NCBI RefSeq assembly: GCF_026427715.1
Contig: NZ_CP107558.1
Span: forward strand, 1,835,001 to 1,899,000
Length of the DNA: 64,000 bases
Direction: 5' to 3'
Origin: Methylocystis sp. MJC1
GTDB lineage: Bacteria > Pseudomonadota > Alphaproteobacteria > Rhizobiales > Beijerinckiaceae
A program made the position numbers and the translations under genes. How positions within the stretch are numbered: the stretch's first letter is position 1; each line of letters begins with the position of its first letter. Below, in pieces: positions 1 through 64,000 of the stretch. Under the pieces are notes generated by a model. It was not told the DNA's origin. It did no database searches and saw nothing but the letters and a program-made list of their open reading frames with translations.

Positions 1-344
1 GGAATAATAATCCCACGCCTGCCACGACGTTTCTAAATCATCGACGACGCAATCTTTCCGCATGGCTTGCCGCCTGATTCGATCCAAAACGGCGGCGGGA
101 CGTCGGAAATCTTGAGCTTGACTGGCACGGAATTTCTACTGGATCAGTCAGATGTTTAGCCAGTTGGAAATGTTTAAAACCCCGAACAATTTTTAATCAT
201 CAGCGCAATTCACCGCACGACCGCGCAAAAGCGATAGCGCGGCAAACTGGCCCTATCAAAATGGTAAATTAATGGTTACCAGCGGGGAATCTCCCGCTCC
301 GCGTCGAACGAAATCCGAGGGGCGTCGAGTCGAGGGGCATTCAA
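1..344. other. Left edge without a convincing gene
   Basis: I see no gene here with a start codon, ribosome site and plausible composition. One plus-strand frame is open from just after a TAA near 36 to a TAG near 159, but it has no ATG, GTG or TTG start at its head and its short translation is not recognisable. The stretch is less G+C-rich than the rest of the window, so it may hold a gene remnant or the promoter of the small gene at 345. Confidence 0.4.
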
Positions 345-557
345 GTGACGACGGAACAAATCATTCTCGCCAATCAGCGAGAGATATTGGAGACTCAAGC
401 TGATCTCCTCAAAATTCAAGAGCAGCTCAGGCAGAGCTATGACGAAATAAGGCTCACCCTGAAAGAGATACAGCGGTCGCAAGAAAGGCTCGTTGCAAGC
501 CAGGAATGCGTCCGGGTGCTGCTGGAAATCAAAAATCGGCGGTTCTTCGCGGCATGA
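345..557 (+). CDS. Small coiled-coil protein, unknown function
   Basis: This is a 70-residue protein with a GTG start preceded by GAGGGG about 8 nt upstream. It is almost entirely polar and charged, with repeated E, Q, L, I and R spacing (QREILETQADLLKIQEQLRQ) that predicts one long amphipathic coiled coil. There is no signal peptide, membrane segment or catalytic motif. Short proteins of this type occur in Hyphomicrobiales as hypothetical proteins. It stands alone, with an intergenic repeat just downstream, and could be a decayed fragment. I do not assign a function. Confidence 0.45.
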   Translation: MTTEQIILANQREILETQADLLKIQEQLRQSYDEIRLTLKEIQRSQERLVASQECVRVLLEIKNRRFFAA

Positions 558-593
558 CTTTTCCGAGCGCGGCGAGCGGAACGTTCAACCGGA

Positions 594-626
594 TCGTCAT
601 TGCGAGCGAAGCGAAGCAATCCGCGG
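594..626. repeat. GTCATTGCGAGCGAAGCGAAG-type intergenic repeat
   Basis: The stretch reads GTCATTGCGAGCGAAGCGAA followed by GCAATCCGCG. This motif is known as a dispersed intergenic repeat in many bacterial genomes. Only one copy was noticed in this window. It lies between the coiled-coil ORF and the MFS transporter. Confidence 0.55.
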
Positions 627-738
627 GCCTATGGGTCTAAGCTCGCCCGCCTGATTCCACGCCAGCAGAAAGCGGGCTAAGCTCGCACGAACGCGCGCCG
701 GAGTTCTTCTCCAGATTAGCGATGTGCGAGGCAACATC

Positions 739-1962
739 ATGAGCGACGACGCCATTCGATTCGGCCGGCTGCGCCTAATTCCGTCGAGCGTCTGGGCGTT
801 GGGCGTCGTCTCTCTGCTGATGGATTTCTCATCCGAGATGATCCATGCGCTCCTGCCGATCTATCTCGTCGGGACCATGGGCACGACGATGGCCCAGGTC
901 GGCGCCATCGAGGGCGTGGCGGAAGCGACGGCTTCGATCGTCAAAATCTTTTCGGGGGCGGTCTCCGACTGGTTCGCCAGCCGCAAGCTGCTCGCCATTT
1001 TGGGCTATGGCCTCGCGGCGGTGACGAAGCCGTTGTTTCCGCTCGCTCCCAATGTCGCCTGGGTGATGGCAGCGCGTTTCATCGATCGCGTGGGGAAGGG
1101 GATCCGCGGCGCGCCGCGCGATGCGCTCGTCGCCGACGTCACGCCGCCCGAGCTGCGGGGCGCCGCCTTTGGCCTGCGCCAGTCGCTCGACACGGTCGGC
1201 GCCTTTCTGGGGCCCGCAGTCGCGGTATTGGTCATGTGGGCGACGGTCGACGACATCCGCGCCGTTTTCTGGGTGGCCTGCATTCCCGCCGTCCTCGCCG
1301 TGGCGGTGCTGGCTTTCGGCGTGCGCGAGCCAGCCGAGACCCGCCCCGAGCGCCCGGCGCGCTTTCCGCTGCATTGGAATGAGATGCGGGGCTTGAGCGG
1401 GCGCTTCTGGCTCGTCGTCGCCGTCGCTTCGATCTTCAGCCTGGCGCGCTTCTCCGAAGCCTTTCTGATTCTCAAGGCGCAGGCGGTCGGCCTGCCCGAG
1501 GCGCTGGCGCCGCTGGTGCTGGTCGCGATGAATGTTGTCTACGCTGGCGCTTCCTATCCAGTCGGCGCCTTTTCCGATCGCGGGGACCGGATCACGCCGC
1601 TCGTGGCGGGCCTCGTCATGCTGATCGGCGCCGACGCGGCCCTTGCTTATGCCGAGCATCTCCCGCTCGTCTGGGCCGGGGTCGCGCTATGGGGCCTGCA
1701 TATGGGCCTCACGCAGGGGCTTTTCGCCGCCCTTGTCGCCGATACGGCGCCTGCCGCGTTGAGGGGCACCGCATTCGGCGTTTTCAACCTCACGGGCGGA
1801 CTGGCTTTGCTCGTTGCGAGCCTTTTGGCGGGCAGGCTCTGGGACGTCTACGGACCCTGGGCGGCCTTCGCGGCGGGAGGCGGCTGCGCTCTGATGTCGC
1901 TGGTTATTTTACTGAGCTTTTCAGGCGCCCTTTCGTCCCCGCCCGCCCCGCAGCGCCAGTGA
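739..1962 (+). CDS. Major facilitator superfamily (MFS) transporter
   Basis: This is a 407-residue, roughly 12-helix permease of the inner membrane. The loop after helix 2 carries GAVSDWFASRK and the loop near residues 110-130 carries RVGKGIRGAPRD, the Asp/Arg/Gly-rich motif A of MFS proteins; the second half repeats it as PVGAFSDRGDR. The ATG at 739 was chosen because GCGAGG sits 7-8 nt upstream; an in-frame GTG at 724 would add five residues. The substrate cannot be read from the sequence. The gene is single and ends just before a hairpin with a T-rich flank. Confidence 0.85.
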   Translation: MSDDAIRFGRLRLIPSSVWALGVVSLLMDFSSEMIHALLPIYLVGTMGTTMAQVGAIEGVAEATASIVKIFSGAVSDWFASRKLLAILGYGLAAVTKPLFPLAPNVAWVMAARFIDRVGKGIRGAPRDALVADVTPPELRGAAFGLRQSLDTVGAFLGPAVAVLVMWATVDDIRAVFWVACIPAVLAVAVLAFGVREPAETRPERPARFPLHWNEMRGLSGRFWLVVAVASIFSLARFSEAFLILKAQAVGLPEALAPLVLVAMNVVYAGASYPVGAFSDRGDRITPLVAGLVMLIGADAALAYAEHLPLVWAGVALWGLHMGLTQGLFAALVADTAPAALRGTAFGVFNLTGGLALLVASLLAGRLWDVYGPWAAFAAGGGCALMSLVILLSFSGALSSPPAPQRQ

Positions 1963-1964
1963 CG

Positions 1965-1998
1965 GAAAAGCCCAATGAGGGCGGGCCTTTTGTCTTTA
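1965..1998 (+). terminator. Probable intrinsic terminator after the MFS gene
   Basis: GAAAAGCCC and GGGCCTTTT pair around a short loop with one bulge, and TGTCTTTATT follows. It sits immediately after the MFS stop codon and ahead of sdhC, so it likely separates the two transcripts. Confidence 0.5.
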
Positions 1999-2116
1999 TT
2001 GCGACACAATCCGGCGCCTTTGCGCCATTGAGCCGGTTGCGGCGCCGCACCAATTGAACTATCCATCCATAAGCGTCTTCGGAACCATTTCGAACTGACG
2101 CGCGAGAGGGATACGC

Positions 2117-2524
2117 ATGGCAAACGCCTCAACGGACGAGCGCGCCGCAAAGCGCCCGTTGTCGCCGCATCTGACGGTCTTCAAGCCTTGGCTCACAATG
2201 GCGATGTCGATGGCCCATCGCATCACCGGAGCGGCGCTTTATGTCGGCTTGGCGCTAATGGCGCTCTTCCTGCTCGGCGCGGGCGTTGGCGGCTGGCTCC
2301 ATGCGCTCACCGGCTGGCTTGCCTCGGGCTTTATCGGCGGGCTGATCGTCTTCCTCATCACCTGGGCGATCTTTCACCATCTGCTCGGCGGCGTCCGTCA
2401 CGCGCTTTGGGATCGCACTCTATACATGGACCCCCAAGGCAGGGAGCTGCTGGCTCAGGCCTCGCTCTATGGCGGCGTCGGCTTGACCGTGCTGCTCTGG
2501 ATCATCAAGTCTCTCGCCGGCTAA
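2117..2524 (+). CDS. sdhC: Succinate dehydrogenase cytochrome b556 subunit
   Basis: This 135-residue membrane anchor of complex II binds haem b and contributes to the ubiquinone site. Three hydrophobic helices are visible (about 35-57, 65-90 and 108-130). The SMAHRITG motif at 31-38 and the HLLGGVRH motif at 88-95 are the family signatures; His88 aligns with the haem-ligating histidine of the Escherichia coli protein. It opens the sdhCDAB operon and is followed by sdhD after 13 nt. Length is normal for alphaproteobacteria. Confidence 0.95.
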   Translation: MANASTDERAAKRPLSPHLTVFKPWLTMAMSMAHRITGAALYVGLALMALFLLGAGVGGWLHALTGWLASGFIGGLIVFLITWAIFHHLLGGVRHALWDRTLYMDPQGRELLAQASLYGGVGLTVLLWIIKSLAG

Positions 2525-2537
2525 CGGAGGCGCTCAA

Positions 2538-2933
2538 ATGTCGGTTCCGACTCACTTCAAGAGCGGGCGGAGCGGCCAGGGCGCCGCTTATGTCTCGGAT
2601 CACGAGGGCTCGACTCACGCCCGCTTCATGCGCCTATCGGCTTATGCGCTGGCGCCGCTGGGCGTTCTTTCGGCCTGGTGGTTGGCCGGCCTTGTCGGCA
2701 AGACGCCCGAGGGCGTCCGCGCCGAGATCGGCCATCCGTTTTCGGCGATCGTGCTGATTCTCTTCGGGGTCATCGGCATGATCCACGCCCGCCAGGGCGC
2801 CACCGAGATCATCGAGGACTATGTCCACGACGCGGCGCTCAAGGAGCAGGCGCTCTACTGGAACAGGATCGCCTCAATCGCGATCGCCGGCGCCTGGACC
2901 CTCGGGATCATGCTGATCGCCGCGCCCCGATAA
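2538..2933 (+). CDS. sdhD: Succinate dehydrogenase hydrophobic membrane anchor
   Basis: This 131-residue second membrane anchor of complex II has three predicted helices and holds SdhAB to the inner membrane. The segment [19 protein letters not shown], between helices 2 and 3, is typical of alphaproteobacterial SdhD and lies on the quinone side. An ACGGAGGCG ribosome site precedes the ATG. It sits between sdhC and sdhA in the standard order. Confidence 0.93.
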
Positions 2934-2985
2934 GAGTAGCGCGCAAGAAAAGCCGCTGGAAAGACATTCAACAAAGGCTTCGATA

Positions 2986-4818
2986 ATGGTTGCGAATGGC
3001 GCTGCTTCATCCGTAACGATCGGCGGACGTGCCTATCCGATCGTGGACCACACTTTCGACGTGGTGGTCGTCGGCGCCGGCGGCGCCGGGCTGCGCGCTG
3101 TCGTCGGCTGCGCCAAGGCGGGGTTGAACGTCGCCTGCGTGACCAAGGTCTTCCCGACCCGTTCCCATACGGTCGCGGCCCAGGGCGGCGTCGCCGCGGC
3201 GCTCGGCAATATGGGGCCGGACGACTGGAAATGGCACATGTACGACACCGTCAAGGGCTCCGACTGGCTCGGAGACCAGGACGCGATCGAATATCTCTGC
3301 CGCAACGCCCCTCAGGCGGTCTATGAGCTCGAGCATTGGGGCGTGCCCTTCTCGCGCACGGCCGAGGGCACGATTTATCAGCGCCCCTTCGGCGGCATGA
3401 CGACCGATTTCGGCAGGGGCCCGCCGGCCCAGCGCACCTGCGCCGCCGCCGACCGCACCGGCCACGCCATGCTCCATACGATGTATGGCCAGGCGCTGAA
3501 GCACGAGACTCAGTTCTTCGTCGAATATTTCGCGATCGACCTGATCATGGATCAGCAAGGCGCCTGCCGGGGCATCGTATGCCTCAAGCTCGACGACGGC
3601 ACGATTCACCGTTTCCGCTCGGCGCTGACGGTGCTCGCCACCGGCGGCTATGGGCGCGTCTATCTTTCCGCCACCTCGGCCCATACCTGCACGGGCGACG
3701 GCAACGGCATGGTGTTGCGCGCCGGCCTGCCGCTGCAGGATATGGAGTTCGTTCAGTTCCACCCGACCGGCATCTATGGCGCGGGCTGCCTCATCACCGA
3801 GGGCGCGCGCGGCGAGGGCGGCTATCTGACCAATAGCGAAGGCGAGCGCTTCATGGAGCGCTACGCGCCTTCCGTCAAAGACCTTGCGCCCCGCGACATG
3901 GTTTCGCGCGCTATCACGATGGAGGTGCGCGAGGGCAGGGGCGTCGGCAAGCACAAGGACCACGCTTACCTCCATCTCGAGCATCTCGACCCGGCGATCC
4001 TGCATGAGCGCCTGCCGGGCATTTCCGAAAGTTCGAAGATTTTCGCCGGCGTCGACGTGACGCGCCAGCCGATCCCGATCATCCCGACCGCGCATTACAA
4101 CATGGGCGGCATCCCGACGAATTATCACGGCGAAGTGCTGCGCAAGCTGGACGGCAATCCCGACTCCGTGGTACCGGGCCTGATGGCGATCGGCGAGGCG
4201 GCCTGCGTCTCCGTGCACGGCGCCAATCGGCTGGGCTCCAATTCGCTGATCGACCTCGTGGTCTTCGGCCGCGCAGCGGGCCTGCGCGCCGCCGAGGTGG
4301 TCAAGCCCGGCCAGTCGCAGCCCGAGCTGCCGGCCGACTCAGCCGAGCTGCCGCTCTCGCGCCTCGACTTCTTCCGCAACGCCAATGGCTCGATCTCGAC
4401 AGCCGATCTGCGCGACAAGATGCAACGGACCATGCAATCGCATTGCGCCGTCTATCGCACCGGCGAGGTGCTGGCCGAAGGCGTCGCCGGCGTACACGAG
4501 GTTTGGCAGAAGGCCGCCGAGGTGAAGGTTTCCGACCGCTCGCTGATCTGGAACTCCGATCTTGTCGAGACGCTGGAGTTCGACAATCTTGTCGTGCAGG
4601 CCGCGGTGACGATCGAATCCGCGGCCAACCGCAAGGAATCGCGCGGCGCTCACGCCCGCGAGGACTTCCCGAATCGCGACGACGCGAATTGGATGAAGCA
4701 CACGCTGGCGTCGATCGACCGCGAGAAGAAGACGGTCTCGATCGATTATCGCCCGGTGCACAGCTACACGATGACGAACGAAGTGGCTTACATCGAGCCC
4801 AAGGCGCGGGTGTACTGA
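2986..4818 (+). CDS. sdhA: Succinate dehydrogenase flavoprotein subunit
   Basis: This 610-residue subunit oxidises succinate to fumarate. The FAD-binding Rossmann motif VVGAGGAGL lies near residue 30. The SHTVAAQGG block holds the histidine (about His61) that binds FAD covalently. [11 protein letters not shown] and [20 protein letters not shown] are active-site and capping-domain signatures, and the C-terminal helical domain is complete. The ATG lies 52 nt after sdhD, and the stop is one base before the sdhB start, so the two catalytic subunits are made from one coupled message. Confidence 0.97.
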
Positions 4819-4819
4819 A

Positions 4820-5599
4820 ATGGTCGAATTCACCCTTCCCAAGAACTCCGTCGTCGCCGAGGGCACGGTCTGGCCGAAGCCGGAAGGCGCCGCCAATCTG
4901 CGCGAGTTCCGCATCTACCGCTACAACCCGGACGCCGACGCCAATCCGCGCATCGACACCTTTTTCGTCGATACGGGTGATTGCGGGCCGATGGTGCTCG
5001 ACGGCATCATCTGGATCAAGAACAAGGTCGATCCGACGCTGACCTTCCGCCGCTCCTGCCGCGAGGGCATTTGCGGCTCCTGCTCGATGAACATCGACGG
5101 GGTCAATACGCTGGCCTGCACCAAGGGCATGGATGAGATCCTCGGGCCGATCAAACTTTACCCGCTTCCGCATATGGGCGTGGTGAAGGACCTCGTGCCC
5201 GACCTCACCATCTTCTATGAGCAGCACGCTGCGATTGAGCCGTGGCTCCACGCCGGCGCCAATCCCGAGAAAGAGCGGCTGCAATCGCCGCAGGATCGCG
5301 CCAAGCTCGATGGTCTTTACGAGTGCATCCTCTGCGCCTGCTGCTCGACCGCCTGTCCGAGCTATTGGTGGAACTCGGACCGCTTCCTTGGCCCGGCCGC
5401 GCTGCTGCAGGCGCATCGCTGGGTGCAGGATTCGCGCGACGAGGCGACGGAGGAGCGTCTCGGCTATGTCGACGACACCTTCCGCCTCTATCGCTGCCAT
5501 ACGATCATGAACTGCACCAAGGTCTGCCCGAAGGGCCTGTCGCCCGCCAAGGCCATCGCAGAGCTGAAGAATCTGGCAATCGCCCAGCAGGAGGCGTGA
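4820..5599 (+). CDS. sdhB: Succinate dehydrogenase iron-sulfur subunit
   Basis: This 259-residue subunit carries electrons from FAD to quinone. The N-terminal ferredoxin domain holds the [2Fe-2S] ligands in [12 protein letters not shown] and the following Cys. The C-terminal domain holds the [4Fe-4S] and [3Fe-4S] ligands in [12 protein letters not shown] and [11 protein letters not shown]. All expected cysteines are present and the length is usual. It ends the sdhCDAB operon; a GCGAGCC/GGCTCGC palindrome follows at 5657-5680. Confidence 0.97.
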
Positions 5600-5656
5600 G
5601 GCCGCTTTCGGGAGCGACGTGGCGTGGACCACGCGCGTTCTGGCCCGCTTTGGCGC

Positions 5657-5685
5657 CGCGAGCCTAAGGCTCGCGGTCCAGCTGG
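5657..5685. repeat. Short GC palindrome of the GGTCCAGC family
   Basis: GCCGCGAGCCTAAGGCTCGCGGTCCAGC-type sequence forms a perfect hairpin (CCGCGAGCC/GGCTCGCGG with a two-base loop). Similar palindromes ending in GGTCC occur at 48793-48840 and 49020-49045. It lies in the 147-bp gap after sdhB and could stabilise the 3' end of the sdh message. Confidence 0.45.
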
Positions 5686-5746
5686 GGGCCTTGATCCCGC
5701 CGCCGTGCGGCGCTAGGACGTCCCGTTCTATTTCGGAGACAATGCC

Positions 5747-6127
5747 ATGCGTCCTTGCGCGCGTCCTTTCAGCGGTTCTCTCCTTGTCGCGGCCTTTGTG
5801 ATCGGCGCCGGCGCGGCTGTCGCCCAGGAGCTACAGCTCGATCCCAAGGCGTTCGATCCCAAGGCGCTCGACACCAGCGGCGCCTCCTCGGTTCAAACCA
5901 AGCGCTCCAAGGGCAGGAAAGGGGCCGACTCCAACGCTCAGCAGACGCCCGGCAAGCCCCAGGCGACACCTAACGGCCCGAACCGCCAGTTCGGCGAGCT
6001 GGAAGGCTGGTCTCCCGGGAAGGCCCCGCCTAAACCCAAAGACAAGGAAGACCGCGCCCCCTCGGGGCCAAAGGCGCCGGTCTCCGTGAGCCCCTCTGGA
6101 AACATGGGGACGGGCTTCGCCTTCTAG
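5747..6127 (+). CDS. Small exported Pro/Lys-rich protein, unknown
   Basis: This is a 126-residue protein with an N-terminal signal peptide (hydrophobic stretch about 9-26, cleavage after AAVAQ). The mature part is low-complexity, rich in P, K, G, S and A, and contains an imperfect repeat LDPKAFDPKALD. No cysteines or catalytic motifs are visible. It is likely periplasmic and unstructured. It lies between sdhB and asd with gaps on both sides, so it is probably transcribed alone. I do not recognise the family. Confidence 0.6.
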   Translation: MRPCARPFSGSLLVAAFVIGAGAAVAQELQLDPKAFDPKALDTSGASSVQTKRSKGRKGADSNAQQTPGKPQATPNGPNRQFGELEGWSPGKAPPKPKDKEDRAPSGPKAPVSVSPSGNMGTGFAF

Positions 6128-6190
6128 CGCGCTTTCCGCTCGCAAGGAATCGTGCGAGCGGTTAGAAAATCGCGCAAACTCAAAAATGTG

Positions 6191-6239
6191 GAGCGCATTC
6201 TCGTCGCAAAAGTGCGTCTACTTTTGCGGAATGCGCTCT
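6191..6239. repeat. GAGCGCATTC...GCAAAAGT palindromic repeat
   Basis: GAGCGCATTC and GAATGCGCTC form a perfect outer 10-bp stem, and GCAAAAGT/ACTTTTGC a perfect inner 8-bp stem around a 6-nt loop. The layout resembles the palindromic intergenic units known in Hyphomicrobiales. It lies just upstream of asd, so the hairpin could fall in its leader. Confidence 0.65.
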
Positions 6240-6275
6240 AGTTGAGACGCCGGCTCGGCCGGTTGGAGAAAGTTC

Positions 6276-7310
6276 ATGGCTTATAAGGTCGCCATCGTCG
6301 GCGCCACAGGTAATGTGGGCCGCGAGATGCTGGATATTTTGGCGGAGCGCCGCTTCCCTGTGTCGGAAGTCGTGCCGCTCGCCTCTTCGCGCTCGATCGG
6401 CGTGGAGGTCTCCTTCGGCGACAAGACGCTCAAATGCCGCCATCTCGACACCTATGACTTCTCCGACACCGACATCTGCCTGATGTCCGCCGGCGGGAGC
6501 GTGTCGACGCAATGGTCGCCGAAGATCGGCGCGCAGGGCTGCGTCGTCATCGACAATTCCTCGGCCTGGCGCATGGACCCGGACGTGCCGTTGGTCGTGC
6601 CGGAGGTGAACGCCGACGCGGCCGCGGGCTTCAAGAAAAAGAACATCATCGCCAATCCGAACTGCTCCACCGCGCAGCTCGTCGTGGCGCTGAAGCCGCT
6701 GCACGACAAGGCTAAGATCAAGCGCGTTGTGGTTTCGACCTATCAGTCGGTCTCCGGCGCTGGCAAGGACGCGATGGACGAGCTGTTCGCCCAGACGCGT
6801 TCCGTCTTCGTCTCCGACCCGGTCGAAGCGAAGAAATTCCCCAAGCGCATCGCCTTCAACCTCATTCCGCAGATCGACTCCTTCATGGAGGACGGCTTCA
6901 CCAAGGAAGAGTGGAAGATGGTCGTGGAGACGAAGAAGATCCTCGACCCGAAGATCAAGCTCGTCGCCACCTGCGTGCGCGTGCCGGTCTTCATCTCGCA
7001 TTCCGAAGCGGTGAACATCGAATTCGAGAATCCCATCTCGGCGGACGAGGCGCGCGACATCCTGCGCGAGGCCCCGGGCGTGCTCGTCATCGACAAGCAT
7101 GAGCCCGGCGGCTACATCACGCCGCATGAGGCGGCCGGCGAGGACGCGACCTATATTTCGCGCATCCGCGACGACCCGACCGTGGACAACGGCCTCGTGC
7201 TTTGGTGCGTGAGCGACAATCTGCGCAAAGGCGCGGCGCTCAACGCCGTGCAGATCGCGGAAGTGCTGATGAACCGCAACCTCATCACGCCGAAGAAAGC
7301 GGCTGCGTAA
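6276..7310 (+). CDS. asd: Aspartate-semialdehyde dehydrogenase
   Basis: This 344-residue cytosolic enzyme reduces aspartyl phosphate with NADPH to aspartate semialdehyde, the branch point to lysine (and diaminopimelate for peptidoglycan), threonine and methionine. The NADP-binding motif GATGNVGREM lies at residues 9-18. The catalytic Cys lies in NPNCSTAQLV (about 130-139). TYQSVSGAGK and the substrate-binding region RVPVFISHSE are also present. GGAGAAAGTTC precedes the ATG. The preceding step, aspartokinase (lysC), is encoded about 44 kb away in this window. A strong terminator follows. Confidence 0.96.
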   Translation: MAYKVAIVGATGNVGREMLDILAERRFPVSEVVPLASSRSIGVEVSFGDKTLKCRHLDTYDFSDTDICLMSAGGSVSTQWSPKIGAQGCVVIDNSSAWRMDPDVPLVVPEVNADAAAGFKKKNIIANPNCSTAQLVVALKPLHDKAKIKRVVVSTYQSVSGAGKDAMDELFAQTRSVFVSDPVEAKKFPKRIAFNLIPQIDSFMEDGFTKEEWKMVVETKKILDPKIKLVATCVRVPVFISHSEAVNIEFENPISADEARDILREAPGVLVIDKHEPGGYITPHEAAGEDATYISRIRDDPTVDNGLVLWCVSDNLRKGAALNAVQIAEVLMNRNLITPKKAAA

Positions 7311-7335
7311 GCGCCCCGGTCCTTGCAGAAATTTG

Positions 7336-7363
7336 AGCCCGGGGCTGACGCCTCGGGCTTTTT
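7336..7363 (+). terminator. Intrinsic terminator after asd
   Basis: AGCCCGGGGC and GCCTCGGGCT form a near-perfect stem around a TGAC loop, followed directly by TTTT. It lies 26 nt after the asd stop codon. Confidence 0.8.
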
Positions 7364-7438
7364 CACGGAAGTGATGGGAGCGAGCTTGGTTGTTCCCCAG
7401 TCATACAATTTCCCTTTGAACAGCTCGCGTTGGCCGTT

Positions 7439-7531
7439 GTCATTCCCGGCGGGCTGAAAGCCCGACCGGGAATCCAGAGCCACAATAGCGCTGATTTCGC
7501 TCTGGATTCCCGATCGCTCGCTTCGCGAGCG
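7439..7531. repeat. GTCATTCCCGGCGGGC repeat (copy 1)
   Basis: This roughly 93-bp element begins GTCATTCCCGGCGGGC, has an internal hairpin (CCCGGCGGGC...GACCGGGAAT), then CCAGAGC...GCTCTGG and ATTCCCGATCGCTCGCTTCG. A near-identical copy lies at 43173-43275 and a shorter relative at 25063-25104. This copy contains the stop codon of the SulP gene. Confidence 0.75.
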
Positions 7532-9170
7532 TCCTTGTCGCTTCCTCGACGCTGTGGAACAGGCGCGCTGAGCCCAGCGCTTTCATGATCCCGAATTGCT
7601 CGAAGCTGCGATGCGCGCGCACCGATTCTAGCCGCGCGATAGCGAAGTCGACTTTCCTGACCCGACAGGCCTCGATCGCCTCGCGCAGCGCCTGGGCTGC
7701 GGAATAGTCGATCTCGACGATGCTGCTCGCTTCCAGCACGAGGAGGCGCAAGGAGCCGTCGGCGCGGTCGATCGCCGCGGTCATGTCGCGGCGAAAGAGA
7801 TCGGCGTTGAGGAAGGAGAGCGGCGCCTGGAAGGCGACGACGAGAACGCCAGGGAGTTGTTCACCGCGATGCACCGGGGAGACCGGCCACCAGACGGTCG
7901 TGCCGGGGATGCGATCAAATTCGATGAGCCGCGTGCGGGTCGCCGTCCACACGCCGTGGAGCAATGACAGGATGATGGCGATGGCGACGCCCTCCTGCAC
8001 CGGTAGCAGCACGATGGACAGCATGGTGACGAGGACGAGCAGGAACTCGGTCCGCGTCGCGCGAAAGATCGCCAGCATGTCGCGCCAGCGGAAGATGCGA
8101 TAGGCGACGAACATCAGCACGGCAGCGAGCGCCGCCGTCGGCGTCTGCGCCAAGGCCCCGCCGCCGAAGAAGAGCACGCCGGCGACGATCGCCGCCGCAA
8201 CGAGCCCGGAGAGCTGGCTCGCGCCGCCGCTCGCAACGACGATCGCCGTGCGCGGCGGGCTGGCGTTCACCGCAAAGGCGCCGAAGAGGCCGGAGAGCAA
8301 GCTTCCTGCGCCGGCTCCCATAAAATCCCTGTCTATATCCGGATTGACATCGCGCGCTGCGAAGGCGCGGGAGGTGGCCGAGGTCTGCACCATGACAAGC
8401 AGCGCGATGACCATGGCGAGGCTGAAGACCTGCCGAATGTCGGTGGAGCCAATATCCGGAACGCTCAGCCGAGGCGCGCCATGGGCGATGGAGCCGAGGA
8501 GTGCCACGCCCTCCTTGCCGAGGTCGAAATGGCTCACGGCCCATGTCGCGCCGCCGAGCGCAATCAGCGCGCCAGGGATGCGGGGGCTCAATTCCTCAAA
8601 AACAACAATGGCTGCAAGGCAAAGGACGCCGATCAGCATGGTCGGGCCATAGGCTGCGCCAATATGGCTCGCGAGCGCCATGATGCGCGATTGTATATCG
8701 CCATGCTCCGTCGGCAGGCCGAAAAAGGCGGGCGCCTGGGAAAGGGCGATATGGATGGAAATGCCGGCGAGAAAGCCTGTGAGTACGGGTACAGACAGGA
8801 GATCGGCGATCCAGCCGGCGCGCAGCAGCCCGGCGAGGATGAGCGCGCCGCCGACGATGAGCGCCAGAAGCGAGGCCAGCGCGGCGTAATGGGGCGAACC
8901 CGTCGCTGCGAGGAGCGCGAGCCCTCCAGCGAAGATCGGCGCGATCGTCGAATCCGCGCCGACTGAAACCGCCCGGCTCGAGCCGAAAGCCGCGAAGGCC
9001 AGCGTGCCGGCAATGAAGGCGATGAAGCCGATATGGGGCGGAAAGCCCGCCAGCCGGGAGGTCGCCATCTGTTCGGGAATGGCGATTGCCGCGAGCGTCA
9101 GCCCGGCCACGAGGTCGGCGCGCAGACTAACGCCGCGCAGTCCCGCAAAAGGCCAGGAGCCTTCCGCCAT
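7440..9170 (-). CDS. SulP/SLC26-family anion transporter with STAS domain
   Basis: This 576-residue inner-membrane transporter has 10-12 hydrophobic segments in residues 15-415 and a cytoplasmic STAS domain at about 440-545. The N-terminal AIPEQMATSRLAGFPPHIG and the SVGADSTIAPI segment match the SulP core. Sulfate, bicarbonate or another anion is possible. The last 30 or so residues (from about AIGNPERNQ) and the stop are encoded by the intergenic repeat at 7439-7531, so the ancestral C-terminus has been replaced or extended. The ATG lies two bases after the lolA stop, which indicates one operon. Confidence 0.85.
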   Translation of the reverse strand: MAEGSWPFAGLRGVSLRADLVAGLTLAAIAIPEQMATSRLAGFPPHIGFIAFIAGTLAFAAFGSSRAVSVGADSTIAPIFAGGLALLAATGSPHYAALASLLALIVGGALILAGLLRAGWIADLLSVPVLTGFLAGISIHIALSQAPAFFGLPTEHGDIQSRIMALASHIGAAYGPTMLIGVLCLAAIVVFEELSPRIPGALIALGGATWAVSHFDLGKEGVALLGSIAHGAPRLSVPDIGSTDIRQVFSLAMVIALLVMVQTSATSRAFAARDVNPDIDRDFMGAGAGSLLSGLFGAFAVNASPPRTAIVVASGGASQLSGLVAAAIVAGVLFFGGGALAQTPTAALAAVLMFVAYRIFRWRDMLAIFRATRTEFLLVLVTMLSIVLLPVQEGVAIAIILSLLHGVWTATRTRLIEFDRIPGTTVWWPVSPVHRGEQLPGVLVVAFQAPLSFLNADLFRRDMTAAIDRADGSLRLLVLEASSIVEIDYSAAQALREAIEACRVRKVDFAIARLESVRAHRSFEQFGIMKALGSARLFHSVEEATRTLAKRAIGNPERNQRYCGSGFPVGLSARRE

Positions 9171-9172
9171 GG

Positions 9173-9940
9173 CTATTTGTTGATCTTGAACAGCGCCGCG
9201 TCAGGCGTCTTGGTCTGGTCGATGTTGAAGAGGGTGATCAGCGTCTCGTAACCCTGCGGGTCCTTCACCTGCCATTGCTTCAGCTTGAAGGTCTTGGGGT
9301 CGAAGATCAGCTTGAGATGCGAGGTGCCCCCGAAGGTCGCCTTGTCCTCGATGAAGATCGTCACGCCGGCGTCGTCGGTCTGGACGTCCTGCACGGTGAC
9401 GTCCTTCTCCAGGTCGATCTTCTCCTTCATCAGGAATTTGAGCGGCGTCTGATTGATGAAATAGAGGTCCTGCGTATTGAGCTTGCGATCGCGCACGGCG
9501 ACCTGCGCGCCGTCGGCGACGACCTCCATGGTCGCGGGCTGGGCGTATTCGAAGCGCACGCGGCCGGCGCGCTGCACATGGAGCTTGCCCTCGGAGCGCT
9601 TGCCGTCGGCGCCGATCTGGACGAAGTCGGCGGTCATCACCGGCGAGGCGTTGAAAAAGGCGTCGGCGCGCTTGATCGCCTCCTCGCGGCTGGGCGGCTT
9701 CGGCGGCTCGGCCGGGGCGGCGGGATTGGTGAGCTGCACGGGCTCGCTCGGCTTGGCGGCCTCGGCGGCCGGCGGCTTGGCCGGGGTCTTCTTGTCCTTG
9801 GCGGCGGGCTTTGTTTCTGGAGGCTTCGCTTCCGCATGTTTGGCGGCGGCGTTCGCATGCGCCTTCTTGGCGTCCTCGGCGTGAGCCGGCGCGACGAGCG
9901 CCAGGACAAGGGCGAAAGCGGCGAGGGGGAGATGCTTCAC
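9173..9940 (-). CDS. lolA: Outer-membrane lipoprotein carrier LolA family protein
   Basis: This 255-residue periplasmic chaperone is expected to ferry lipoproteins from LolCDE to the outer membrane. A GTG at 9940 starts a clear signal peptide (KHLPLAAFALVLALVAPAHA). An Ala/Lys/Pro-rich linker (about 21-80) follows, which is unusual in length, then the LolA beta-barrel domain (FNASPVMTADFVQIGADGKR to the C-terminus). An in-frame ATG at 10015 would add 25 residues ahead of the signal peptide and seems wrong. In many alphaproteobacteria lolA follows ftsK directly; here a VapBC module separates them. Confidence 0.88.
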   Translation of the reverse strand: MKHLPLAAFALVLALVAPAHAEDAKKAHANAAAKHAEAKPPETKPAAKDKKTPAKPPAAEAAKPSEPVQLTNPAAPAEPPKPPSREEAIKRADAFFNASPVMTADFVQIGADGKRSEGKLHVQRAGRVRFEYAQPATMEVVADGAQVAVRDRKLNTQDLYFINQTPLKFLMKEKIDLEKDVTVQDVQTDDAGVTIFIEDKATFGGTSHLKLIFDPKTFKLKQWQVKDPQGYETLITLFNIDQTKTPDAALFKINK

Positions 9941-10054
9941 GGCGCGAATCCAATCCGAAGGGGCGTTCGAGCCGTCTTGGTAACATATGTTGGCGGAATT
10001 GGGGGCGCTCGACATTGGCGCAGGCGCACCACCGATATTGAAGGCGCTCGGATT

Positions 10055-10477
10055 CTACCTGAACGGATCGATGATCCGCACGCCTTCTACGACTTGTCCG
10101 TGCGACATATCTTCGGAATAGAGCTCGCCGCATCCTTGGGCGATCGCGGCGGCGATGATCGCCGCGTCCCAGTAAGAGAAGCCATAGCGCGACTTGATCC
10201 CCAGAGCTGCAATCATGATGTCGGACGTGACGTCCTGCACGCGAAAGCGCATCCATGTGCGCACCAGGCCCGCTGCAATGTGGTGCGGGAGCGGGTCTGC
10301 GCGGGAGGGGCGAGTGGCTCGGGCGTAGAACTCTTGCAGCACTTGGACGGACAAGCGCCAGTCATCCCGATCGAGCAACGCTATCGCACGCTCGCGCTTG
10401 ACGTTTTCGGCAGGGTCGCGGCTGATCGAGTAGAGCAGGATATTGGTGTCGAGAAAGCCGGCGACGATTTCTGTCAC
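10055..10477 (-). CDS. PIN-domain toxin, VapC-like
   Basis: This 140-residue PIN-domain ribonuclease has the conserved acidic residues in FLDTNILLY (Asp near residue 10), in the central QEFYARA region (Glu), and in SYWDAAIIAAA and SEDMSHG (Asp). VapC toxins are Mg-dependent endoribonucleases, many of which cut tRNA or rRNA. Its ATG overlaps the stop of the upstream ribbon-helix-helix gene by ATGA, the usual antitoxin-toxin coupling. Target specificity cannot be inferred. The pair lies between ftsK and lolA. Confidence 0.85.
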   Translation of the reverse strand: MTEIVAGFLDTNILLYSISRDPAENVKRERAIALLDRDDWRLSVQVLQEFYARATRPSRADPLPHHIAAGLVRTWMRFRVQDVTSDIMIAALGIKSRYGFSYWDAAIIAAAIAQGCGELYSEDMSHGQVVEGVRIIDPFR

Positions 10478-10713
10478 TTGCCGCGTCTCGCATGGATATC
10501 GTCGCGCGAGAGGCGGTCGGCTGCGCGGAAGGTCGAAATCTGGGCGCGAAGCTCTTGTTCCTCGCGCTTCAGCCGCTCGAACTCTGTTTCCGACGCGGCG
10601 AAGTCGATCAAGAACCGCCGGACGACCGCGGAAATCGACGTGTCTTCCGCGGCAGCTTTGACGCGAGCGCGACGATAGGTGTCATCGTCCACAGTTACTG
10701 TGATGTTTTTCAT
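10474..10713 (-). CDS. Ribbon-helix-helix antitoxin, VapB-like
   Basis: This 79-residue protein starts MKNITVTVDDDTYRRARVKA and continues SISAVVRRFLIDF, a ribbon-helix-helix DNA-binding fold of the CopG/Arc type. A charged helical tail (about 45-79) is suited to binding the toxin. It is the first gene of a two-gene unit with the PIN toxin and overlaps it by four bases. Such antitoxins usually repress their own promoter; the 55-bp gap to ftsK would hold that promoter. Confidence 0.83.
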   Translation of the reverse strand: MKNITVTVDDDTYRRARVKAAAEDTSISAVVRRFLIDFAASETEFERLKREEQELRAQISTFRAADRLSRDDIHARRGK

Positions 10714-10768
10714 GGTCTCACAGTAATCCCCGTCGCTGTTTTTATCAACGACAGGGAGGCTGGGCCAA

Positions 10769-13339
10769 TCACTCCGCCGCCTCTATGTCAAACGCCCCAC
10801 GATCCACGCCGCCGCCCACCAAAATCTCGCGCTTGCCCGCATGGTTGGGGGCGGAGACGACGCCCTCTTTCTCCATGCGCTCCACGAGCGAGGCGGCCTT
10901 GTTGTAGCCGACCGACAAGCGTCGCTGGATGTAGCTCGTCGAGCATTTCTTGTCGCGCAGCACGATATTCACCGCGCGGTCGTAGAGGTCGCCTCCTTCC
11001 TCGGCGTCCATGGAGCCGGGCGTCGGTCCTTCGCCGTCCTCCGCCCCGTCCTCATCCTCCGAGGTGATGTTCTCGAGATATTGCGGCGCCCCCTGGGCTT
11101 TTAGATGCGCCACCACATGCTCGACCTCGGCGTCGGACACGAACGGCCCGTGCACGCGCGAGATGCGGCCGCCGCCCGCCATGTAGAGCATGTCGCCCTG
11201 GCCGAGCAGTTGCTCCGCTCCTTGCTCGCCGAGAATGGTGCGGCTGTCGATCTTGGACGTCACCTGGAAGGAGATGCGCGTCGGGAAATTCGCCTTGATC
11301 GTGCCGGTGATGACGTCCACCGAAGGACGCTGCGTCGCCATGATGAGATGGATGCCGGCGGCGCGGGCCATTTGTGCCAGACGCTGGATCGCGCCTTCGA
11401 TGTCCTTGCCGGCGACGAGCATCAAATCCGCCATCTCGTCGACGATGACGACGATATAGGGCAGGGCGGAGAGGTCCATCTCCTCATGCTCGAAGATCGC
11501 TTCCCCGGTCTCGCGATCGAAACCCGTCTGCACGGTGCGGGTGATGATCTCGCCACGCGCCTGCGCTTCCGCCACGCGGGCGTTGAAGCCGTCGATATTG
11601 CGCACGCCGACCTTCGACATCTTCTTGTAGCGGTCCTCCATCTCGCGCACCGCCCATTTGAGCGCCACCACCGCTTTCTTCGGGTCGGTGACGACAGGCG
11701 TCAGCAGATGGGGGATGTTGTCGTAGACCGAGAGCTCCAGCATCTTGGGATCGACCATGATGAGCCGGCACTCCTCGGGCTTCAGCCGATAGAGCAGCGA
11801 CAGGATCATGGTGTTGATGGCGACCGATTTGCCCGAGCCGGTGGTGCCGGCGACGAGCAAATGCGGCATGCGGGCGAGGTCGACGATCACCGGCTCGCCG
11901 CCGATCGTCTTGCCGAGCGCGATGGCAAGCTTGTGCTTGGAGTGCAGGAAATCGTCGCTGGCGACGATCTCGCGCAGGAAGACCGTCTCGCGGCGCTGGT
12001 TGGGCAGCTCGATGCCGATGGCGTTGCGGCCCGGCACCACGGCGACGCGGGCCGAGACTGCCGACATGGAGCGGGCGATGTCGTCGGCGAGGCCGATGAC
12101 GCGCGAGGATTTGATGCCCGGCGCGGGCTCCAGCTCGTAGAGCGTGACCACCGGGCCTGGGCGGACATTGATGATCTCGCCGCGCACCGAAAAGTCTTCC
12201 AGCACGCCTTCGAGCACGCGGGCGTTGGATTCGAGGATGTCCTCGGAAACAGTGACGGCCCCGCCCCGGTTCTTCGGTTCGGCGAGCAGCTCGAGCTCGG
12301 GATATTCGTAGGATTCCGGCGCAGCCCGCATGGGCGCGCGCGCAGGCTCGCGGGTGACGCGCCGGGGCGCGGGGGTGGCGGGCGCTTCGGCTTGGCGGCC
12401 GCCCGTCTGCTGGCGCGGCTCGGCTGGGCGCGTCCCGGCTGCGCCAGCCGCGCGTGGGGCCGTCATCGGCGCGGAGCCCGCATCCTCGTCGTCTTCGTCG
12501 AGTGGGCGCGCGCGTCGCGAGAAGGTCGGGTAGTAGGTCTCGACGTCGTCGAAGGTCGGCTCGACCCGCGGCGGCGCGGGGGTCGGCTCTTCCGCGGGGG
12601 CGCCCGCGCGGGCCCGCAGCTTTCCGAAAAGCCGCGCCACCCAGCATTTCAGCGTCAGTCCCATATGGATCAGCGCGCCGAGCGAGATCAGCGCAAAGCC
12701 GGGCTCCCCCGCGCGATCCTCGTCGTCCTCGGCGTAAGCGACGGGCTCACGCTCCTCGAAAGATTCGTCGCGGATGTCGTTTTGCGTCTCGAAACCGAGG
12801 CCGGACGCCCCGCTGACCGAGAGAATAGCGACGAAGGCCGCCGCGACGCCGAAAATCGCCATGATCGGGCCCGACCCCGCGAAAATCGCGCGCGGCGCCG
12901 CGAGAATGGCGTCGCCGGCGACGCCGCCGAGGCCTGTCGGCAGGGGCCAGCGGTCGGTCGGCGGCAGCAGCGACGCCGTGGCGGCCGTTGCAAAAATGCC
13001 CACTATCCACAGGCCGAGCCGCAGCGGCGCGCGCTCGATGCGCCGGCGTTTGACAATCCGCATCCCTTGCAAGGCGAGCGGGACGATTGCCGCCACGGCG
13101 CCGAGGCCGAAAAGCTGCATGAGCAGATCGGCGACAACCGCGCCGGGATGCCCCAAAAGGTTGCGGACATGGCCGCCGGTCGCGTGGTTGAGCGAGGGAT
13201 CATGGGCCGACCAGGTGACCAGCGCCAGCGTCGCGGCGCCCGCGAGCGCCAGCATCAGCGCCCCCGCCGCCTCGGCGAGGCGATGGGCGGCGAATTCGCG
13301 GAGCTGTTCGGGGAAGAGACCAAATCTATGGCTGCGCAT
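10769..13339 (-). CDS. ftsK: DNA translocase FtsK
   Basis: This 856-residue septal DNA pump segregates chromosome ends and activates XerCD at dif. Four or five N-terminal transmembrane helices span about 20-190. A Pro/Ala/Arg-rich linker follows (about 200-370). The RecA-like motor has Walker A in [14 protein letters not shown] (near 500) and Walker B in [12 protein letters not shown]. The C-terminal gamma winged helix includes [18 protein letters not shown] and binds KOPS sites. Start and length are normal for alphaproteobacteria. Confidence 0.96.
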
Positions 13340-13430
13340 GTCACCAGAAGCCCGCGTGGCGCGGCGCGGCCATTGCGGCGCGCCGACTCCCGGCGAGGGT
13401 AAAAAAGCTGGGTTAAGAGGCGCTTAACCC

Positions 13431-14267
13431 TCAGGTTGCATCCGCTCGCCCGATCCCGCGATCGCCTGGTTGAGCTCGGCTCCGTAAATGAAGATCACGG
13501 CAAGGGGTTTGCAGGAAGACGATCGCCATCATGATCGAGGCGAGACCCGCATAGGTTGAAACGTAATTGATTGCAAACCTCGCCAGATAGGCGCCAAAGC
13601 CCGCGCCGAAGGCGAGGGAAGCGAGAAGCGTCAGCGCGAAGCCGGGCGCGAGGTTGAGAAGGCGCGGGCGCCCCGCCGGCAGCAAGATGTGAGCGGCGAG
13701 CACGGCGACGCCGACGACCGAGGATGTGACACCGTAGCGCACCGGGCCGTAGAGCGGCTCGAGCTCCCGCATCAGGCCGGGCGCATGTTTTTCGGCGAGC
13801 GCGCGGGCGAGCGGGGCGAGCACCATGAGGAAGGCGATGGCGAGCAGCGAGGCGGCGCCGAGGAAGATGTAAAGAATCGATTCCAGCCGCAACAGCCACC
13901 AGGGCCGCTGGTCGCGCTGGTTATAGGCGCGGTTGAGCGCGACGCGCAGCGACTCGACGCCGCTCGACGAGAAATAAATGGCGAGAAGCGCGCCGATCGT
14001 GAGCAGCCCGCCGCGCGGCTGGGTCACGACATTGCGAATTTCAGCCGCGATAGGCTCGGCGACGTTCGGCGGCCAGTTTTCAAAAATGAGCGCCGTCGCC
14101 GCATTGGCTTCTTCCTTCAGGCCGAAGAAGCTGGCGAGCGCGGTAAGAAAAATAAGGAAGGGAAAAAGCGAGGTCAGGATGGAGAGCGCGATATGGCTCG
14201 CGATCGCCCAGCCGTCATCCTCGTTGAATTTGAAATAGGCGACGTAAAGCGCGCGGAGCAGGGGCAT
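13431..14267 (-). CDS. YihY/BrkB-family membrane protein with 3' frameshift
   Basis: This is an inner-membrane protein of the YihY/BrkB family (once called ribonuclease BN), with about six helices. The body is intact from MPLLRALYVAYFKFNEDDGW to SIMMAIVFLQ. The last 25 or so codons then read an out-of-family, Arg-rich tail. Shifting by one base at the four-G run 13504-13507 (plus strand) restores LAVIFIYGAELNQAIAG, the family C-terminus, ending with a TAA at 13424-13426. The gene therefore carries a +1 insertion or a sequence error. The ATG at 14267 was chosen because a TATAAT lies about 40 nt upstream; a GTG at 14303 is in frame. Confidence 0.8.
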   Translation of the reverse strand: MPLLRALYVAYFKFNEDDGWAIASHIALSILTSLFPFLIFLTALASFFGLKEEANAATALIFENWPPNVAEPIAAEIRNVVTQPRGGLLTIGALLAIYFSSSGVESLRVALNRAYNQRDQRPWWLLRLESILYIFLGAASLLAIAFLMVLAPLARALAEKHAPGLMRELEPLYGPVRYGVTSSVVGVAVLAAHILLPAGRPRLLNLAPGFALTLLASLAFGAGFGAYLARFAINYVSTYAGLASIMMAIVFLQTPCRDLHLRSRAQPGDRGIGRADAT

Positions 14268-14304
14268 GGGGCAGGGGCTTTTGGGGCGGCGGGATGCTCC
14301 CACT

Positions 14305-14310
14305 ATTATA
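14305..14310 (-). promoter_or_regulatory. TATAAT -10-like element ahead of yihY
   Basis: A perfect TATAAT occurs on the minus strand 38 nt upstream of the chosen yihY ATG, within a short A+T-rich stretch. I do not see a good -35 hexamer at the ideal distance, so the assignment rests on position and composition only. Confidence 0.35.
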
Positions 14311-14351
14311 ATGCTGGCGAGTATAAAAAATTAGCGTGTGCGGTTCCGGCG

Positions 14352-14780
14352 TCAATTGGTTCCGGTTGGTGAAAACTCTTCATAGGAGATGGAAATGTTC
14401 TTCTTTCCGGCAACACCGACGTTCGCAATCAAACCAAATGATTGGTCGACAAGCGAATAGGCATGATAGCCGTTTGCGGCGGCCATGTCTGCATAGAGCT
14501 TATTGAAATACTTGTCATTTGGGCCGTTCGGGTCGTAGGCGAACCGGACGGTGAAGACAGGGTACAGCTCATTGTTGCACAGCTCGACCTTTTTAAGCTC
14601 GATGTGCGCGTAATCCAGCACGCGTCTGGTTGGGTGTGACCATTGTTTCAGATCCACACTCCGGCATCCATGCGCAATATCCTTGTAGAGCGAGGTCGCC
14701 TCCAACGTCGGCGCACAAAAAGCCGGTTGGGCGAGGCAAGTCGTCGCCAAGCCAATACAGAGTAATTTTGACTTAAGCAT
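14352..14780 (-). CDS. Exported protein of unknown function
   Basis: This 142-residue protein has a clear signal peptide (MLKSKLLCIGLATTCLAQPA, cleavage near FCA). The mature part has two cysteines (about 39 and 68) that could form a periplasmic disulfide, and a mixed alpha/beta composition ending in NISISYEEFSPTGTN. It has lower G+C content and more varied codons than its neighbours, which suggests a foreign origin. It lies beside another exported unknown (14843) on the same strand. I do not recognise the family. Confidence 0.65.
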   Translation of the reverse strand: MLKSKLLCIGLATTCLAQPAFCAPTLEATSLYKDIAHGCRSVDLKQWSHPTRRVLDYAHIELKKVELCNNELYPVFTVRFAYDPNGPNDKYFNKLYADMAAANGYHAYSLVDQSFGLIANVGVAGKKNISISYEEFSPTGTN

Positions 14781-14842
14781 TGTTGAAAATCCTTGGCGCA
14801 GCTGCGCTCGCAGTCGTCGAAATGGAAAGACGTTTTCGGCGC

Positions 14843-15457
14843 CTATGGCTCATGGGGACGCAGAGGCTTCTGCCGGTCGAAGGCGAGGTCTTCGCATTCC
14901 TTCAGCTCCGTCCGAACGAGACGAAAGACTCCGTCGTCCGGACCAAACGGATTCTTGATCGTTTCATGCCGCTTGTCGATTGGTCCCGGCATCCAAAGAT
15001 CGGCCCCGCCGGGAATGGTGAGCACGACAGCTTGCCGCCCGTCGAGCGCGAGATGTGAGCCCCCATCTCCGGGTCCCGCACAATGCGCCCCGCCACGACG
15101 CGAGTCTTTCGGCGTCCCGTCGCCGCATTCCGCGACGGCGGTCAAAGTCTCCGCGCGGTCGTGAAACTTGAACGCGAGGGAAACTTGATATGCATAGGAG
15201 CTGCTTGCAGGCGTGAGGGTGGAGGCTTGGAAACGGGCCGTGACCAACGCCTTCACGAAAGTGACCTGCTGCCGGGGATGCGCGGTGAGATGCGCCGCAT
15301 CATACTGCCGGCTGAAGCAGGCGAAGGACTCCCCTCGGCGGTACAGGGGGCCCACGAGATTTGCCAGGAACTCATTGCTTGGATCCGCCGCATATGCGGG
15401 AGCCTCCGAAGAGAAGGGCGCGAGAGCGGCGGCAATTATAAAAGCTCGTCGGAACAT
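14843..15457 (-). CDS. Exported protein of unknown function
   Basis: This 204-residue protein has a signal peptide (MFRRAFIIAAALAPFSSEAPAYA). The mature protein has cysteines in FACFSRQYDAAH, AECGDG, AHCAGPG and KECEDLAFDRQ, which may form disulfides. The SSYAYQVSLAFKFHDRAET segment looks like beta strands. It lies 62 nt upstream of the smaller exported gene on the same strand and may share its transcript. No enzyme motif is recognisable. Confidence 0.65.
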   Translation of the reverse strand: MFRRAFIIAAALAPFSSEAPAYAADPSNEFLANLVGPLYRRGESFACFSRQYDAAHLTAHPRQQVTFVKALVTARFQASTLTPASSSYAYQVSLAFKFHDRAETLTAVAECGDGTPKDSRRGGAHCAGPGDGGSHLALDGRQAVVLTIPGGADLWMPGPIDKRHETIKNPFGPDDGVFRLVRTELKECEDLAFDRQKPLRPHEP

Positions 15458-15547
15458 GTTGGAAATCGTGCCATTTGCAACGAACCATGACTGTGCGTCA
15501 GCGCACAGTATGTGAACAACAGCCGCACGGCCTGGGCGCCAGCCACA

Positions 15548-15922
15548 TCAAGGCCGAGGCAAAAACGCGCGTAGCGCCTCGATGATCACGTCCGGCCGGC
15601 AAGGCTTTTGAAGGATAACAGTGCCCGGCGGGAAGCGTCCTCTCTGCTGCTCCGCATCATAGCCCGACAATACGAGAAACGGCGCGCCAGCTTTCTGCAG
15701 GGCTTCCGCGACAGGACCCGAGAACACGCCGCACAGATTTGCATCCAATATGGCGGCGTCGTAGTCGCCTTGGGCCGTGAGCTTCAGCGCTTCTTCGACC
15801 GTCGCCGCGACCCCCGCGCTCTCGAAACCCTCGCATTCCAGGAGCATTTCCATCGACATCGCGACCATGGGCTCATCTTCGACGATAAGAATGCGTCGGC
15901 TTTTCTGGCCAAGGTCCTGCAT
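15548..15922 (-). CDS. Single-domain response regulator
   Basis: This 124-residue CheY-like receiver has no output domain. The acidic pocket lies in LIVEDEPMVAMS, the phospho-acceptor Asp in AAILDANL (about 60), the Ser/Thr in FLVLSGYD and the Lys in ILQKPCRP. It starts 4 nt after the HWE kinase stop, so the two form a cognate pair. Stand-alone receivers next to HWE kinases often act as phosphate sinks or relays. The output cannot be told from here. Confidence 0.9.
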   Translation of the reverse strand: MQDLGQKSRRILIVEDEPMVAMSMEMLLECEGFESAGVAATVEEALKLTAQGDYDAAILDANLCGVFSGPVAEALQKAGAPFLVLSGYDAEQQRGRFPPGTVILQKPCRPDVIIEALRAFLPRP

Positions 15923-15926
15923 CGAG

Positions 15927-17381
15927 CTATCTCACGAAAATCCTGTCTGCCGGCGCCGTCAACGTCCAGCGCGCCCCATTTTCGGCGAAGGTCAGTTGCG
16001 CATGTCCTCCGACTGAGATTTCGGCCATTCGCCCCAGCACCGTTTTGCCAAAACCCTTGCGTGTCGGGGGCGCCACTTTCGGCCCGCCGTTTTCCTCCCA
16101 GGAAATCGAAAATTCATCGCCCGCGACCCCCCACGCGATCTGAACCTTTCCGTCTTCGTTCGATAGGGAGCCATATTTCGCTGCATTGGTCGCAAGCTCG
16201 TGCAGCGCCATGCCGATCGTCTGAGCGGCGGCGGCGTTCACGCGGATCGCTGGGCCATTTGCGACAATGCGCCCGCCGATCAGGTCTCGATAGGGCGCGA
16301 GCTGCGCGCGCACGAGGTCGCAGAGATCCGTCCCCTGCCATTCGTTTCGCACGAGCAGCCTTTGGCTCGCTGCGAGGCTTTGAATCCGCTCGACGAGCTT
16401 TGCGACATAGGCTTTGGGGTCGCCCTCGAAAGAGGTTTGCTGGGCGATCGCTTGCACGACGGCGAGAAGATTATTGGCGCGGTGGCTGATCTCCGCGACC
16501 AGAAGCTGGTTGTGCGCCTCGGCGGCCTTGCGCGCCGTTATGTCTTCGACCACGGCCACGAAATTGACAGGCTGGTCCGTGGCGTTGCGCGCGATGCCCA
16601 CCGTCACATTCGCCCAAACATTCTTGCCGTCCTTGCGGATATATCGCTTTTCTGTCGAGTAGCTCCCGGCCTCGCCCGCGAGGAGGCGGCGCACATTTTC
16701 GCGATCGGCTTCGCGGTCCTCGGCATGCGTGATGTCGCCGGCTTTCATTTGCATCAGCTCGTCACGACGATAACCCACGATATCGCAGAGGCGTTCGTTC
16801 ATTCTCAGCCACCGGCCGTCGAGCCCCACCTCGGCAATGCCCACGGCGGCGTTTTCAAAGGTCGCCTCCAAACGCGACAGCGCCACGCGCAGAGTATCGG
16901 CCCCGCGCTTTCGCTCTTCCAGTATCTGGCTCTGCACCGCTTCCATGGCTTCGGCCTTGAAGGCGCGCGCCTCGGCGCGATGCATCAGCTCGGTCGTTCC
17001 GATGATGAGCCCGCAACTCCCCAGAAACACCAACAAGGCGAACCAGTCGGCCCCGCCTTCGAGGGGAAGAACGAAGGTATGCAACAAGATCGCGCCGAGC
17101 ACCGCCACTGTCGTTCCGGTGATCCATCCGCCGACCAGTGCGCCCACGGGAACCAAAGGAAAAAGGGTTATATAGGCGACCTTGGTCGTCGCCATTCCGA
17201 TCAGAAGGGCCCGCGCAAGAATCGCCAGCACGGCCAAGGCCACGCCGAGGGCGGGCGCAAGCACGTAGTACGAATTCTCGGGCAGCTCAGCTTTGTCAGC
17301 CAGAATTCGAAGAGGCAGCCTCGCGTAGAAGGGAAATCTGTCCTCGACGGCATGGAGGTTCGACGACTCCATGTCCCGCAT
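15927..17381 (-). CDS. Membrane PAS sensor histidine kinase, HWE family
   Basis: This 484-residue sensor has four N-terminal helices (about 30-130, DUF4118-like), a short coiled coil, a PAS domain with PAC (about 165-285) and an HWE/HisKA_2-type kinase core. The phospho-acceptor His lies in LLVAEISHRANNLLAVVQ. The ATP-binding domain has ALHELATNAAKYGSLS and GFGKTVLGRM, with the HWE-type W in VQIAWG. GGAG stands 6-9 nt upstream of the ATG at 17381. It is paired with the receiver downstream. A PAS ligand (haem, flavin or none) is not evident. Confidence 0.92.
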   Translation of the reverse strand: MRDMESSNLHAVEDRFPFYARLPLRILADKAELPENSYYVLAPALGVALAVLAILARALLIGMATTKVAYITLFPLVPVGALVGGWITGTTVAVLGAILLHTFVLPLEGGADWFALLVFLGSCGLIIGTTELMHRAEARAFKAEAMEAVQSQILEERKRGADTLRVALSRLEATFENAAVGIAEVGLDGRWLRMNERLCDIVGYRRDELMQMKAGDITHAEDREADRENVRRLLAGEAGSYSTEKRYIRKDGKNVWANVTVGIARNATDQPVNFVAVVEDITARKAAEAHNQLLVAEISHRANNLLAVVQAIAQQTSFEGDPKAYVAKLVERIQSLAASQRLLVRNEWQGTDLCDLVRAQLAPYRDLIGGRIVANGPAIRVNAAAAQTIGMALHELATNAAKYGSLSNEDGKVQIAWGVAGDEFSISWEENGGPKVAPPTRKGFGKTVLGRMAEISVGGHAQLTFAENGARWTLTAPADRIFVR

Positions 17382-17483
17382 GGGTTACTCCGATGGGATT
17401 TTTGACAAATTTTCGTAAGCGAAGGCGTTGAATGGGGCAAGCTTGACCGATGTTGGCTTGGAAAGCAATGAAATGAGCCCGCT

Positions 17484-18251
17484 TCAGCCTGCGGGTAGAA
17501 GCAAGACGAGCTTGTGAGAGGGCGCGTCCGACGGCGTGAAGGAATGCTGCTCGAAGAGCACTCTGCCGTCCTGCGGATGGTTGAAGACGCGCAGGCCGCC
17601 TTCGCGGCTCAAGACGTCCTGTGCGGCCCAGGCTTGCGCAAAGAAAGGGCTCTCCTGCCGCAAGTCGTCGATAAATCGTCGCACGCGCGCGTCGCGAAAC
17701 ATATGCGCATAATCCGAGCGAAACTCGCAGAGGAGACGGCGCGCCCGCTCCTCCCAATCCGGCAGCAGATCTCGCGCCGCGGCGTCCAGAAAGACGAAAC
17801 GCAGAAGATTGCGGTGGCGCCCGCCATCGAGCCAGCCGCAGAACAGATGCGCGGCCGCCGCGTTCCAGATGCAGGCGTTCCAACAGCAATCGAGGCCATA
17901 GGCCGGATGCTGAAAAGCTGCGATGGCGGCTTGTAGCGAGGCGGGGGCCGTCTCCGGTCGCGCCGGCGCATCCGGGTCGATGCGGCCGGCAAGCTCGAAC
18001 AGATAGGCGCGCTCTGCGGGCGTCAATGAGAGCGCCATGGCGATGCGGCCGAGCGCTTCGGGCGAGGCCTGCACGGGCCGACCCTGTTCGATCCAGGCGC
18101 ACCATGTGGCGCTGATGCCGGCGCGCGCCGCCAGCTCCTCGCGGCGCAGACCGGGCGTGCGCCTGCGGCCGCCGGCGACATCGGGCCGCGCCCGCTCGCG
18201 ATGCGCGCGAATGAAATCTCCCAGCAGCCGCCGTTGGTCCGCGTCCAGCAT
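17484..18251 (-). CDS. XRE-family regulator with MmyB-like ligand domain
   Basis: This 255-residue transcription factor has an N-terminal helix-turn-helix (RTPGLRREELAARAGISATW, about 30-60) followed by SPEALGRIAMALSLTPAERAYLF. A C-terminal MmyB-type ligand-binding domain (about 100-250) includes GLDCCWNACIWN and FNHPQDGRVLFEQ. The ATG at 18251 begins MLDADQRRLLGDFI; an upstream in-frame ATG at 18332 lies beyond the shared intergenic region and was rejected. It is divergent from a methyltransferase 85 bp away, its most likely target. Confidence 0.88.
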   Translation of the reverse strand: MLDADQRRLLGDFIRAHRERARPDVAGGRRRTPGLRREELAARAGISATWCAWIEQGRPVQASPEALGRIAMALSLTPAERAYLFELAGRIDPDAPARPETAPASLQAAIAAFQHPAYGLDCCWNACIWNAAAAHLFCGWLDGGRHRNLLRFVFLDAAARDLLPDWEERARRLLCEFRSDYAHMFRDARVRRFIDDLRQESPFFAQAWAAQDVLSREGGLRVFNHPQDGRVLFEQHSFTPSDAPSHKLVLLLPAG

Positions 18252-18336
18252 GGAGGCAGTTATAACAGGATAATAATCTTTATTGTAATAGGTTAATCGC
18301 GGCTTGATCCTGCTTTTCGTCACAAGGAGCAAGCCG
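18252..18336. promoter_or_regulatory. A+T-rich divergent promoter/operator region
   Basis: This 85-bp gap lies between the XRE regulator and the methyltransferase. It contains an A+T-rich imperfect dyad (TAACAGGATAATAATC, then CTTTATTGTAATAGGTTA) that would suit autoregulation of both promoters. AAGGAG at 18324-18329 is the ribosome site of the methyltransferase. Confidence 0.45.
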
Positions 18337-19107
18337 ATGGAACGAACGCATGAAACGATGGTAGCCGCCCAATTCGGGCCCCGCGCGCGCGACTACGTCC
18401 AAAGCGCTGTGCACGCGCAGGGCGCGGATCTCGAGGTTTTGGCAAATATCGTCTCTGCGGCTGCGCCCGAACGCGCTCTCGATATCGGCGCCGGCGGCGG
18501 CCATGTCTCCTATCTGATGGCCCGCTATGCGGCTGCGGTGACGGCGCTCGATCTCTCGACGCAGATGCTGGCGGCCGTCGCCGCGACGGCGCGTGAGAAG
18601 GGGCTCGCCAATATCGAAACAGTGGAGGGGCCCGCCGAGCGCCTGCCTTTCGCCGATGGCTGTTTCGATTTTCTGGCGTCGCGCTATTCGGCCCATCACT
18701 GGCGCGATTTCAATGGCGGTCTGCGTGAGGCGCGCCGGGTGCTGAAGCCCGGCCGCTCTGCGGTCTTCGTCGACGTCTATGCGCCGGCCCGGCCGCTCTT
18801 CGACACGCATCTGCAAGCCGTCGAGCTGCTGCGCGATCCGTCTCATGTCAGGAATTACACAATTGCAGAATGGACGGTCGCGCTCGCGACGTCAGGTTTC
18901 ACTGTCGAGCGCCTGCAGACATGGCGGCTGCGGATGGACTTCGCCGTCTGGGTGGCGCGCATGCGAACGCCGCAGGAAAATCAACGCGCCATCCGAGCTT
19001 TGCAGGCGGCGGCGTCGGGCGAGACCCGGGAGCATTTTGCGATCGAAACGGATGGCTCGTTTTTAATCGACGTGATGATGATTGAAGTCAGGGCCGCGAG
19101 CTGGTGA
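18337..19107 (+). CDS. Class I SAM-dependent methyltransferase (UbiE-like)
   Basis: This 256-residue methyltransferase has SAM-binding motif I in ALDIGAGGGHVSYL (about 47-60). Later motifs are VTALDLSTQML, the acidic-loop region PAERLPFADGCFDF and REARRVLKPG. The fold and motifs resemble UbiE/COQ5-type enzymes, but the acceptor is unknown. AAGGAG precedes the ATG at 18337. Divergence from an XRE/MmyB regulator suggests substrate-induced expression. Confidence 0.88.
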   Translation: MERTHETMVAAQFGPRARDYVQSAVHAQGADLEVLANIVSAAAPERALDIGAGGGHVSYLMARYAAAVTALDLSTQMLAAVAATAREKGLANIETVEGPAERLPFADGCFDFLASRYSAHHWRDFNGGLREARRVLKPGRSAVFVDVYAPARPLFDTHLQAVELLRDPSHVRNYTIAEWTVALATSGFTVERLQTWRLRMDFAVWVARMRTPQENQRAIRALQAAASGETREHFAIETDGSFLIDVMMIEVRAASW

Positions 19108-19112
19108 CGGCT

Positions 19113-19265
19113 GGCCCTCATCCGACCCCGCTTCGCGGGGCCACCTTCTCCCGTAAACGGGAGAAGGAATCGCGTTGAAACTTTGTGGTTCAAAAACCTT
19201 GGGTTCTCCCTTCTCCCGCTTGCGGGAGAAGGTGGCCCCTGCGTCAGCAGGGGTCGGATGAGGGC
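19113..19265. repeat. CCCTCATCCGACCC inverted-repeat element (copy 1)
   Basis: This element of about 153 bp begins CCCTCATCCGACCC, has a first hairpin (CCTTCTCCCG/CGGGAGAAGG), a core with ATCGCGTTGAAA, a second hairpin (CCTTCTCCCG/CGGGAGAAGG) and ends GGGTCGGATGAGGG. The ends are inverted repeats of each other. The same design occurs at 36089-36245. It sits between the convergent methyltransferase and nirK genes and could end both transcripts. Confidence 0.8.
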
Positions 19266-19277
19266 TCATCCTGCCGC

Positions 19278-20678
19278 TCAGTCATCTCGCCGCCGTCGAC
19301 GGCTCTCCGGACCTTCGTGCATCAAAGCGTCGTCGCGCGGCCCCTCGACGATCAGATCGCCGACGAGGCCGCGCTCCATCCGGGAGAGCGCGTGGTCGGC
19401 CAGAACATATTGTCCGCCGCGCCTCACATTGAATTCGACGGTCGCCGCGTCGCCCGGCGCGACGGAAACCGTTGGCGCGCCTCTCTCATGCACTTTCAGC
19501 GCGTCGTTGCGTCTGACGCGGTCGAAGAGGCCGCCGATCAGATGCAGCGAAGACGTGAAATTCGGCCCGCCGACGCCGAAGAAGATTCGCACGTTCTCGC
19601 CGCGCTCGGCCCGTAGCGGATGCTCCGCCGTCAGCGCGCCGACGGCGCCGTTGAAGAGGAAATATTCCGGCTGTTCGGCCATCAGCTTCTCGTAATCCAA
19701 CTCCTGCCGGCCCTGGGTCCCGAAAGGCATGGTCGTATAGAGTTCGCCCTGCATGACGTAGAATTCGCGGTCCGCCTTCGGCAATCCGCCCTCGGGCTCG
19801 ATCAGCACGAGACCATACATGCCGTTGGCGACATGCTGCGCAATGCTCGGCGTCGCGCAGTGATAGACGAAGAGGCCGGGCGTCGTCGCTTCGAAGCTGA
19901 AGACCTTTTCCTCGCCCGGATCGGCTTGCGTGAAGCGCGCGCCGCCGCCGGGCCCGATCGCGGCGTGCAAATCCACCGAATGCGCTAGCACGCTGCTCGA
20001 GTCGTTCTTCAAATGCACTTCCAGCGTGTCGCCCACCCGCGCCCTGATGAAGGGGCCGGGAACCTTCCCGCCAAAGGTCCAGAACTGATAGGTCGTCTTG
20101 TCATCGAGCCGGCCATCGATTTCGATCGTCGTGAGATCGACGCGCAAGGTTCGCGGCCCGCGGGCGCCGATCGGTCGCGGCACGTCGGAAGGATCGCGCG
20201 ATATGTCCGGCGCGACGAGCTTCGCCTTGCTGCGCGGCCCCGGCTCGACCCTGATCTTGCCCTGCATGCCCGCGTCGCGATGGCCGGGGACTGAGCAGTA
20301 GTAGGAAAAGGCGCCGGTCTTGTCGGCGAAAAACGAAACAGTGCCGCTCGCGCCCTTGCCGACCACGCGGTTCGAACGCACGCCGTAAAACTCGATGACG
20401 ATATCGTGCTCGGCGCCCTCGCCGTTGACGAGATTGATCTGGGCGCGCTCGCCTTCATGGAAGACGAGCTCTGGATTAACCTTCCCGTCGATCGCGCCGC
20501 CGACGCCAAGGAAGACGAGCCGCCCCTCGGCAATCCCCGATCGCAGCGTATAGACGACCGTGCGCGCCGCCGCGTTCTCCTGGCGCGCTGGCGCGTCTTC
20601 TTGCGAAAAAGCGAGCGGAGCCCAAGCGAGCAGGGCCGAAAACACGCAGAACAACAGAACGGCTCTGTCTGGCTTCAT
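19278..20678 (-). CDS. nirK: Cupredoxin-fused copper nitrite reductase (NirK-like)
   Basis: This 466-residue periplasmic multicopper protein starts with a signal peptide (about 1-25). An N-terminal cupredoxin domain (about 50-146) has a complete type 1 site: His91 in AEHDI, Cys128 and His133 in YYCSVPGH, Met138. A two-domain NirK body follows. Type 1 ligands are His233, Cys274, His282 and Met287; type 2 ligands are His238, His273 and His379 (SSLHLIGG); Asp236 matches the catalytic Asp. The layout matches Hyphomicrobium denitrificans CuNiR, where the extra domain carries electrons. It likely reduces nitrite to NO. No nor genes are nearby. GAGG lies 8 nt before the ATG. Confidence 0.88.
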   Translation of the reverse strand: MKPDRAVLLFCVFSALLAWAPLAFSQEDAPARQENAAARTVVYTLRSGIAEGRLVFLGVGGAIDGKVNPELVFHEGERAQINLVNGEGAEHDIVIEFYGVRSNRVVGKGASGTVSFFADKTGAFSYYCSVPGHRDAGMQGKIRVEPGPRSKAKLVAPDISRDPSDVPRPIGARGPRTLRVDLTTIEIDGRLDDKTTYQFWTFGGKVPGPFIRARVGDTLEVHLKNDSSSVLAHSVDLHAAIGPGGGARFTQADPGEEKVFSFEATTPGLFVYHCATPSIAQHVANGMYGLVLIEPEGGLPKADREFYVMQGELYTTMPFGTQGRQELDYEKLMAEQPEYFLFNGAVGALTAEHPLRAERGENVRIFFGVGGPNFTSSLHLIGGLFDRVRRNDALKVHERGAPTVSVAPGDAATVEFNVRRGGQYVLADHALSRMERGLVGDLIVEGPRDDALMHEGPESRRRRRDD

Positions 20679-20760
20679 CGGCCGAGCCTCTGGCGGATGG
20701 GGACGCGTGCGGCAGTAAGCTAGGGGCGCGGCGTTCAAAGGAAAGGCGCGGGGCCGTCGC

Positions 20761-22746
20761 TCAATCGCCCCGCTGGAAATGGTCGTACACCATCCGCGCC
20801 GTCGCCTTGTTGATGCCCGGCGTCTTCTCCAGATCCGACAAAGCCGCCCGCGAGACGCCCTTCGCCGAGCCGAAGGCCAAAAGCAGCGCGCGCTTGCGCG
20901 ACGGTCCGATCCCGGCAATCTCATCGAGCGGATTCTTGGTGAATTCCTTCTTGCGCCGCGCGCGATGCGTGCCGATGGCGAAGCGATGGGCTTCGTCGCG
21001 CAGCCGCTGCACGAAATAGAGCGCCGGATCATGCGGGGGCAGGCGGAAGGCTTCGCGGCCCTCGATGAAGAATTGCTCGCGTCCCGCGTCGCGGTCGCGG
21101 CCCTTGGCGATCGAAGCCAGCGCCACCCCCTCGACGCCGCTCTCGCGCAACGCCTCGCGCGCCACGTCGAACTGGCCGCGCCCGCCGTCGATCAGCACGA
21201 GATCGGGCTTTGCCGGAAAAGCCTCCGGATCGGTCTCCTTCTCCGGCTCCTTGGCGAGACGGGCGAAGCGGCGCGTCAGCACTTCGCGCATCATGCCGTA
21301 GTCGTCTCCGGGCGTGATCTCCGTGCTCTTGATGTTGAAAGTGCGGTAATGCGCCTTCATGAAGCCCGCCGGGCCGGCGACGACCATCGCGCCGATCGCC
21401 TGCGACCCGCCCGTATGCGAGTTGTCGTAGACCTCGACGCGGCGCGGGGCGTGAGGCAGGCCGAAGACTTCGCCCAAGGCCGCCAGCAACCGCAACTGGC
21501 TCGCGTCTTCCGCAAGCTTGCGGCCGAGCGCCTGCCGCGCATTGTTGAGCGCATGTTCGACGAGCTCGCGCTTTTCGCCGCGCTGCGGGGCGATGACGTC
21601 GACGTTTCTGCGCAGCTTCGCCGAAAGCGCGTCTTCCAGAAGAGCGCTGTCTTCGATCGGATGTGACAGCAGCACGCAGCGCGCGGAAGGATGCTCGTCG
21701 TAGAATTGCGCGAGAAAGGCGTCGAGAACTTCCGCCTCCGAGAGGCTCGCGTCGGCGCGCGGGAAATAGGAGCGGTTGCCCCAGTTCTGATAGGCGCGGA
21801 AGAAAAAGGCCTCGATGCAGAAGCGCCCCGCGTCCTTGGCGATGGCGAAGACGTCGGCCTCTTCGACCGTGCGCGGATTAATGCCCTGCGCTCCCTGTAT
21901 CGCCGAGAGCGCCGAGATGCGATCGCGCAGCCGCGCGGCGCGCTCGAATTCGAGCCGCTCGGCGGCTTCGGTCATTTCCGTGGCGAGCTGCTCGCGCACG
22001 CTTCGGCTCTTGCCGGAGAGAAAGTCGCGCGCCTCCTGCACAAGCACGGCATAGTCGTCAGTTGAGATTTCCCCCGTGCAGGGCCCGGCGCAGCGCTTGA
22101 TCTGGTAGAGCAGGCAGGGGCGTGTGCGGTTGTCGTAAAAGCTCTGCGCGCAGGAGCGTAGCAGAAAGGCGCGCTCCAGCGCGTTGAGCGCGCGATTGAC
22201 CGCCCAGACGCTGGCGAAGGGCCCGTAATAATCGCCCTTGCGCACGCGCGCGCCGCGATGCTTGGCGATCTGCGGCGCTTCGTGGTCGCTGGCGATGAAG
22301 ATGTATGGAAACGACTTGTCGTCGCGCATCAACACGTTGAAGCGCGGCTTCAACTGCTTGATGAGATTCGCTTCCAGCAGCAGCGCCTCGGTCTCGGTCT
22401 CCACCGAGATGAAGACCATGGAGACCGTCGCCGAGATCATCCGCGCGATGCGGTTCACATGGCCGGCGAGGCGGGTGTAGCTCGCGACGCGCTTCCGGAC
22501 ATTCTTGGCCTTGCCGACATAGAGCACCTCGCCATTCTCGGCGATCATGCGATAGACGCCGGGGCCGTTCGGCGCATGTTTCCAATAGGACTTGATGACG
22601 CCGACGCCGCGCTTGACGCTGTCGGGCGTCTGCGGGGCGTCGTCTTCTGGAGGCGTCTCGGAGGTCTCCGAGACGGCCTCGGGCGCGTCGAGGGGGTCGT
22701 CGTCCTCGGGCGGGAGGTCGCGCGTCTGGGAGGGGGGAGGGGTCAT
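20761..22746 (-). CDS. uvrC: Excinuclease ABC subunit C
   Basis: This 661-residue nuclease makes both incisions in UvrABC nucleotide excision repair. The GIY-YIG domain ([10 protein letters not shown] to [14 protein letters not shown], about 62-100) makes the 3' cut. The UVR domain that binds UvrB follows a Cys cluster (CARLYQIKRC-like region, CAGPCTG). The RNase H-like domain ([25 protein letters not shown]) makes the 5' cut. Helix-hairpin-helix motifs end the protein. The ATG at 22746 was chosen; an ATG at 22818 would add a non-homologous head. An acidic N-terminal extension of about 45 residues is a local variation. Confidence 0.95.
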
Positions 22747-23278
22747 CCTATAAGGATTTATGCTGCGTTTGCGGCGATGGGAAGGGTTTCCGAGCCTGCA
22801 CCGGTCGTTCGTCGGCAAAGAGCCGCGAGGAAACTGTCACCCTTCTTCCCGGGCCTTGCTGTCACCTTTCTATCCGGGCCAGGCGCCGCTCCTCTCCTCG
22901 TTTGCGGGGAGAGGCTGGGTGAGGGGCCGGGGCCGGAGCCCCGGGCGTGCCTTACGAAAGCGAGCGCGCTGCGGCGTTTATCGCTTCCACTCATCCCCCA
23001 AGCCCCTCACCCAACCTCTCCCCGCGCGCGGGGAGAGGGGCAGAGCGTGGCCTTCATCAAAAGTGGCTCGCGAGCCGCCTCCCTCCCCCTTGCGGGGAGG
23101 GATTAATGGTGGGGGTCGCCTCAGTGATGAGAATAACGCAGAAAAATTGAGTTTAATCTTACGCATTCGCGCCAACGCAAGTTGCTCGATCCTCGCAAGA
23201 ATCGCCCGCCCGCACTTGCGCGCCGCGGAAAGCGACGTCAAAAGTTGTCGCCGTAGTTCGACGGGTATTGGGGGCCTC
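22747..23278. repeat. Gene-free stretch with inverted intergenic repeats
   Basis: Between the divergent uvrC and chaA genes I see no gene. CTCTCCTCG...GAGAGGCTGGGTGAGGGG at 22888-22926 is mirrored by CCCCTCACCCAACCTCTCC...GAGAGGGG at 23003-23040, and a third unit (CCTCCCTCCCCTTGCGGGGAGGG) follows at 23078-23100. A plus-strand frame stays open through these repeats, but its translation is Arg/Ser/Pro-rich noise. Both promoters must lie at the edges of this gap. Confidence 0.65.
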
Positions 23279-24388
23279 ATGAGCGGCGGCAGGATCACGA
23301 TCGGCGGCATTATTTTTCCAGTGCTCGCGCTCGGTCTCGCGGCGGCTTTCGCGGCAGGGGAGCGCTGGCTCAATACTATGCCGCCGACGCTCGCCTGGGC
23401 GCCGCCGCTCGTCGCCGCCATCCTCGTCATCGGGTCGGTTTTCGCGACGCTGCAGCACGCCGAGCGGATCGGCGCGAGGGTCGGCGAGCCCTTGGGCACG
23501 CTCGTGCTCACCATCGCCGTGACGATCATCGAGGTCGCCATCATGGCCTCGATGACCGCGCATGGCTCGGAAAATCCGACCGAGGCGCGCGAGGCTGTGT
23601 TCTCGGCGATCATGATCGTCTGCAACGGGCTCGTGGGCCTGTGCCTGCTGCTCGGCGGTTTCCGCCATGGCGAGCAGGAGCTTCATCCGATGGGCGCGAG
23701 CGCCTATCTCGCCGTGCTCATCGCGCTGTCGATGCTGACGCTCATCATGCCGAATTACACGACATCGACGCCGGGCCCGACGCTCTCGCGCGCGCAGCTC
23801 GGCTTCGCGAGCGCGCTCTCGATCCTGCTCTACGGCGCTTTTCTCTTCATCCAGACCGTGCGCCACCGCGCCTATTTTATCGACGCGCATATGGCGGCCG
23901 TGGGTCATGTCGGAGCAAAACCGACGCGGAGCGAGGCCTTGGTCTCGCTCGTCGGTCTCGGCGCGAGCCTAGCCGGCGTGTCGCTGCTCGCCGAGCATGT
24001 CATTCCGGGGCTCGAAGAAGGGCTGAAATGGGCGGGCGTCGAGGAGGTGAACCCTGTGACCGGCGCCGCCGTCGCCGCCCTCGTGCTCATGCCCGAAGGC
24101 ATGAATTCGGTCCGCGCCGCCGCCCGCAACGCCTTGCAGACGAGCTTGAATGGGGCGCTCGGCTCGGTCGTGGCGACGATCGGGCTCACCGTGCCGGCCG
24201 TGGCGCTGATGAGCCTCGCCTCCGATCGCCAGCTCGTCTTCGGCCTCGATCGCCGCGACTCCGCCATGCTGGTTCTGACGCTGATGCTGTCCGTCGTCAG
24301 CTTCGGCGCGGGCCGCACCAATGTGCTCACCGGCCTTGTGCATCTCGTTGTCTTCGCGGCATATGCCTTCTTCTTATTTGCGCCATGA
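23279..24388 (+). CDS. ChaA-like Ca2+(Na+)/H+ antiporter
   Basis: This 369-residue inner-membrane antiporter has about 11 helices. Two inverted halves each carry an acidic ion-exchange motif: TIAVTIIEVAIMASMTAHGS (about 82-101) and ALVLMPEGMNSVRAAARNA (about 270-290). This is the calcium/cation antiporter pattern of ChaA (called y4hA in rhizobia). The ATG at 23279 follows GGGGG by 5 nt. An upstream open frame of 173 codons comes from repeats and was left out. The stop overlaps a possible ATG of the GST gene. Confidence 0.88.
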   Translation: MSGGRITIGGIIFPVLALGLAAAFAAGERWLNTMPPTLAWAPPLVAAILVIGSVFATLQHAERIGARVGEPLGTLVLTIAVTIIEVAIMASMTAHGSENPTEAREAVFSAIMIVCNGLVGLCLLLGGFRHGEQELHPMGASAYLAVLIALSMLTLIMPNYTTSTPGPTLSRAQLGFASALSILLYGAFLFIQTVRHRAYFIDAHMAAVGHVGAKPTRSEALVSLVGLGASLAGVSLLAEHVIPGLEEGLKWAGVEEVNPVTGAAVAALVLMPEGMNSVRAAARNALQTSLNGALGSVVATIGLTVPAVALMSLASDRQLVFGLDRRDSAMLVLTLMLSVVSFGAGRTNVLTGLVHLVVFAAYAFFLFAP

Positions 24389-24399
24389 GCGAGGAAGAG

Positions 24400-25041
24400 A
24401 TGAGCGGCGATCTGATATTTTACCATTCTCCCAATACGCGTTCGTCCAGCGTGCTCATTCTGCTCGAGGAGCTCGACGCGCCCTACACTTTGAAAGACCT
24501 CAATTTCAAAATCGGCGCGCAGCGCGAGCCCGAATATCTCGCCGTCAATCCGATGGGGAAGGTTCCGGCCATCGAGCACAATGGCGCGCTGGTGACCGAA
24601 CTCGGCGCGGTGTTCATCTATCTCGCTGACGCCTTCCCGCAAAAGAAGCTTGCGCCGCAGATCGGCGATCCGCTGCGCGGACCATATCTGCGTTGGCTCG
24701 CGTTCTACGGCTCGGCCTTCGAGCCGGCGATCATGGACCGCTACACGAAGCAAGAGCCGCCGAAGAACATGAGCGCCTACGGGGATTTCGAGACCGTGAT
24801 GGCGGTGATCAACAAGCAGCTCGCGGCGGGGCCCTATCTGCTCGGCGCGCGCTTCTCAGCCGCCGACATTCTCTGGGCGACGGCGCTGCGCTGGACCACC
24901 GGCTTCGGCCTCGTCCCGATGACGCCCGAGATTTCCGCCTATATCGAGCGCGTGGGATCGCGGCCGTCGGTTGCGCGCGTTACGGAGACGGACAAGCAGC
25001 TTCTGGCGATTCACGAGGCGGCTGCGGCTGCGAAGGGGTGA
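24400..25041 (+). CDS. Glutathione S-transferase family protein
   Basis: This 213-residue protein has a thioredoxin-like N-terminal domain (LIFYHSPNTRSSSVLILLEE, cis-Pro in GKVPAIEHNGALVTELGAV) and an all-helical C-terminal domain with the N-capping region SAADILWATALRW. The Ser/Asn near residues 8-11 could be catalytic, as in bacterial beta or theta-like GSTs. GAGGAAGAG directly before the ATG at 24400 supports this start; an ATG at 24385 overlaps the chaA stop. The gene is coupled to the antiporter. Confidence 0.88.
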   Translation: MSGDLIFYHSPNTRSSSVLILLEELDAPYTLKDLNFKIGAQREPEYLAVNPMGKVPAIEHNGALVTELGAVFIYLADAFPQKKLAPQIGDPLRGPYLRWLAFYGSAFEPAIMDRYTKQEPPKNMSAYGDFETVMAVINKQLAAGPYLLGARFSAADILWATALRWTTGFGLVPMTPEISAYIERVGSRPSVARVTETDKQLLAIHEAAAAAKG

Positions 25042-25062
25042 TGCACATCGGCGCTGGCGCAT

Positions 25063-25104
25063 GTCATTCCCGAGCGGGCCGAAGGCCCGCTCGGGAATCC
25101 AGAT
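25063..25104. repeat. GTCATTCCCG repeat, short copy; bidirectional hairpin
   Basis: GTCATTCCCGAGCGGGCC, GAA and GGCCCGCTCGGGAAT form a 14-15-bp perfect stem followed by CCAGATC. It is a short relative of the repeats at 7439 and 43173. It lies between the convergent GST and ung genes, where the hairpin could end both transcripts. Confidence 0.65.
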
Positions 25105-25114
25105 CCGGAATAAC

Positions 25115-25783
25115 TCACCACTCGATCGGCGTCTGCCCATGCGCGACGAGATATTTGTTCGCCTTGGAGAAATGCTTGCAGCCGAAAAAGCCATTATGCG
25201 CTGACAGCGGCGAGGGGTGGGCGCATTCGAGCACGAGATGCTTGCGGCGGTCGATGCCGGCGCCCTTGCGCCGCGCATAAGAGCCCCAGAGCATGAAGAC
25301 GATCCCCTCACGCTCGCGCGACAGCGCATGGACGGCGGCGTCAGTGAATTGCTCCCAGCCCTTGTTCTGATGCGAGCCCGCCTGCGACGCGCGCACGGTG
25401 AGCGTCGCGTTCAGGAGCAGCACGCCCTGCTTCGCCCAGCGCGAGAGGTCCGGGTCGCGGGACACAGGATGGCCGAGATCGGCCTCGATTTCCTTGAAGA
25501 TGTTCTGCAAGGAAGGCGGCGGGGCGACGCCGGCGCCGACCGCGAAGCAAAGCCCATTCGCCTGGCCGGGCCCGTGATAGGGGTCCTGGCCGAGGATAAC
25601 GACCTTCGCTTCGTCAAAGGGACATTCGTCGAAAGCGCGAAAAATCTGCGCCGCCGGCGGATAGACCGCGCAGGAAGCGTATTCCACGCGCACGAACTCG
25701 CGAAGGTCGGTGAAATAGGCCTTCTCGAATTCGGTGGCGAGATGTCTCTTCCAGCTTTCGTCGATGCGAACGGGCTTGGTCAT
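25115..25783 (-). CDS. ung: Uracil-DNA glycosylase, family 1
   Basis: This 222-residue enzyme removes uracil from DNA. The catalytic water-activating Asp lies in VVILGQDPYHGPGQANGL (about 62-80), the uracil-binding Asn in LLLNATLTVRA, and the catalytic His in ECAHPSPLSAHNGFFGC. Length and motifs match Ung. The ATG at 25783 overlaps the stop of the HepT-like gene by ATGA, so ung is the last gene of a three-gene unit with a toxin-antitoxin-like pair. Confidence 0.95.
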   Translation of the reverse strand: MTKPVRIDESWKRHLATEFEKAYFTDLREFVRVEYASCAVYPPAAQIFRAFDECPFDEAKVVILGQDPYHGPGQANGLCFAVGAGVAPPPSLQNIFKEIEADLGHPVSRDPDLSRWAKQGVLLLNATLTVRASQAGSHQNKGWEQFTDAAVHALSREREGIVFMLWGSYARRKGAGIDRRKHLVLECAHPSPLSAHNGFFGCKHFSKANKYLVAHGQTPIEW

Positions 25784-26130
25784 GGAGCGCTGACATTCTG
25801 TCTGATCGCTTCGACGGCGGCTTTCAGGGGAGGCAGCTCGTCGCGCAGGACGTTCCAAATGATTTCGTCCGAGATGGAATGGTATTCGTGCCTCAGCACA
25901 TTGCCAATGGCGCGAATGGCCCGCCAACGGATGTGTGGTTGCGTGGCGGCGGCTTCTTCGGGCAAGGCCCGGCTGGCCTCCGAAATGATTTCGATCGCCC
26001 GCTGAAGCGCGTGCCGAAGCAACCAATCAGCCTTGTAATCGTCGAGAGTCTTATGCGCGGTTACCCGCTCGACGCCCGCGATCTCCTGCAAGATGTCGTC
26101 AATGACGTGAAGGATTTCTCTTCCCATCAA
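25780..26130 (-). CDS. HepT-like (DUF86) protein
   Basis: This 116-residue all-helical protein resembles the HepT/DUF86 family: LDDYKADWLLRHALQRAIEIISEAS and RAIGNVLRHEYHSISDEIIW. HepT proteins are HEPN-fold RNases with an R-X4-6-H catalytic motif; here the Arg/His cluster in IRAIGNVLRHEYH is the candidate. Its ATG overlaps the stop of the nucleotidyltransferase gene by four bases and its own stop overlaps the ung ATG. In characterised systems the partner AMPylates HepT to silence it. Confidence 0.82.
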   Translation of the reverse strand: MMGREILHVIDDILQEIAGVERVTAHKTLDDYKADWLLRHALQRAIEIISEASRALPEEAAATQPHIRWRAIRAIGNVLRHEYHSISDEIIWNVLRDELPPLKAAVEAIRQNVSAP

Positions 26131-26423
26131 AAGACACGCATGGCTGATTTCTCGATTTTTTCGCGCAAACGCGGATGCAGCCCATCACGCGTCGTCAGGT
26201 CGACGCGGGTCTGCAATTCATCCTCGAGAAAATGCTTGATGTCGACAAGGTCCAATGCGTTGAAGCGGCTGGCCGGATCGTAATCGATGAAGAGGTCGAG
26301 ATCGCTATCGGCGCCCGCTTCGTCGCGGGCCGTCGAACCGTAAAGATATAGGGAGATCGCTCCTCGCGTTTTAACCGCGTCGGCAATCCTCCCAAGCTTC
26401 GCGATGGCCGTAGCTCTGTCCAT
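26127..26423 (-). CDS. MntA-like minimal nucleotidyltransferase
   Basis: This 98-residue nucleotidyltransferase-fold protein has the signature YLYGSTARDEAGADSDLDLF, in which GS and the DxD pair (in SDLDLF) bind nucleotide and metal. A third acidic residue is likely in TRVDLTTRD. Proteins of this size next to HepT act as antitoxins by adding AMP to a Tyr of HepT. It opens the unit MntA-HepT-Ung, with ATGA overlaps throughout. Confidence 0.83.
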   Translation of the reverse strand: MDRATAIAKLGRIADAVKTRGAISLYLYGSTARDEAGADSDLDLFIDYDPASRFNALDLVDIKHFLEDELQTRVDLTTRDGLHPRLREKIEKSAMRVF

Positions 26424-26453
26424 GCCGTCAATTTACCGCAGGCGCCTGCGATC

Positions 26454-27755
26454 TCAATCCTGCAAAGGCCCCCAGGCCGGATCACTGGCGTAGTTCGGCG
26501 TCGGCACCAGCGCTTCCGAGCGGCCGAAGACGTCGACCATGTAAATCTTCGGCCCGCCCGCGCCGCCGCTTTCGCGGAAGAACATCAGGAACAGCCCGTT
26601 GGGCGCCCAGGTGGGTCCCTCATTGTGGAAGCCCTCGGTCAGGATGCGCTCGCCCGAGCCGTCGGTCTTCATCACGCCGATCGAGAAATTGCCGCCGTTC
26701 TGCTTGGTGAAGGCGATGTAGTCGCCCTTGGGGCTCCACACGGGCGTCGAATAGCGGCCGCCGCCGAAGGAGATGCGCTTGGCCTCGCCGCCATGCGCGC
26801 CCATGACGTAGATCTGCTGCGAGCCGCCGCGATCGCTCTCGAAGCAGATGCGCGCGCCGTCCGGCGAATAGGAGGGCGCCGTGTCGATGGCGCTGGTGTC
26901 GGTCAGCCGCGTCGTGGTGCGCGAGCGCAGGTCCATCGTATAGAGATTGGTCGACGAGCCCTGTGACAGCGACATGATGATCTTCTGCCCGTCAGGCGAG
27001 AAGCGCGGCGAGAAAGTCATGCCGGGGAAATTGCCGACGACCTCCCGCTGGCTGTTCTCGATGTTCATCAGGAGAACTTTCGGCTCGCCCTCGTCGTTGA
27101 AGGCCATATAGGTGACGTCGAGCGAGGAGGGCGAGAAGCGCGGGGTGACGACGAGCTCGTCGCCCCGGGTCAGATAGCGCACATTGGCGCCGTCCTGATC
27201 CATCATGGCGAGGCGCTTGCGGCGCTTGTCCTTGGGGCCGCTTTCGTCGACGAAAACGATGCGCGTGTCGAAGAAACCCTTCTCGCCGGTGATGCGGCTG
27301 AAAACCGCGTCCGAGAGAAGATGCGCGACGCGGCGCAGGTTGGAGGCTTCCGTCACATATTGCTGGCCGGCGACCTGCTCGCCAGTGGTGACGTCGAAGA
27401 GGCGGAACTCTGTCTTGAGGCGTCCGTCGCCGGCGCGCACCGAGCGGCCGGTGAGAACGAATTGCGCGTTGGCTGTTTTATAGACACCCAAATCCGGCTG
27501 GTCGGGCGAGCCGGCCTCGCCGACATTGGCGTCGACCGGGCGCAGGAAGACGGAGCGCTTGAAATTATTGGTCGCGACGGAGGTGATCGTGCGCGCGGCT
27601 TCGTCGCCGACGAAAGGGGCGACGGCGATATTCGTCGGCTGAAAGCCGCCGCCTTTGAGGTCGATGACGCGGCCGGCCCGTGCGGGCGCGAAAGGCGCGA
27701 GAGCGGCGCCGGCGAAGAGGCCGGCGGCGGCGCGGCGGGTGATGAGGCGGGTCAT
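26454..27755 (-). CDS. tolB: Tol-Pal system protein TolB
   Basis: This 433-residue periplasmic protein has a twin-arginine-like signal region ([20 protein letters not shown]). A N-terminal alpha/beta domain (about 30-165) is followed by a six-bladed beta-propeller with repeated blades such as [26 protein letters not shown] and [13 protein letters not shown]. TolB links TolA to the lipoprotein Pal during envelope constriction. It is the last tol gene here; pal is expected next but MntA/HepT/ung follow instead. Confidence 0.95.
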
Positions 27756-27778
27756 TTCGAGGGTCTCATTAGATGTAA

Positions 27779-27880
27779 AGGCCCCCTCCCACGCTCACGA
27801 TCGGCAATAGCCGAAATCTTGAAGGAGGCGGCAATTTGCTCCCTCTCCCGCGAAGCGGGGGAGGGCTGGGGAGGGGGCAT
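27779..27880. repeat. GCCCCCTCCC inverted repeat between tolA and tolB
   Basis: GCCCCCTCCC at 27781-27790 pairs with GGGAGGGGGC at about 27869-27878, and CCCTCTCCCGCGAAGCGGGGGAGGG forms an inner hairpin at 27841-27865. It occupies most of the 145-bp gap between tolA and tolB, where most relatives have a short spacer. It could attenuate tolB relative to tolQRA. Confidence 0.6.
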
Positions 27881-27900
27881 AATCAGCAGCGACGCGCGCA

Positions 27901-29097
27901 TCAATTCGCATCCTGGAAGCGGATGGTCACTTCATGCAGCGCTTCCTCGTAATAAGGCATGAATTCCGGCGGAATCCGCATCGGACTGCAGCGGCGCACG
28001 GCCTGCACCGCTTGCTCGCCGCGCGCCTGCTCCACCGGATTGGCGGAAGGGTTCACCAGGCGCGGGCGGCCTTCCAGCGCGCCCTCGCGCGACAAGTGAA
28101 ATTCCACGACCGGCGCGAAGGTGGCGCCGCCCAGCGAGAGGCCCGAGGCCCAGCAGGGGTGATAGTGATCGTGGATGTAGGAGGCGATGCGCGCCTCCAT
28201 CGACGCCGACATCTTTGGGGCGGCTCCCTCCGGCGCGCCGAGCGACGCGGTTTTGATTTCTTTGCCCGTGGATTCACGGCGCTGCGGCGCCTCCTTGCTC
28301 AGGAGATTGGCGATGTTGGCCGCGTCGAATTTCGACTTGGGCGCGTTCTCGTCGCCGGACTTGGGCTTCGCGCCCTTGGCGCTCTTCTCCGCCGTTTCGC
28401 CTTCCGCGCTATTTTGAGGCTTCGCCGGCTTTTCCTCGGCCTTCTTGCTTTGGAGCAGTTTCGCCACTTCGTCCGTCTTCAGCCGCGTCTCTTTCGGCTT
28501 CTCGGGCGCAGGCTTGGGCTCTTCCTTCGCTTCCTTCTCCGGCTTGGGGCGCACGGGGGGCTTCGGCTTCACGACCTCGGCCTCCTTGGGCTCCTCCAGC
28601 GGCTTCTCCTCCGGCGCAGCCGCCTTCGGTTTGACGGACGGCGTCGGCTTCGCCTCGGCGGGCTTTTCGACAGGCTTAAGCGGCTCGGGCTTTTTCTCGA
28701 CCGGGCGTTCCGGCGGCTCCGGCGCGGGCGGCAGAGCGGCGACGCGTTTGGGGGGCGTCGGCTCGGGCTTGTCGTCGGCGCCGGGGTCGGGCAGGCGCTT
28801 CAAGGAGGGGGGAGGGGTCGGCACATCCTTCTTGGCTTCCGCGATCGGCGGATGCGGCCTGGTCTCGCTCTCCTTGGCGACCTTGTCGACGCGCGGCGCG
28901 GGCTTTGGATCGCGCGCTGTCTTCTCGCCCTTCGTCACCCGCGTGAGCGCGTCGTCGGTGACGACCTCGACGGGGATTGTCTCCTGAGCGTCCTCGAATT
29001 TCTTCGCGTCCGAAAACAAGACAAGCGCCGCCACCAGCAGGCCCGCATGGGCCGCGGAAGAGATGACAACGCCTGGCTCGGAGCGCGAAACTCTCAT
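27901..29097 (-). CDS. tolA: TolA-like protein, Tol-Pal system
   Basis: This 398-residue envelope-spanning protein has a short cytoplasmic head, one transmembrane helix (SSAAHAGLLVAALVLF, about 12-29), and a very long Pro/Lys/Glu-rich periplasmic rod (about 45-290) of low complexity. A globular TonB/TolA C-terminal domain follows (MEARIASYIHDHYHPCW to VTIRFQDAN, about 305-398). TolA transduces proton-motive force from TolQR to TolB/Pal. The ATG lies 8 nt past the tolR stop. Confidence 0.93.
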   Translation of the reverse strand: MRVSRSEPGVVISSAAHAGLLVAALVLFSDAKKFEDAQETIPVEVVTDDALTRVTKGEKTARDPKPAPRVDKVAKESETRPHPPIAEAKKDVPTPPPSLKRLPDPGADDKPEPTPPKRVAALPPAPEPPERPVEKKPEPLKPVEKPAEAKPTPSVKPKAAAPEEKPLEEPKEAEVVKPKPPVRPKPEKEAKEEPKPAPEKPKETRLKTDEVAKLLQSKKAEEKPAKPQNSAEGETAEKSAKGAKPKSGDENAPKSKFDAANIANLLSKEAPQRRESTGKEIKTASLGAPEGAAPKMSASMEARIASYIHDHYHPCWASGLSLGGATFAPVVEFHLSREGALEGRPRLVNPSANPVEQARGEQAVQAVRRCSPMRIPPEFMPYYEEALHEVTIRFQDAN

Positions 29098-29104
29098 TCG
29101 AGCC

Positions 29105-29554
29105 TCACTTCTTCTCCTGCTCCGTCACCAGAGCGACCTTCTTGTAGCCCGCCGTCGTGACAAGCGACATGACTTCGGCCACGCGGCCGTAATTCACCGC
29201 CTTGGAGCCGCGCACATAGATGCGCTCGTCGAAGCCCTGTTTTGCGGCGTCCTTGAGCTTGTCGATGAGCTGCGCCACCTCGACCGGCTGATCCATGAGG
29301 AAGATCTGGCCCTTGTCGTCGATGGCGATCGAGACGGGCTTCTGGTCGATATTGAGCTGGCCCGCCTTGGTCTGCGGCAGATCAACGGCGACGCCGGTCG
29401 CGAGCAAGGGCGCCGCGACCATGAAGATGATGAGCAGCACCAGCATGACGTCGATGAACGGCGTCATGTTGATTTCAGCCATCGCGCCGTAGCGCGGCAC
29501 GCCGCGCCGGCGCCTGCCGCCCTTACGCCCGGGAGTGGAAACCGAGGCGCCCAT
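29105..29554 (-). CDS. tolR: TolR, Tol-Pal proton-channel subunit
   Basis: This 149-residue inner-membrane protein of the ExbD/TolR family has one helix (MTPFIDVMLVLLIIFMVAAP, about 31-50) that contains the essential proton-conducting Asp (in PFIDV). A periplasmic dimerisation domain follows. The Arg-rich N-terminus (GRKGGRRRRGVPRYG) is cytoplasmic. It lies 3 nt after tolQ and 8 nt before tolA. Confidence 0.95.
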   Translation of the reverse strand: MGASVSTPGRKGGRRRRGVPRYGAMAEINMTPFIDVMLVLLIIFMVAAPLLATGVAVDLPQTKAGQLNIDQKPVSIAIDDKGQIFLMDQPVEVAQLIDKLKDAAKQGFDERIYVRGSKAVNYGRVAEVMSLVTTAGYKKVALVTEQEKK

Positions 29555-29557
29555 GGG

Positions 29558-30298
29558 TCAGGCCGCCCGATCGCGGTTGGCCGCGTGCTGGTCGATCTGG
29601 CGGGAGAGAATGGCCGAGAATTCGTCGGCGAAGCTCTCCATGCGCGCCTGCGCCTTGGCGACGTCGCCCTGCATCTTATTGTAGGCGATGAGCGCCGGAA
29701 TGGCGGCGAAAAGGCCGATGGCGGTGGCGAGCAACGCCTCCGCAATGCCCGGCGCCACGACCGCGAGAGAGGTGTTCTTCGAGGCGGCGATCGAGCGGAA
29801 GGAGGTCATGATGCCCCAGACCGTGCCGAAGAGGCCGACGAAGGGGCCCGCCGAAGCCACCGTCGCGAGCACGAGCAGATTGGATTCGAGCTTCTCGACC
29901 TCGCGGGCGATGGAGACGTCGAGCACCTTCTCGATGCGCGCCTGCAAGCCCATGAAGCTGGCGCTGGCGCCCGTCTGGAAGGAGCGCTTCCATTCCTTCA
30001 TCGCCGCGACGAAAAGCGTCGCCATGCCGGTGGTCGGGCGCTCGGAGAGCTTGCCGTAGAGCTCCTCCAGCGAATTGCCCGACCAGAAGCTCTCCTCGAA
30101 ACGATCCATCGCCCGGCGAAGGCGCGAGAAGAGCAGCGTCTTGTCGATGATGATCGCCCAGCACCAGACCGAGGCGAGGAGCAGGCCCACCATCACGAAT
30201 TTCACGACGATATGCGCGCCCCAGAACATGCTCCAAATGGTGATGTCGGCGGCGGGGGCGGCGCCTGCGGCTGTCGCGGCGATGTCGGTTGGATTCAT
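29558..30298 (-). CDS. tolQ: TolQ, Tol-Pal proton-channel subunit
   Basis: This 246-residue inner-membrane protein of the ExbB/TolQ/MotA family has three helices (about 22-48, 143-165 and 180-205). LFGTVWGIMTSF and APGIAEALLATAIGLFAAIPAL are the family motifs lining the TolR-binding pore. It is part of ybgC-tolQ-tolR-tolA-tolB. A 137-bp gap to ybgC may hold an internal promoter. Confidence 0.96.
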   Translation of the reverse strand: MNPTDIAATAAGAAPAADITIWSMFWGAHIVVKFVMVGLLLASVWCWAIIIDKTLLFSRLRRAMDRFEESFWSGNSLEELYGKLSERPTTGMATLFVAAMKEWKRSFQTGASASFMGLQARIEKVLDVSIAREVEKLESNLLVLATVASAGPFVGLFGTVWGIMTSFRSIAASKNTSLAVVAPGIAEALLATAIGLFAAIPALIAYNKMQGDVAKAQARMESFADEFSAILSRQIDQHAANRDRAA

Positions 30299-30435
30299 GA
30301 TTTGTCCTTGAAGCGGAATGGCGCGCGCTTGCAGTATGAGCAGCGCCTCTTATTCCCCGCGATTCCGCCCTTTTCTGGGCCGCGGGTGCGCTGCACAACG
30401 ATACTTATCACGAATGCATTAACAAGCGGTAAGGG

Positions 30436-30873
30436 TTAAGAATTGGTGACGGTTTCCGGGGCCGCCGCGAGCGCGGTTTCGAATTTGGCGCGCAGCGCGG
30501 GCGACAGACGCTTGGCGCGGCCGTGCTCGACGCAGACGGCTTTTACTTGCGCAGTCGCCAGGACCTCCGCCCCGCGCAGGACGCGCTGATGCATTGTGAC
30601 GGAAGCGCCGCCAATGTCAGTGACGATGGTCTCGATCGAAAGCAGATCGTCCATGATCGCTGACTTGATGAACTCGATGTTCATGGCCCGCACCACGAAA
30701 AAGCTCGGCGAACCTGGGGCGCCTTGGAGCAGGCGCCGTTGGTCGAGCCCGATGTCGCGCAAAAGCTCCGTACGCCCGCGCTCCATGAAGCGGATATAGG
30801 AGGCGTGATAGACGAGGCCGGAGGCGTCGGTGTCTTCCCAATAGACGCGGACGGGGAGGATGTGGGGGATCAT
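30436..30873 (-). CDS. ybgC: Tol-Pal-associated acyl-CoA thioesterase
   Basis: This 145-residue hotdog-fold thioesterase has the 4-hydroxybenzoyl-CoA thioesterase-type signature VYWEDTDASGLVYHASYIRF, with the catalytic Asp in DTDASG. It hydrolyses acyl-CoA or acyl-ACP and accompanies the tol genes in most proteobacteria. Its ATG overlaps the stop of the ParE-like toxin gene by ATGA, so it may be made by translational coupling from the toxin message. Confidence 0.93.
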   Translation of the reverse strand: MIPHILPVRVYWEDTDASGLVYHASYIRFMERGRTELLRDIGLDQRRLLQGAPGSPSFFVVRAMNIEFIKSAIMDDLLSIETIVTDIGGASVTMHQRVLRGAEVLATAQVKAVCVEHGRAKRLSPALRAKFETALAAAPETVTNS

Positions 30874-31172
30874 TTATCGAGCTGCGCCTCAATATCCATG
30901 CGGCCGTCGAGCACGCGCAAGACGAGGTCGGCGGTCGCGTCAAAGCTGTAAAGGATGATGTAATTTTCACAGACGAGCGTGCGCAACCCCCGCCCATATT
31001 CTGGCCGCACGCGGCCCAGTTCCCGGAAATCGCCGAGGCGCAAGATGGCGGCTTCCAATGTGTCTGAAAGCGCGGCGGCCGCGCGGGTGCTTCGCTGCTC
31101 GAGATAGGCGAGTATTTCCGAAAGATCGCTCTTTGCGTTGTCGGAAATATCGAGACGCATCGGCTGCTTCAC
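30870..31172 (-). CDS. RelE/ParE-family toxin
   Basis: This 100-residue protein has the RelE/ParE fold: two N-terminal helices (DNAKSDLSEILAYLEQRSTRAA) then strands carrying RVRPEYGRGLRTLVCENYIILYSF and VLRVLDGRMDIE. The IILYSF-VLRVLDGR pattern is typical of ParE-type plasmid-stabilisation toxins that inhibit gyrase. It overlaps the antitoxin stop on one side and the ybgC start on the other, both by ATGA. Confidence 0.85.
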   Translation of the reverse strand: MKQPMRLDISDNAKSDLSEILAYLEQRSTRAAAALSDTLEAAILRLGDFRELGRVRPEYGRGLRTLVCENYIILYSFDATADLVLRVLDGRMDIEAQLDK

Positions 31173-31357
31173 GCGTCCGTCTTTGCGCGCTTGTCCGCCT
31201 TCACCCGCGCAAGCGCGCGGATTTCGTTCATGTCAAAGGGCGACATCCGTCCCGCCTCGACATCGTCCAGCGCCTCCTGCACGAGGGCGCGCATGATGGC
31301 GAGCTTCTCCGCCTGCTCTTCGAGAAAAGCGACGGCGCGTTGGGCGAGCTGGGTCAT
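31169..31357 (-). CDS. ParD-like antitoxin
   Basis: This 62-residue protein is charged and helical (EEQAEKLAIMRALVQEALDD, then AGRMSPFDMNEIRALARVKA). It resembles the C-terminal, toxin-binding part of ParD/YacA-type antitoxins and seems to lack a full DNA-binding head. It is the first gene of the unit antitoxin-toxin-ybgC, with ATGA overlap to the toxin. Identity rests mainly on context. Confidence 0.72.
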   Translation of the reverse strand: MTQLAQRAVAFLEEQAEKLAIMRALVQEALDDVEAGRMSPFDMNEIRALARVKADKRAKTDA

Positions 31358-31398
31358 GCCGGCAATATAGCACGCTTCATCAAAAAGCGCAGGGAGAC

Positions 31399-31424
31399 GG
31401 CCGCGCCGACGCTGGCGCGGCCTT
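31399..31424. terminator. Strong hairpin, possible terminator
   Basis: GGCCGCGCC and GGCGCGGCC form a perfect 9-bp stem with a 6-nt loop. It lies 8 nt after the PepSY stop codon and 42 nt before the antitoxin start codon on the minus strand. TTT follows on the plus side and a TTTTT lies a little downstream on the minus side. It likely ends the PepSY transcript. Confidence 0.45.
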
Positions 31425-31432
31425 TCGGAATT

Positions 31433-32932
31433 TTATTCCGCCGGGACAGTCGCCTGTCGCGACGGCTCCGCGGCGGCGCGCTGGGGGAGGCTGCGCCGCA
31501 GGCGTCGCCAGGCGAGCACGACGGCGCTCGTCGCCAACGTCAGGCCGAACAGGACCCAGGTCATGATCCAGACGCGCCGCGCCAGCGGGTGATGGGCGAA
31601 CCAGCCGAAATCCCAGTGATGCGCGGCGGAATACAGCCAGCGCCAGGCGCGGCGCTTGTCGTCGATCTTGAGCAGCAGGCGGCCGTCCTGCGGGTCGAGA
31701 TAAAGCGCGCCATGCAGCGAGTCGGCGAGATCGACGCGCAGCGCCGGCAGCGGCCGATCGAACACGCCTTGGCCATGGCCGGCGAAATAATAGCTGTCAT
31801 AGTCCTCGATGCGCTCCGTCGCGGCGATCTTGGTCTCGTCGGCGAGACGCTGCGCCGCGGCGACCAGCGCCGTCTCGTCGAAGCCCGTCTGCGCGCAAGC
31901 GATCGACAGCGCGCGGCGGGCGCCGTCGCGGTCGTACCCGATCAGCACGGCGTCGTCGCCGAGACGCGACCAACGCAATTCCACAATGTCCGTCCCGACG
32001 GATTCGTTCGACGGAGCCCACTCCTTCGCGATGCGCGGCAGGTCGCCGCCGCGATAGCGCGCAAGCTCCTCGCGGCTCGGCATCGTCGGAGAGAAGATGT
32101 CGCCCGGATTGGTCGAGAGAAAGCCGCTGCCGGCCCATATCAGCGCGAAAACGCCGCCGATGAGCCCCGCCCAGAAGTGATATTTGAACCAGGTTTCGCG
32201 ATAGGGCTGCGTGCGGCCGCGCCAATAGGTCGGCCGGCCGAAAAAGCCGGGCTTCCATTTCAGCCAGCCGATGATGACGCCGGTCAGCGCGCCGACGAAG
32301 GCGAAGAGGCCCGCATAGGTCAGCGCGGTTCGACGCCATTCTCCGGCGCCCAGGAGATCGAGCGGCCGGAAGAGATGCACCCAGCCGCCGACGTAATAGA
32401 GGATGCGTTGTGCGCGGGTCGCCGCCTGCAGCACCTCGCCGCTTTTCGCCGATACGACGACAATCACGCCGTCGTCGGTCGAGAAGCGATGAAAGGGTTT
32501 CAGCGCTTCGGCGTTGCGCAGGCCGATCACCGTGTCGACGGTATCGAGATAGGCGACGCCCTGGGCCGTCGCCAGCCAGTCGTAGGCGATCCGTTGCGCG
32601 ACCGGCGTCGTGACCTCGATCCGGCGTCCGTCGAGCGCAGACAAGGGAACGCGCTTGCCGTCCTCGCTCTCGACGATCCAGGCCGGCTCCTCTCCGAGAC
32701 GCAGCAGCCGCGCCTCACTGACGGCGCCCTTCCATCCGCTTCGCTGCAGCGCCTCGCCGAGCGAGAGCCAGCCGGCGGCGGGAGCAAGGTTCTGGGCGTG
32801 CGCCAGTTGCGCGCTTCGCGAGAGGGCTATCGAGCCCGAATTGGCGATGATCAGGCCCGAGGAGAACCACAGCAGCATGAAGAGAGCGAGCGCGACGCCC
32901 ACCCAGCGATGAACGAAAAAGAGCAGCCGCAT
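31433..32932 (-). CDS. PepSY-domain membrane protein
   Basis: This 499-residue inner-membrane protein has the PepSY-associated TM architecture: LLFFVHRWVGVALALFMLLWFSSG at the N-terminus, a helix near 210-230 (LTYAGLFAFVGALTGVIIGW), another near 255-275, and a C-terminal helix (VWIMTWVLFGLTLATSAVVL). Two periplasmic PepSY segments lie between them. HRW and several His (FHRF, HLFRPL, KYHFWAG, AHHWDFGW) could bind haem or metal. Relatives are often iron-regulated and near siderophore receptors, but none is visible here. Confidence 0.85.
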   Translation of the reverse strand: MRLLFFVHRWVGVALALFMLLWFSSGLIIANSGSIALSRSAQLAHAQNLAPAAGWLSLGEALQRSGWKGAVSEARLLRLGEEPAWIVESEDGKRVPLSALDGRRIEVTTPVAQRIAYDWLATAQGVAYLDTVDTVIGLRNAEALKPFHRFSTDDGVIVVVSAKSGEVLQAATRAQRILYYVGGWVHLFRPLDLLGAGEWRRTALTYAGLFAFVGALTGVIIGWLKWKPGFFGRPTYWRGRTQPYRETWFKYHFWAGLIGGVFALIWAGSGFLSTNPGDIFSPTMPSREELARYRGGDLPRIAKEWAPSNESVGTDIVELRWSRLGDDAVLIGYDRDGARRALSIACAQTGFDETALVAAAQRLADETKIAATERIEDYDSYYFAGHGQGVFDRPLPALRVDLADSLHGALYLDPQDGRLLLKIDDKRRAWRWLYSAAHHWDFGWFAHHPLARRVWIMTWVLFGLTLATSAVVLAWRRLRRSLPQRAAAEPSRQATVPAE

Positions 32933-33148
32933 CGGAATTTTCCTGTCTTTTCGGTAGATAAACCTTCTTCAGCGTGGACGACGGAGTCTCCGCCAATCGC
33001 GGTGGCCTTACGCTTTCTGAAGGTTTGACGAGGGCGGGAGCAAGGCCGCGCCATCTCTCAATAATCTACCTCGTGAATAGGAAAATCGTCAATGCCACGC
33101 CAGAGATAGCCGCCGGCGGGGAAATTCGGTTTTGTTTTAAAAGGAGCA

Positions 33149-33182
33149 AGGCGCGGCGTCGAAGTTCTCCGGCGCCGCGTCA
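33149..33182 (-). terminator. Possible terminator after the 33194 gene
   Basis: On the minus strand CGCGGCG and CGCCGCG pair around a loop of about 14-16 nt, and CCTTGCTCCTTTT follows. It lies about 10-20 nt beyond the stop of the 101-residue gene. Confidence 0.4.
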
Positions 33183-33193
33183 GTCGGGAAAAG

Positions 33194-33499
33194 TCAATGC
33201 GCCGCCGCGCCCGTGTTGCTGGGCAGGACCTTACGGACGCGATTGCCCTCGACCCAGGCGAAGCCGGCGTCGGGGTCGGCGCAGTTAATTTCCTGCTCGA
33301 TGATGAGCTTGTCGCAGAGCATCACGCAGATCGCTTCGATCGGCGCGGAGGTGTCGTTTTCCTCGGTCATGCGGTCGATGGAGATTTCGCCCATCTCCTC
33401 GCCGTCGACGAGATGCATGATGAAGACTTCCTCATGGCCGGCGACGCCATGCGCGTTCACGCGGAAGGTTTCGCCCTTGTACTGGAATTCCTGGATCAT
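33194..33499 (-). CDS. Small acidic protein, unknown function
   Basis: This 101-residue cytosolic protein starts MIQEFQYKGETFRVNAHGVA and is rich in E, D and I. AGGACGGAA lies just upstream of the ATG. Three cysteines (CVMLCDKL, NCADPD) are visible but there is no known motif. Composition and codon use are normal for the genome, so I think it is real. It stands alone between PepSY and ruvB, with an A+T-rich island upstream. Confidence 0.65.
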   Translation of the reverse strand: MIQEFQYKGETFRVNAHGVAGHEEVFIMHLVDGEEMGEISIDRMTEENDTSAPIEAICVMLCDKLIIEQEINCADPDAGFAWVEGNRVRKVLPSNTGAAAH

Positions 33500-33846
33500 T
33501 TCCGTCCTGCCTAAATTTTAATCGTTCCGGAATTTGCCCGTCCGTCGAGCAGCGCGGCGAAATTAGCGGGGGTTTCATTGGCGTCAAGAGCTGATTTGTC
33601 GCATGGCGATAGCTATTTATGGGGAATAATATTGCAGTAATTCTGACTAGATGCAATGAAAATGCTATTACGCAATATAATGTATATGTACAAATATGGA
33701 TAATAGTCTTTATGACATGGTTTATCGTCGCGCTTAAGATGCGATGCATTGGGTATTGTTGGCGGTTTGTTTGGCAATAGTAATGAATGTGATGAGCAAT
33801 AAGTGAGATATGCGACTTTTTTGATTATGAGGTAGGTTCTGGTTGT
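33500..33846. other. A+T-rich gene-free island upstream of a small gene
   Basis: By my count 33601-33720 is only about one third G+C, far below its surroundings. It holds runs such as AATATAATGTATATGTACAAAT, TATGACATGG and several ATG/TAA-rich stretches. A minus-strand frame (33432-33749) crosses it, but its translation is not protein-like. It could hold promoters, a silenced horizontally acquired scar, or an RNA; nothing specific is visible. Confidence 0.5.
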
Positions 33847-34899
33847 TTAGTCCTCTTCCCCAAACAATCCGAACTGCCCAGCCGGCCGTGCAGGCTCCGC
33901 GAGCCCCAAATGCCGAAAGGCGTGCGGCGTCAGCAGCCTTCCGCGCGGCGTGCGCTGCAGAAATCCCTGCTGCAGCAGATAGGGTTCGATAATGTCCTCG
34001 ATCGCGTCGCGCGGCTCCGACAGAGCTGCGGCGATCGTCTCGATCCCCACCGGACCGCCGCCGAAATTCAGCGCGACCATGTCGAGGTAACGACGATCCA
34101 TGATGTCGAGGCCGATCGAGTCGACTTCGAGCAGGCAAAGCGAACTGTCAGCGAGCTCCCGCGTGATCGTCGCGGCGCCTTCGACAACCGCGAAGTCGCG
34201 CACCCGGCGCAGCAGGCGCCCCGCAATGCGCGGCGTGCCGCGCGAGCGGCGCGCGATCTCTCTCGCGCCTTCGTCGCTCATGCCGACGCCGATGACGCGC
34301 GCGCCCCGCTTGACGATCAGCTCCAATTCCGCGGGCGTGTAGAAATTCAGCCGCACCGGAATGCCGAAACGGTCGCGCAGCGGCGTCGTCAGCAGGCCGG
34401 CGCGGGTCGTGGCGCCCACGAGCGTGAATTTGGCGAGGTCGATCTTCACCGAGCGCGCCGCCGGCCCCTCGCCGATGATGAGATCGAGCTGGAAATCCTC
34501 CATGGCGGGGTAGAGGATTTCTTCCACCGCCGGATTGAGCCGGTGGATTTCGTCGATGAAGAGCACGTCGCGCGGCTCGAGATTGGTGAGCTGCGCCGCC
34601 AGATCGCCCGCCTTGGCGATGACCGGGCCGGAGGTCGAGCGGAAATTGACCCCCATCTCGCGCGCCACGATCTGTGCGAGCGTGGTTTTCCCGAGGCCGG
34701 GCGGGCCGACGAACAGCACATGGTCGAGCGGGTCACCGCGCGTTTTTGCGGCCTCGATGAAGATTTTCAGGTTCTTGCGCGCCGCCTCCTGGCCGGTGAA
34801 ATCGGCGAGCGTCAGCGGCCGCAGGCTGGAATCGGTGTCGTCGTCGCGCTGTTCTGGGCTGACTAAGCGCCGGGGAGGGGTGGTCAAGGATCGCTCCAA
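33847..34899 (-). CDS. ruvB: Holliday junction helicase RuvB
   Basis: This 350-residue AAA+ motor drives branch migration with RuvA. Walker A lies in [16 protein letters not shown] (about 62-77), Walker B in [11 protein letters not shown], sensor 1 in [11 protein letters not shown] and the Arg finger in PLRDRFGIP. The C-terminal winged helix includes [17 protein letters not shown]. The open frame begins with a TTG at 34899; no better ATG is near, so the start is less certain. It is separated from ruvA by an Uma2 gene and an exported protein gene on the other strand. Confidence 0.95.
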
Positions 34900-34947
34900 T
34901 GCGCCGGCGCGCGCGCTATGCTATTCTTCGCCAAACGGAGCCGCGCC

Positions 34948-35541
34948 GTGAATCGCCCGTCCTCGCTCTACGAGTATATGTCCCTCGACGATTTCGAGGA
35001 ACTTCTGGCCGACAAGCCCGCCGATGAAAAGTGGGAGCTGATCGGCGGCCGGGTCGTGCGCATGATGGTGGGCGCGCGCTGGCAGCACAACCGGATCTGC
35101 CAGAACATCGCCACGGCGATGTTGAACGACTTTCGCCGCCGCGGCTCGGATTGCCGGCCCTTCCAGGAGACCTTCTGGCTCAAGGAACGGCTGCTCGATC
35201 TCGCCTGCTTCCCGGACGTCATGGTGCGCTGCGGGCCTTTGCCGCCGGACGCGAACTCGATCGACAATCCGGTCGTGCTCGTCGAGGTCGTCTCCAAAGG
35301 CTCGGCCCAGCGCGATCGCTGGGAGAAATGGGGCTTCTATCGGCGGCTGCCCTCGCTTCAGCATTATGTGTTGGTCGAGCGGGACTATTTCGCGGTCGAC
35401 GTCTTCGACAGGGTCGAGGGCGGCTTCTTCGAGCGCCCCAGGCTCGCCGCCGCCTCGGAGATTTTGCGGGTGCCGGCGATCAGCTTCGAAATCACGCTCG
35501 AGGAAGTTTACCGGGACGTTCTCGCTCCCTCGAGCGAATGA
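34948..35541 (+). CDS. Uma2-family (DUF820) endonuclease-like protein
   Basis: This 197-residue protein of the Uma2 family has a restriction-endonuclease-like fold. The core acidic residues lie in LIGGRVVRM, the Asp in CFPDVMVRCG and the Glu in VVLVEVVSKGS, followed by the family ending RVEGGFFERPRL. The role is unknown; members are abundant in cyanobacteria and present in many others. The GTG at 34948 has GGAG 7 nt upstream; an ATG at 34918 would add 10 residues. It diverges from ruvB. Confidence 0.83.
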   Translation: MNRPSSLYEYMSLDDFEELLADKPADEKWELIGGRVVRMMVGARWQHNRICQNIATAMLNDFRRRGSDCRPFQETFWLKERLLDLACFPDVMVRCGPLPPDANSIDNPVVLVEVVSKGSAQRDRWEKWGFYRRLPSLQHYVLVERDYFAVDVFDRVEGGFFERPRLAAASEILRVPAISFEITLEEVYRDVLAPSSE

Positions 35542-35641
35542 GATCCCCGCTCGCCTTGTGCGCTGGCAAACGCGCCGACAGGCTCAGGCCCGTTACCGTG
35601 CCTCTCGATGGTTCATTTCAGAACTTGGTTAGGGGGCAAAT

Positions 35642-36076
35642 ATGCGTTCCAATATCTCGCGTCTGTTTTTGGCAATCGGCATGAGCGTGACGGCTGCGGG
35701 GCCGTCTTTGGCCGGGACGGGCGAGCTTTTGAGCGGCGACGCTTCCGAGACGGTCGACGCCAATATCGAACGCAACGGCGGCGCGCTGCTTGGGCCGTTC
35801 GTTACGACGTCGGCGAGATGCCGGAAGACGTCGGATTCCAGCGCCTGGATCATCGAGGAGCCCAGATATGGCAAGGCCGCCGTGGTTAAGAAGCGCGGCG
35901 AGATCGCCTATGGCGACGACCACCGCTACGCCTATTGCAACGACCGCCCGATTGCCGGGACGATGATCCGCTATCGCCCGGCGACCGGCTTCACGGGGGA
36001 CGATACATTCGTCTTCACGCTGCGTTTTTCGGATGGCGAGGTGCGGACGAAGCGGGTGAATGTTCACGTGGAGTAG
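35642..36076 (+). CDS. Exported Ig/cadherin-like domain protein
   Basis: This 144-residue protein has a signal peptide (MRSNISRLFLAIGMSVTAAG, cleavage near SLAG). The mature part ends in YRPATGFTGDDTFVFTLRFS and DGEVRTKRVNVHV, a beta-strand pattern like the Ig/cadherin-type repeats of secreted bacterial proteins. Two cysteines (about 59 and 99) may form a disulfide. It lies between ruvB and ruvA on the opposite strand, which interrupts the usual ruvCAB order. The precise function is unknown. Confidence 0.7.
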   Translation: MRSNISRLFLAIGMSVTAAGPSLAGTGELLSGDASETVDANIERNGGALLGPFVTTSARCRKTSDSSAWIIEEPRYGKAAVVKKRGEIAYGDDHRYAYCNDRPIAGTMIRYRPATGFTGDDTFVFTLRFSDGEVRTKRVNVHVE

Positions 36077-36088
36077 GGCGCGGCGGCG

Positions 36089-36245
36089 GGCCCTCATCCG
36101 ACCCTCGCTGACGCGAGGGCCACCTTCTCCCGCGAGCGGGAGAAGGGATCGCGTTGAAAGGTAAGTGATCAAAAATATTGCGGTTTTCTCCTTCTCCCGC
36201 ATGCGGGAGAAGGTGGCCCCTGCGTCAGCAGGGGTCGGATGAGGG
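36089..36245. repeat. CCCTCATCCGACCC inverted-repeat element (copy 2)
   Basis: This second copy of the element at 19113 begins CCCTCATCCGACCC and ends GGGTCGGATGAGGG, with two CCTTCTCCCG/CGGGAGAAGG hairpins and the core ATCGCGTTGAAA. It fills the gap between the convergent 35642 gene and ruvA. Confidence 0.8.
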
Positions 36246-36252
36246 CGTCCGC

Positions 36253-36873
36253 TCACGCCTTCGCCAGCTCCTTGAGCCCCTGGCGGATCAACGCGCCCGT
36301 TTCTGCGCCTTCGCCGAGCGCCTTCACGCTGGCGGCGACGGCGGCGGCGGCTTGCGGGCGGGCGTAGCCAAGATTGACCAGCGCCGAAATGGCGTCGCGC
36401 ACGGCGGAGGGGGCGGCCGAATCTTCATCTGCGCCGACAAGCTTCGCCACCACGGGGTCGATCGCCGTGAAGGCCGGCGCTTTATCCTTCAACTCCGCCA
36501 CGATACGGGCGGCAAGCTTGGGGCCGACGCCGGAGGCGCGCGCCACCATGGCCTTGTCTTGCGTCGCGATGGCGGACCCCAGCTCGGAGACCGAGAAGAT
36601 CGAGAGAATCCCAAGCGCAACCTTCGAGCCGACGCCCTGAACCGTCTGCAGCAGCTTGAACCATTCGCGCTCGGCCTCGGCCTCGAAGCCGAAGAGCTTG
36701 ATCGCATCCTCGCGCACTTGCGTCTCGATCGAGAGCGCCGCCGCCTCGCCGGGACGGGGCAGCTTCTGCAGCGTCCGCCCCGAGCAGTGCACGACGTAGC
36801 CGACGCCGTTCACGTCGAGGATGACGTAATCCTCGCCATAGCTGTCGATGAGGCCCTTGAGCTTGCCGATCAT
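36253..36873 (-). CDS. ruvA: Holliday junction DNA-binding protein RuvA
   Basis: This 206-residue protein forms the tetramer that holds the four-way junction for RuvB. The N-terminal OB domain ([20 protein letters not shown]) is followed by paired helix-hairpin-helix motifs ([31 protein letters not shown]). The C-terminal RuvB-binding domain ends [12 protein letters not shown]. Start and size are normal. Confidence 0.96.
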
Positions 36874-36883
36874 GACGGGCCGA

Positions 36884-37276
36884 TCACAGTTTGCCGCAGC
36901 GCGTGAAAACCGCGCTTTTGGTTCCGTCGGCCCAGAGAATCTGCAGCCCGGCGGCGTCGAGGACGAGGGTGAAGCTCTCCTTGCGCGGCTGGCCCGGCTC
37001 CTCGCCCAGACAAGAGCGGGCCATCACCGCATAGACCGCGCGGCCGCCCTTGTTCTCTGTCTGGTCATAGGAGACGCCCTTGCAGCCGAGGGTCGGCAAA
37101 GTGACGGCGTCTTCCGCGAGGGTGACGAAATAATCCTTGGCCTTGCAGGCGGCGCCGTCGAGCGCATAGCGGCCGACCGGCGAGTCCTTTCCGGCCGAGG
37201 CGGCCAGGGCAGGGCAGGGCAAGATCGTACCCGAGAATACGGCGGCGAGCGCCGCGTAGAGGAGAGTCTTTTTCAT
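36884..37276 (-). CDS. Exported protein between ruvC and ruvA
   Basis: This 130-residue protein has a signal peptide ([20 protein letters not shown], cleavage near ALA). The mature domain has four cysteines (AACKAKD, LGCKGV, RSCLGE, TRCGKL) that suggest two disulfides, and the segment [20 protein letters not shown]. The ATG overlaps the ruvC stop by ATGA, and ruvA follows 10 nt later, so it is translated inside the ruv operon. I do not recognise the family. Confidence 0.75.
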
Positions 37277-37782
37277 CCGATCGCTTTCCTTAGCGCGCGG
37301 GCGCCACGGTGCTGGGCATGGCATATCGCGACCGCCAGCGCGTCGGCGGCGTCCGCTGACGAGGCCTGGCTTGCCGGCAGCAGCACGCGCACCATCATCT
37401 GAACCTGCGCCTTTTCGGCGTGGCCGGCGCCGACCACGGTCTTTTTCACGAGATTGGCCGCATATTCGCCGATGACCAGCCCGGCGAGCGCCGGCGCCAT
37501 CAACGCCACGCCGCGCGCCTGTCCAAGCTTGAGCGTCGACTGCGGGTCGCGGTTGACGAAGGTCTCCTCCACCGCCGCTTCATCAGGCTGGTAGTCGGCG
37601 ATGACCCCCATCAGGCCTTCATGGAGCTGGCGAAGCCGGTGGCCCATATCGAGCGAAGCGTCCGACTTCACGCGCCCGCAGGCGACGAAGGAGAGCCGCG
37701 ATCCTTGGGATTCGATCACGCCCCAGCCGGTGTTTCTAAGGCCAGGGTCGATGCCGAGAATGCGAATCGGAGGGGAAAGCAT
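37273..37782 (-). CDS. ruvC: Holliday junction resolvase RuvC
   Basis: This 169-residue RNase H-fold nuclease cuts junctions held by RuvAB. The four catalytic acids lie in [14 protein letters not shown] (first Asp about 12), [11 protein letters not shown] (Glu) and [16 protein letters not shown] (two Asp). Start and length are normal. It heads the operon ruvC-(exported protein)-ruvA. Confidence 0.96.
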
Positions 37783-37886
37783 AAGCGAGGGTAACCGAAA
37801 CGCCGCCGCTGTGGCGAGGGCGGTCCCGCAAGGCTGAGGAGAGCTTCGGTATCTAAACCGTAAACATTCAGAACGGGAGATTCGCG

Positions 37887-38327
37887 ATGCAAGCCTTGCC
37901 CTTTATCAAACAGTTGCGTTCACGCCTCAAGATCGAGTTCGCCGCGACTCCCGAATGCCTGGAGCTGGAAAGAACCGAGCGGATGCTCAGCATCTATGAG
38001 CAGATCGTCATTCAAAAAGGACTGCAGAGGAAAGAGATCGGGCCCAAGGCGCTGAGAGCTTTCGAGCATTTCTTCGCGGTCGTCCACGACGCCTATCCGG
38101 AAGAGAAGGCCCCGCCGATTCGTCTGAAGGAGCCCCTGCGCGCAGCCCCTGTCGCGGCTCCCGTGGCCCGTGCTTCAGCTGCCGTCGCAGCTCCTGTGAC
38201 CCGCGCCCCCGCTGTTGCCGCAGCTCCCGTGGCGCCTCGCTCCGCAGCTCCTCGCGCCCCCGCGGCCGCGCCGGGCCCGGCCTCTGCGCCCTTCGCCAGA
38301 TGGATCAAGGCGGCGGAGGTCGCCTAG
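37887..38327 (+). CDS. Cytosolic protein with Ala/Pro-rich tail, unknown
   Basis: This 146-residue protein has a helical N-terminal half ([20 protein letters not shown], then [20 protein letters not shown]) and a low-complexity Ala/Pro/Val tail (about 84-135) with repeats such as [18 protein letters not shown]. It ends with [19 protein letters not shown] lies 8-9 nt before the ATG. The tail could be a flexible linker to a short C-terminal docking peptide. The family is not recognised. Confidence 0.65.
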
Positions 38328-38357
38328 CCCTACTACGGCGGAGGCGTCGGCGGCGTT

Positions 38358-38792
38358 CTATTCCGCCTTTTCCTCCGCCTGCGCCACCGCATCGGCGACA
38401 GCGTCGAAAGCGAGCATGGTCGAACCGTGCCGCGCCTTATAGTCCCGCACGGGTTCGAGCAGAGCGAGATCGGCCCATTTGCCGGTCGGGGGCGGGCCAT
38501 TTTCTTTCAGCATTTTCCGCAGCGCGTCGCGGGCCTCGCGCAATTCGTCGGGCGTCGCGCCGATCACATTGCGCGCCATGATCGAGGCGGAGGCCTGACC
38601 GAGCGCGCAAGCTTTCAGCTCATGTGCATAATCGGTCACCTTGCCGTCGCGCAGGGTGAGATCGACGGTGATCGTCGAGCCGCAGAGCTTCGAATAGCCT
38701 TTGGCGGTGGCGTCCGGACTCGCAAGGCGGCCGAGCCGCGGGATGTTTCCGGCGAGTTCCAGAATGCGGGCGTTGTAGACCTTGTCGAGCAT
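38358..38792 (-). CDS. IscU/SufU-like iron-sulfur scaffold protein
   Basis: This 144-residue protein of the NifU-N/IscU/SufU family has the first ligand Cys in SKLCGSTITVD and the second in ELKACALGQASASIM. At the third Cys position of IscU/SufU it reads KARHGSTMLAFD, with no Cys. That variant is common to alphaproteobacterial relatives encoded near folE, so it is probably real, but classical scaffold activity is doubtful. The ATG at 38792 gives MLDKVYNARIL; a GTG at 38810 adds six residues. It diverges from folE-hisI. Confidence 0.85.
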   Translation of the reverse strand: MLDKVYNARILELAGNIPRLGRLASPDATAKGYSKLCGSTITVDLTLRDGKVTDYAHELKACALGQASASIMARNVIGATPDELREARDALRKMLKENGPPPTGKWADLALLEPVRDYKARHGSTMLAFDAVADAVAQAEEKAE

Positions 38793-39049
38793 ATTGGGCG
38801 CGGGCTTCACAGGCGGGGCTTACCTTCGCTCCCGCTGATCTCTATATAGAACACCCGAGGGCTCATGCGAAAGCATAAGTCCCGGCGTAACGCCGAGGCG
38901 CCGCAATTTTTGCATGGCTCAGGCGAAGTCTCGAATTTTCGCGAATTCTCGGGTGAGGGGCGATGATTTGAGGTTAATTTCCCTTGCGTCTTGAGCGCAG
39001 GGGACTCTGCGTTGCGGGTTTTGCGACGCGATTGTCGAGGAGGCTCCAC

Positions 39050-39751
39050 ATGGATGACGTGGTTAAGACCTTTCCAGTTCGCCCCAGCTTTGAAGAAGAC
39101 CGCAACAGTAAAGTGACCGATTCCACCTCCTCGACCAAGAACCCCGCCGCCGCGCAGCAATCCGAAAAGACCACGCTCGAACGCCCCAGCCGCGAGGAGG
39201 CCGAGGCTGCGGTTCGGACCCTCTTGCGCTGGGCTGGCGACAATCCCGACCGTGAAGGCCTTCTCGAGACGCCGCGCCGTGTCGTCAAGGCCTATGAGGA
39301 ATTCTTCCGAGGCTACGCCGAGAGCCCGGACCAGGTGCTTTCCCGCGTATTCGAGGAGGTGGAGGGATATAACGACCTCGTGCTGGTGCGCGACATTCCG
39401 TTCACCTCGCATTGCGAGCATCATGTGGTGCCCTTCATCGGGAAGGCGCATATCGCCTATTATCCGACGGGCGGCGTCGTGGGGCTTTCCAAGCTCGCTC
39501 GTCTCGTCGACGTCTTCGCCAAGCGCCTGCAGACGCAGGAGGCCATGACCGCGCAGATTGCCGAGGCCATCGAGACGCATCTCGATCCGCGCGGCGTCGC
39601 CGTGCTGGTCGAGGCCGAACATATGTGCATGTCGATGCGCGGCGTCTTGAAACAGGGCTCCTCCACCGTCACCGTCCAGTTCTCCGGCGTCTTTCAGGAT
39701 GATCCTGCGCAGCAGGCACATTTCTACACGCTGCTGCGCGGCGCGCGCTGA
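39050..39751 (+). CDS. folE: GTP cyclohydrolase I
   Basis: This 233-residue enzyme makes 7,8-dihydroneopterin triphosphate from GTP, the first step to folate. Zinc ligands and catalytic His lie in [20 protein letters not shown] and [28 protein letters not shown] is the family N-terminal motif. The first 45 residues are a low-complexity extension. GAGGAGG precedes the ATG at 39050. Its stop overlaps the hisI ATG (TGATG). Confidence 0.95.
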
Positions 39752-40140
39752 TGGCCGACGATAAAGCAGCGCTGGAAGAGGGGAGCGCATTCGCCCCCCG
39801 CTTCGACGCGAACGGTCTCATCGTCTGCGTGACGGTCGAGGCGGCGACGCGCGAGATACTCATGGTCGCCTATATGAACCAGCTCGCGCTCGATAAGACG
39901 ATCGAGACCGGGATCGCCCACTACTGGTCGCGCTCGCGCAACGCGCTCTGGCGCAAGGGCGACACCTCCGGGCAGGTTCAGCGAGTCGTTTCCCTTTCCG
40001 TCGATTGCGATCAGGACGCCATTCAGCTGATGGTCGAGGCGGGCGGCGACGGCAAGGCCTGCCATACGGGCCGCAAGTCGTGCTTCTACCGCAGCCTCGT
40101 CAGCGAGGACGGGGAGCGTCGGCTGGCTTTCACGGAGTGA
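39751..40140 (+). CDS. hisI: Phosphoribosyl-AMP cyclohydrolase
   Basis: This 129-residue enzyme catalyses the third step of histidine synthesis, hydrolysing the N1-C6 bond of PR-AMP. Signatures are [24 protein letters not shown] (metal Asp/Cys) and [12 protein letters not shown] (zinc Cys/His). It is the stand-alone cyclohydrolase form typical of alphaproteobacteria. Translation is coupled to folE by TGATG. Confidence 0.95.
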
Positions 40141-40144
40141 GCCC

Positions 40145-40651
40145 GTGCGAAAGCGGCTCCTCATCTATGCGATGGCGCTGCCGCTTTTATTTGGGATCGC
40201 GCGCGGCGACGAATTGCGAAGCGCGCGCGAGGCCGTAGATCGCGCCTTGAAAAACGACGACGGCGGCGGGCTTGTCGCGCGTCAATCCGCCTGTCCCCAA
40301 TCGGCCGACGACGGTTCTGAATATGTCACACGGGTGGAGATCATGCCCGTTGGCGACTCTGCGGACGCCACATTGATCGACAGCGCCATGTGCGGGGGTG
40401 GAAACAAGCACGGCCAATATCTCGTCGTCACGCGCCACGGCAAAAGCCGTCTCGTCACGGACGCGGAAATCGGCGACATGAGCTTCCTGGGGGAGATCAG
40501 CCGTGTCGACGGAAACAAGGTCTTCCTGTCTGGCAACCGGTGGCTTCCCGACGATCCGCATTGCTGCCCGTCCCGGCGCGCCGTGCTGGAATATGACATC
40601 GAGACCGGCAAGCACAGTCTCAAGCTCACGTCCAGAAGATTGGGGAACTGA
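40145..40651 (+). CDS. Exported protein of unknown function
   Basis: This 168-residue protein has a GTG start; GGAG lies in the overlap with the hisI stop. The signal peptide is MRKRLLIYAMALPLLFGIARG. Cysteines occur as SACPQS, SAMCGGG and DPHCCPSRR, a pattern for disulfides. The C-terminal half looks like a beta-sandwich (GQYLVVTRHGKSRLVTDAEI). It is the third gene of the folE-hisI unit by position. No function is recognised. Confidence 0.7.
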   Translation: MRKRLLIYAMALPLLFGIARGDELRSAREAVDRALKNDDGGGLVARQSACPQSADDGSEYVTRVEIMPVGDSADATLIDSAMCGGGNKHGQYLVVTRHGKSRLVTDAEIGDMSFLGEISRVDGNKVFLSGNRWLPDDPHCCPSRRAVLEYDIETGKHSLKLTSRRLGN

Positions 40652-40686
40652 CGGTCGTCGGGATTCGCCATGGCGCGCATCGAAAG

Positions 40687-41565
40687 ATGCGACGATCGAC
40701 TGCGATCTTTCCCCGAGGCAAGGGCGTTGATCCCAGCTGCCGCATTCGCTTCAAGCTCGGCTGGATCGGGGGGCAATTGACGACCGCCAAATATCCCGGC
40801 TCAGGCGAGGATCAGTGCGAAGAGGTTTGCGTCGGGAGCGTCGCATCGGCGATTTTCGCCACTATCGTCGTGGCCCTCGGCGCTTTCGCAATCGATGCGA
40901 CGCTCGTGCTTTCGACTTTGCTGCTCTCGAGCGCCGCCAACGTCCAGTGGACGGTCCATCACGTGCTGTCGGCGGTCGTGATTGCGCTCGCCAACAACGT
41001 GGACAATCTTGGCGCGCGGTTGGCGTATAGCGTTCAAGGGACGAAGGTCAGCGGCCCCATCAACGCCTGGATTTCGGTCATCACCTTTTTCATCTCGGCG
41101 GCGGCGGCCTATTTCGGCCGCTCGATCATCGCGATGCTCGGCAGCGAATTCGCGTCGATCGTCGCTATGGCGATGCTGTGCGCCCTGGGCGTTTGGATGA
41201 TTCTCCACGCACGCCTGCAAAGCTGGCACGAGAGAATCCACGAGAAAAAAACTGCGCCGACGCACGTCACGATCTTTGCGAAGCCGCATCACGCCGACAT
41301 CGACGATTCCCAACATATCGACTTCGTAGAAGGCACCGTGCTGGGCTTCGCCTTGTCGATCAACAATGTCGGCGGGGGCCTGTCGGCGGGCGTCCTGGGC
41401 GTCGATCCGCTGCTGGTGGGCTTCCTATCGGCGGTGATCAGCTTCTGCGCACTTTTCGCTGGAAACTACGTCGCCGATTTCTTTATTCAGAAGCGCATAT
41501 CGGACAAAGCTGCGATTATCGGCGGCGGCGCCTTGATCGTGATCGGGGTGAAGCAGCTTTTCTGA
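40687..41565 (+). CDS. YtaF/MntP-like membrane protein
   Basis: This protein of up to 292 residues has five or six helices. ALANNVDNLGARLAYSVQG and ALSINNVGGGLSAGVLGVDP are the paired Asn/Asp and Asn-Asn-Gly motifs of the MntP/YtaF family (Mn efflux or sporulation membrane protein). The first 80 residues before TVHHVLSAVVIALAN do not look like the family, so a GTG at 40963 is a possible true start. It precedes the DUF2190 gene by 31 nt. Confidence 0.75.
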   Translation: MRRSTAIFPRGKGVDPSCRIRFKLGWIGGQLTTAKYPGSGEDQCEEVCVGSVASAIFATIVVALGAFAIDATLVLSTLLLSSAANVQWTVHHVLSAVVIALANNVDNLGARLAYSVQGTKVSGPINAWISVITFFISAAAAYFGRSIIAMLGSEFASIVAMAMLCALGVWMILHARLQSWHERIHEKKTAPTHVTIFAKPHHADIDDSQHIDFVEGTVLGFALSINNVGGGLSAGVLGVDPLLVGFLSAVISFCALFAGNYVADFFIQKRISDKAAIIGGGALIVIGVKQLF

Positions 41566-41596
41566 CGCGTGCGCGTCTGCCGGAAAAGGAGTCGAG

Positions 41597-41932
41597 GTGG
41601 AAGAGATCTTTCCGTCCGAGTCAGACATCATCATGGTTCCCGCGCCCGATGGCGGGGTAAGGCGGGGTGAGCTCCTCATCATCGGGAAGCTTTGCGGCGT
41701 CGCAACAGACGCGGCGGAGGCGGGGCAGGAAGTCGAAATCCTTATGGAGGGGTGCTTCGACTTTCCCAAGGATGGCGGCGCAATGTCTCTCGGCTCCCCT
41801 GTGTATTGGGACGCGACGGACAAACGAGCTTCGGCCACGGCCCAGGGTCGCACGCGCATCGGAGTCGCTATCGGCGCAGCGCCTCCCGAGGTCGAGATCG
41901 TTCGCGTGCGTCTCGACGGATTTATTTCTTAG
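41597..41932 (+). CDS. DUF2190-family protein (phage-like)
   Basis: This 111-residue protein matches the DUF2190 pattern: GELLIIGKLCGVATDAAEAG, GCFDFPKDGG, LGSPVYWDATDK and RIGVAIGAAPPE, a small beta-barrel. Relatives are mostly phage structural or head-decoration-like proteins. AAAAGGAG stands 5-6 nt before its GTG, so expression is likely strong. No other phage gene is near. It directly follows the YtaF-like gene. Confidence 0.75.
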   Translation: MEEIFPSESDIIMVPAPDGGVRRGELLIIGKLCGVATDAAEAGQEVEILMEGCFDFPKDGGAMSLGSPVYWDATDKRASATAQGRTRIGVAIGAAPPEVEIVRVRLDGFIS

Positions 41933-42058
41933 CGGCCTCTTCTACCGCCGCAAAATAAGCGTGGCCGTGCGGCTGGTGGTTAACCTTCTGGCCATTTTCC
42001 CGGCGCAGCCTCGCTCCCATATAAGGAAATTCAAAGAGCAGACGACTGAGCGGGAAGT

Positions 42059-43117
42059 ATGATGCTATCGTTGCTTAGACGCACGGATACCGTCACCAGC
42101 GAAGCGCGGGACGTGATGAGCGCAGCAGAGTCCGATCCCGGGACGACGACTCCCCCTGCGGTCATCGGCGACGCCGACGATGGGCGCGCCCGGCGGCGGG
42201 GTCAGCCGCTGATCGGTCTCGCCCTTGGCGCCGGCGCGGCGCGAGGCTGGTCGCATATCGGCGTGCTGCGCGAGCTCGCGGAGCAAGGCATTCACCCGGA
42301 CATCATCGCAGGCACCTCGATCGGCGCCGTTGTCGGCGGCTGCTACGCGGCGGGCAGGCTCGACGCGATCGAGACTTTCGCGCGGTCGCTGACGCGCCGG
42401 CGCGTCTTCACGCTGATGGATCTCTCTTTCTCTGGCGCCAGCTTGATCACTGGCGAAAGGCTCAAGGCGGCGCTCGAGCAGGAGCTCGATAGCTTCACCA
42501 TCGAGGAGCTCCCCATTCCCTTTGCCGCCGTGGCGACCGAGGTCGGCACGGGTCACGAGGTCTGGCTCCAACAGGGGCCGCTCGCTCATGCAATCCGCGC
42601 TTCCTACGCGCTACCGGGCATTTTCGAGCCGGTGCGAGTCGGCGACCGCTGGCTTTTCGACGGCGCTTTGGTCAATCCCGTGCCGGTGACGGTTTGCCGC
42701 GCGCTCGGCGCCGAGTTCGTCATCGCCGTGAACGTCACGGCCGACACCATGTATCGCGCCCGCGTCATCCATGACGCTGCGACGGCGAAAAAGGCGGCGG
42801 AGGCGGGGCCTTTCGCCGAGAAGCCCGACATCTCCTTGATCGACCGCATTTTGCCGCGTTATTTCGACCGCCAGCAGGGCGATGCGCCCAATGTCGCGAC
42901 AGCGATGATCGACGCCTTCAACATCATCCAGGACCGCATTCTGCGCTCGCGGCTTGCGGGCGACCCTCCCGACGCCACCATCACCGCGCGGATGGAGGAT
43001 ATCGGCATGTTCGATTTCCACAAGGCGGATCAGCTCATTAACGTTGGCCGGTCCGCCGCCAAACGGGCGCTGCCCAACATCTTCGCGCACATTCCCATCC
43101 CGGGCGCGACCGCCTGA
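42059..43117 (+). CDS. Patatin-like phospholipase, RssA type
   Basis: This 352-residue serine hydrolase has the oxyanion loop GLALGAGAARGWSHIGVLR (about 53-71). The nucleophile Ser lies in IIAGTSIGAVVGG (GXSXG) and the dyad Asp in WLFDGALVNPVPV. This is the catalytic dyad of bacterial patatins. No signal peptide is present, so it is cytosolic or peripheral. GGGAAGT precedes ATG at 42059; a second ATG follows directly. The lipid substrate is unknown. Confidence 0.92.
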   Translation: MMLSLLRRTDTVTSEARDVMSAAESDPGTTTPPAVIGDADDGRARRRGQPLIGLALGAGAARGWSHIGVLRELAEQGIHPDIIAGTSIGAVVGGCYAAGRLDAIETFARSLTRRRVFTLMDLSFSGASLITGERLKAALEQELDSFTIEELPIPFAAVATEVGTGHEVWLQQGPLAHAIRASYALPGIFEPVRVGDRWLFDGALVNPVPVTVCRALGAEFVIAVNVTADTMYRARVIHDAATAKKAAEAGPFAEKPDISLIDRILPRYFDRQQGDAPNVATAMIDAFNIIQDRILRSRLAGDPPDATITARMEDIGMFDFHKADQLINVGRSAAKRALPNIFAHIPIPGATA

Positions 43118-43172
43118 GGCGTCGTGCGATCGCAGGGGCGCGCCTTTCCGCTTGAGCCGCTCGCCAGGGGGT

Positions 43173-43275
43173 GTCATTCCCGGCGGGCTGTAAGCCAGAC
43201 CGGGAATCCAGAGCCAAACTAGCGCTAGTTTTGCTCCGGATTCCCGATCGCTCGCTTCGCGGGCGTCGGGAATGA
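43173..43275. repeat. GTCATTCCCGGCGGGC repeat (copy 2)
   Basis: This is the full-length relative of the repeat at 7439, with GTCATTCCCGGCGGGC, CCGGGAATCCAGAGCC, CTAGCGCTAG at the centre, and ATTCCCGATCGCTCGCTTCG. It closes with GTCGGGAATGATA, a terminal inverted repeat of the start. It sits between the convergent patatin and CBS genes. Confidence 0.75.
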
Positions 43276-43337
43276 TATCGAGCCAGAGTGGAATGTTGGC
43301 TTGTGAGCCAGCCAATTAGAGACAGACGCCGCGAAGG

Positions 43338-43769
43338 TCACGCCTGCGCGATATATTCGCGCATGGAGCGGTGCTCCTCCTCGATCACCCGAATGCGGTA
43401 TTTCACAATGTCGCCGATCGACACGAGCCCGCTCAGGCGTCCGTCGCGCAGCACCGGCAGATGGCGCCGCCGTTCCAGCGTCATGGTCTGCATGGTGGAG
43501 TCGACCGTGTCGTTCTCATGGACCGTCAGCGGATTGCTTTGCATATGGCGCTCGACGGGCGATTCCAGCGCCTCAGCCCCGAAGGTTGCGATCGCCGACA
43601 CGAGATCACGCTCCGAAATAATTCCAACGACCTCGCCGGCGCCATCGATGATGACGAGCGCGCCAATGCCGTGGCGCATGAGTTCCTGCGCGACCTCTCG
43701 CATCGTCCGGGAGGGCGGCGAGGTAACGACATGGCGACCCTTTTCGGAAAGTATCATGGCGACGGTCAT
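43338..43769 (-). CDS. Tandem CBS-domain protein
   Basis: This 143-residue protein is built of two CBS domains (about 5-65 and 75-138): GALVIIDGAGEVVGIISERD and HLPVLRDGRLSGLVSIGDIV. CBS pairs bind adenine nucleotides and sense energy state; stand-alone ones often regulate partners. GGAGGAGAAGCC directly upstream fixes the ATG at 43769. A longer upstream open frame has no family match. It lies downstream of the rhomboid gene on the same strand. Confidence 0.9.
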   Translation of the reverse strand: MTVAMILSEKGRHVVTSPPSRTMREVAQELMRHGIGALVIIDGAGEVVGIISERDLVSAIATFGAEALESPVERHMQSNPLTVHENDTVDSTMQTMTLERRRHLPVLRDGRLSGLVSIGDIVKYRIRVIEEEHRSMREYIAQA

Positions 43770-43852
43770 AGGCTTCTCCTCCTCGGCGCAAACCTTTCCC
43801 GCGCGCGCATGCGGCAGCGGCCTGCGGGGGCGGAGAGAGCGGGAGGGAAATC

Positions 43853-44689
43853 CTACCCGCCTCTCCGGGGCCTTGCCCCAAAGCGCCACGCCCAATGATC
43901 GAACGCGCCGAAGGTCAGCAGCCCGAACAGGAAGCCCCCTATATGCGCTTCCCACGCGATGGGTTCGGAGGAGCCCGCCGCCTCGGGGAAAACGCCAAGA
44001 AGGGCGTTGGCTGCGAACCAGACGATAAGAAAAACCATCGCCTGCCTATTCGCGGTCAGCCGCCTCAACGATGCGGTTCGCGCTACGCTCCCGTCGCCAT
44101 CCTCTCCCAGCCGCGCGCCGGGGGTAAATGCGAAACGCACAATCGCGGCCATCGTTCCGGAGATTGCAGCTGAAGCGCCGACGACGGGCGCTGCGTCGAA
44201 CGGATGCAGCGCGAAATGCGTCGCCGCGCCGGCGACCGCGCAGGCCGCGAAGAACAGCAGGAAGAGCGGCGATCCCAGTTTCCGGGCGACTGGCGCGCCG
44301 AAAGCTGCCAGCGTCAGCGCGTTGATGAAAAGATGCGTCCAGCCGCCGTGAAGGAAAGCGTAGGAGAGGGGGGTGACATAGACAGTCGGCCCCGCGGTCA
44401 ACGCCGTCGCGATCTGTTCCTGGACATTGGAGTCGAGCGCCTCGCCCTGGCTCAGCGCAGCGAGCGCGGCTTTGGGCGCCAGGAGGAAGCTCAGCTTCAA
44501 AGGTATGAAGGCGAAGGCGTCGTAGAGCGAGTAGACGAGGCCTTTCGGCGCAAGGGCGACGAAAATTTGAACCGCAGCCATGGCGCCCAGGAGCGCCGTA
44601 ATTACGCCGGGCAGATTGATGAGCCGGTTGTTTTGAATCGCCAAATCATCCTCGCATCTGCTCGACTTGATCCGAATCAAGAAATTCAC
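43853..44689 (-). CDS. Rhomboid-family intramembrane serine protease
   Basis: This 278-residue protein has six or seven helices. HGGWTHLFINALTLAAFG contains the rhomboid His/Asn region, GASAAISG the catalytic Ser (GxS), and EAHIGGFLFGL the catalytic His. The frame opens with a GTG at 44689. A TTG at 44644, preceded by GAGG, would remove the first 15 residues and leave the FNR-like box at 44667-44680 outside the gene. The protein cleaves membrane proteins; the substrate is unknown. Confidence 0.88.
   Translation of the reverse strand: MNFLIRIKSSRCEDDLAIQNNRLINLPGVITALLGAMAAVQIFVALAPKGLVYSLYDAFAFIPLKLSFLLAPKAALAALSQGEALDSNVQEQIATALTAGPTVYVTPLSYAFLHGGWTHLFINALTLAAFGAPVARKLGSPLFLLFFAACAVAGAATHFALHPFDAAPVVGASAAISGTMAAIVRFAFTPGARLGEDGDGSVARTASLRRLTANRQAMVFLIVWFAANALLGVFPEAAGSSEPIAWEAHIGGFLFGLLTFGAFDHWAWRFGARPRRGG
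44667..44680. promoter_or_regulatory. Perfect FNR/FixK/ANR-type binding site
   Basis: TTGATCCGAATCAA is an exact match to the TTGAT-N4-ATCAA consensus bound by FNR/FixK/ANR oxygen regulators, and a perfect dyad (CTTGAT/ATCAAG). A TATAAT lies 14 nt downstream at 44694-44699 on the plus strand. The box is centred about 32 nt before the predicted start, closer than the classical -41.5, so activation, repression or another start point are all possible. Confidence 0.6.
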
Positions 44690-44693
44690 GCGC

Positions 44694-44699
44694 TATAAT
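44694..44699 (+). promoter_or_regulatory. TATAAT -10 element facing the hairpin region
   Basis: This is a perfect TATAAT, rare in such a G+C-rich genome, with TTGATC about 20 nt upstream. It faces right, away from the rhomboid gene, so it would transcribe the structured stretch at 44754-44817 and then the PAS_5 gene. Confidence 0.5.
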
Positions 44700-44753
44700 A
44701 GGGCATGCGAAGGGCCCTATTTGGGGCGTGCAGACACTGGCTGGGGGGAAGGG

Positions 44754-44817
44754 AAGCGATGAGGCGAGGGGGAACGCTGGAGCGTGCATCCCCCCTCGAG
44801 CCGTCTTGTCTTCGCTT
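44754..44817 (+). other. Candidate structured RNA or leader hairpin
   Basis: A nested hairpin is visible: AAGCGA (44754-44759) pairs with TCGCTT (44812-44817), CGAGGGGG (44765-44772) with CCCCCTCG (44791-44798), and ACGCT (44774-44778) with AGCGT (44781-44785). It lies about 50 nt downstream of a TATAAT and far from any gene start (PAS_5 at 45066). It may be a small RNA or a structured 5' leader. No T-run follows closely. Confidence 0.4.
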
Positions 44818-45065
44818 GGGGTAGTCTAAAATGGATTTATTTCAGTCTGCTGCCTCGGATCGCCCTGGGAGCGGAGCATCTCCCAATCAATCCCTGGCAT
44901 GTGACTAAGGTGCCACAGCCTTCGCTCGGCCACAAGCAAAGCGTTGAGAAAAGGTTAACGGGCTTGGCCATTGGCACATAGGCTGCTCTCGAAGCGGTGA
45001 GACGGGCGAAGACGGCGTCGTCCGTTCCAATACGACGCAGGAATCCCAATTCGGGGCGGCAACGC

Positions 45066-45659
45066 ATGAGACATCAGGTCAGCAAGGATTTATTCGCCTA
45101 TTGGCGTGAACTCAAAGGCGCGCGTTCCACCCCCGATCGGTCGGACATCGACCCCGGGAAGATCCGCCATATACTGGCGGACACCTTCATTATCGAAGTG
45201 GATGCCGACCGCACTTTTCCGCTGCGTCTTTCCGGCACGCGCGTCAATGCCCTTTGGCTTCGAGAACAGAAGGGCAGTTCTTTTCTCGATCTATGGGGAG
45301 CTGACGACCGCCAAAGCGTGTCGGCGGCGCTCTCCACAGTCATCGATGGCGTTGCGCCCGTCGTGGCGGGCGTGAACACAAGGACCGAGGACAATAGCCG
45401 CCTGGAGCTCGAGCTGCTTTTGTTGCCGCTACGATACTTCGGGAAAACCCATTCGCGCGTGCTTGGCGCGCTTTCGCCGGCTTACCAGCCCGACTGGCTC
45501 GGTTACCTGTCGGCGGGGCCGCTCGAATTGGTCTCCATGCGCGTGATCGACGCGCCAGCCGCCCGGGCGGGCGCCTCTTTGCGAAGGTCCGATCCTGTCG
45601 GAGTCTCACGCCCACGTCCGCATCTCGTCGTTTACGAGGGTTATCAACTGCGACGTTGA
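45066..45659 (+). CDS. PAS_5-family PAS-domain protein
   Basis: This 197-residue protein is of the alphaproteobacterial PAS_5 type: VSKDLFAYWRELKGARSTPD, RHILADTFIIEVD, FPLRLSGTRVNALW and LELELLLLPLRYFGK are the family blocks. There is no kinase or output domain. Members are common in Hyphomicrobiales, often beside PilZ genes, and may sense small molecules. It is followed by a PilZ protein 85 nt away. Confidence 0.85.
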   Translation: MRHQVSKDLFAYWRELKGARSTPDRSDIDPGKIRHILADTFIIEVDADRTFPLRLSGTRVNALWLREQKGSSFLDLWGADDRQSVSAALSTVIDGVAPVVAGVNTRTEDNSRLELELLLLPLRYFGKTHSRVLGALSPAYQPDWLGYLSAGPLELVSMRVIDAPAARAGASLRRSDPVGVSRPRPHLVVYEGYQLRR

Positions 45660-45744
45660 CATTCGATTTTAATCGATCGTAAGCAATCCTTAATAGGCTG
45701 TGCAGTAACGTCTTCGGCGACTAAATGCGGAAGTACGCGCAAAC

Positions 45745-46359
45745 ATGGCCGCTATTCAACCCGAACTCAATTATCTTTATGATTTGCGTGAGAACCGGCG
45801 TTTTCAGCGGGTTCCCGTCACTTTGTTCGGACGATACATGCTCGAATCCCGGCGCGAATATCCGTGCCAGACCGTCGAGATGTCGCCCGGCGACATGACG
45901 TTGTTCGCTCCCGTCAAGGCGGAGATCGGCGAGAAGGTCGTCGTCTATCTCGACGAGATCGGCCGGTTCGCGGGGGTCACGACGCGGCAAACCAACTCCG
46001 GATTCATCTTGACGATGAATTTGCCGCCGATGAAGCGGGACAAACTCGCGGACCAGCTGACCTGGTTTGCGAACCGTCACGCGATCAGCCTCCCGGAAGA
46101 CCGCCGTCACGATCGCGTTGTGCCCCTGATGCCGCGCACGCTGTTGCGCCTGCCGGACGGCCAGGAAATCATCGCCAAGATCAAGGATATTTCACTCTCG
46201 GGCGTCGGCCTCGAGACGGATGCGCGACCGCCGCTCGGCACGGCCGTCATCATCGGATCGACGCCCGCGAAGATTGTGCGTCATTTCGAAGGGGGCATCG
46301 GCGCCGAGTTCGACAAGCCCTTCAATCCCGGCGATATCGACGAAGCGACGCGCCTTTAG
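45745..46359 (+). CDS. Double PilZ-domain protein
   Basis: This 204-residue cytosolic protein has two PilZ domains. The first starts ENRRFQRVPVTLFGRYM (about 16-32) and the second DRRHDRVVPLMPRTLLRL with IKDISLSGVGLETD (about 118-160). The RxxxR and D/NxSxxG motifs bind c-di-GMP; the second domain has both (RRHDR, DISLSG) and the first only an imperfect pair (MSPGDMT). It probably reports c-di-GMP to motility or polysaccharide export. It follows the PAS_5 gene. Confidence 0.88.
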   Translation: MAAIQPELNYLYDLRENRRFQRVPVTLFGRYMLESRREYPCQTVEMSPGDMTLFAPVKAEIGEKVVVYLDEIGRFAGVTTRQTNSGFILTMNLPPMKRDKLADQLTWFANRHAISLPEDRRHDRVVPLMPRTLLRLPDGQEIIAKIKDISLSGVGLETDARPPLGTAVIIGSTPAKIVRHFEGGIGAEFDKPFNPGDIDEATRL

Positions 46360-46380
46360 TCAAAGGCGCGCGCTCCTCGC

Positions 46381-46593
46381 TCAACCGCCGCCAATTCCCT
46401 CGACAATTCGGCCTGTTCCATCACAGCGCGCGCAAATCTCGTCGAGTTGCGCCCCGGTTTCGGGATCGGTCTTCTTCCCGCTGCCGTGGCATTCCGGGCA
46501 GATATCTTCACCGGTCCCAGGGGCGCCTGGTTCAGGATCGTCTGAAGGCGTGCGTTGTCGGGAGGGAGGCTTGGGCTGCATGGCAGGCGCCAT
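46381..46593 (-). CDS. Mini zinc-finger protein with DnaJ-type CXXCXGXG pair
   Basis: This 70-residue protein has a disordered Pro/Ser/Glu-rich head and two CXXCXGXG motifs (CPECHGSGKK and CARCDGTGRI) separated by 18 residues. They form one zinc centre like those of DnaJ's Cys-rich region, but there is no J-domain. Alphaproteobacteria carry such small proteins, of unknown role. An internal ATG at 46581 is a possible start. Confidence 0.75.
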   Translation of the reverse strand: MAPAMQPKPPSRQRTPSDDPEPGAPGTGEDICPECHGSGKKTDPETGAQLDEICARCDGTGRIVEGIGGG

Positions 46594-46670
46594 TGTTGTT
46601 GTCGCCCACCATACATAGCGCGCCGCGGTCTCCCGTTACGCTATTTTTCGACCCGCCGCCGGCTAAAGCC

Positions 46671-48716
46671 TTAAGCGTTTGCTGGCGCAAAGCCGCGCTG
46701 TCGCAATAGCGCCTCGACGGTGGGCATGCGTCCGCGGAACCCCACATAGGCGTCGCTGGCGTCTTGGCGCCCGCCCGCCGCATAAATGAACTTCCGGAGC
46801 CGATCCGCGACGTCGGGATTGAAAGGATCGCCGCTTTCCTTGAAGGCGGCGAAAGCGTCGGCGTCGAGAACCTCGGCCCAGAGATAGCTGTAATAGCCGG
46901 CCGAATAGCCATCCCCCGAAAAGACGTGGCTGAAGTGGGGGAGGCGATGCCGCATCACGATCTCTTCCGGCATCGAGATGCTGTCGAGACTCTGCCGCTC
47001 GAATGCGCTCGCGTCGAAATCAGGCGACGCGCCACGCTCGTGAATATGGAGATCGACATAGGCCGAGGCGCAAAACTCCACCGCGGCGAAGCCTTGGTTG
47101 AAGTGCCGAGCCTCAGTGATGCGCTGAAGCAGATCGTCGGGGATCGGGGCGCCCGTCTCCGCATGCAAGGCGAATTGCTTCAAAACCTCCGGCTCCATCA
47201 GCCAATGCTCGTAAAGCTGCGACGGCAGCTCGACGAAATCGCGCGCAACGCTGGTTCCGGAAACGATCGGAAAAGTCACGTCCGACAACATGCCATGCAG
47301 CGCGTGGCCGAATTCATGGAAGAGCGTGCGCGCGTCGTCGAGACTGAGCAGCGTGGCCGCTCCATCCGCGCCTTTGGTAAAATTCGTCACATTGACGATG
47401 ATCGGCCTGACCTCGCCATCGAGCTTATGCTGCGAGCGGAAATCCGACATCCAGGCGCCGCTGCGCTTCGAGGGCCGCGCGAAATAGTCGGCGAGGAAAA
47501 GCGCGACATGCTTGCCGTCACGGTCCAGCACCTCGAAGGCGCGCACGTCGGGATGATAGAGCTTTAAGTCCTTCTGCTCGACGAAGCGAAGGCCGAAGAG
47601 CCGCTCGGCGACATGAAAGGCGGCCGCCGTCATCTTCTCGAGCTGGAAATAGGGGCGCAGGGCCGCCTGATCGAGATCGTAGCGGTCCTTCTTCACGCGC
47701 TCGGCATAGTAGCGCCAGTCGTGTCCCACGACGGCGAAATTCGCGCCCTCCTGATCGGCGAGCGCCTGGAGCTGCGCGCGCTCCTCGGTGGCGCGGCCAA
47801 GCGCGGGCGTCCAGAGATTATCCAGAAGGTCGCGCACCGCGCGCGGCGTCTTCGCCATCGTGTCGTCGAGCTTGAAATCGGCGAAGCTCTCAAAGCCCAT
47901 GAGCTTGGCGCGCTGGGCGCGCAATTCGACGATCTCTTTGATGAGCTGCCGGTTGTCGGTCTCGCCGCCATTCTCGCCCCGGCTCGCCCAGGCGCGAAAG
48001 ACTATCTCGCGCAGATCGCGGCGCGTGGATGTTTGCAGGAAGGTCTCGGCGCTGGAGCGCGCCAAAGTCACGGCATATTTGCCGGGCGCGCCGCGCTCCG
48101 CAGCAATCTGCGCCGCCGCCGCGCGGAAATCGGCCGAGAGGCCGTCGAGATCGTCTTCTTCCAGGAGCAGCAGCCAGGAAGATTCGTCCGCCAGCACATT
48201 TTGCGAGAAGCGCGTGGAGAGTTCCGCGAGCCGCTCCATGATCGTCTTGAGCCGCGCCTTGTCGTTGTCGTTCAGCTTGGCGCCGGCCCGCACGAAGTTC
48301 TTATAGGTCAGCTCCAGAACGCGGCGCTGCTCGGGCGTGAAGTCGAGCGTGTCGCGATTTTCATAAAGCGCTTCGACGCGCCCAAAGAGCGCGGCGTTCA
48401 TGGAAATCTCGCTGTCGTGTCTCGACAGGGCGCTCGCCATGTCGCGCTCGACCTCCTGCAACTCGGGAGTCGTATCGGTCGCGGCGACGTTCCAGAAGAC
48501 CGAGCCGACGTCGGTCAAGAGCCGGCCAGCGCGTTCAAGGGCCTCGATTGTGTTCGCGAAATCGGGCGGCGACGGGTTATTCGCGATCTCGTCGATCTCG
48601 GCGCTGTGGCGCGCCAGCGCCGTCTCAAAGGCGGGCCGAAAATGAGCGCTTTGGATTTGGTCGAAGGGCGGCAGACGGAAAGGGGTCGCCCAGGAAGCAA
48701 GGAGTGGGTTCGACAT
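46671..48716 (-). CDS. M3-family metallopeptidase (Dcp/oligopeptidase A-like)
   Basis: This 681-residue zinc peptidase has HEXXH in TLFHEFGHALHGML and a third ligand Glu in the AVEFCASAYVDLH region. FDQIQSAHFRPAFETALARH is the usual N-terminus. It degrades short peptides in the cytosol, including signal-peptide remnants. The ATG at 48716 has GAGGAA upstream; extra N-terminal codons to 48788 were rejected. It resembles peptidyl-dipeptidase Dcp or OpdA; I do not decide between them. Confidence 0.93.
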   Translation of the reverse strand: MSNPLLASWATPFRLPPFDQIQSAHFRPAFETALARHSAEIDEIANNPSPPDFANTIEALERAGRLLTDVGSVFWNVAATDTTPELQEVERDMASALSRHDSEISMNAALFGRVEALYENRDTLDFTPEQRRVLELTYKNFVRAGAKLNDNDKARLKTIMERLAELSTRFSQNVLADESSWLLLLEEDDLDGLSADFRAAAAQIAAERGAPGKYAVTLARSSAETFLQTSTRRDLREIVFRAWASRGENGGETDNRQLIKEIVELRAQRAKLMGFESFADFKLDDTMAKTPRAVRDLLDNLWTPALGRATEERAQLQALADQEGANFAVVGHDWRYYAERVKKDRYDLDQAALRPYFQLEKMTAAAFHVAERLFGLRFVEQKDLKLYHPDVRAFEVLDRDGKHVALFLADYFARPSKRSGAWMSDFRSQHKLDGEVRPIIVNVTNFTKGADGAATLLSLDDARTLFHEFGHALHGMLSDVTFPIVSGTSVARDFVELPSQLYEHWLMEPEVLKQFALHAETGAPIPDDLLQRITEARHFNQGFAAVEFCASAYVDLHIHERGASPDFDASAFERQSLDSISMPEEIVMRHRLPHFSHVFSGDGYSAGYYSYLWAEVLDADAFAAFKESGDPFNPDVADRLRKFIYAAGGRQDASDAYVGFRGRMPTVEALLRQRGFAPANA

Positions 48717-49051
48717 CAGGTTCCTCATGCGGAGCGGGGCTCCATCGTTACCTGACAGCATAGCGTCTTTGCGTCCGCGGCTGGACAAAAATCAGCTGGA
48801 CCGCGCGCCTTCAGGCGCGCTCGACATGGGGCCTGAAGGCCCCCGCAGACTGCTGACAAAGTGGCGACGACGCCCCTCGCGCTTCGAGACGCCTGCTGCG
48901 CAGGCTCCTCAGCATGAGGGGCTCTCGCTTCTGCCCCAAACACATAGGCTTCATCCTGAGGAGCGAGCGAAGCTCGCGTCTCGAAGGACGAGGCCGCCTC
49001 GGAGGTTTGTCGATAAACTGTGCGGGCCTGAAGGCCCGCGGTCCGGCCGGC
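48717..49051. repeat. Repeat-filled intergenic stretch
   Basis: There is no gene. It holds CCTTCAGGC-type palindromes at about 48795-48840 and 49020-49045, and a CTTCGAGACGC...CTCCTCAGCATGAGG...TCCTGAGGAGC...GCGTCTCGAAGGACGAGG element at 48881-48994 whose ends are inverted. The same element is at 50623-50735, and one arm at 56109-56156. Confidence 0.65.
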
Positions 49052-49762
49052 TTACTTGCACTCCTGCGCCACGCGCGCCAGCGCGTCGGAGAGGCCCTTG
49101 AGCGTATAGGTGTCGGTGGTCGAGGTGCCTTTCGCCGAGGCGGCCTTCACCACGAGCTTGGCGCCGCCGCGCAGCGCGCCGACGAACTCCTTCTCCTTGG
49201 CCTGATCCTTCACCCAGGCGTTCGTGCCCTTGGTGATCAGCTCCCAGTCGTCGCCGTCGATCGCGGCGTTGGCGGCGGAGCCGTCCTTGGTGGCGTAGCC
49301 GAGATTGATCGCCACCTCGTTGCGCACGCCCTCGCCGGGCCGCGACGAGATGAAAATATAGGCCGAGGTGTCCTTCAGCTTCGTCTTGGGTTCGCGGAGC
49401 TTGGGCTGGCCGAGCGCATAGCAGGTTTTGTCCTTGCCGCCCTGGGCCAGATAGGCCCCCCAGTCCCCGAACGTCGCGAGCTGCTCGGGCTTGCCTGAGC
49501 CGGCGTTTTTGTCGGCCTTGTCCGCCTTGCCCCTTCTCTTGCCCTTCTTGTCGGTCGATTCCTCGGGAGCTGCCGCCTCGTCCGCAGGCTTCTCCTTGGC
49601 GTCCTTTTTGGACGCGTCTTTCGCGGCCGCCGGCTTCTCCTTGGCGAGAGCCGGGGCGGGGGCGGCCATATAGGTCGCCGAGAGCGCAAGCGCGAGCGAC
49701 AGGCCGAGCCAGGGCGCGCGCCTGGCGAATAGAGACGGGAGCGACGATTCGTTCAACATCAC
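49052..49762 (-). CDS. Invasion-associated locus B (IalB) family protein
   Basis: This 236-residue exported protein has a signal peptide (about 1-40, LGLSLALALSATYMAAPAPALA), then a Lys/Ala/Asp-rich linker (about 41-90). The IalB domain follows (QLATFGDWGAYLAQGGKDKTCYAL to LARVAQECK), with a Cys pair at the domain ends that likely forms a disulfide. IalB was named in Bartonella; the family is widespread in free-living Hyphomicrobiales and its general role is unclear. Confidence 0.88.
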   Translation of the reverse strand: MMLNESSLPSLFARRAPWLGLSLALALSATYMAAPAPALAKEKPAAAKDASKKDAKEKPADEAAAPEESTDKKGKRRGKADKADKNAGSGKPEQLATFGDWGAYLAQGGKDKTCYALGQPKLREPKTKLKDTSAYIFISSRPGEGVRNEVAINLGYATKDGSAANAAIDGDDWELITKGTNAWVKDQAKEKEFVGALRGGAKLVVKAASAKGTSTTDTYTLKGLSDALARVAQECK

Positions 49763-49809
49763 GTAAAGTCTACTTTCCGCTCATAGCGCGAACAAGACGG
49801 TTCGAGCGG

Positions 49810-50580
49810 TCAACCCTGCTTTTTGGCCGCCATCAGATAGTTCACGTCGGTGTCGTGGCTCTTGCGCCAGCTGCGCGTGAAGGGCTGGAAAGTCATGCCG
49901 GCGCGGTCGATCTCCCGCAGGCCGGCGCGGCGCACCCAGGCCGACAGCTCGTCGGGGCGGATGAATTTGTCGTGGTCATGCGTGCCCTTGGGCACCCAGC
50001 CCAGCACATATTCCGCGCCCAGGATCGCAAAGACATAGCTCTTCATCGTCCGGTCGATGGTGGCGAGGAACAAAAGGCCGCCGGGCCTAACCAGGCTGGA
50101 GAGCTTTTTAATGAACTCGCTCGGCCCCTCGACATGCTCGATCACTTCGAGCGCGGCGACCGCGTCGAATTGCTCGCCGGTCTCGGCGAGCGCCTCGGCG
50201 GTGATGTTCCGATAGTCGATCGCGAGCCCCATCTTCTCGGCGTGGCGGCTCGCCACCGCGATATTGTTGGGGGCAGGGTCGATCCCCGTCACCGTCGCGC
50301 CGAGTTCGGCAAGCGATTCGCTCAAAATGCCGCCGCCGCAGCCGATGTCGGCGATGCGCACGCCCTCGAGCGGGCGCTCCGGCGATTCGTTCAGCGCGCT
50401 TCTGTCGTTCAGCAGAAAGCGGCGGATGTGGTCGCGGATATAGGTGACGCGGATGGGGTTGATGTCGTGCAGGATGCCCATCTTGCCCTGCTTATCCCAC
50501 CAAAGATCGCCGAGGCGGTTGAAGCGCGCGACATCCTCGGGATTGACGCTGGCGGAGTGGGGGGCGGCGTGTTCGGACAA
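49810..50580 (-). CDS. ubiG: Ubiquinone biosynthesis O-methyltransferase
   Basis: This 256-residue SAM methyltransferase catalyses both O-methylations of ubiquinone synthesis. Motif I is VRIADIGCGGGILSESLAELG. The N-terminal SVNPEDVARFNRLGDLWWDK and the later YRNITAEALAE, HVEGPSEF and RDHDKF-like (GTHDHDKFIRPDEL) blocks are UbiG signatures. The frame opens at 50709 through a repeat; the TTG at 50580, with GAGG 6 nt upstream, is the best start. It diverges from lysC. Confidence 0.93.
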   Translation of the reverse strand: MSEHAAPHSASVNPEDVARFNRLGDLWWDKQGKMGILHDINPIRVTYIRDHIRRFLLNDRSALNESPERPLEGVRIADIGCGGGILSESLAELGATVTGIDPAPNNIAVASRHAEKMGLAIDYRNITAEALAETGEQFDAVAALEVIEHVEGPSEFIKKLSSLVRPGGLLFLATIDRTMKSYVFAILGAEYVLGWVPKGTHDHDKFIRPDELSAWVRRAGLREIDRAGMTFQPFTRSWRKSHDTDVNYLMAAKKQG

Positions 50581-50915
50581 GGGGGCCTCGCAACTGGTCT
50601 GATCGTTTCTCGCCGCGGCCCATGCTTCGAGACGCGCCCTCCGGGCGCTCCTCAGCATGAGGACGTGGACGACCCGAGAAAAGGGCTCCTCATCCTGAGG
50701 AGCCGCCAAAGGCTGGCGTCTCGAAGGACGAGGAGACTTTTTCTCGGCTGCCCCTGATGTGGGGCGGCCCGCCCGGCGTTGACAGGGCGGCAGGCGCCGT
50801 CACATATACGCGCGCTTTTTGCGGGACGCGAGCGTCTCGCACGGCGGCAGGCGGTTGGCAGTCCGCCGCTTCTGCCGGCCGCCCGTTTCCCGCTGCCCAA
50901 GACCGATATTCCCTG
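50581..50915. repeat. Divergent ubiG-lysC region with inverted repeat
   Basis: No gene is present. At 50623-50735 an element starts CTTCGAGACGCGCC, has hairpins GCTCCTCAGCATGAGG and CTCCTCATCCTGAGGAGC, and ends GCGTCTCGAAGGACGAGG. The remainder (50736-50915) is G+C-rich and must hold the lysC promoter. Confidence 0.6.
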
Positions 50916-52148
50916 ATGTCACGCCTGGTCATGAAATTCGGCGGCACCTCGGTCGCCAATGTCGAGCGCATCCGCAATGTCGCGCGCCATGTGAAGCGCG
51001 AGGTGGACGCCGGCCGCGAGGTCGCCGTGGTCGTCTCCGCCATGTCCGGCAAGACGAACGAGCTCGTCGCCTGGTGCAAGGAGGCGGCGCCGCTCTACGA
51101 CCAGCGCGAATATGATGCCGTCGTCGCCTCCGGCGAGCAGGTCACCGCCGGCCTTTTGGCCATCGCGCTGCAGGAGATCGGCGTTCCGGCGCGCTCTTGG
51201 CTCGGCTGGCAGGCGCCGATCTACACCAACGACACGCATGGTTCGGCGCGCATCGAATCGATCGAGGGCGCCGGCATCATCGAAGGCTTCAAACGCGGCG
51301 AGGTCGCCGTCGTCGCCGGCTTCCAGGGCGTCCACAAGGACAGCGGCCGCATAACCACGCTCGGCCGCGGCGGCTCGGACACGAGCGCGGTGGCCATCGC
51401 GGCGGCGATCCACGCCGATCGTTGCGACATCTACACCGACGTCGACGGCGTCTATACGACCGACCCACGCGTCGTGCCCAAGGCGCGCCGCATGGACCGC
51501 GTTGCCTTCGAAGAAATGCTGGAGATGGCGTCGCTCGGCGCCAAGGTTTTGCAGGTCCGCTCGGTCGAAGTCGCCATGGTGCACGGGGTGCGGACCTATG
51601 TGCGCTCCTCCTTCGACGATCCGGCCAATCCGGGCGAGGGGACGCTCATCTGCAACGAGGAGGACATTGTGGAAGCCCAGGTCGTCACAGGCATCGCCTT
51701 CTCGCGCGACGAGGCGCAGATCACGCTGCGCAACGTCGCCGACAAGCCGGGCGTCGCCGCCGCGGTCTTCATGCCGCTCTCCGAGGCCGGCATCAATGTC
51801 GACATGATCGTTCAGGTCGTCTCCGAGAAGGGCACGACCGACATGACCTTCACCGTCGGCTCGGCGGACTACGAACGCGCCTTCGCGATCCTCGATAAGA
51901 TCAAGGCCGAGATCGGCTTCCAGAGCATGGCGGGCGAAAAGGAAGTCGCGAAGATTTCCGCCATCGGCATCGGCATGAGAAGCCATGCCGGCGTCGCGGC
52001 GTGCGCCTTCCGGGCGCTCGCCGAAAAGGGCGTGAACATCCGCGCGATCACGACGTCCGAAATCAAATTCTCGGTGCTGATCGACGAGGCTTATACGGAG
52101 CTCGCCGTGCGCACCCTGCATTCGCTTTATGGGTTGGACGCGGCCTGA
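50916..52148 (+). CDS. lysC: Aspartate kinase
   Basis: This 410-residue enzyme phosphorylates aspartate, the first step to lysine, threonine and methionine. The kinase domain starts RLVMKFGGTSVANVERI and includes GRGGSDTSAVAIAAAI. Two ACT domains (about 265-335 and 345-405) give feedback inhibition. Its ATG at 50916 lacks a clear ribosome site, and an internal ATG at 50931 is possible. It catalyses the step before Asd. Confidence 0.95.
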   Translation: MSRLVMKFGGTSVANVERIRNVARHVKREVDAGREVAVVVSAMSGKTNELVAWCKEAAPLYDQREYDAVVASGEQVTAGLLAIALQEIGVPARSWLGWQAPIYTNDTHGSARIESIEGAGIIEGFKRGEVAVVAGFQGVHKDSGRITTLGRGGSDTSAVAIAAAIHADRCDIYTDVDGVYTTDPRVVPKARRMDRVAFEEMLEMASLGAKVLQVRSVEVAMVHGVRTYVRSSFDDPANPGEGTLICNEEDIVEAQVVTGIAFSRDEAQITLRNVADKPGVAAAVFMPLSEAGINVDMIVQVVSEKGTTDMTFTVGSADYERAFAILDKIKAEIGFQSMAGEKEVAKISAIGIGMRSHAGVAACAFRALAEKGVNIRAITTSEIKFSVLIDEAYTELAVRTLHSLYGLDAA

Positions 52149-52181
52149 CGCGGGAGCAGCCGGGCGAAGGCCGGGCGTGAG

Positions 52182-52325
52182 CTCATCCCTCCCCTTTATG
52201 GGGAGGGTGGCCCCGCGTAGCGGGGTCGGGTGGGGTAAGCCCCCAAACCCGAGCAGTGGCGGCAAGAACCTCACCCCGCGGCCTTCGTCCGCCGACCTCC
52301 CCGTAAAGGGGAGGTATGGGGGCTC
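52182..52325. repeat. CTCATCCCTCCCC inverted-repeat element
   Basis: CTCATCCCTCCCCTTTATGGGGAGGG...GGGGTCGGGTGGGGT at the left end is answered by ACCTCACCCCGCGG...GACCTCCCCGTAAAGGGGAGGTATGGGGG at the right. It belongs with the same general class as 22888-23100 and 27779-27880: paired G-rich hairpins in inverted order. It lies after lysC. Confidence 0.65.
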
Positions 52326-52430
52326 AACTACGCCAGGTCGTTCTTCACCCAGTTATTCGCCAAACATTGCTTGACGGTCAGGGTCAGCGCGACATTTCCC
52401 CTTCAGCCAATCCCTGAAGGGAGGGATGTC

Positions 52431-52883
52431 ATGGAAGACCTGACCCAACGCGTTGTCGGCTCGACGTCGCTCGAACCCTCGATCGCCAAAGCGGCGATCG
52501 GCCATGTGCTGCTGTTTCTGCGGGACAAGGTCCCTGGCGGCCATGTCGATGAATTCATCGCCAAAATGAAGGGCGCCCGCGAAGCGGTGGCCGCCGCGCA
52601 AGCCGCGGACGATGGCGGCGTGACGCAGGCGATCGAGGGCCTGACCAGCTTCATGGGCCATGGCCGCGCCGATCTGAATATTCTCGCTGGCAAGCTCGCC
52701 AATCTCGGCCTGACGGAGGCGCAGAGCGCTCAGCTGATCGAGGAGATGGTGGTTCGCGCCAAATCGCTGATCGGCGACGAGGGCGTAGCCAAAATCCGGG
52801 CGATCCTGCCCGCTTTGGCCGAGCGTTCCGGCGTCATGCCGCAGCAGCCCGGCGCAACTGGCGAGGCGCGTCCGCGCGCTTGA
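52431..52883 (+). CDS. Small helical protein, DUF2267-like (paralog 1)
   Basis: This 150-residue cytosolic, all-helical protein starts MEDLTQRVVGSTSLEPSIAK, with AAIGHVLLFLRDKVPGGHVD and a closing LPALAER block. GGAGGG lies 7 nt before the ATG. It is a paralog of the protein at 54028: both have IGHVL-FLRK-LP-G-V-EF and LA-KL--LGL. The best family guess is DUF2267-like, with unknown function. Confidence 0.7.
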   Translation: MEDLTQRVVGSTSLEPSIAKAAIGHVLLFLRDKVPGGHVDEFIAKMKGAREAVAAAQAADDGGVTQAIEGLTSFMGHGRADLNILAGKLANLGLTEAQSAQLIEEMVVRAKSLIGDEGVAKIRAILPALAERSGVMPQQPGATGEARPRA

Positions 52884-52914
52884 GGAAAACCGCTGTGACG
52901 CGGCCCGCGCCGCG

Positions 52915-53900
52915 TCACAGCGGCCATTGGACGATGAGAATGTCGAGGTCTTTCTTCGGCGTGAAGTCTTTGTAGCGGACCTCGAACTGCGTCGGCGAAA
53001 TCTTCTTCACGCCCTCCGCGCAGAAGCTCACCAGCGTATCCGGCGCGCCCTTGTCGACCACGAGGCGGAAATCGCCAATCGGGCCTTTCCAATTCGCGCC
53101 GGTCGTCAGCACATAGCCGAGCCAGATTTCGCCATAGGTGTCTCTATTCCCGGTTTTCTGCATGCGCTTGTCGAAGCTCGCGATCCACTCCTTGTCGATG
53201 CAATATTTGCGTTGCTTATTCTTGAACCAGTCGTTTTGGCGCTGGCTGGCGGTGAGTCCGCCCCCGACGCTGCCGCCGAGGAGAGGAACATATTCATGTT
53301 CGACGACGACGCTCGCTTTGGCGGGGAAAGTCTGCATGCGCGTGACGCTGGTGCGCAACGACCATTGGGCTGTGTAAAAATGCGCGCCCTCCGCTGAGTC
53401 GTCGCGCAGGAGGCCTTCGGCGACGAGCTTGTCGCGCTCCGCTTTCGGCGCCTTTTTGACGGCCTCGTCGAATTTCGTGGCGCGGTAATTGAGCGGGATC
53501 TTCAAGGCCGAAAGCCGGGCCGTGACGTCTTTCCCTTTGAAAAACGCCTGCTCGACGATGTCCAGCGCAAGCGGCTTGCCATCGACGGTGGTTTTGAACT
53601 TGAGATCGGCCTCCGGCTGCTCCAGAAAGCCTTGTTCTCCATATCGTCCGGCGGAATGTCGGGCAGGGGGAAGGCGACGAGCGTCTCGATCGGCTGGTCG
53701 CTCGTATTGGTGAAGCGATAGGTCACGCGCACGCGGTCGCGAGAGACATATAGATCCTCGCTGTCCATCCTGATGGAATCGGAGTGTTTCAGAGTCAGCC
53801 CACCGAGCGCGATTTCCGCCTGGGTGTCGTTCGCGTGGGACGGCAATGAAAACGCGGCCGCGAAAGCGAGCGTCGCGGCGCCTGCAAAGAATCGAGACAT
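52915..53900 (-). pseudogene. DUF4424-type exported protein broken by a frameshift
   Basis: The N-terminal part (from the ATG at 53900, signal peptide MSRFFAGAATLAFAAAFSLP) reads to DMENKAFW. The frame must then shift near 53626-53632 to continue as FLEQPEADLKFKTTVDGKPL and join the C-terminal part ending at 52915. Read this way the two pieces make one protein of about 328 residues, the usual DUF4424 length. One base seems to be missing after AACAAGGC. The upstream AGGAG is intact. It is a recent pseudogene, a sequence error, or a programmed shift. Confidence 0.8.
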
Positions 53901-54027
53901 GGCTTCTCCTCTACAGACTTAGCTTAAGCCCCCGAACGGGCGGCCTCAATCGCCCTGCGCCGCCGCTTGCAATTGTCACGGGGCCCGGCGACAGTCTCGC
54001 GCCTGTTGAGGCGTGAGGAGGGTCGTG

Positions 54028-54408
54028 ATGGAAGAATTGATTGCGCGCGTTTCGGCTGCCATCGGGGTGGATGCGGGCGTGGCCAGAACGGCGGTCGGCC
54101 ATGTGCTCGCCTTCCTTCGCAAGGAGCTTCCCGACGGCCCGGTCGCCGAATTCATGAACCAGATCCCGGGCGCGCATCAGGCGGCGGACGAGGCCGCGGC
54201 GGGCGGCGAGAGCGCCGGCGGCCTGCTTGGCGGGCTTCTCAGCGGCGGGCTGATGGGCCTCGCCACCAAGCTCAATGCGCTCGGTCTCGACATGGGCCAG
54301 ATCCAGAAGCTCGGCCATGAAGTCTTCGGCTATGCCGAGAGCGTGCTGGGGAGGGAGAAGGTCCAGCAGATCGCCAATTCCGTGCCGGGCTTGTCCCAGT
54401 TTCTGTAA
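54028..54408 (+). CDS. Small helical protein, DUF2267-like (paralog 2)
   Basis: This 126-residue protein starts MEELIARVSAAIGVDAGVAR and carries TAVGHVLAFLRKELPDGPVA. A Gly-rich central loop (GGLLGGLLSGGLMGLATKLN) is followed by LGREKVQQIANSVPGLSQFL. It is a paralog of the protein at 52431, on the other side of the DUF4424 gene. GGAGGG precedes its ATG. Function is unknown. Confidence 0.75.
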   Translation: MEELIARVSAAIGVDAGVARTAVGHVLAFLRKELPDGPVAEFMNQIPGAHQAADEAAAGGESAGGLLGGLLSGGLMGLATKLNALGLDMGQIQKLGHEVFGYAESVLGREKVQQIANSVPGLSQFL

Positions 54409-54467
54409 GCAAGGCGAACCCCGCTCGACGCTAGCTCGACGGGTCGCCGCATGCACACATCTTCATG

Positions 54468-54575
54468 TCGCCGCCCTCGTCATGGCGGGCTTGTCCTAGC
54501 CATCAACAAAGCGTCCCTGATTGGCTGCGCCCCTCGGCGTGGGTGGCCGGGACAAGCCCGGCCATGACGGCTCGG
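54468..54575. repeat. GTCATGGCGGGCTTGTCC inverted repeat
   Basis: GTCATGGCGGGCTTGTCC at about 54480 and GGCCGGGACAAGCCCGGCCATGAC near 54548-54571 are inverted copies. This resembles a dispersed G+C-rich repeat seen in many alphaproteobacteria. It lies between the helical protein and the ceramidase-like gene. Confidence 0.55.
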
Positions 54576-54684
54576 AAATGTGTGACTCTCCTTGCGCTCG
54601 GCGGGAGGGTCGGACCGCGATTGATTGTGACAGAGCCCTTGCCGACAAATGCGCCGTCTCGAAACTTCAAGGCGGCGCTTTTTC

Positions 54685-55377
54685 ATGAATTGGCGGGAAA
54701 CTGTTCTGGATTATTGCGAACGCCTCGATGACCGATTCTGGTCGGAGCCGCTGAACGCTATCTCCAACGCCGCTTTTCTCATCTCGGCCGCCTCCGCCTA
54801 TGCGATTCTGCGGCGACGCGGCGGGCGCGACCTTTCCGCATTGGCGCTCATCGGCGTGACGGCGAGCGTGGGCTTCGGGAGCTTTACCTTCCACACAGTC
54901 GCGACGCGCGGCGCGATGTTGCTCGACGTCATCCCCATCGCCATCTTCATTTACGGCTACTTCGTTCTGGCGCTGCGGCGCTACTTCGGCTTGGGCGCAT
55001 GGGCGGCGGCCGGGACGACAATCGCCTTCGCGGCGGCAAGCTTTGCGGTCGACGCCTCTTTCACGGGTTTGAATGGGTCGATCGCCTATCTGCCGGCGCT
55101 TGCGGCGCTGATCTCTTTCGCCGCTCTCCTACGCTCGCGCGATCCCGAGACATCACGAGGGCTGGGCCTTGCCGCAATGACATTCGCCGCGTCGCTCGTC
55201 TTCCGCACCATGGATCGCGACCTCTGCGGCGTCTTTGCGCTTGGCACGCATTTCGTTTGGCACATGCTGAATGCCCTCGTGCTGTGGCTGCTGCTCACCA
55301 GGGCGATCAACCGCGGGCCGGCGCGAGGTTCAAGCGATCCCGAGCCAGAAGGCGAGCGAGCCGACGGCCGCATGTGA
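54685..55377 (+). CDS. Ceramidase-like (CREST) membrane hydrolase
   Basis: This 230-residue protein has seven helices. DDRFWSEPLNAISNAAFLI (about 12-30), GSFTFHTVATRGAMLLDVIP (about 72-92) and GTHFVWHMLNALVLW (about 191-206) hold the conserved Ser, His and Asp of alkaline ceramidases and the CREST superfamily. Those enzymes bind zinc by three His. The bacterial substrate is unknown. The ATG at 54685 was chosen; 54649 is in frame. Its last 48 bases overlap the 3' end of the convergent CPBP gene. Confidence 0.83.
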   Translation: MNWRETVLDYCERLDDRFWSEPLNAISNAAFLISAASAYAILRRRGGRDLSALALIGVTASVGFGSFTFHTVATRGAMLLDVIPIAIFIYGYFVLALRRYFGLGAWAAAGTTIAFAAASFAVDASFTGLNGSIAYLPALAALISFAALLRSRDPETSRGLGLAAMTFAASLVFRTMDRDLCGVFALGTHFVWHMLNALVLWLLLTRAINRGPARGSSDPEPEGERADGRM

Positions 55378-55935
55378 GGCGGCGACCGGCCAGATGTTGC
55401 GCGTCAACCGATAGGCCGTGGCCCAGACGAGGCCCACGAAGAAAGTATTGGCGAGCAGCAACGCGTCGCCATAAGCGACATGCATCAGCGAGAAGGTCGC
55501 AGCGGAAAACAGCACATAATTCCCGCCGCTGATTTGCAGCTTGTCGGCGATGAGCTTGGGGATCGCGCGACAGACCAGTTCCTGGCACGGGCTGGAGATG
55601 AGCACATAGAAGGGCGCGAATCGCATCCAGTCGGGCTGCTGACGGCCGGTGGGGAAGTAGAGCGATTCGAGATAAAGAGCGGCGCTGATGCAGAGCGTCG
55701 CAACGCCGCAACCCAGCCAGTGCCGCGCCACCCAAGGCGCACGAAGCCCGAGCTCTGCGATTGAATAGCCGGCAAGAAAGCACAGCCCGATGCAGAGCGT
55801 CGAGATGGCGAGAAGAGCCTCGAAGCGCATATCGAAAGGCAGCAGGCCGCAGCGGATCGCCAGGCTCGGCGCCAGCAGAAGCAAGGCGAAGCCGAAGAGA
55901 GGCCAGTTGTCATGGATTCGACGCAGCGCTGTCAT
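55330..55935 (-). CDS. CPBP-family intramembrane protease-like protein
   Basis: This 201-residue membrane protein has about seven helices and the CPBP/Abi pattern. Motif 1 is usually EExxxR; here it reads CQELVCR, with Gln for the first Glu. Motif 2 is FSLMHVAYGD (His in FxxxH), and a third His lies in SHAAVGS. It may be a protease or a non-catalytic relative. The ATG at 55935 was chosen because TATATTACAC lies just upstream; an ATG at 55971 would add 12 residues. Confidence 0.8.
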   Translation of the reverse strand: MTALRRIHDNWPLFGFALLLLAPSLAIRCGLLPFDMRFEALLAISTLCIGLCFLAGYSIAELGLRAPWVARHWLGCGVATLCISAALYLESLYFPTGRQQPDWMRFAPFYVLISSPCQELVCRAIPKLIADKLQISGGNYVLFSAATFSLMHVAYGDALLLANTFFVGLVWATAYRLTRNIWPVAASHAAVGSLAFWLGIA

Positions 55936-56108
55936 GACTGTGTAATATACAGGCGCCTTGCGACGTTCCAAGCCAATTCAGCGCCAATTTGCCGCAAGAC
56001 GCGGGCTCTCTACCGTCCGCTTGTTTGGAAAGGGTTCCTTCGAAAAAGGAAGATGCCCCTCGAGCGCCGAGGCGCCGTCAGCGCAGACTGTATCGACGCC
56101 AAATACTT

Positions 56109-56156
56109 AGGCTCTCCTGAGGCGCGGGCGTCGCTCGCGTCTCGAATGACGAGGCG
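56109..56156. repeat. Single arm of the CTCCTGAGG/GTCTCGAA repeat
   Basis: AGGCTCTCCTGAGGCGCGGG then GCGTCTCGAATGACGAGG matches the right arm of the elements at 48881 and 50623. The left arm is missing, so this is a solo or decayed copy. The surrounding 55936-56260 stretch holds no other element that I can name. Confidence 0.5.
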
Positions 56157-56260
56157 GTCTCAAATGTGTGTCAGCAAACTGAACGCGATCCGCAGCGTCA
56201 CATTTTTGCTTCAAACAGTCGTATGAATTTCACTCGGTCGTTTGAATTGGGGTTTCCAAA

Positions 56261-56923
56261 ATGCGGAAGAATTTCGATGACGGCGTCGCGTCGCGGCAAT
56301 TGACCGGAGACGCTCCATGGGTTGCGCCTTTCTCCACACATCGCCTGGCGCAGGCCAGATCGCGCTCGATCCTTCTCGACGCGTCCGTCTGCTTCATGGC
56401 GACCGCGCTCGGCTCGCTCGCGCCGCAGGCGCTCAATTTGTTCGATCTGGCGCCAGAAAAGCCGATTACGGCGCATATCGATCCGCAGACCGGCAAATTT
56501 ATCGACCGCATCCTGGTTGGCGGCCTGCAGCCATTGTCGTGGGAGGATAAAAACCTGCCTCCCTCGCCGGCCTTCCTCTCCGCGCCCGCGCTGCCGAGCA
56601 TCGTCGAGGAGCCGATCGAGGATACGCCACCGAAGACTCTGGCGGCCGCTCCGAGGCCCGTGAAGGAGGCCGCGATCTTCAAAAAGGCTGAAAAAGCGCC
56701 GCCGAAATCGGTCGATGGCGCGCCGACGCCGCCTGCACGCGTGGCAGTGGAGCTCTCCGCGCCAGACTCCAGGCTGGAGCCCGTCGAGCAAGGCCTCTTC
56801 GCGGCGTTGACGCCGGCGAACGTCTCGTCGAAGCTCGCGCCGGTCGGGCAGAGGGTGTGGAGCGGGGCGAGGTCGCTCGGCGGCTCCGTGGTGGCTGGCG
56901 GCTTGAGCTGGCTTGGTTACTGA
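56261..56923 (+). CDS. Protein of unknown function with Pro/Ala-rich middle
   Basis: This 220-residue protein has one possible helix (SILLDASVCFMATALGSLAP, about 36-55) near the N-terminus. A Pro/Lys/Glu-rich middle follows (about 95-160) and a Gly/Ser-rich end (GARSLGGSVVAGGLSWLGY). It could be an inner-membrane anchored periplasmic protein. It is 9 nt upstream of the TetR gene and may share its transcript. I do not recognise the family. Confidence 0.6.
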   Translation: MRKNFDDGVASRQLTGDAPWVAPFSTHRLAQARSRSILLDASVCFMATALGSLAPQALNLFDLAPEKPITAHIDPQTGKFIDRILVGGLQPLSWEDKNLPPSPAFLSAPALPSIVEEPIEDTPPKTLAAAPRPVKEAAIFKKAEKAPPKSVDGAPTPPARVAVELSAPDSRLEPVEQGLFAALTPANVSSKLAPVGQRVWSGARSLGGSVVAGGLSWLGY

Positions 56924-56932
56924 GGGCAGAGA

Positions 56933-57610
56933 TTGGAGACGCAGGAGAAGGCGCGCGGCGTGACGCGCGCCGCAGAGGCGACGCGGGCGGCGCTCATCAA
57001 GGCGGCGACGGCGGTTTTTGCCGAGCATGGCTACGAAGGCGGCTCGGTGCGGGCGATCACCCAGCGCGCGGGCGCCAATCAGGCGGCGATCAACTATCAT
57101 TTCGGCGGCAAGGAGGGCCTCTATCGCGCGGTGCTGGAAACCGCCGCGGATGCGTTGGAGAAGGAGAGCTTTCTCGACGCCGAGGAGCTGGATCAGCTCC
57201 CGCCGGCGGACGCTCTGCGTCTCTATCTGCGCCAATTCCTGTCGCCGCTCGTCAAGCGCGACCGCGTCAGCCAATATCTGCGGCTCTTCGCCTGGGAGGG
57301 CGTCCGCCCGAGCGCGATCTTCAACAGCTTCATCGAGGCGCGCCCGCTGCGCATCTTCGCGCTCGCCGAGCGGGTCGCGCGGCGCTTTCTGCCGGATGAC
57401 GCGCCGAGGGACGAGATCATGCTTCGCAGCCTATGGCTGGCGCAGCAGCCGATCTTCTTCGTGCGCGAGACGGAGCGCTTGGCGCGACCGCCTTTTGCAA
57501 TGACCTTCGATCCAGACGGGGTGGAGCGGCTCGTTGAGCGTCTCGCCGCTTTGAGCCTTGCCGGGCTGATGGGCGCGGAGACGGCGTCGTCCGCGCCCAA
57601 CGCCCCTTAG
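56933..57610 (+). CDS. TetR-family transcriptional regulator, CerR type
   Basis: This 225-residue regulator has a TetR helix-turn-helix (ATAVFAEHGYEGGSVRAITQ, then RAGANQAAINYHFGGKEGLY, about 27-66). A helical C-terminal ligand domain matches the CerR/DUF1956-like class. The frame opens with TTG at 56933; a GTG at 56960 is an alternative. The stop overlaps that of the convergent barrel gene by four bases. Confidence 0.85.
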   Translation: METQEKARGVTRAAEATRAALIKAATAVFAEHGYEGGSVRAITQRAGANQAAINYHFGGKEGLYRAVLETAADALEKESFLDAEELDQLPPADALRLYLRQFLSPLVKRDRVSQYLRLFAWEGVRPSAIFNSFIEARPLRIFALAERVARRFLPDDAPRDEIMLRSLWLAQQPIFFVRETERLARPPFAMTFDPDGVERLVERLAALSLAGLMGAETASSAPNAP

Positions 57611-58287
57611 AAGTGATAATTCACGCCGGCCTTGAGCGACGACATGTTCACGCCGGAGCTCAGCGCATAGCGCGAAAAATCGAAGTAGCTGCCGCTTCCC
57701 GTCGAGGTGAAGAGATATTCGCCCTTGGCCGAGAGGTTGGGCAGGATCATATATTCGAGGCCGCCGCCGAGCGCCCAGCCGGGCTGGAAGCGCGCATCGA
57801 CGCCATAGAAGAAGCCTTGCGAAAGCTGGATCGTATTCTTGCTCCCGGCGAAGCCGGCCGTCGCATAGATCAGGGCCGGGCCCATGACATAGCCGGCGCG
57901 CCCGCGGATCGTCAGCAGATCATCGACGTCGCCCTTGGCGTAGGCGCCCCAGAAGGGCGCGCGTGAGCCGGAGACCCCGGTGAAGGCGAAATCCACTTCG
58001 GCGCCGACGAGAAGCTGCGGCGCCGCCATGAAGTTGTAGCCGGCCGTGATGCCGATGAGGCCGCCCGACGGGCTGCTGCCGATCAGATTGCCGCCGCCGT
58101 CCTGGAAGGCCGCGAAACCGACACCGCCCTGCACGCCCGCGTAAAATCCTTGCCAGGTGAAGGCCGGCGGCGGCGGGGGATAATAATCAGCCGGCGGGGC
58201 AGAGCGGCGGGGCAGGTCCGCGCCCGTCGCCGCCGTCGCGGCGATGAGCAGCGGGGCGAGAATGGCGGCGCGATTCGGTTTCATCAT
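57607..58287 (-). CDS. Omp25/Omp31-like outer-membrane beta-barrel
   Basis: This 226-residue protein has a signal peptide (KPNRAAILAPLLIAATAATG). A Pro-rich spacer (SAPPADYYPPPPPAFTWQGF) is followed by an eight-stranded beta-barrel: GFYAGVQGGVGF, GITAGYNFMA, LTIRGRAGYVMGPALIYATA and the final SLKAGVNYHF with terminal Phe. This is the hyphomicrobial Omp25/31 family of outer-membrane structural proteins. GGGAG lies 5 nt before the ATG at 58287. Confidence 0.9.
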   Translation of the reverse strand: MMKPNRAAILAPLLIAATAATGADLPRRSAPPADYYPPPPPAFTWQGFYAGVQGGVGFAAFQDGGGNLIGSSPSGGLIGITAGYNFMAAPQLLVGAEVDFAFTGVSGSRAPFWGAYAKGDVDDLLTIRGRAGYVMGPALIYATAGFAGSKNTIQLSQGFFYGVDARFQPGWALGGGLEYMILPNLSAKGEYLFTSTGSGSYFDFSRYALSSGVNMSSLKAGVNYHF

Positions 58288-58625
58288 AGCAACTCCCATG
58301 GCCGCTCTACGGCGCGGCATGTTTCGCGAAAGCGGCGCTTCCGCTTTCCGATAGGGGAGAAATGAAATTGTTCAGCTTAATGATTCCTTGCCGCGAGATG
58401 CGAGCGGCAAGGGCGAAAGTTTGACGCAGACTATTGATCTAGGCGCAATTTTGGCGTTTGTGGGCCTCTCCCCGCCTATACATGCCATATACGTTAAAGC
58501 GGTCTGTAAAATTTCAGAATGGGCCAAAACATGTTGGCTAATATTTTATAAATTCGCGCAAGGTCCTGGCGCGTTGACCTCACGCGCGCGGCATGGGAAT
58601 CCCACCGCAAGGGAGCGATGCGGCC
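58288..58625. other. Divergent region upstream of the barrel and SDR genes
   Basis: This 338-bp stretch has no gene. GCGCGGCATGTTTCGCGAAAGCGGCGC at 58310-58336 is partly palindromic, and A+T-rich sequence lies near 58480-58560. Both promoters must lie here. The frame 58388-58633 is not protein-like. Confidence 0.5.
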
Positions 58626-59399
58626 ATGACTGAAGCCACTGGCGCGAAGAACGGTCCGGCCTTGGTGACCGGCGCGGCGCGGCGAATTGGACTCGCCATC
58701 GCCGGGCGTCTCTCACGCGCAGGACGCCCGGTAATTCTGCATGCTTCCCCGCGCTCGGCCGAAGAGGCCGAGCTCGCCGCCGAGGCGATCAGGCAGCAGG
58801 GCGGTCGGGCCGCCGTCGCGGTCGCGGATCTCGCCGACCCCGACGCGGTCCAAGGTCTCGTCGGTTTCGCCGCGCGCGCCTTCGGCCGGTTGACGCTTCT
58901 CGTCAACAACGCCTCTGTTTTTGAAGTCGATGAAGCCGAGGATTTCCCGCTCGAACGCTACGAGCGGCAGATGGCGATCAATCTGCGCGCGCCGCTGCTG
59001 TTGACGCGCGATTTTGCCGCCGCTTTGCCGGCAGAGGCGCAAGGAGCGATTGTCAATATCATCGACCAGCGCGTCTGGCGTCTCACGCCGCGTTATTTTA
59101 GTTACACGCTCTCGAAATCGGCGCTATGGACGGCGACGCGCACCATGGCCCAGGCCTATGCGCCGCGCATTCGCGTCAACGCCGTGGGGCCCGGACCAGT
59201 GTTCCCCAACGAGGCGTTGGGGGAACGCGACTTCGAGATCGAGACGCATGGCGTGCCGCTGGGCCATGCGGCGGAGGTCTCGGGCGTTGTCGACGCCGTT
59301 CTTTACCTCGCGAATGCGAAGAGCGTCACCGGGCAGATGATCGCCGTGGACGCGGGCCAGCATCTGGCGTGGCGAACGCCGGACGTGGCGTCGGAATGA
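58626..59399 (+). CDS. Short-chain dehydrogenase/reductase, pteridine-reductase-like
   Basis: This 257-residue NAD(P)-dependent oxidoreductase has the coenzyme motif TGAARRIGLAIA (about 17-28, with Arg favouring NADPH), LVNNASVF, and the catalytic YTLSK in SYTLSKSALW. It lacks the usual Ser in the third active-site block, where it reads IVNIIDQRVWR. This is the pattern of FolM/PTR1-like dihydropteridine reductases. It lies upstream of tsaD with a 128-bp gap. Confidence 0.85.
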   Translation: MTEATGAKNGPALVTGAARRIGLAIAGRLSRAGRPVILHASPRSAEEAELAAEAIRQQGGRAAVAVADLADPDAVQGLVGFAARAFGRLTLLVNNASVFEVDEAEDFPLERYERQMAINLRAPLLLTRDFAAALPAEAQGAIVNIIDQRVWRLTPRYFSYTLSKSALWTATRTMAQAYAPRIRVNAVGPGPVFPNEALGERDFEIETHGVPLGHAAEVSGVVDAVLYLANAKSVTGQMIAVDAGQHLAWRTPDVASE

Positions 59400-59527
59400 T
59401 TGCGTAAACCCTTCGCAAACCATAATTCGCTAAAATTGAGCCAGTTTAATCCTTACCCTCGGGCGCGCATTTGCGCACAGCCCTGAGCGGGCATGAAAAA
59501 GACGCCATCGGCGTCCAGGGAGCGTGA

Positions 59528-60589
59528 ATGCGCGTACTTGGCATTGAAACCACCTGCGACGAGACGGCGGCGGCCGTCGTGTCGGACCGCCTCGGAGGCG
59601 AGGGCGGGGACATTCTCTCCAATGAAGTCCTGAGCCAGATCGCCCAGCATGCGGTTTATGGCGGCGTCGTGCCGGAGATCGCCGCGCGCGCCCATATCGA
59701 CGTTCTCGACCGGCTGATCGTGCGGGCGCTCGCGAACGCCAAAGTGGAATTGTCGGACATCGACGCCATCGCTGCGGCGGCCGGGCCGGGCCTCATCGGC
59801 GGCGTGCTGATCGGCCTCACCGCCGCCAAGGGATTGGCGCTCGCCTCTGGCAAGCCCTTCATCGCCGTGAACCATCTCGAAGCCCATGCGCTCACGGCGC
59901 GGCTCACTGATCCTCTCGACTTTCCCTATGTCGCGCTGCTTGTTTCGGGCGGGCATACGCAGCTCGTCGCCATCCGCGACGTCGGCGATTATCGCCGTCT
60001 CGGATCGACGATCGACGACGCTGCCGGCGAAGCCTTCGACAAGGTCGCGAAAATGCTGGGTCTGCCTTATCCCGGCGGCCCGCAGATCGAAAAGCTCGCC
60101 CAGGAGGGCGACGCCCGTCGCTTCGATTTTCCGCGACCGATGCTCGGACGCGGCGGCGCGGATTTCTCGCTTTCCGGCCTCAAGACGGCCGTGCGACAGG
60201 AAGTCCTCAAGCTCGGAACGCCGAGCGATCAGGACGTGAAGGATATTGCCGCTTCCTTCCAGGCGGCAATCGTCGACGTCATCGTGGATCGGGTGCGCGG
60301 CGGCATAAAACTATTCACGGAAGGAGAGGGGCGTCCGAGCGGCCTCGTGATCGGCGGCGGCGTCGCCGCCAATGGCGCGATCCGCCGCGCGCTGACGCGG
60401 CTTTGCGCCGAGAGCGGCCTGCGTTTCGTCTCGCCCCCGCCGGTTCTGTGCTCCGACAATGGCGCGATCATCGCCTGGGCTGGATTGGAGCGCTTCAAGC
60501 GCGGCTTTCGCGATGACCTCGGCTTCGCGCCGCGGCCGCGTTGGCCGCTCGACGCGATCGCCAGCGGAGCCCACCACGGCAAGGCCTAA
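59528..60589 (+). CDS. tsaD: tRNA N6-threonylcarbamoyladenosine transferase subunit TsaD
   Basis: This 353-residue protein transfers threonylcarbamoyl to A37 of ANN-decoding tRNAs. The N-terminal [15 protein letters not shown] starts the ASKHA fold. [12 protein letters not shown] holds the metal-binding His pair, and [16 protein letters not shown] ([16 protein letters not shown]), [13 protein letters not shown] and [12 protein letters not shown] are family blocks. CAGGGAG precedes the ATG. The stop lies 4 nt before the PLD gene's GTG. Confidence 0.95.
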
Positions 60590-60593
60590 AGCG

Positions 60594-61133
60594 GTGCGTC
60601 GCCAATTCGCTTTGGCGCTCGTCGCCATGTTGGCGGCGCCCGAGCCGCAGGCTGCGGGCCCCTTGTCGCAGGAGCCGCTATTCGCCGGCGTGCGCGTCTT
60701 TTATGGACCTGGCGACGGTTTCGAGAGCATCGACGCCAAGCTCATCAATGGCGCGCGCCATTCGATCGACATGGCCGCCTATGTGCTCACCGATCGCGCC
60801 CTGGTCGCCGCGCTCGGCCGCGCCGCCATGCGCGGCGTGAAGGTGCGGATCTATCTCGATGGAGAGGAGTTCAGGCGCGGGTCTCCGATCCTGGACGTCG
60901 CCGGCGCGCCAAACCTCGAGGTACGCCGCAAGGCCCGCTCGCGCGACCTCATGCATTTGAAATCCTACCAGGTGGACGGCGCCACGCTGCGCTCAGGCTC
61001 CGCGAATTTTTCCGTCTCCGGCGAAGTTTATCAGGACAATGATTTGATCGTAATCCAGAGCCCTACGGCGGTGGCGCACTTTCTCGAGGCGTTCGAGCGG
61101 TTGTGGACCAGACCAGACAATCAGCGGCCCTAG
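60594..61133 (+). CDS. Phospholipase D-family protein, single HKD motif
   Basis: This 179-residue exported protein starts with GTG at 60594 and a short signal peptide (RRQFALALVAMLAAPEPQAA). It has one HKD motif, HLKSYQVDGATLRSGSANF (His, Lys, Asp, GSxN), so it likely acts as a dimer like Nuc and related PLD-family nucleases. The N-terminal FYGPGDGFESIDAKLINGAR resembles the Nuc group. It may cut DNA in the periplasm or act on lipid. It lies 4 nt after tsaD and is probably co-transcribed. Confidence 0.87.
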   Translation: MRRQFALALVAMLAAPEPQAAGPLSQEPLFAGVRVFYGPGDGFESIDAKLINGARHSIDMAAYVLTDRALVAALGRAAMRGVKVRIYLDGEEFRRGSPILDVAGAPNLEVRRKARSRDLMHLKSYQVDGATLRSGSANFSVSGEVYQDNDLIVIQSPTAVAHFLEAFERLWTRPDNQRP

Positions 61134-61175
61134 TAGTGAACAATGCTCAAAATTATTTTGATCTATAGTGGTGTA

Positions 61176-61203
61176 TTGACAGTCAAATTCGTTAACGTTG
61201 CCG
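61176..61203 (+). promoter_or_regulatory. Conserved TTGACAGTC promoter element, unit 1
   Basis: TATTGACAGTC starts 165 nt before the ATG of the secreted-protein gene. It matches ATATTGACAGTC of unit 2, also 164 nt before its ATG. TTGACA is a perfect -35 hexamer; the sequence 17 nt downstream (TGCCGA vs TGCATG) is not a classical -10, though TTGC is shared. It is likely a promoter with a long leader. Confidence 0.5.
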
Positions 61204-61288
61204 ATCAATCAGGGTGATGAATAATATAACGATGCGATGCGGACAAATGATGTACTGAAACATGGAGCCTATTTTCTATTTCAGCTTT

Positions 61289-61312
61289 CGAAGCCGGCGA
61301 CGCCCGACTTCG
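61289..61312 (+). other. Leader hairpin, unit 1
   Basis: CGAAG (61289-61293) pairs with CTTCG (61308-61312) around GGCGACGCC-type loop sequence. The equivalent in unit 2 (62024-62045) has a longer stem. It ends 28-29 nt before the start codon, so it may regulate ribosome access or mRNA stability. Confidence 0.45.
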
Positions 61313-61340
61313 CAGTGATGGAAAAAATAGGAGCGAACAA

Positions 61341-61667
61341 ATGAAAAAGTTTCTTATCTCCGCGGCCTTCGTCGCTCTGACCGCGGGCTCGGCTTTTGCC
61401 CAGGGCGGTAGCATTACGGTGGGCGGCAACTTCAATCCCGGCGCGGTCACCTTTGGCAGCGTGTCCAACTCCGCCACCCAGAGCCTTACCACGACGGTGA
61501 GAAACAACTCTCCGGCGACCGCCGGCAACGCCACCGCCAGCACGGGGGCCGGCGCCATGGGAACGGCGACGGCCCTCTCGGCCGCCTCGACGGTGAACAC
61601 CCAGACCGTGACGCCCACCAACGCGATCTCGTTCACGAACAGTCTGGCGCAGACCCTCAACTACTAA
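61341..61667 (+). CDS. Small secreted Thr/Asn/Ala-rich protein (paralog A)
   Basis: This 108-residue protein has a signal peptide (MKKFLISAAFVALTAGSAFA) and a mature domain of about 87 residues: QGGSITVGGNFNPGAVTFGS, then Thr/Asn/Ser/Ala-rich sequence ending FTNSLAQTLNY. It has no cysteine, few charges and a beta-prone alternating pattern. ATAGGAGCGAAC precedes the ATG. It is a close paralog of the gene at 62073 and shares its leader and 3' hairpin. The family is not one I know. Confidence 0.8.
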   Translation: MKKFLISAAFVALTAGSAFAQGGSITVGGNFNPGAVTFGSVSNSATQSLTTTVRNNSPATAGNATASTGAGAMGTATALSAASTVNTQTVTPTNAISFTNSLAQTLNY

Positions 61668-61699
61668 GGCGAGCATCCTGGCGCCAGGACTGCAATGAA

Positions 61700-61733
61700 G
61701 GACTGTGGCGGCGCCCAAACGCCGCCGTAGTCC
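61700..61733 (+). terminator. Conserved 3' hairpin, unit 1
   Basis: GGACT-GT-GGCGGCG and CGCCGCC-GT-AGTCC form a strong interrupted stem 33 nt after the stop codon. The hairpin of unit 2 is also 33 nt after its stop. No T-run follows, so it may be a Rho-independent terminator of weak type or a stabiliser. Confidence 0.6.
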
Positions 61734-61908
61734 ACCTGACTTTGACGGCGGGCTCGCGCGCGGGGCCCGCCTCTTTTCGGGCCGCGAGGGCTCCTTGGCT
61801 CTGCGGCGCCAGCGCGCTTCCGCCAGGCTTCGGATGGCTGTTGGAGGGCGTATAATCTGCGACTGTGCTATGAACATCGATCAAACACATTTAGTCTAAA
61901 ATGACATA

Positions 61909-61936
61909 TTGACAGTCTATTTGGCTAGCGTTGCAT
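61909..61936 (+). promoter_or_regulatory. Conserved TTGACAGTC promoter element, unit 2
   Basis: ATATTGACAGTCTATTTGGC repeats the unit-1 element at the same distance (164 nt) from the start codon. The rest of the 61738-61908 spacer is G+C-rich and gene-free. Confidence 0.5.
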
Positions 61937-62023
61937 GTCATGAGTGGTTATAGATATGTATATCTCCAGACGTATAAGAAAGTTATGGCTGGATAATCTC
62001 GCGGTAATTCTATTTTAGTTCCG

Positions 62024-62045
62024 GAAGACGGCGACGCCGGTCTTC
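62024..62045 (+). other. Leader hairpin, unit 2
   Basis: GAAGAC (62024-62029) pairs with GTCTTC (62040-62045) and GGC with GCC inside, around a GAC loop. It is the counterpart of 61289-61312 and is better paired. Confidence 0.45.
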
Positions 62046-62072
62046 ACTATGAGTGGAACTAGGAGCGAAACC

Positions 62073-62399
62073 ATGAAAAAATTTCTTGTGTCGATCGCGT
62101 TGGTCGCTCTGACCGCGGGTTCGGCTTTTGCCCAAGGCGGCGCGATCACGGTAGGAGGCTCTTTTACGCCCGGGGCGGTCGGCTTCGGCGGCGTGTTCAA
62201 CTCCGCAGGTCAGACACTCAACACGACGGTGACCAACAACGCTCCGGCAAGGGCCGGCGCGGCTTCGGCCATCACGGGTACTGGGAACGGTGGATCGGCG
62301 ACCGCCATTTCCGCAGCCTCGACGTCGAACACCCAGTATGTTTCGCCCATGAACTACATCTCCTTCTCCAACACTCTGAGGCAGAGCCTCAACTACTGA
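62073..62399 (+). CDS. Small secreted Thr/Asn/Ala-rich protein (paralog B)
   Basis: This 108-residue protein has the same size as paralog A. The signal peptide is MKKFLVSIALVALTAGSAFA. The mature part starts QGGAITVGGSFTPGAVGFGG and ends FSNTLRQSLNY. AGGAGCGAAACC precedes the ATG. The two mature proteins share ITVGG-F-PGAV-FG-V-NSA-Q-L-TTV-NN-PA-AG. The differences are spread along the chain, so the duplication is not recent. No enzymatic motif is visible. Confidence 0.8.
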   Translation: MKKFLVSIALVALTAGSAFAQGGAITVGGSFTPGAVGFGGVFNSAGQTLNTTVTNNAPARAGAASAITGTGNGGSATAISAASTSNTQYVSPMNYISFSNTLRQSLNY

Positions 62400-62431
62400 A
62401 GACGAGCAGCCCAGCGCTGAGATTGCGGTGA

Positions 62432-62465
62432 GGACTGTGGCGGCGCGCCAACGCCGCCGCAGTCT
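62432..62465 (+). terminator. Conserved 3' hairpin, unit 2
   Basis: GGACT-GT-GGCGGCG and CGCCGCC-GC-AGTCT form the same interrupted stem as in unit 1, at the same distance (33 nt) from the stop codon. Confidence 0.6.
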
Positions 62466-62547
62466 CCCTACCGTTGAACCCAACGACTTTCATGCTCGCG
62501 CGGTTATGCCGCAACGCAAGGAGCTCTGACCAGGAAGGGGTATAAGT

Positions 62548-62811
62548 ATGAGGAAGTTTTTGTTGGCTGCCGTCGCCGCAATCAGCGCCGGGTCGGCTTA
62601 TGCTCAATCACCCATTGTGGTGAATGCGTCTCCGAACATCAACGTCTTGACACAGCTCATGGTGACTGTGCCGGTCAATGTCAGTCCCGCAACCGCAGTG
62701 GCTGTTTCCGTCTATGGCAATTCCGCCGCCAAAGCCAATACGATCAACTTTCAGGGCGTTTCGGCGGCAAACCAGGGATGGATTAACACGAACTTCGTCT
62801 CGGGGTTCTGA
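62548..62811 (+). CDS. Small secreted Val/Asn/Ala-rich protein (distant relative)
   Basis: This 87-residue protein has a signal peptide (MRKFLLAAVAAISAGSAYA) resembling the two upstream proteins. The mature part (QSPIVVNASPNINVLTQLMV to WINTNFVSGF) is beta-prone, cysteine-free and nearly uncharged. AGGAAGGGG precedes its ATG. It lacks the long leader and fixed hairpins of the tandem units. A GCCGCC/GGCGGC hairpin follows its stop. It may belong to the same functional group. Confidence 0.72.
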   Translation: MRKFLLAAVAAISAGSAYAQSPIVVNASPNINVLTQLMVTVPVNVSPATAVAVSVYGNSAAKANTINFQGVSAANQGWINTNFVSGF

Positions 62812-62940
62812 GCGGAGAGCGCCGCCGGGGGCGGCCTCTTGCTTGGCAGGGGCCGCTGTCCGTTCTGTGGCGCGCGACGTCTACCGGTTTAGGGATCCGA
62901 TCGTTATAGAAGGGCGGCAAGCATCAGCGGATCGGATGGG

Positions 62941-63930
62941 ATGACGCGCGAAAATATCGCAGTTCTCGGCGCTGGCGCCTGGGGGGTGGCGCTCGCCAAT
63001 GTCGCCGCGCAAGGACGCCAGCGCGTCGCCTTGTGGGCGCACGACCCCGGCCACGCGGAGACTCTCGCACGGGATCGAGAGAATAGACGGCATCTCCCCG
63101 GGTTGCCGCTCGCTCATGCGGTTGCGCCGACGAGCGATCTCGCCTGCGTCGCAGACGCGCATATCGTGCTCGCCGTCGTGCCGGCTCAGGCCGTGCGGGA
63201 AGTGGCGCGGGCGGTGCGCCCTCATGTTGCGGAAGGCGCCGCTTTCGTCATTTGCGCCAAGGGGATCGAGCGCGATCGTCGGCACTTCATGAGCGAGGTT
63301 GTCGCCGAGGAGCTGCCGCAAGCGCGGCCGGCCGTCCTCTCCGGCCCGAGCTTCGCGGCCGATGTCTGCAAGGGGCTGCCGACCGCCGTGACGCTCGCCG
63401 CTCCGGATGAGACGCTGGCGCAGAAGCTTTGCGAAGCGCTCTCGACCAAGACTTTTCGGCTCTATCGCTCGACTGACATTCGGGGCGTGGAGATCGGCGG
63501 CGCGGCAAAGAATGTCTTCGCCATTGCGGCGGGCATGGCCGCGGGGCGCCGGCTCGGCGCGAGCGCGCAGGCCGCGCTCATTGCGCGCAGCTTCGCCGAG
63601 CTTACGCGGCTCGGACGTGTGCTCGGCGCCAGAAGCGAGACGCTGATGGGGCTCTCCGGGCTCGGCGATCTGGTGCTGACCTGCGGCTCCGCGCAGTCGC
63701 GGAATTTTGCCTTCGGCCAGGCGTTGGGGCAGGGCACCGCCGTCAAGGACGCTTCCGGCGGCAAGCTGACCGAAGGCGCCTTCACGGCGCGGGTCCTGGT
63801 CGAGATGGCGCAGAAGGAAGGCGTCGAAATGCCGATCGCCGAGGCGGTCGACGCCATATTGTCGTCGCGCCTCAGCGTCGATTCGGCGATCGAGGCGCTT
63901 CTTATGCGGCCGCTGAAAGCGGAGGTCTGA
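62941..63930 (+). CDS. gpsA: Glycerol-3-phosphate dehydrogenase [NAD(P)+]
   Basis: This 329-residue enzyme reduces dihydroxyacetone phosphate to sn-glycerol-3-phosphate for phospholipid synthesis. The Rossmann motif AVLGAGAWGVALANVAA lies at about 6-22. FVICAKGIERD and VEIGGAAKNVFAIAAGMAAG hold the catalytic Lys residues, and GLSGLGDLVLTC is the C-terminal substrate motif. Length is normal. In many alphaproteobacteria gpsA lies near tsaD, as here. Its last 29 bases overlap the partial gene from the right edge. Confidence 0.95.
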   Translation: MTRENIAVLGAGAWGVALANVAAQGRQRVALWAHDPGHAETLARDRENRRHLPGLPLAHAVAPTSDLACVADAHIVLAVVPAQAVREVARAVRPHVAEGAAFVICAKGIERDRRHFMSEVVAEELPQARPAVLSGPSFAADVCKGLPTAVTLAAPDETLAQKLCEALSTKTFRLYRSTDIRGVEIGGAAKNVFAIAAGMAAGRRLGASAQAALIARSFAELTRLGRVLGARSETLMGLSGLGDLVLTCGSAQSRNFAFGQALGQGTAVKDASGGKLTEGAFTARVLVEMAQKEGVEMPIAEAVDAILSSRLSVDSAIEALLMRPLKAEV

Positions 63931-64000
63931 GGGCGCCCGAGATCCGGAAGCCGCCGATGAGATCGGAGAGTCTTCCGGCTTCCGTCGCCAGACGCCGCAT
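63902..64000 (-). CDS. Partial C-terminus, probable methyl-accepting chemotaxis protein
   Basis: The minus strand from 64000 is open for 32 codons to a TAA at 63902-63904 and reads MRRLATEAGRLSDLIGGFRI followed by SGALRPPLSAAA. LA-EA-RL--LIG-FR is the usual end of MCPs, just after the coiled-coil signalling helices. The true start lies beyond the window. The identification rests on this short motif only. Confidence 0.5.
   Translation of the reverse strand: MRRLATEAGRLSDLIGGFRISGALRPPLSAAA

Follow-up and report, generated by a model that had tools for sequence, protein, structure and literature searches.

Why would two neighbouring genes for small exported proteins each carry the same long leader and the same 3' hairpin, and is the whole unit kept together as one functional element? 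The question arises from a locus near the end of a 64,000-nucleotide stretch of Methylocystis DNA (the window; contig C1:1835001-1899000 of the 4.54-Mb genome G000). The initial annotation had described a tandem duplication of secreted-protein units with a shared leader and 3' hairpin, and had suggested from their spacing that the leader is functional, perhaps as an RNA regulator or a thermosensor. We confirmed the tandem duplication and found an additional third paralogue (62548..62811, +).

Layout of the tandem units

Both units lie on the forward strand, with an ORF that we named phospholipase-D-like (PLD-like) by eye on their left (60459..61133, +) and a gene that we likewise took to be gpsA-like on their right (62941..63930, +); these two genes form the borders of the added cluster. 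Unit 1 starts with an upstream block (ATTGACAGTC..GTTAACGTTGC, 61175..61201, +), a candidate promoter or operator. It is followed by a putative anti-Shine-Dalgarno arm (TTCTA, 61274..61278, +), an inner leader hairpin (GAAGCCGGC..GCCCGACTTC, 61290..61311, +), the Shine-Dalgarno sequence (SD, TAGGAG, 61328..61333, +), a gene for a low-charge exported protein of 108 aa (61341..61667, +) and a 3' hairpin of 14 pairs without a long U tract behind it (61700..61733, +). Unit 2 repeats this order on the same strand, with a conserved upstream block (61908..61934, +), a TTCTA arm (62008..62012, +), an inner hairpin (62024..62045, +), the SD TAGGAG (62060..62065, +), a paralogous gene of 108 aa with 70% identity to that of unit 1 (62073..62399, +) and a 3' hairpin, again of 14 pairs and without a long U tract (62432..62465, +).

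Most of the distances proposed at the outset were reproduced. The shared TTGACAGTC element lies 165 nt (unit 1) and 164 nt (unit 2) before the ATG, both genes comprise 108 codons with a signal peptide that by eye ends between AxA and Q, and the GGACT of the 3' hairpin begins 33 nt past the stop codon in both units. The GAAG..CTTC leader hairpin, claimed to end 28-29 nt before the ATG, does so at 29 nt in unit 1 but at 27 nt in unit 2. Constant spacing holds for the two units of the window, but not in general: over the ten leader-bearing units described below, TTGACA lies 143-165 nt before the ATG (the exact word is missing in T1 and T2) and the distance from the stop codon to the start of the 3' stem is 32-38 nt.

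The third paralogue is diverged, encodes 87 aa and is without the leader of units 1 and 2, as the leader covariance model had no match there. Its VNVSP core is common to the family members of a related genome, G010, which align along their full length with units 1 and 2. Unit 1 may end transcripts at two successive sites, the second being an intrinsic-terminator-like hairpin with a TCTTTT tail (61747..61771, +), although the scan finds sites of this kind about equally often in shuffled sequences. It listed none in the interval from unit 2 to the third gene.

The family among genomes and proteins

A single-sequence search of 5.8 billion proteins returned 10 proteins and a profile search at least 15, in both cases including the window's own; the profile search scored the 7991 candidates with the most shared words, and distant relatives may be missed. 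With a profile of the third paralogue, five proteins were found (the window's own included). The named relatives of the window proteins belong to Methylocystis. Within the genus, 7 of the 39 genomes matched the profile at E 0.01. We counted four carriers with full-length members (G000, G030, G061 and G010), because G020 and G025 match in the signal peptide only and G022 in residues 1-78 only, the latter being a different exported protein. In a sample of 297 genomes of the order, which did not show the other three carriers, seven matched at E 0.001, with a full-length match in the window's own genome only. The six others were rejected as partial; one of them ran across stop codons, and the five readable ones were by eye unrelated exported proteins. 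Viral contigs held no relative of the family.

Methylocystis sp. Sn-Cys (G030, locus L003, units S1 and S2) and G061 (L015, I1 and I2) share with the window (W1 and W2) all three genes and their position. Three full copies lie between the PLD-like gene and gpsA in G010 (contig C55, L013, T1-T3), together with a trace of the third paralogue. One further full copy (T4) is found on a separate contig (C21, L014) with an ORF that looks integrase-like by eye, and two partial copies, one cut by the contig end, complete the set. All ten leader-bearing units in the four genomes keep leader, gene and 3' hairpin. The computations thus establish the conservation of the whole unit for proteins of the 108-137 aa type, since the copies in three relatives retain both leader and hairpins and none of this type was found stripped of them. 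The leader is not general in the family, the third paralogue being without it.

The initial annotation had called the proteins unlike known families, and indeed there was no convincing match to any described one. Nothing better than E 0.044 was returned from Pfam for 15 members, the best NCBIfam match reached E 0.0086 (15.5 bits versus a cut-off of 274), and a profile search against solved structures gave a single match at E 0.088, which we regarded as chance. Among titles and abstract beginnings of the open-licence PubMed Central literature, nothing was found on these proteins. The family is an orphan, apparently undescribed and private to one clade.

Insertion and duplication as a block

The gene gpsA was found in 38 of the 39 genomes, and 30 loci were read. 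In 25 of them only a short gap separates the end of the PLD-like gene from gpsA, about 9 bp in 22 loci and 97-98 bp in 3, with gene ends extrapolated from the alignment. The remaining five are the four carriers and G031, which has a different insertion. Because the two genes nearly abut in 25 of the 30 loci, the cluster appears to have been added at their junction. Since the four carriers are also the best gpsA matches, a single gain in one clade would be the simplest reading, with G010 barely above G031 (160.7 versus 159.4 bits).

G010 further contains a duplicated block of about 735 bp with 90% identity, which extends from the 3' end of the PLD-like gene through leader, gene and 3' hairpin (L013:5505-6239 and 6918-7654). 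T1 has the PLD-like gene on its left, and the copy lies at T2. As the block of T1 recurs at T2, gene and leader were duplicated together.

At the same junction, G031 carries an unrelated insertion with a 151-aa ORF (L117:5996-6451, -), presumably resembling a type III chaperone, and a 592-aa ORF (6491-8269, -).

Compensatory changes in the 3' hairpin

Predicted folding energies of the 3' hairpins are -26.5 kcal/mol in unit 1 and -28.9 in unit 2 (z -5.8), which none of 200 shuffles equalled. Across six of the ten units, folded at 37 C, energies ranged from -24.8 to -32 kcal/mol, all below the threshold of -19, with z of -5.5 to -7.4. An alignment of the hairpin contains 13 pairs, and 97.4% of its cells are paired. 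Both partners changed in three pairs (U-A to C-G, G-C to A-U and C-G to U-A), a number that 50 of 500 shuffles reached; in covariation score the hairpin surpassed each of the 500 shuffles and of the six slid versions, and in the count of changed cells each of the 500 shuffles. By these computations the 3' stem covaries and shows compensatory changes. Between W and S, the first 80 nt past the stop codon share 61/79 (unit 1) and 52/78 (unit 2) aligned bases, and the following 70 nt 27/64 and 39/68.

Within 10 nt after the stem, five of the ten units have fewer than three U (I1 2, T1 0, T2 0, T3 1, T4 2) and five have three to five (W1 3, W2 3, S1 3, S2 5, I2 5). We therefore do not apply the label 'I-shaped, U-lacking' to these hairpins as a group, half of which have at least three U. 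As reported for the related type II methanotroph Methylosinus sporium 5, U-lacking hairpins with fewer than three U account for 78% of the highly structured ends of transcripts, and 5' UTRs have a median of 63 nt (PMC12403871). On these figures, the 3' hairpin would be of a kind common in such bacteria, and a leader of more than 100 nt would lie above the median. The I- and L-shaped terminators mapped there, which were folded at 30 C rather than at 37 C as here, resemble ours in being strong GC-rich 3' hairpins with energies below -19 kcal/mol (PMC12403871). They differ in that we deal with a gene-specific conserved element with compensatory changes, whose units fall by U content on both sides of the border drawn there (PMC12403871).

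A model of the 3' hairpin (R2) matched in 34 of the 39 genomes at E 0.05. Apart from the ten units and two remnants in G010, its matches were weak (no better than E 6e-5, in several cases the opposite strand of the same hairpins) and were taken as chance GC-rich hairpins. A CGTCATTGCGAGCGAAGCGAAGCAATC-like stretch follows the first unit of Sn-Cys (S1, L003) and of G061 (I1, L015) and is missing from the 150 nt that follow unit 1 of the window. We take it to resemble a known type of palindromic repeat.

A leader stem that may cover the Shine-Dalgarno sequence

In comparisons of W with S, the last 70 nt before the ATG share 53/65 (unit 1) and 57/69 (unit 2) aligned bases, and the stretch from -166 to -71 shares 59/81 and 62/95. 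Among units, the inner hairpin (GAAGCCGGC..GCCGG(T)CTTC) hardly varies, and the SD is invariant across all ten. Conserved leader pairing with compensatory changes had been proposed as the mark of an RNA element; the pairing is predicted, but conservation of the inner hairpin is mainly at the level of sequence: one analysis found no pair with changes on both sides, and the fold of ten leaders a single closing pair.

RNAalifold applied to the ten full leaders (199 columns) returned one compound structure and nothing else: the inner hairpin and an enclosing stem in which TTCTAT-TTC pairs with GAA-ATAGGA, i.e. the SD is covered. This consensus fold has 18 pairs, of which two show changes on both sides; both lie outside the five pairs between arm and SD, where two-sided change is missing because the SD is invariant. 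For further statistics we excluded I1 and I2, which are near-copies of S1 and S2, from the alignment A8, the single-unit arm shuffles and the 8-unit shuffles. The eight distinct units folded with an energy z of -4.9 against whole-column shuffles (0/500 as good). When the columns of the 5' arm alone were shuffled, z was -3.1 (11/500), and 5 of 500 shuffles attained the nine outer pairs. The outer stem was not returned by the differently aligned set A8, which places the arm one column off in S1 and T3.

Single units gave a mixed picture. The SD is predicted to be mostly paired with the arm in 8/8 distinct units (0.66-1.00), but shuffled arms themselves pair with it at a mean of 0.51-0.76. Of 1000 arm shuffles, few paired as well or better in T1 (4), T3 (5), S2 (9) and S1 (37), more in T2 (55), T4 (100) and W2 (182), and most in W1 (598), whose arm pairs with TAGGA in the consensus fold and is singly the weakest of the eight. 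When arms were swapped in silico, the own arm ranked 1 or 2 of 4 within the W/S group, but T arms outdid it in all four W/S columns; within the T group, own arms ranked 2, 2, 1 and 4 (T1 to T4). The arm sequence TCCTA of T1-T3 is the exact complement of TAGGA, T1 and T2 being a recent duplication.

A leader covariance model (R1), built from the eight units of A8, matched exactly the ten units in the 39 genomes at E 0.05; by this computation the leader is private to the family. Since the shuffles ignore relatedness and three lineages only, with T1/T2 as a recent duplication, enter these statistics, we grade SD gating by the upstream arm as moderately supported. The idea of the leader as an RNA element likewise gains moderate support from the conserved inner hairpin and the predicted pairing of arm and SD, and an RNA control element is credible but unproven.

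Predicted response to temperature

In the ten full-length leaders the SD is occluded in silico at 20 C, with unpaired probabilities of 0.00-0.39. For leaders taken from -170, accessibility between 20 and 55 C went from 0.39 to 0.39 (W1), 0.21 to 0.30 (W2), 0.00 to 0.04 (S1), 0.12 to 0.04 (S2), 0.00 to 0.01 (T1), 0.00 to 0.16 (T2), 0.00 to 0.02 (T3) and 0.21 to 0.32 (T4). Over all ten the change was at most 0.16, and at most 0.04 in six. Constructs cut 25 nt before the hairpin opened more in some units, by up to 0.27 (T2, 0.07 to 0.34; W2, 0.20 to 0.39; T4, 0.14 to 0.34). The thermosensor-like leader of the initial annotation was not supported, and within the limits of the energy model the predicted melting speaks against a thermometer.

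The upstream block

The pattern ATTGACAGTC-N3-TT-N-GYTARCGTTGC has two matches genome-wide at up to three mismatches, both at units 1 and 2. The block may be a promoter, an operator or both. A sigma-70 promoter with TTGACA as -35 was rejected, as by eye no -10 element stands at 16-18 nt. The promoter scan reported TTGCCG-16-AATAAT at 61198, in unit 1 only, with two sites in the region versus 0.7 in shuffles. T3 and T4 show a TTGAC-N10-GTCAA dyad, which is degenerate in the other units. By eye, the block is unlike the TYGMSV-N17-TATAHT consensus reported for Methylosinus sporium 5 (PMC12403871).

Nearly charge-free exported proteins

The mature proteins of units 1 and 2 contain one and two charged residues, respectively, no acidic residue and no cysteine. 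We extended this analysis to 13 genes (the ten units and three third paralogues), in which a signal peptide recognised by eye is followed by 67-118 residues. Their mature parts hold 0-3 charged residues (K, R, H, D, E) and no cysteine, and 57-76% of them is G/A/S/T/N/Q. The C-terminus is mostly aromatic (LNY, VLY, ILF), with the S3 and I3 copies as exceptions. Six scanned regions (window, L013-L016 and L117) contain 498 distinct ORFs of 87 aa or more; the 12 with at most three K/R/H/D/E among their last 86 aa all belong to the family. The proposed cysteine-free, low-charge composition was thus computed for all 13 genes, but P0015, a distant metagenomic relative, does contain cysteines.

AlphaFold gave no fold for the two protein types (pLDDT 41.7 with a 17-row alignment and 38.1 with 9 rows). 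The mature parts yielded dN/dS values of 0.43-0.48 in four comparisons among units 1 and 2 of W and S, and of 0.33-0.58 in three comparisons among G010 copies, versus 0.11 for the third gene and 0.02, 0.17 and 0.10 for the neighbours tsaD, PLD-like and gpsA. The proteins are therefore constrained, and purifying selection on them follows from the computation, yet unit types 1 and 2 evolve fast. Gene and RNA leader duplicate as one block, while the coding part evolves faster than its neighbours.

A cassette model and its rivals

The reading that we favour, tentatively and at somewhat less than an even chance, is that of lineage-specific tandem cassettes for exported proteins, with an SD-covering leader, a 3' hairpin and, as product, a surface or matrix protein that assembles itself and is subject to translational control of its own. 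A family of small exported Methylocystis proteins would have been tandemly duplicated and inserted between the PLD-like gene and gpsA. The two larger genes would each form a separate expression cassette, with a promoter/operator block, a leader of probably ~110-140 nt, the gene and the 3' hairpin. In the leader, a pyrimidine arm (TTCTA/TCCTA) would pair with TAGGA of the SD around the inner GC-rich hairpin. With the SD in this stem, translation would be expected only after ribosomes, a protein or another RNA have opened it. The 3' hairpin would end or protect the message. The product would be exported via Sec and cleaved between AxA and Q. Outside the cytoplasm it would most likely self-assemble as a surface or matrix polymer, given its almost complete lack of charge and its 57-76% of G/A/S/T/N/Q; because structure prediction yielded no fold, this role is read from composition alone. 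If true, type II methanotrophs would possess their own material for the cell surface or matrix, and leader, export signal and 3' hairpin would make up a compact natural cassette. The bolder claim of a new class of nearly charge-free exported polymers in one clade of methane oxidisers, with a new family-specific SD-sequestering leader copied per gene, we consider unlikely.

The leader could also act as nothing more than an mRNA-stabilising 5' hairpin, perhaps with a pyrimidine tract for ribosomal protein S1, which together with the 3' hairpin would give a long-lived, highly translated message without any switch. The near-invariance of the inner hairpin and the ease with which shuffled arms pair with the SD fit such a role. 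However, the arm is kept as an SD complement, exact as TCCTA in T1-T3 even if T1/T2 are a recent duplication, and only 5/500 arm-column shuffles reached the number of outer pairs, and we regard a purely stabilising leader as a serious but on balance doubtful possibility. An RNA thermometer, whose SD would open on warming, is the least probable of the alternatives, and we consider it very improbable. ROSE and other RNA thermometers sequester the SD, and the leader shares with them a predicted SD-covering 5' stem, here beside a hairpin in a long leader, and an alphaproteobacterial host. The greater opening of the cut T2, W2 and T4 constructs points the same way. In contrast to these thermometers, the full-length leaders show little predicted melting, the genes are not heat-shock genes, and the searches of Rfam came up empty, at gathering score across the whole window and, for ROSE, up to E 10 across 61140-62960.

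Secreted antagonists or signals instead of structural polymers, bacteriocin-like and fast evolving, would account for the tandem copies and for mature dN/dS values of 0.33-0.58 against 0.02-0.17 in tsaD, the PLD-like gene and gpsA. We nevertheless find this rather improbable: the direct neighbours, PLD-like and gpsA by eye, include no obvious immunity or processing gene, the window's three proteins had no PADLOC match at E 0.1, convincing Pfam or NCBIfam matches are missing as well, and the third paralogue is well conserved (0.11). Curli subunits (CsgA/CsgB, PF07012) are small, exported, rich in G/A/S/T/N/Q and encoded as tandem paralogues, and the low-charge export substrates described here resemble them in all these respects. 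Moreover, two small curlin-like ORFs occur elsewhere in the same genome. But the family has hardly any charge and is without the curlin repeat, since Curlin_rpt (PF07012) was absent among the matches of the 15 members at E 1 and of the third paralogue. CsgG gave no match at E 0.01 in the window's genome, whereas 4 of 14 control genomes, E. coli and Caulobacter included, were positive. A curli-type functional amyloid system is accordingly quite unlikely.

The two curlin-like ORFs of the same genome (G000 C1:1122442; L065:907-1200 and 1258-1590, +) encode small exported proteins. The second matches Curlin_rpt with 20.7 bits, at the Pfam cut-off, and the first is curlin-like by eye; they may represent a possible curli-like system without the usual channel. 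G022 likewise encodes two small exported N/Q/A-rich proteins in tandem (L020:1501-1854 and 1979-2278, +), similar in style to the family. The first is the one that matches the family profile over residues 1-78 only, and the second contains a sub-threshold curlin repeat (E 0.099).
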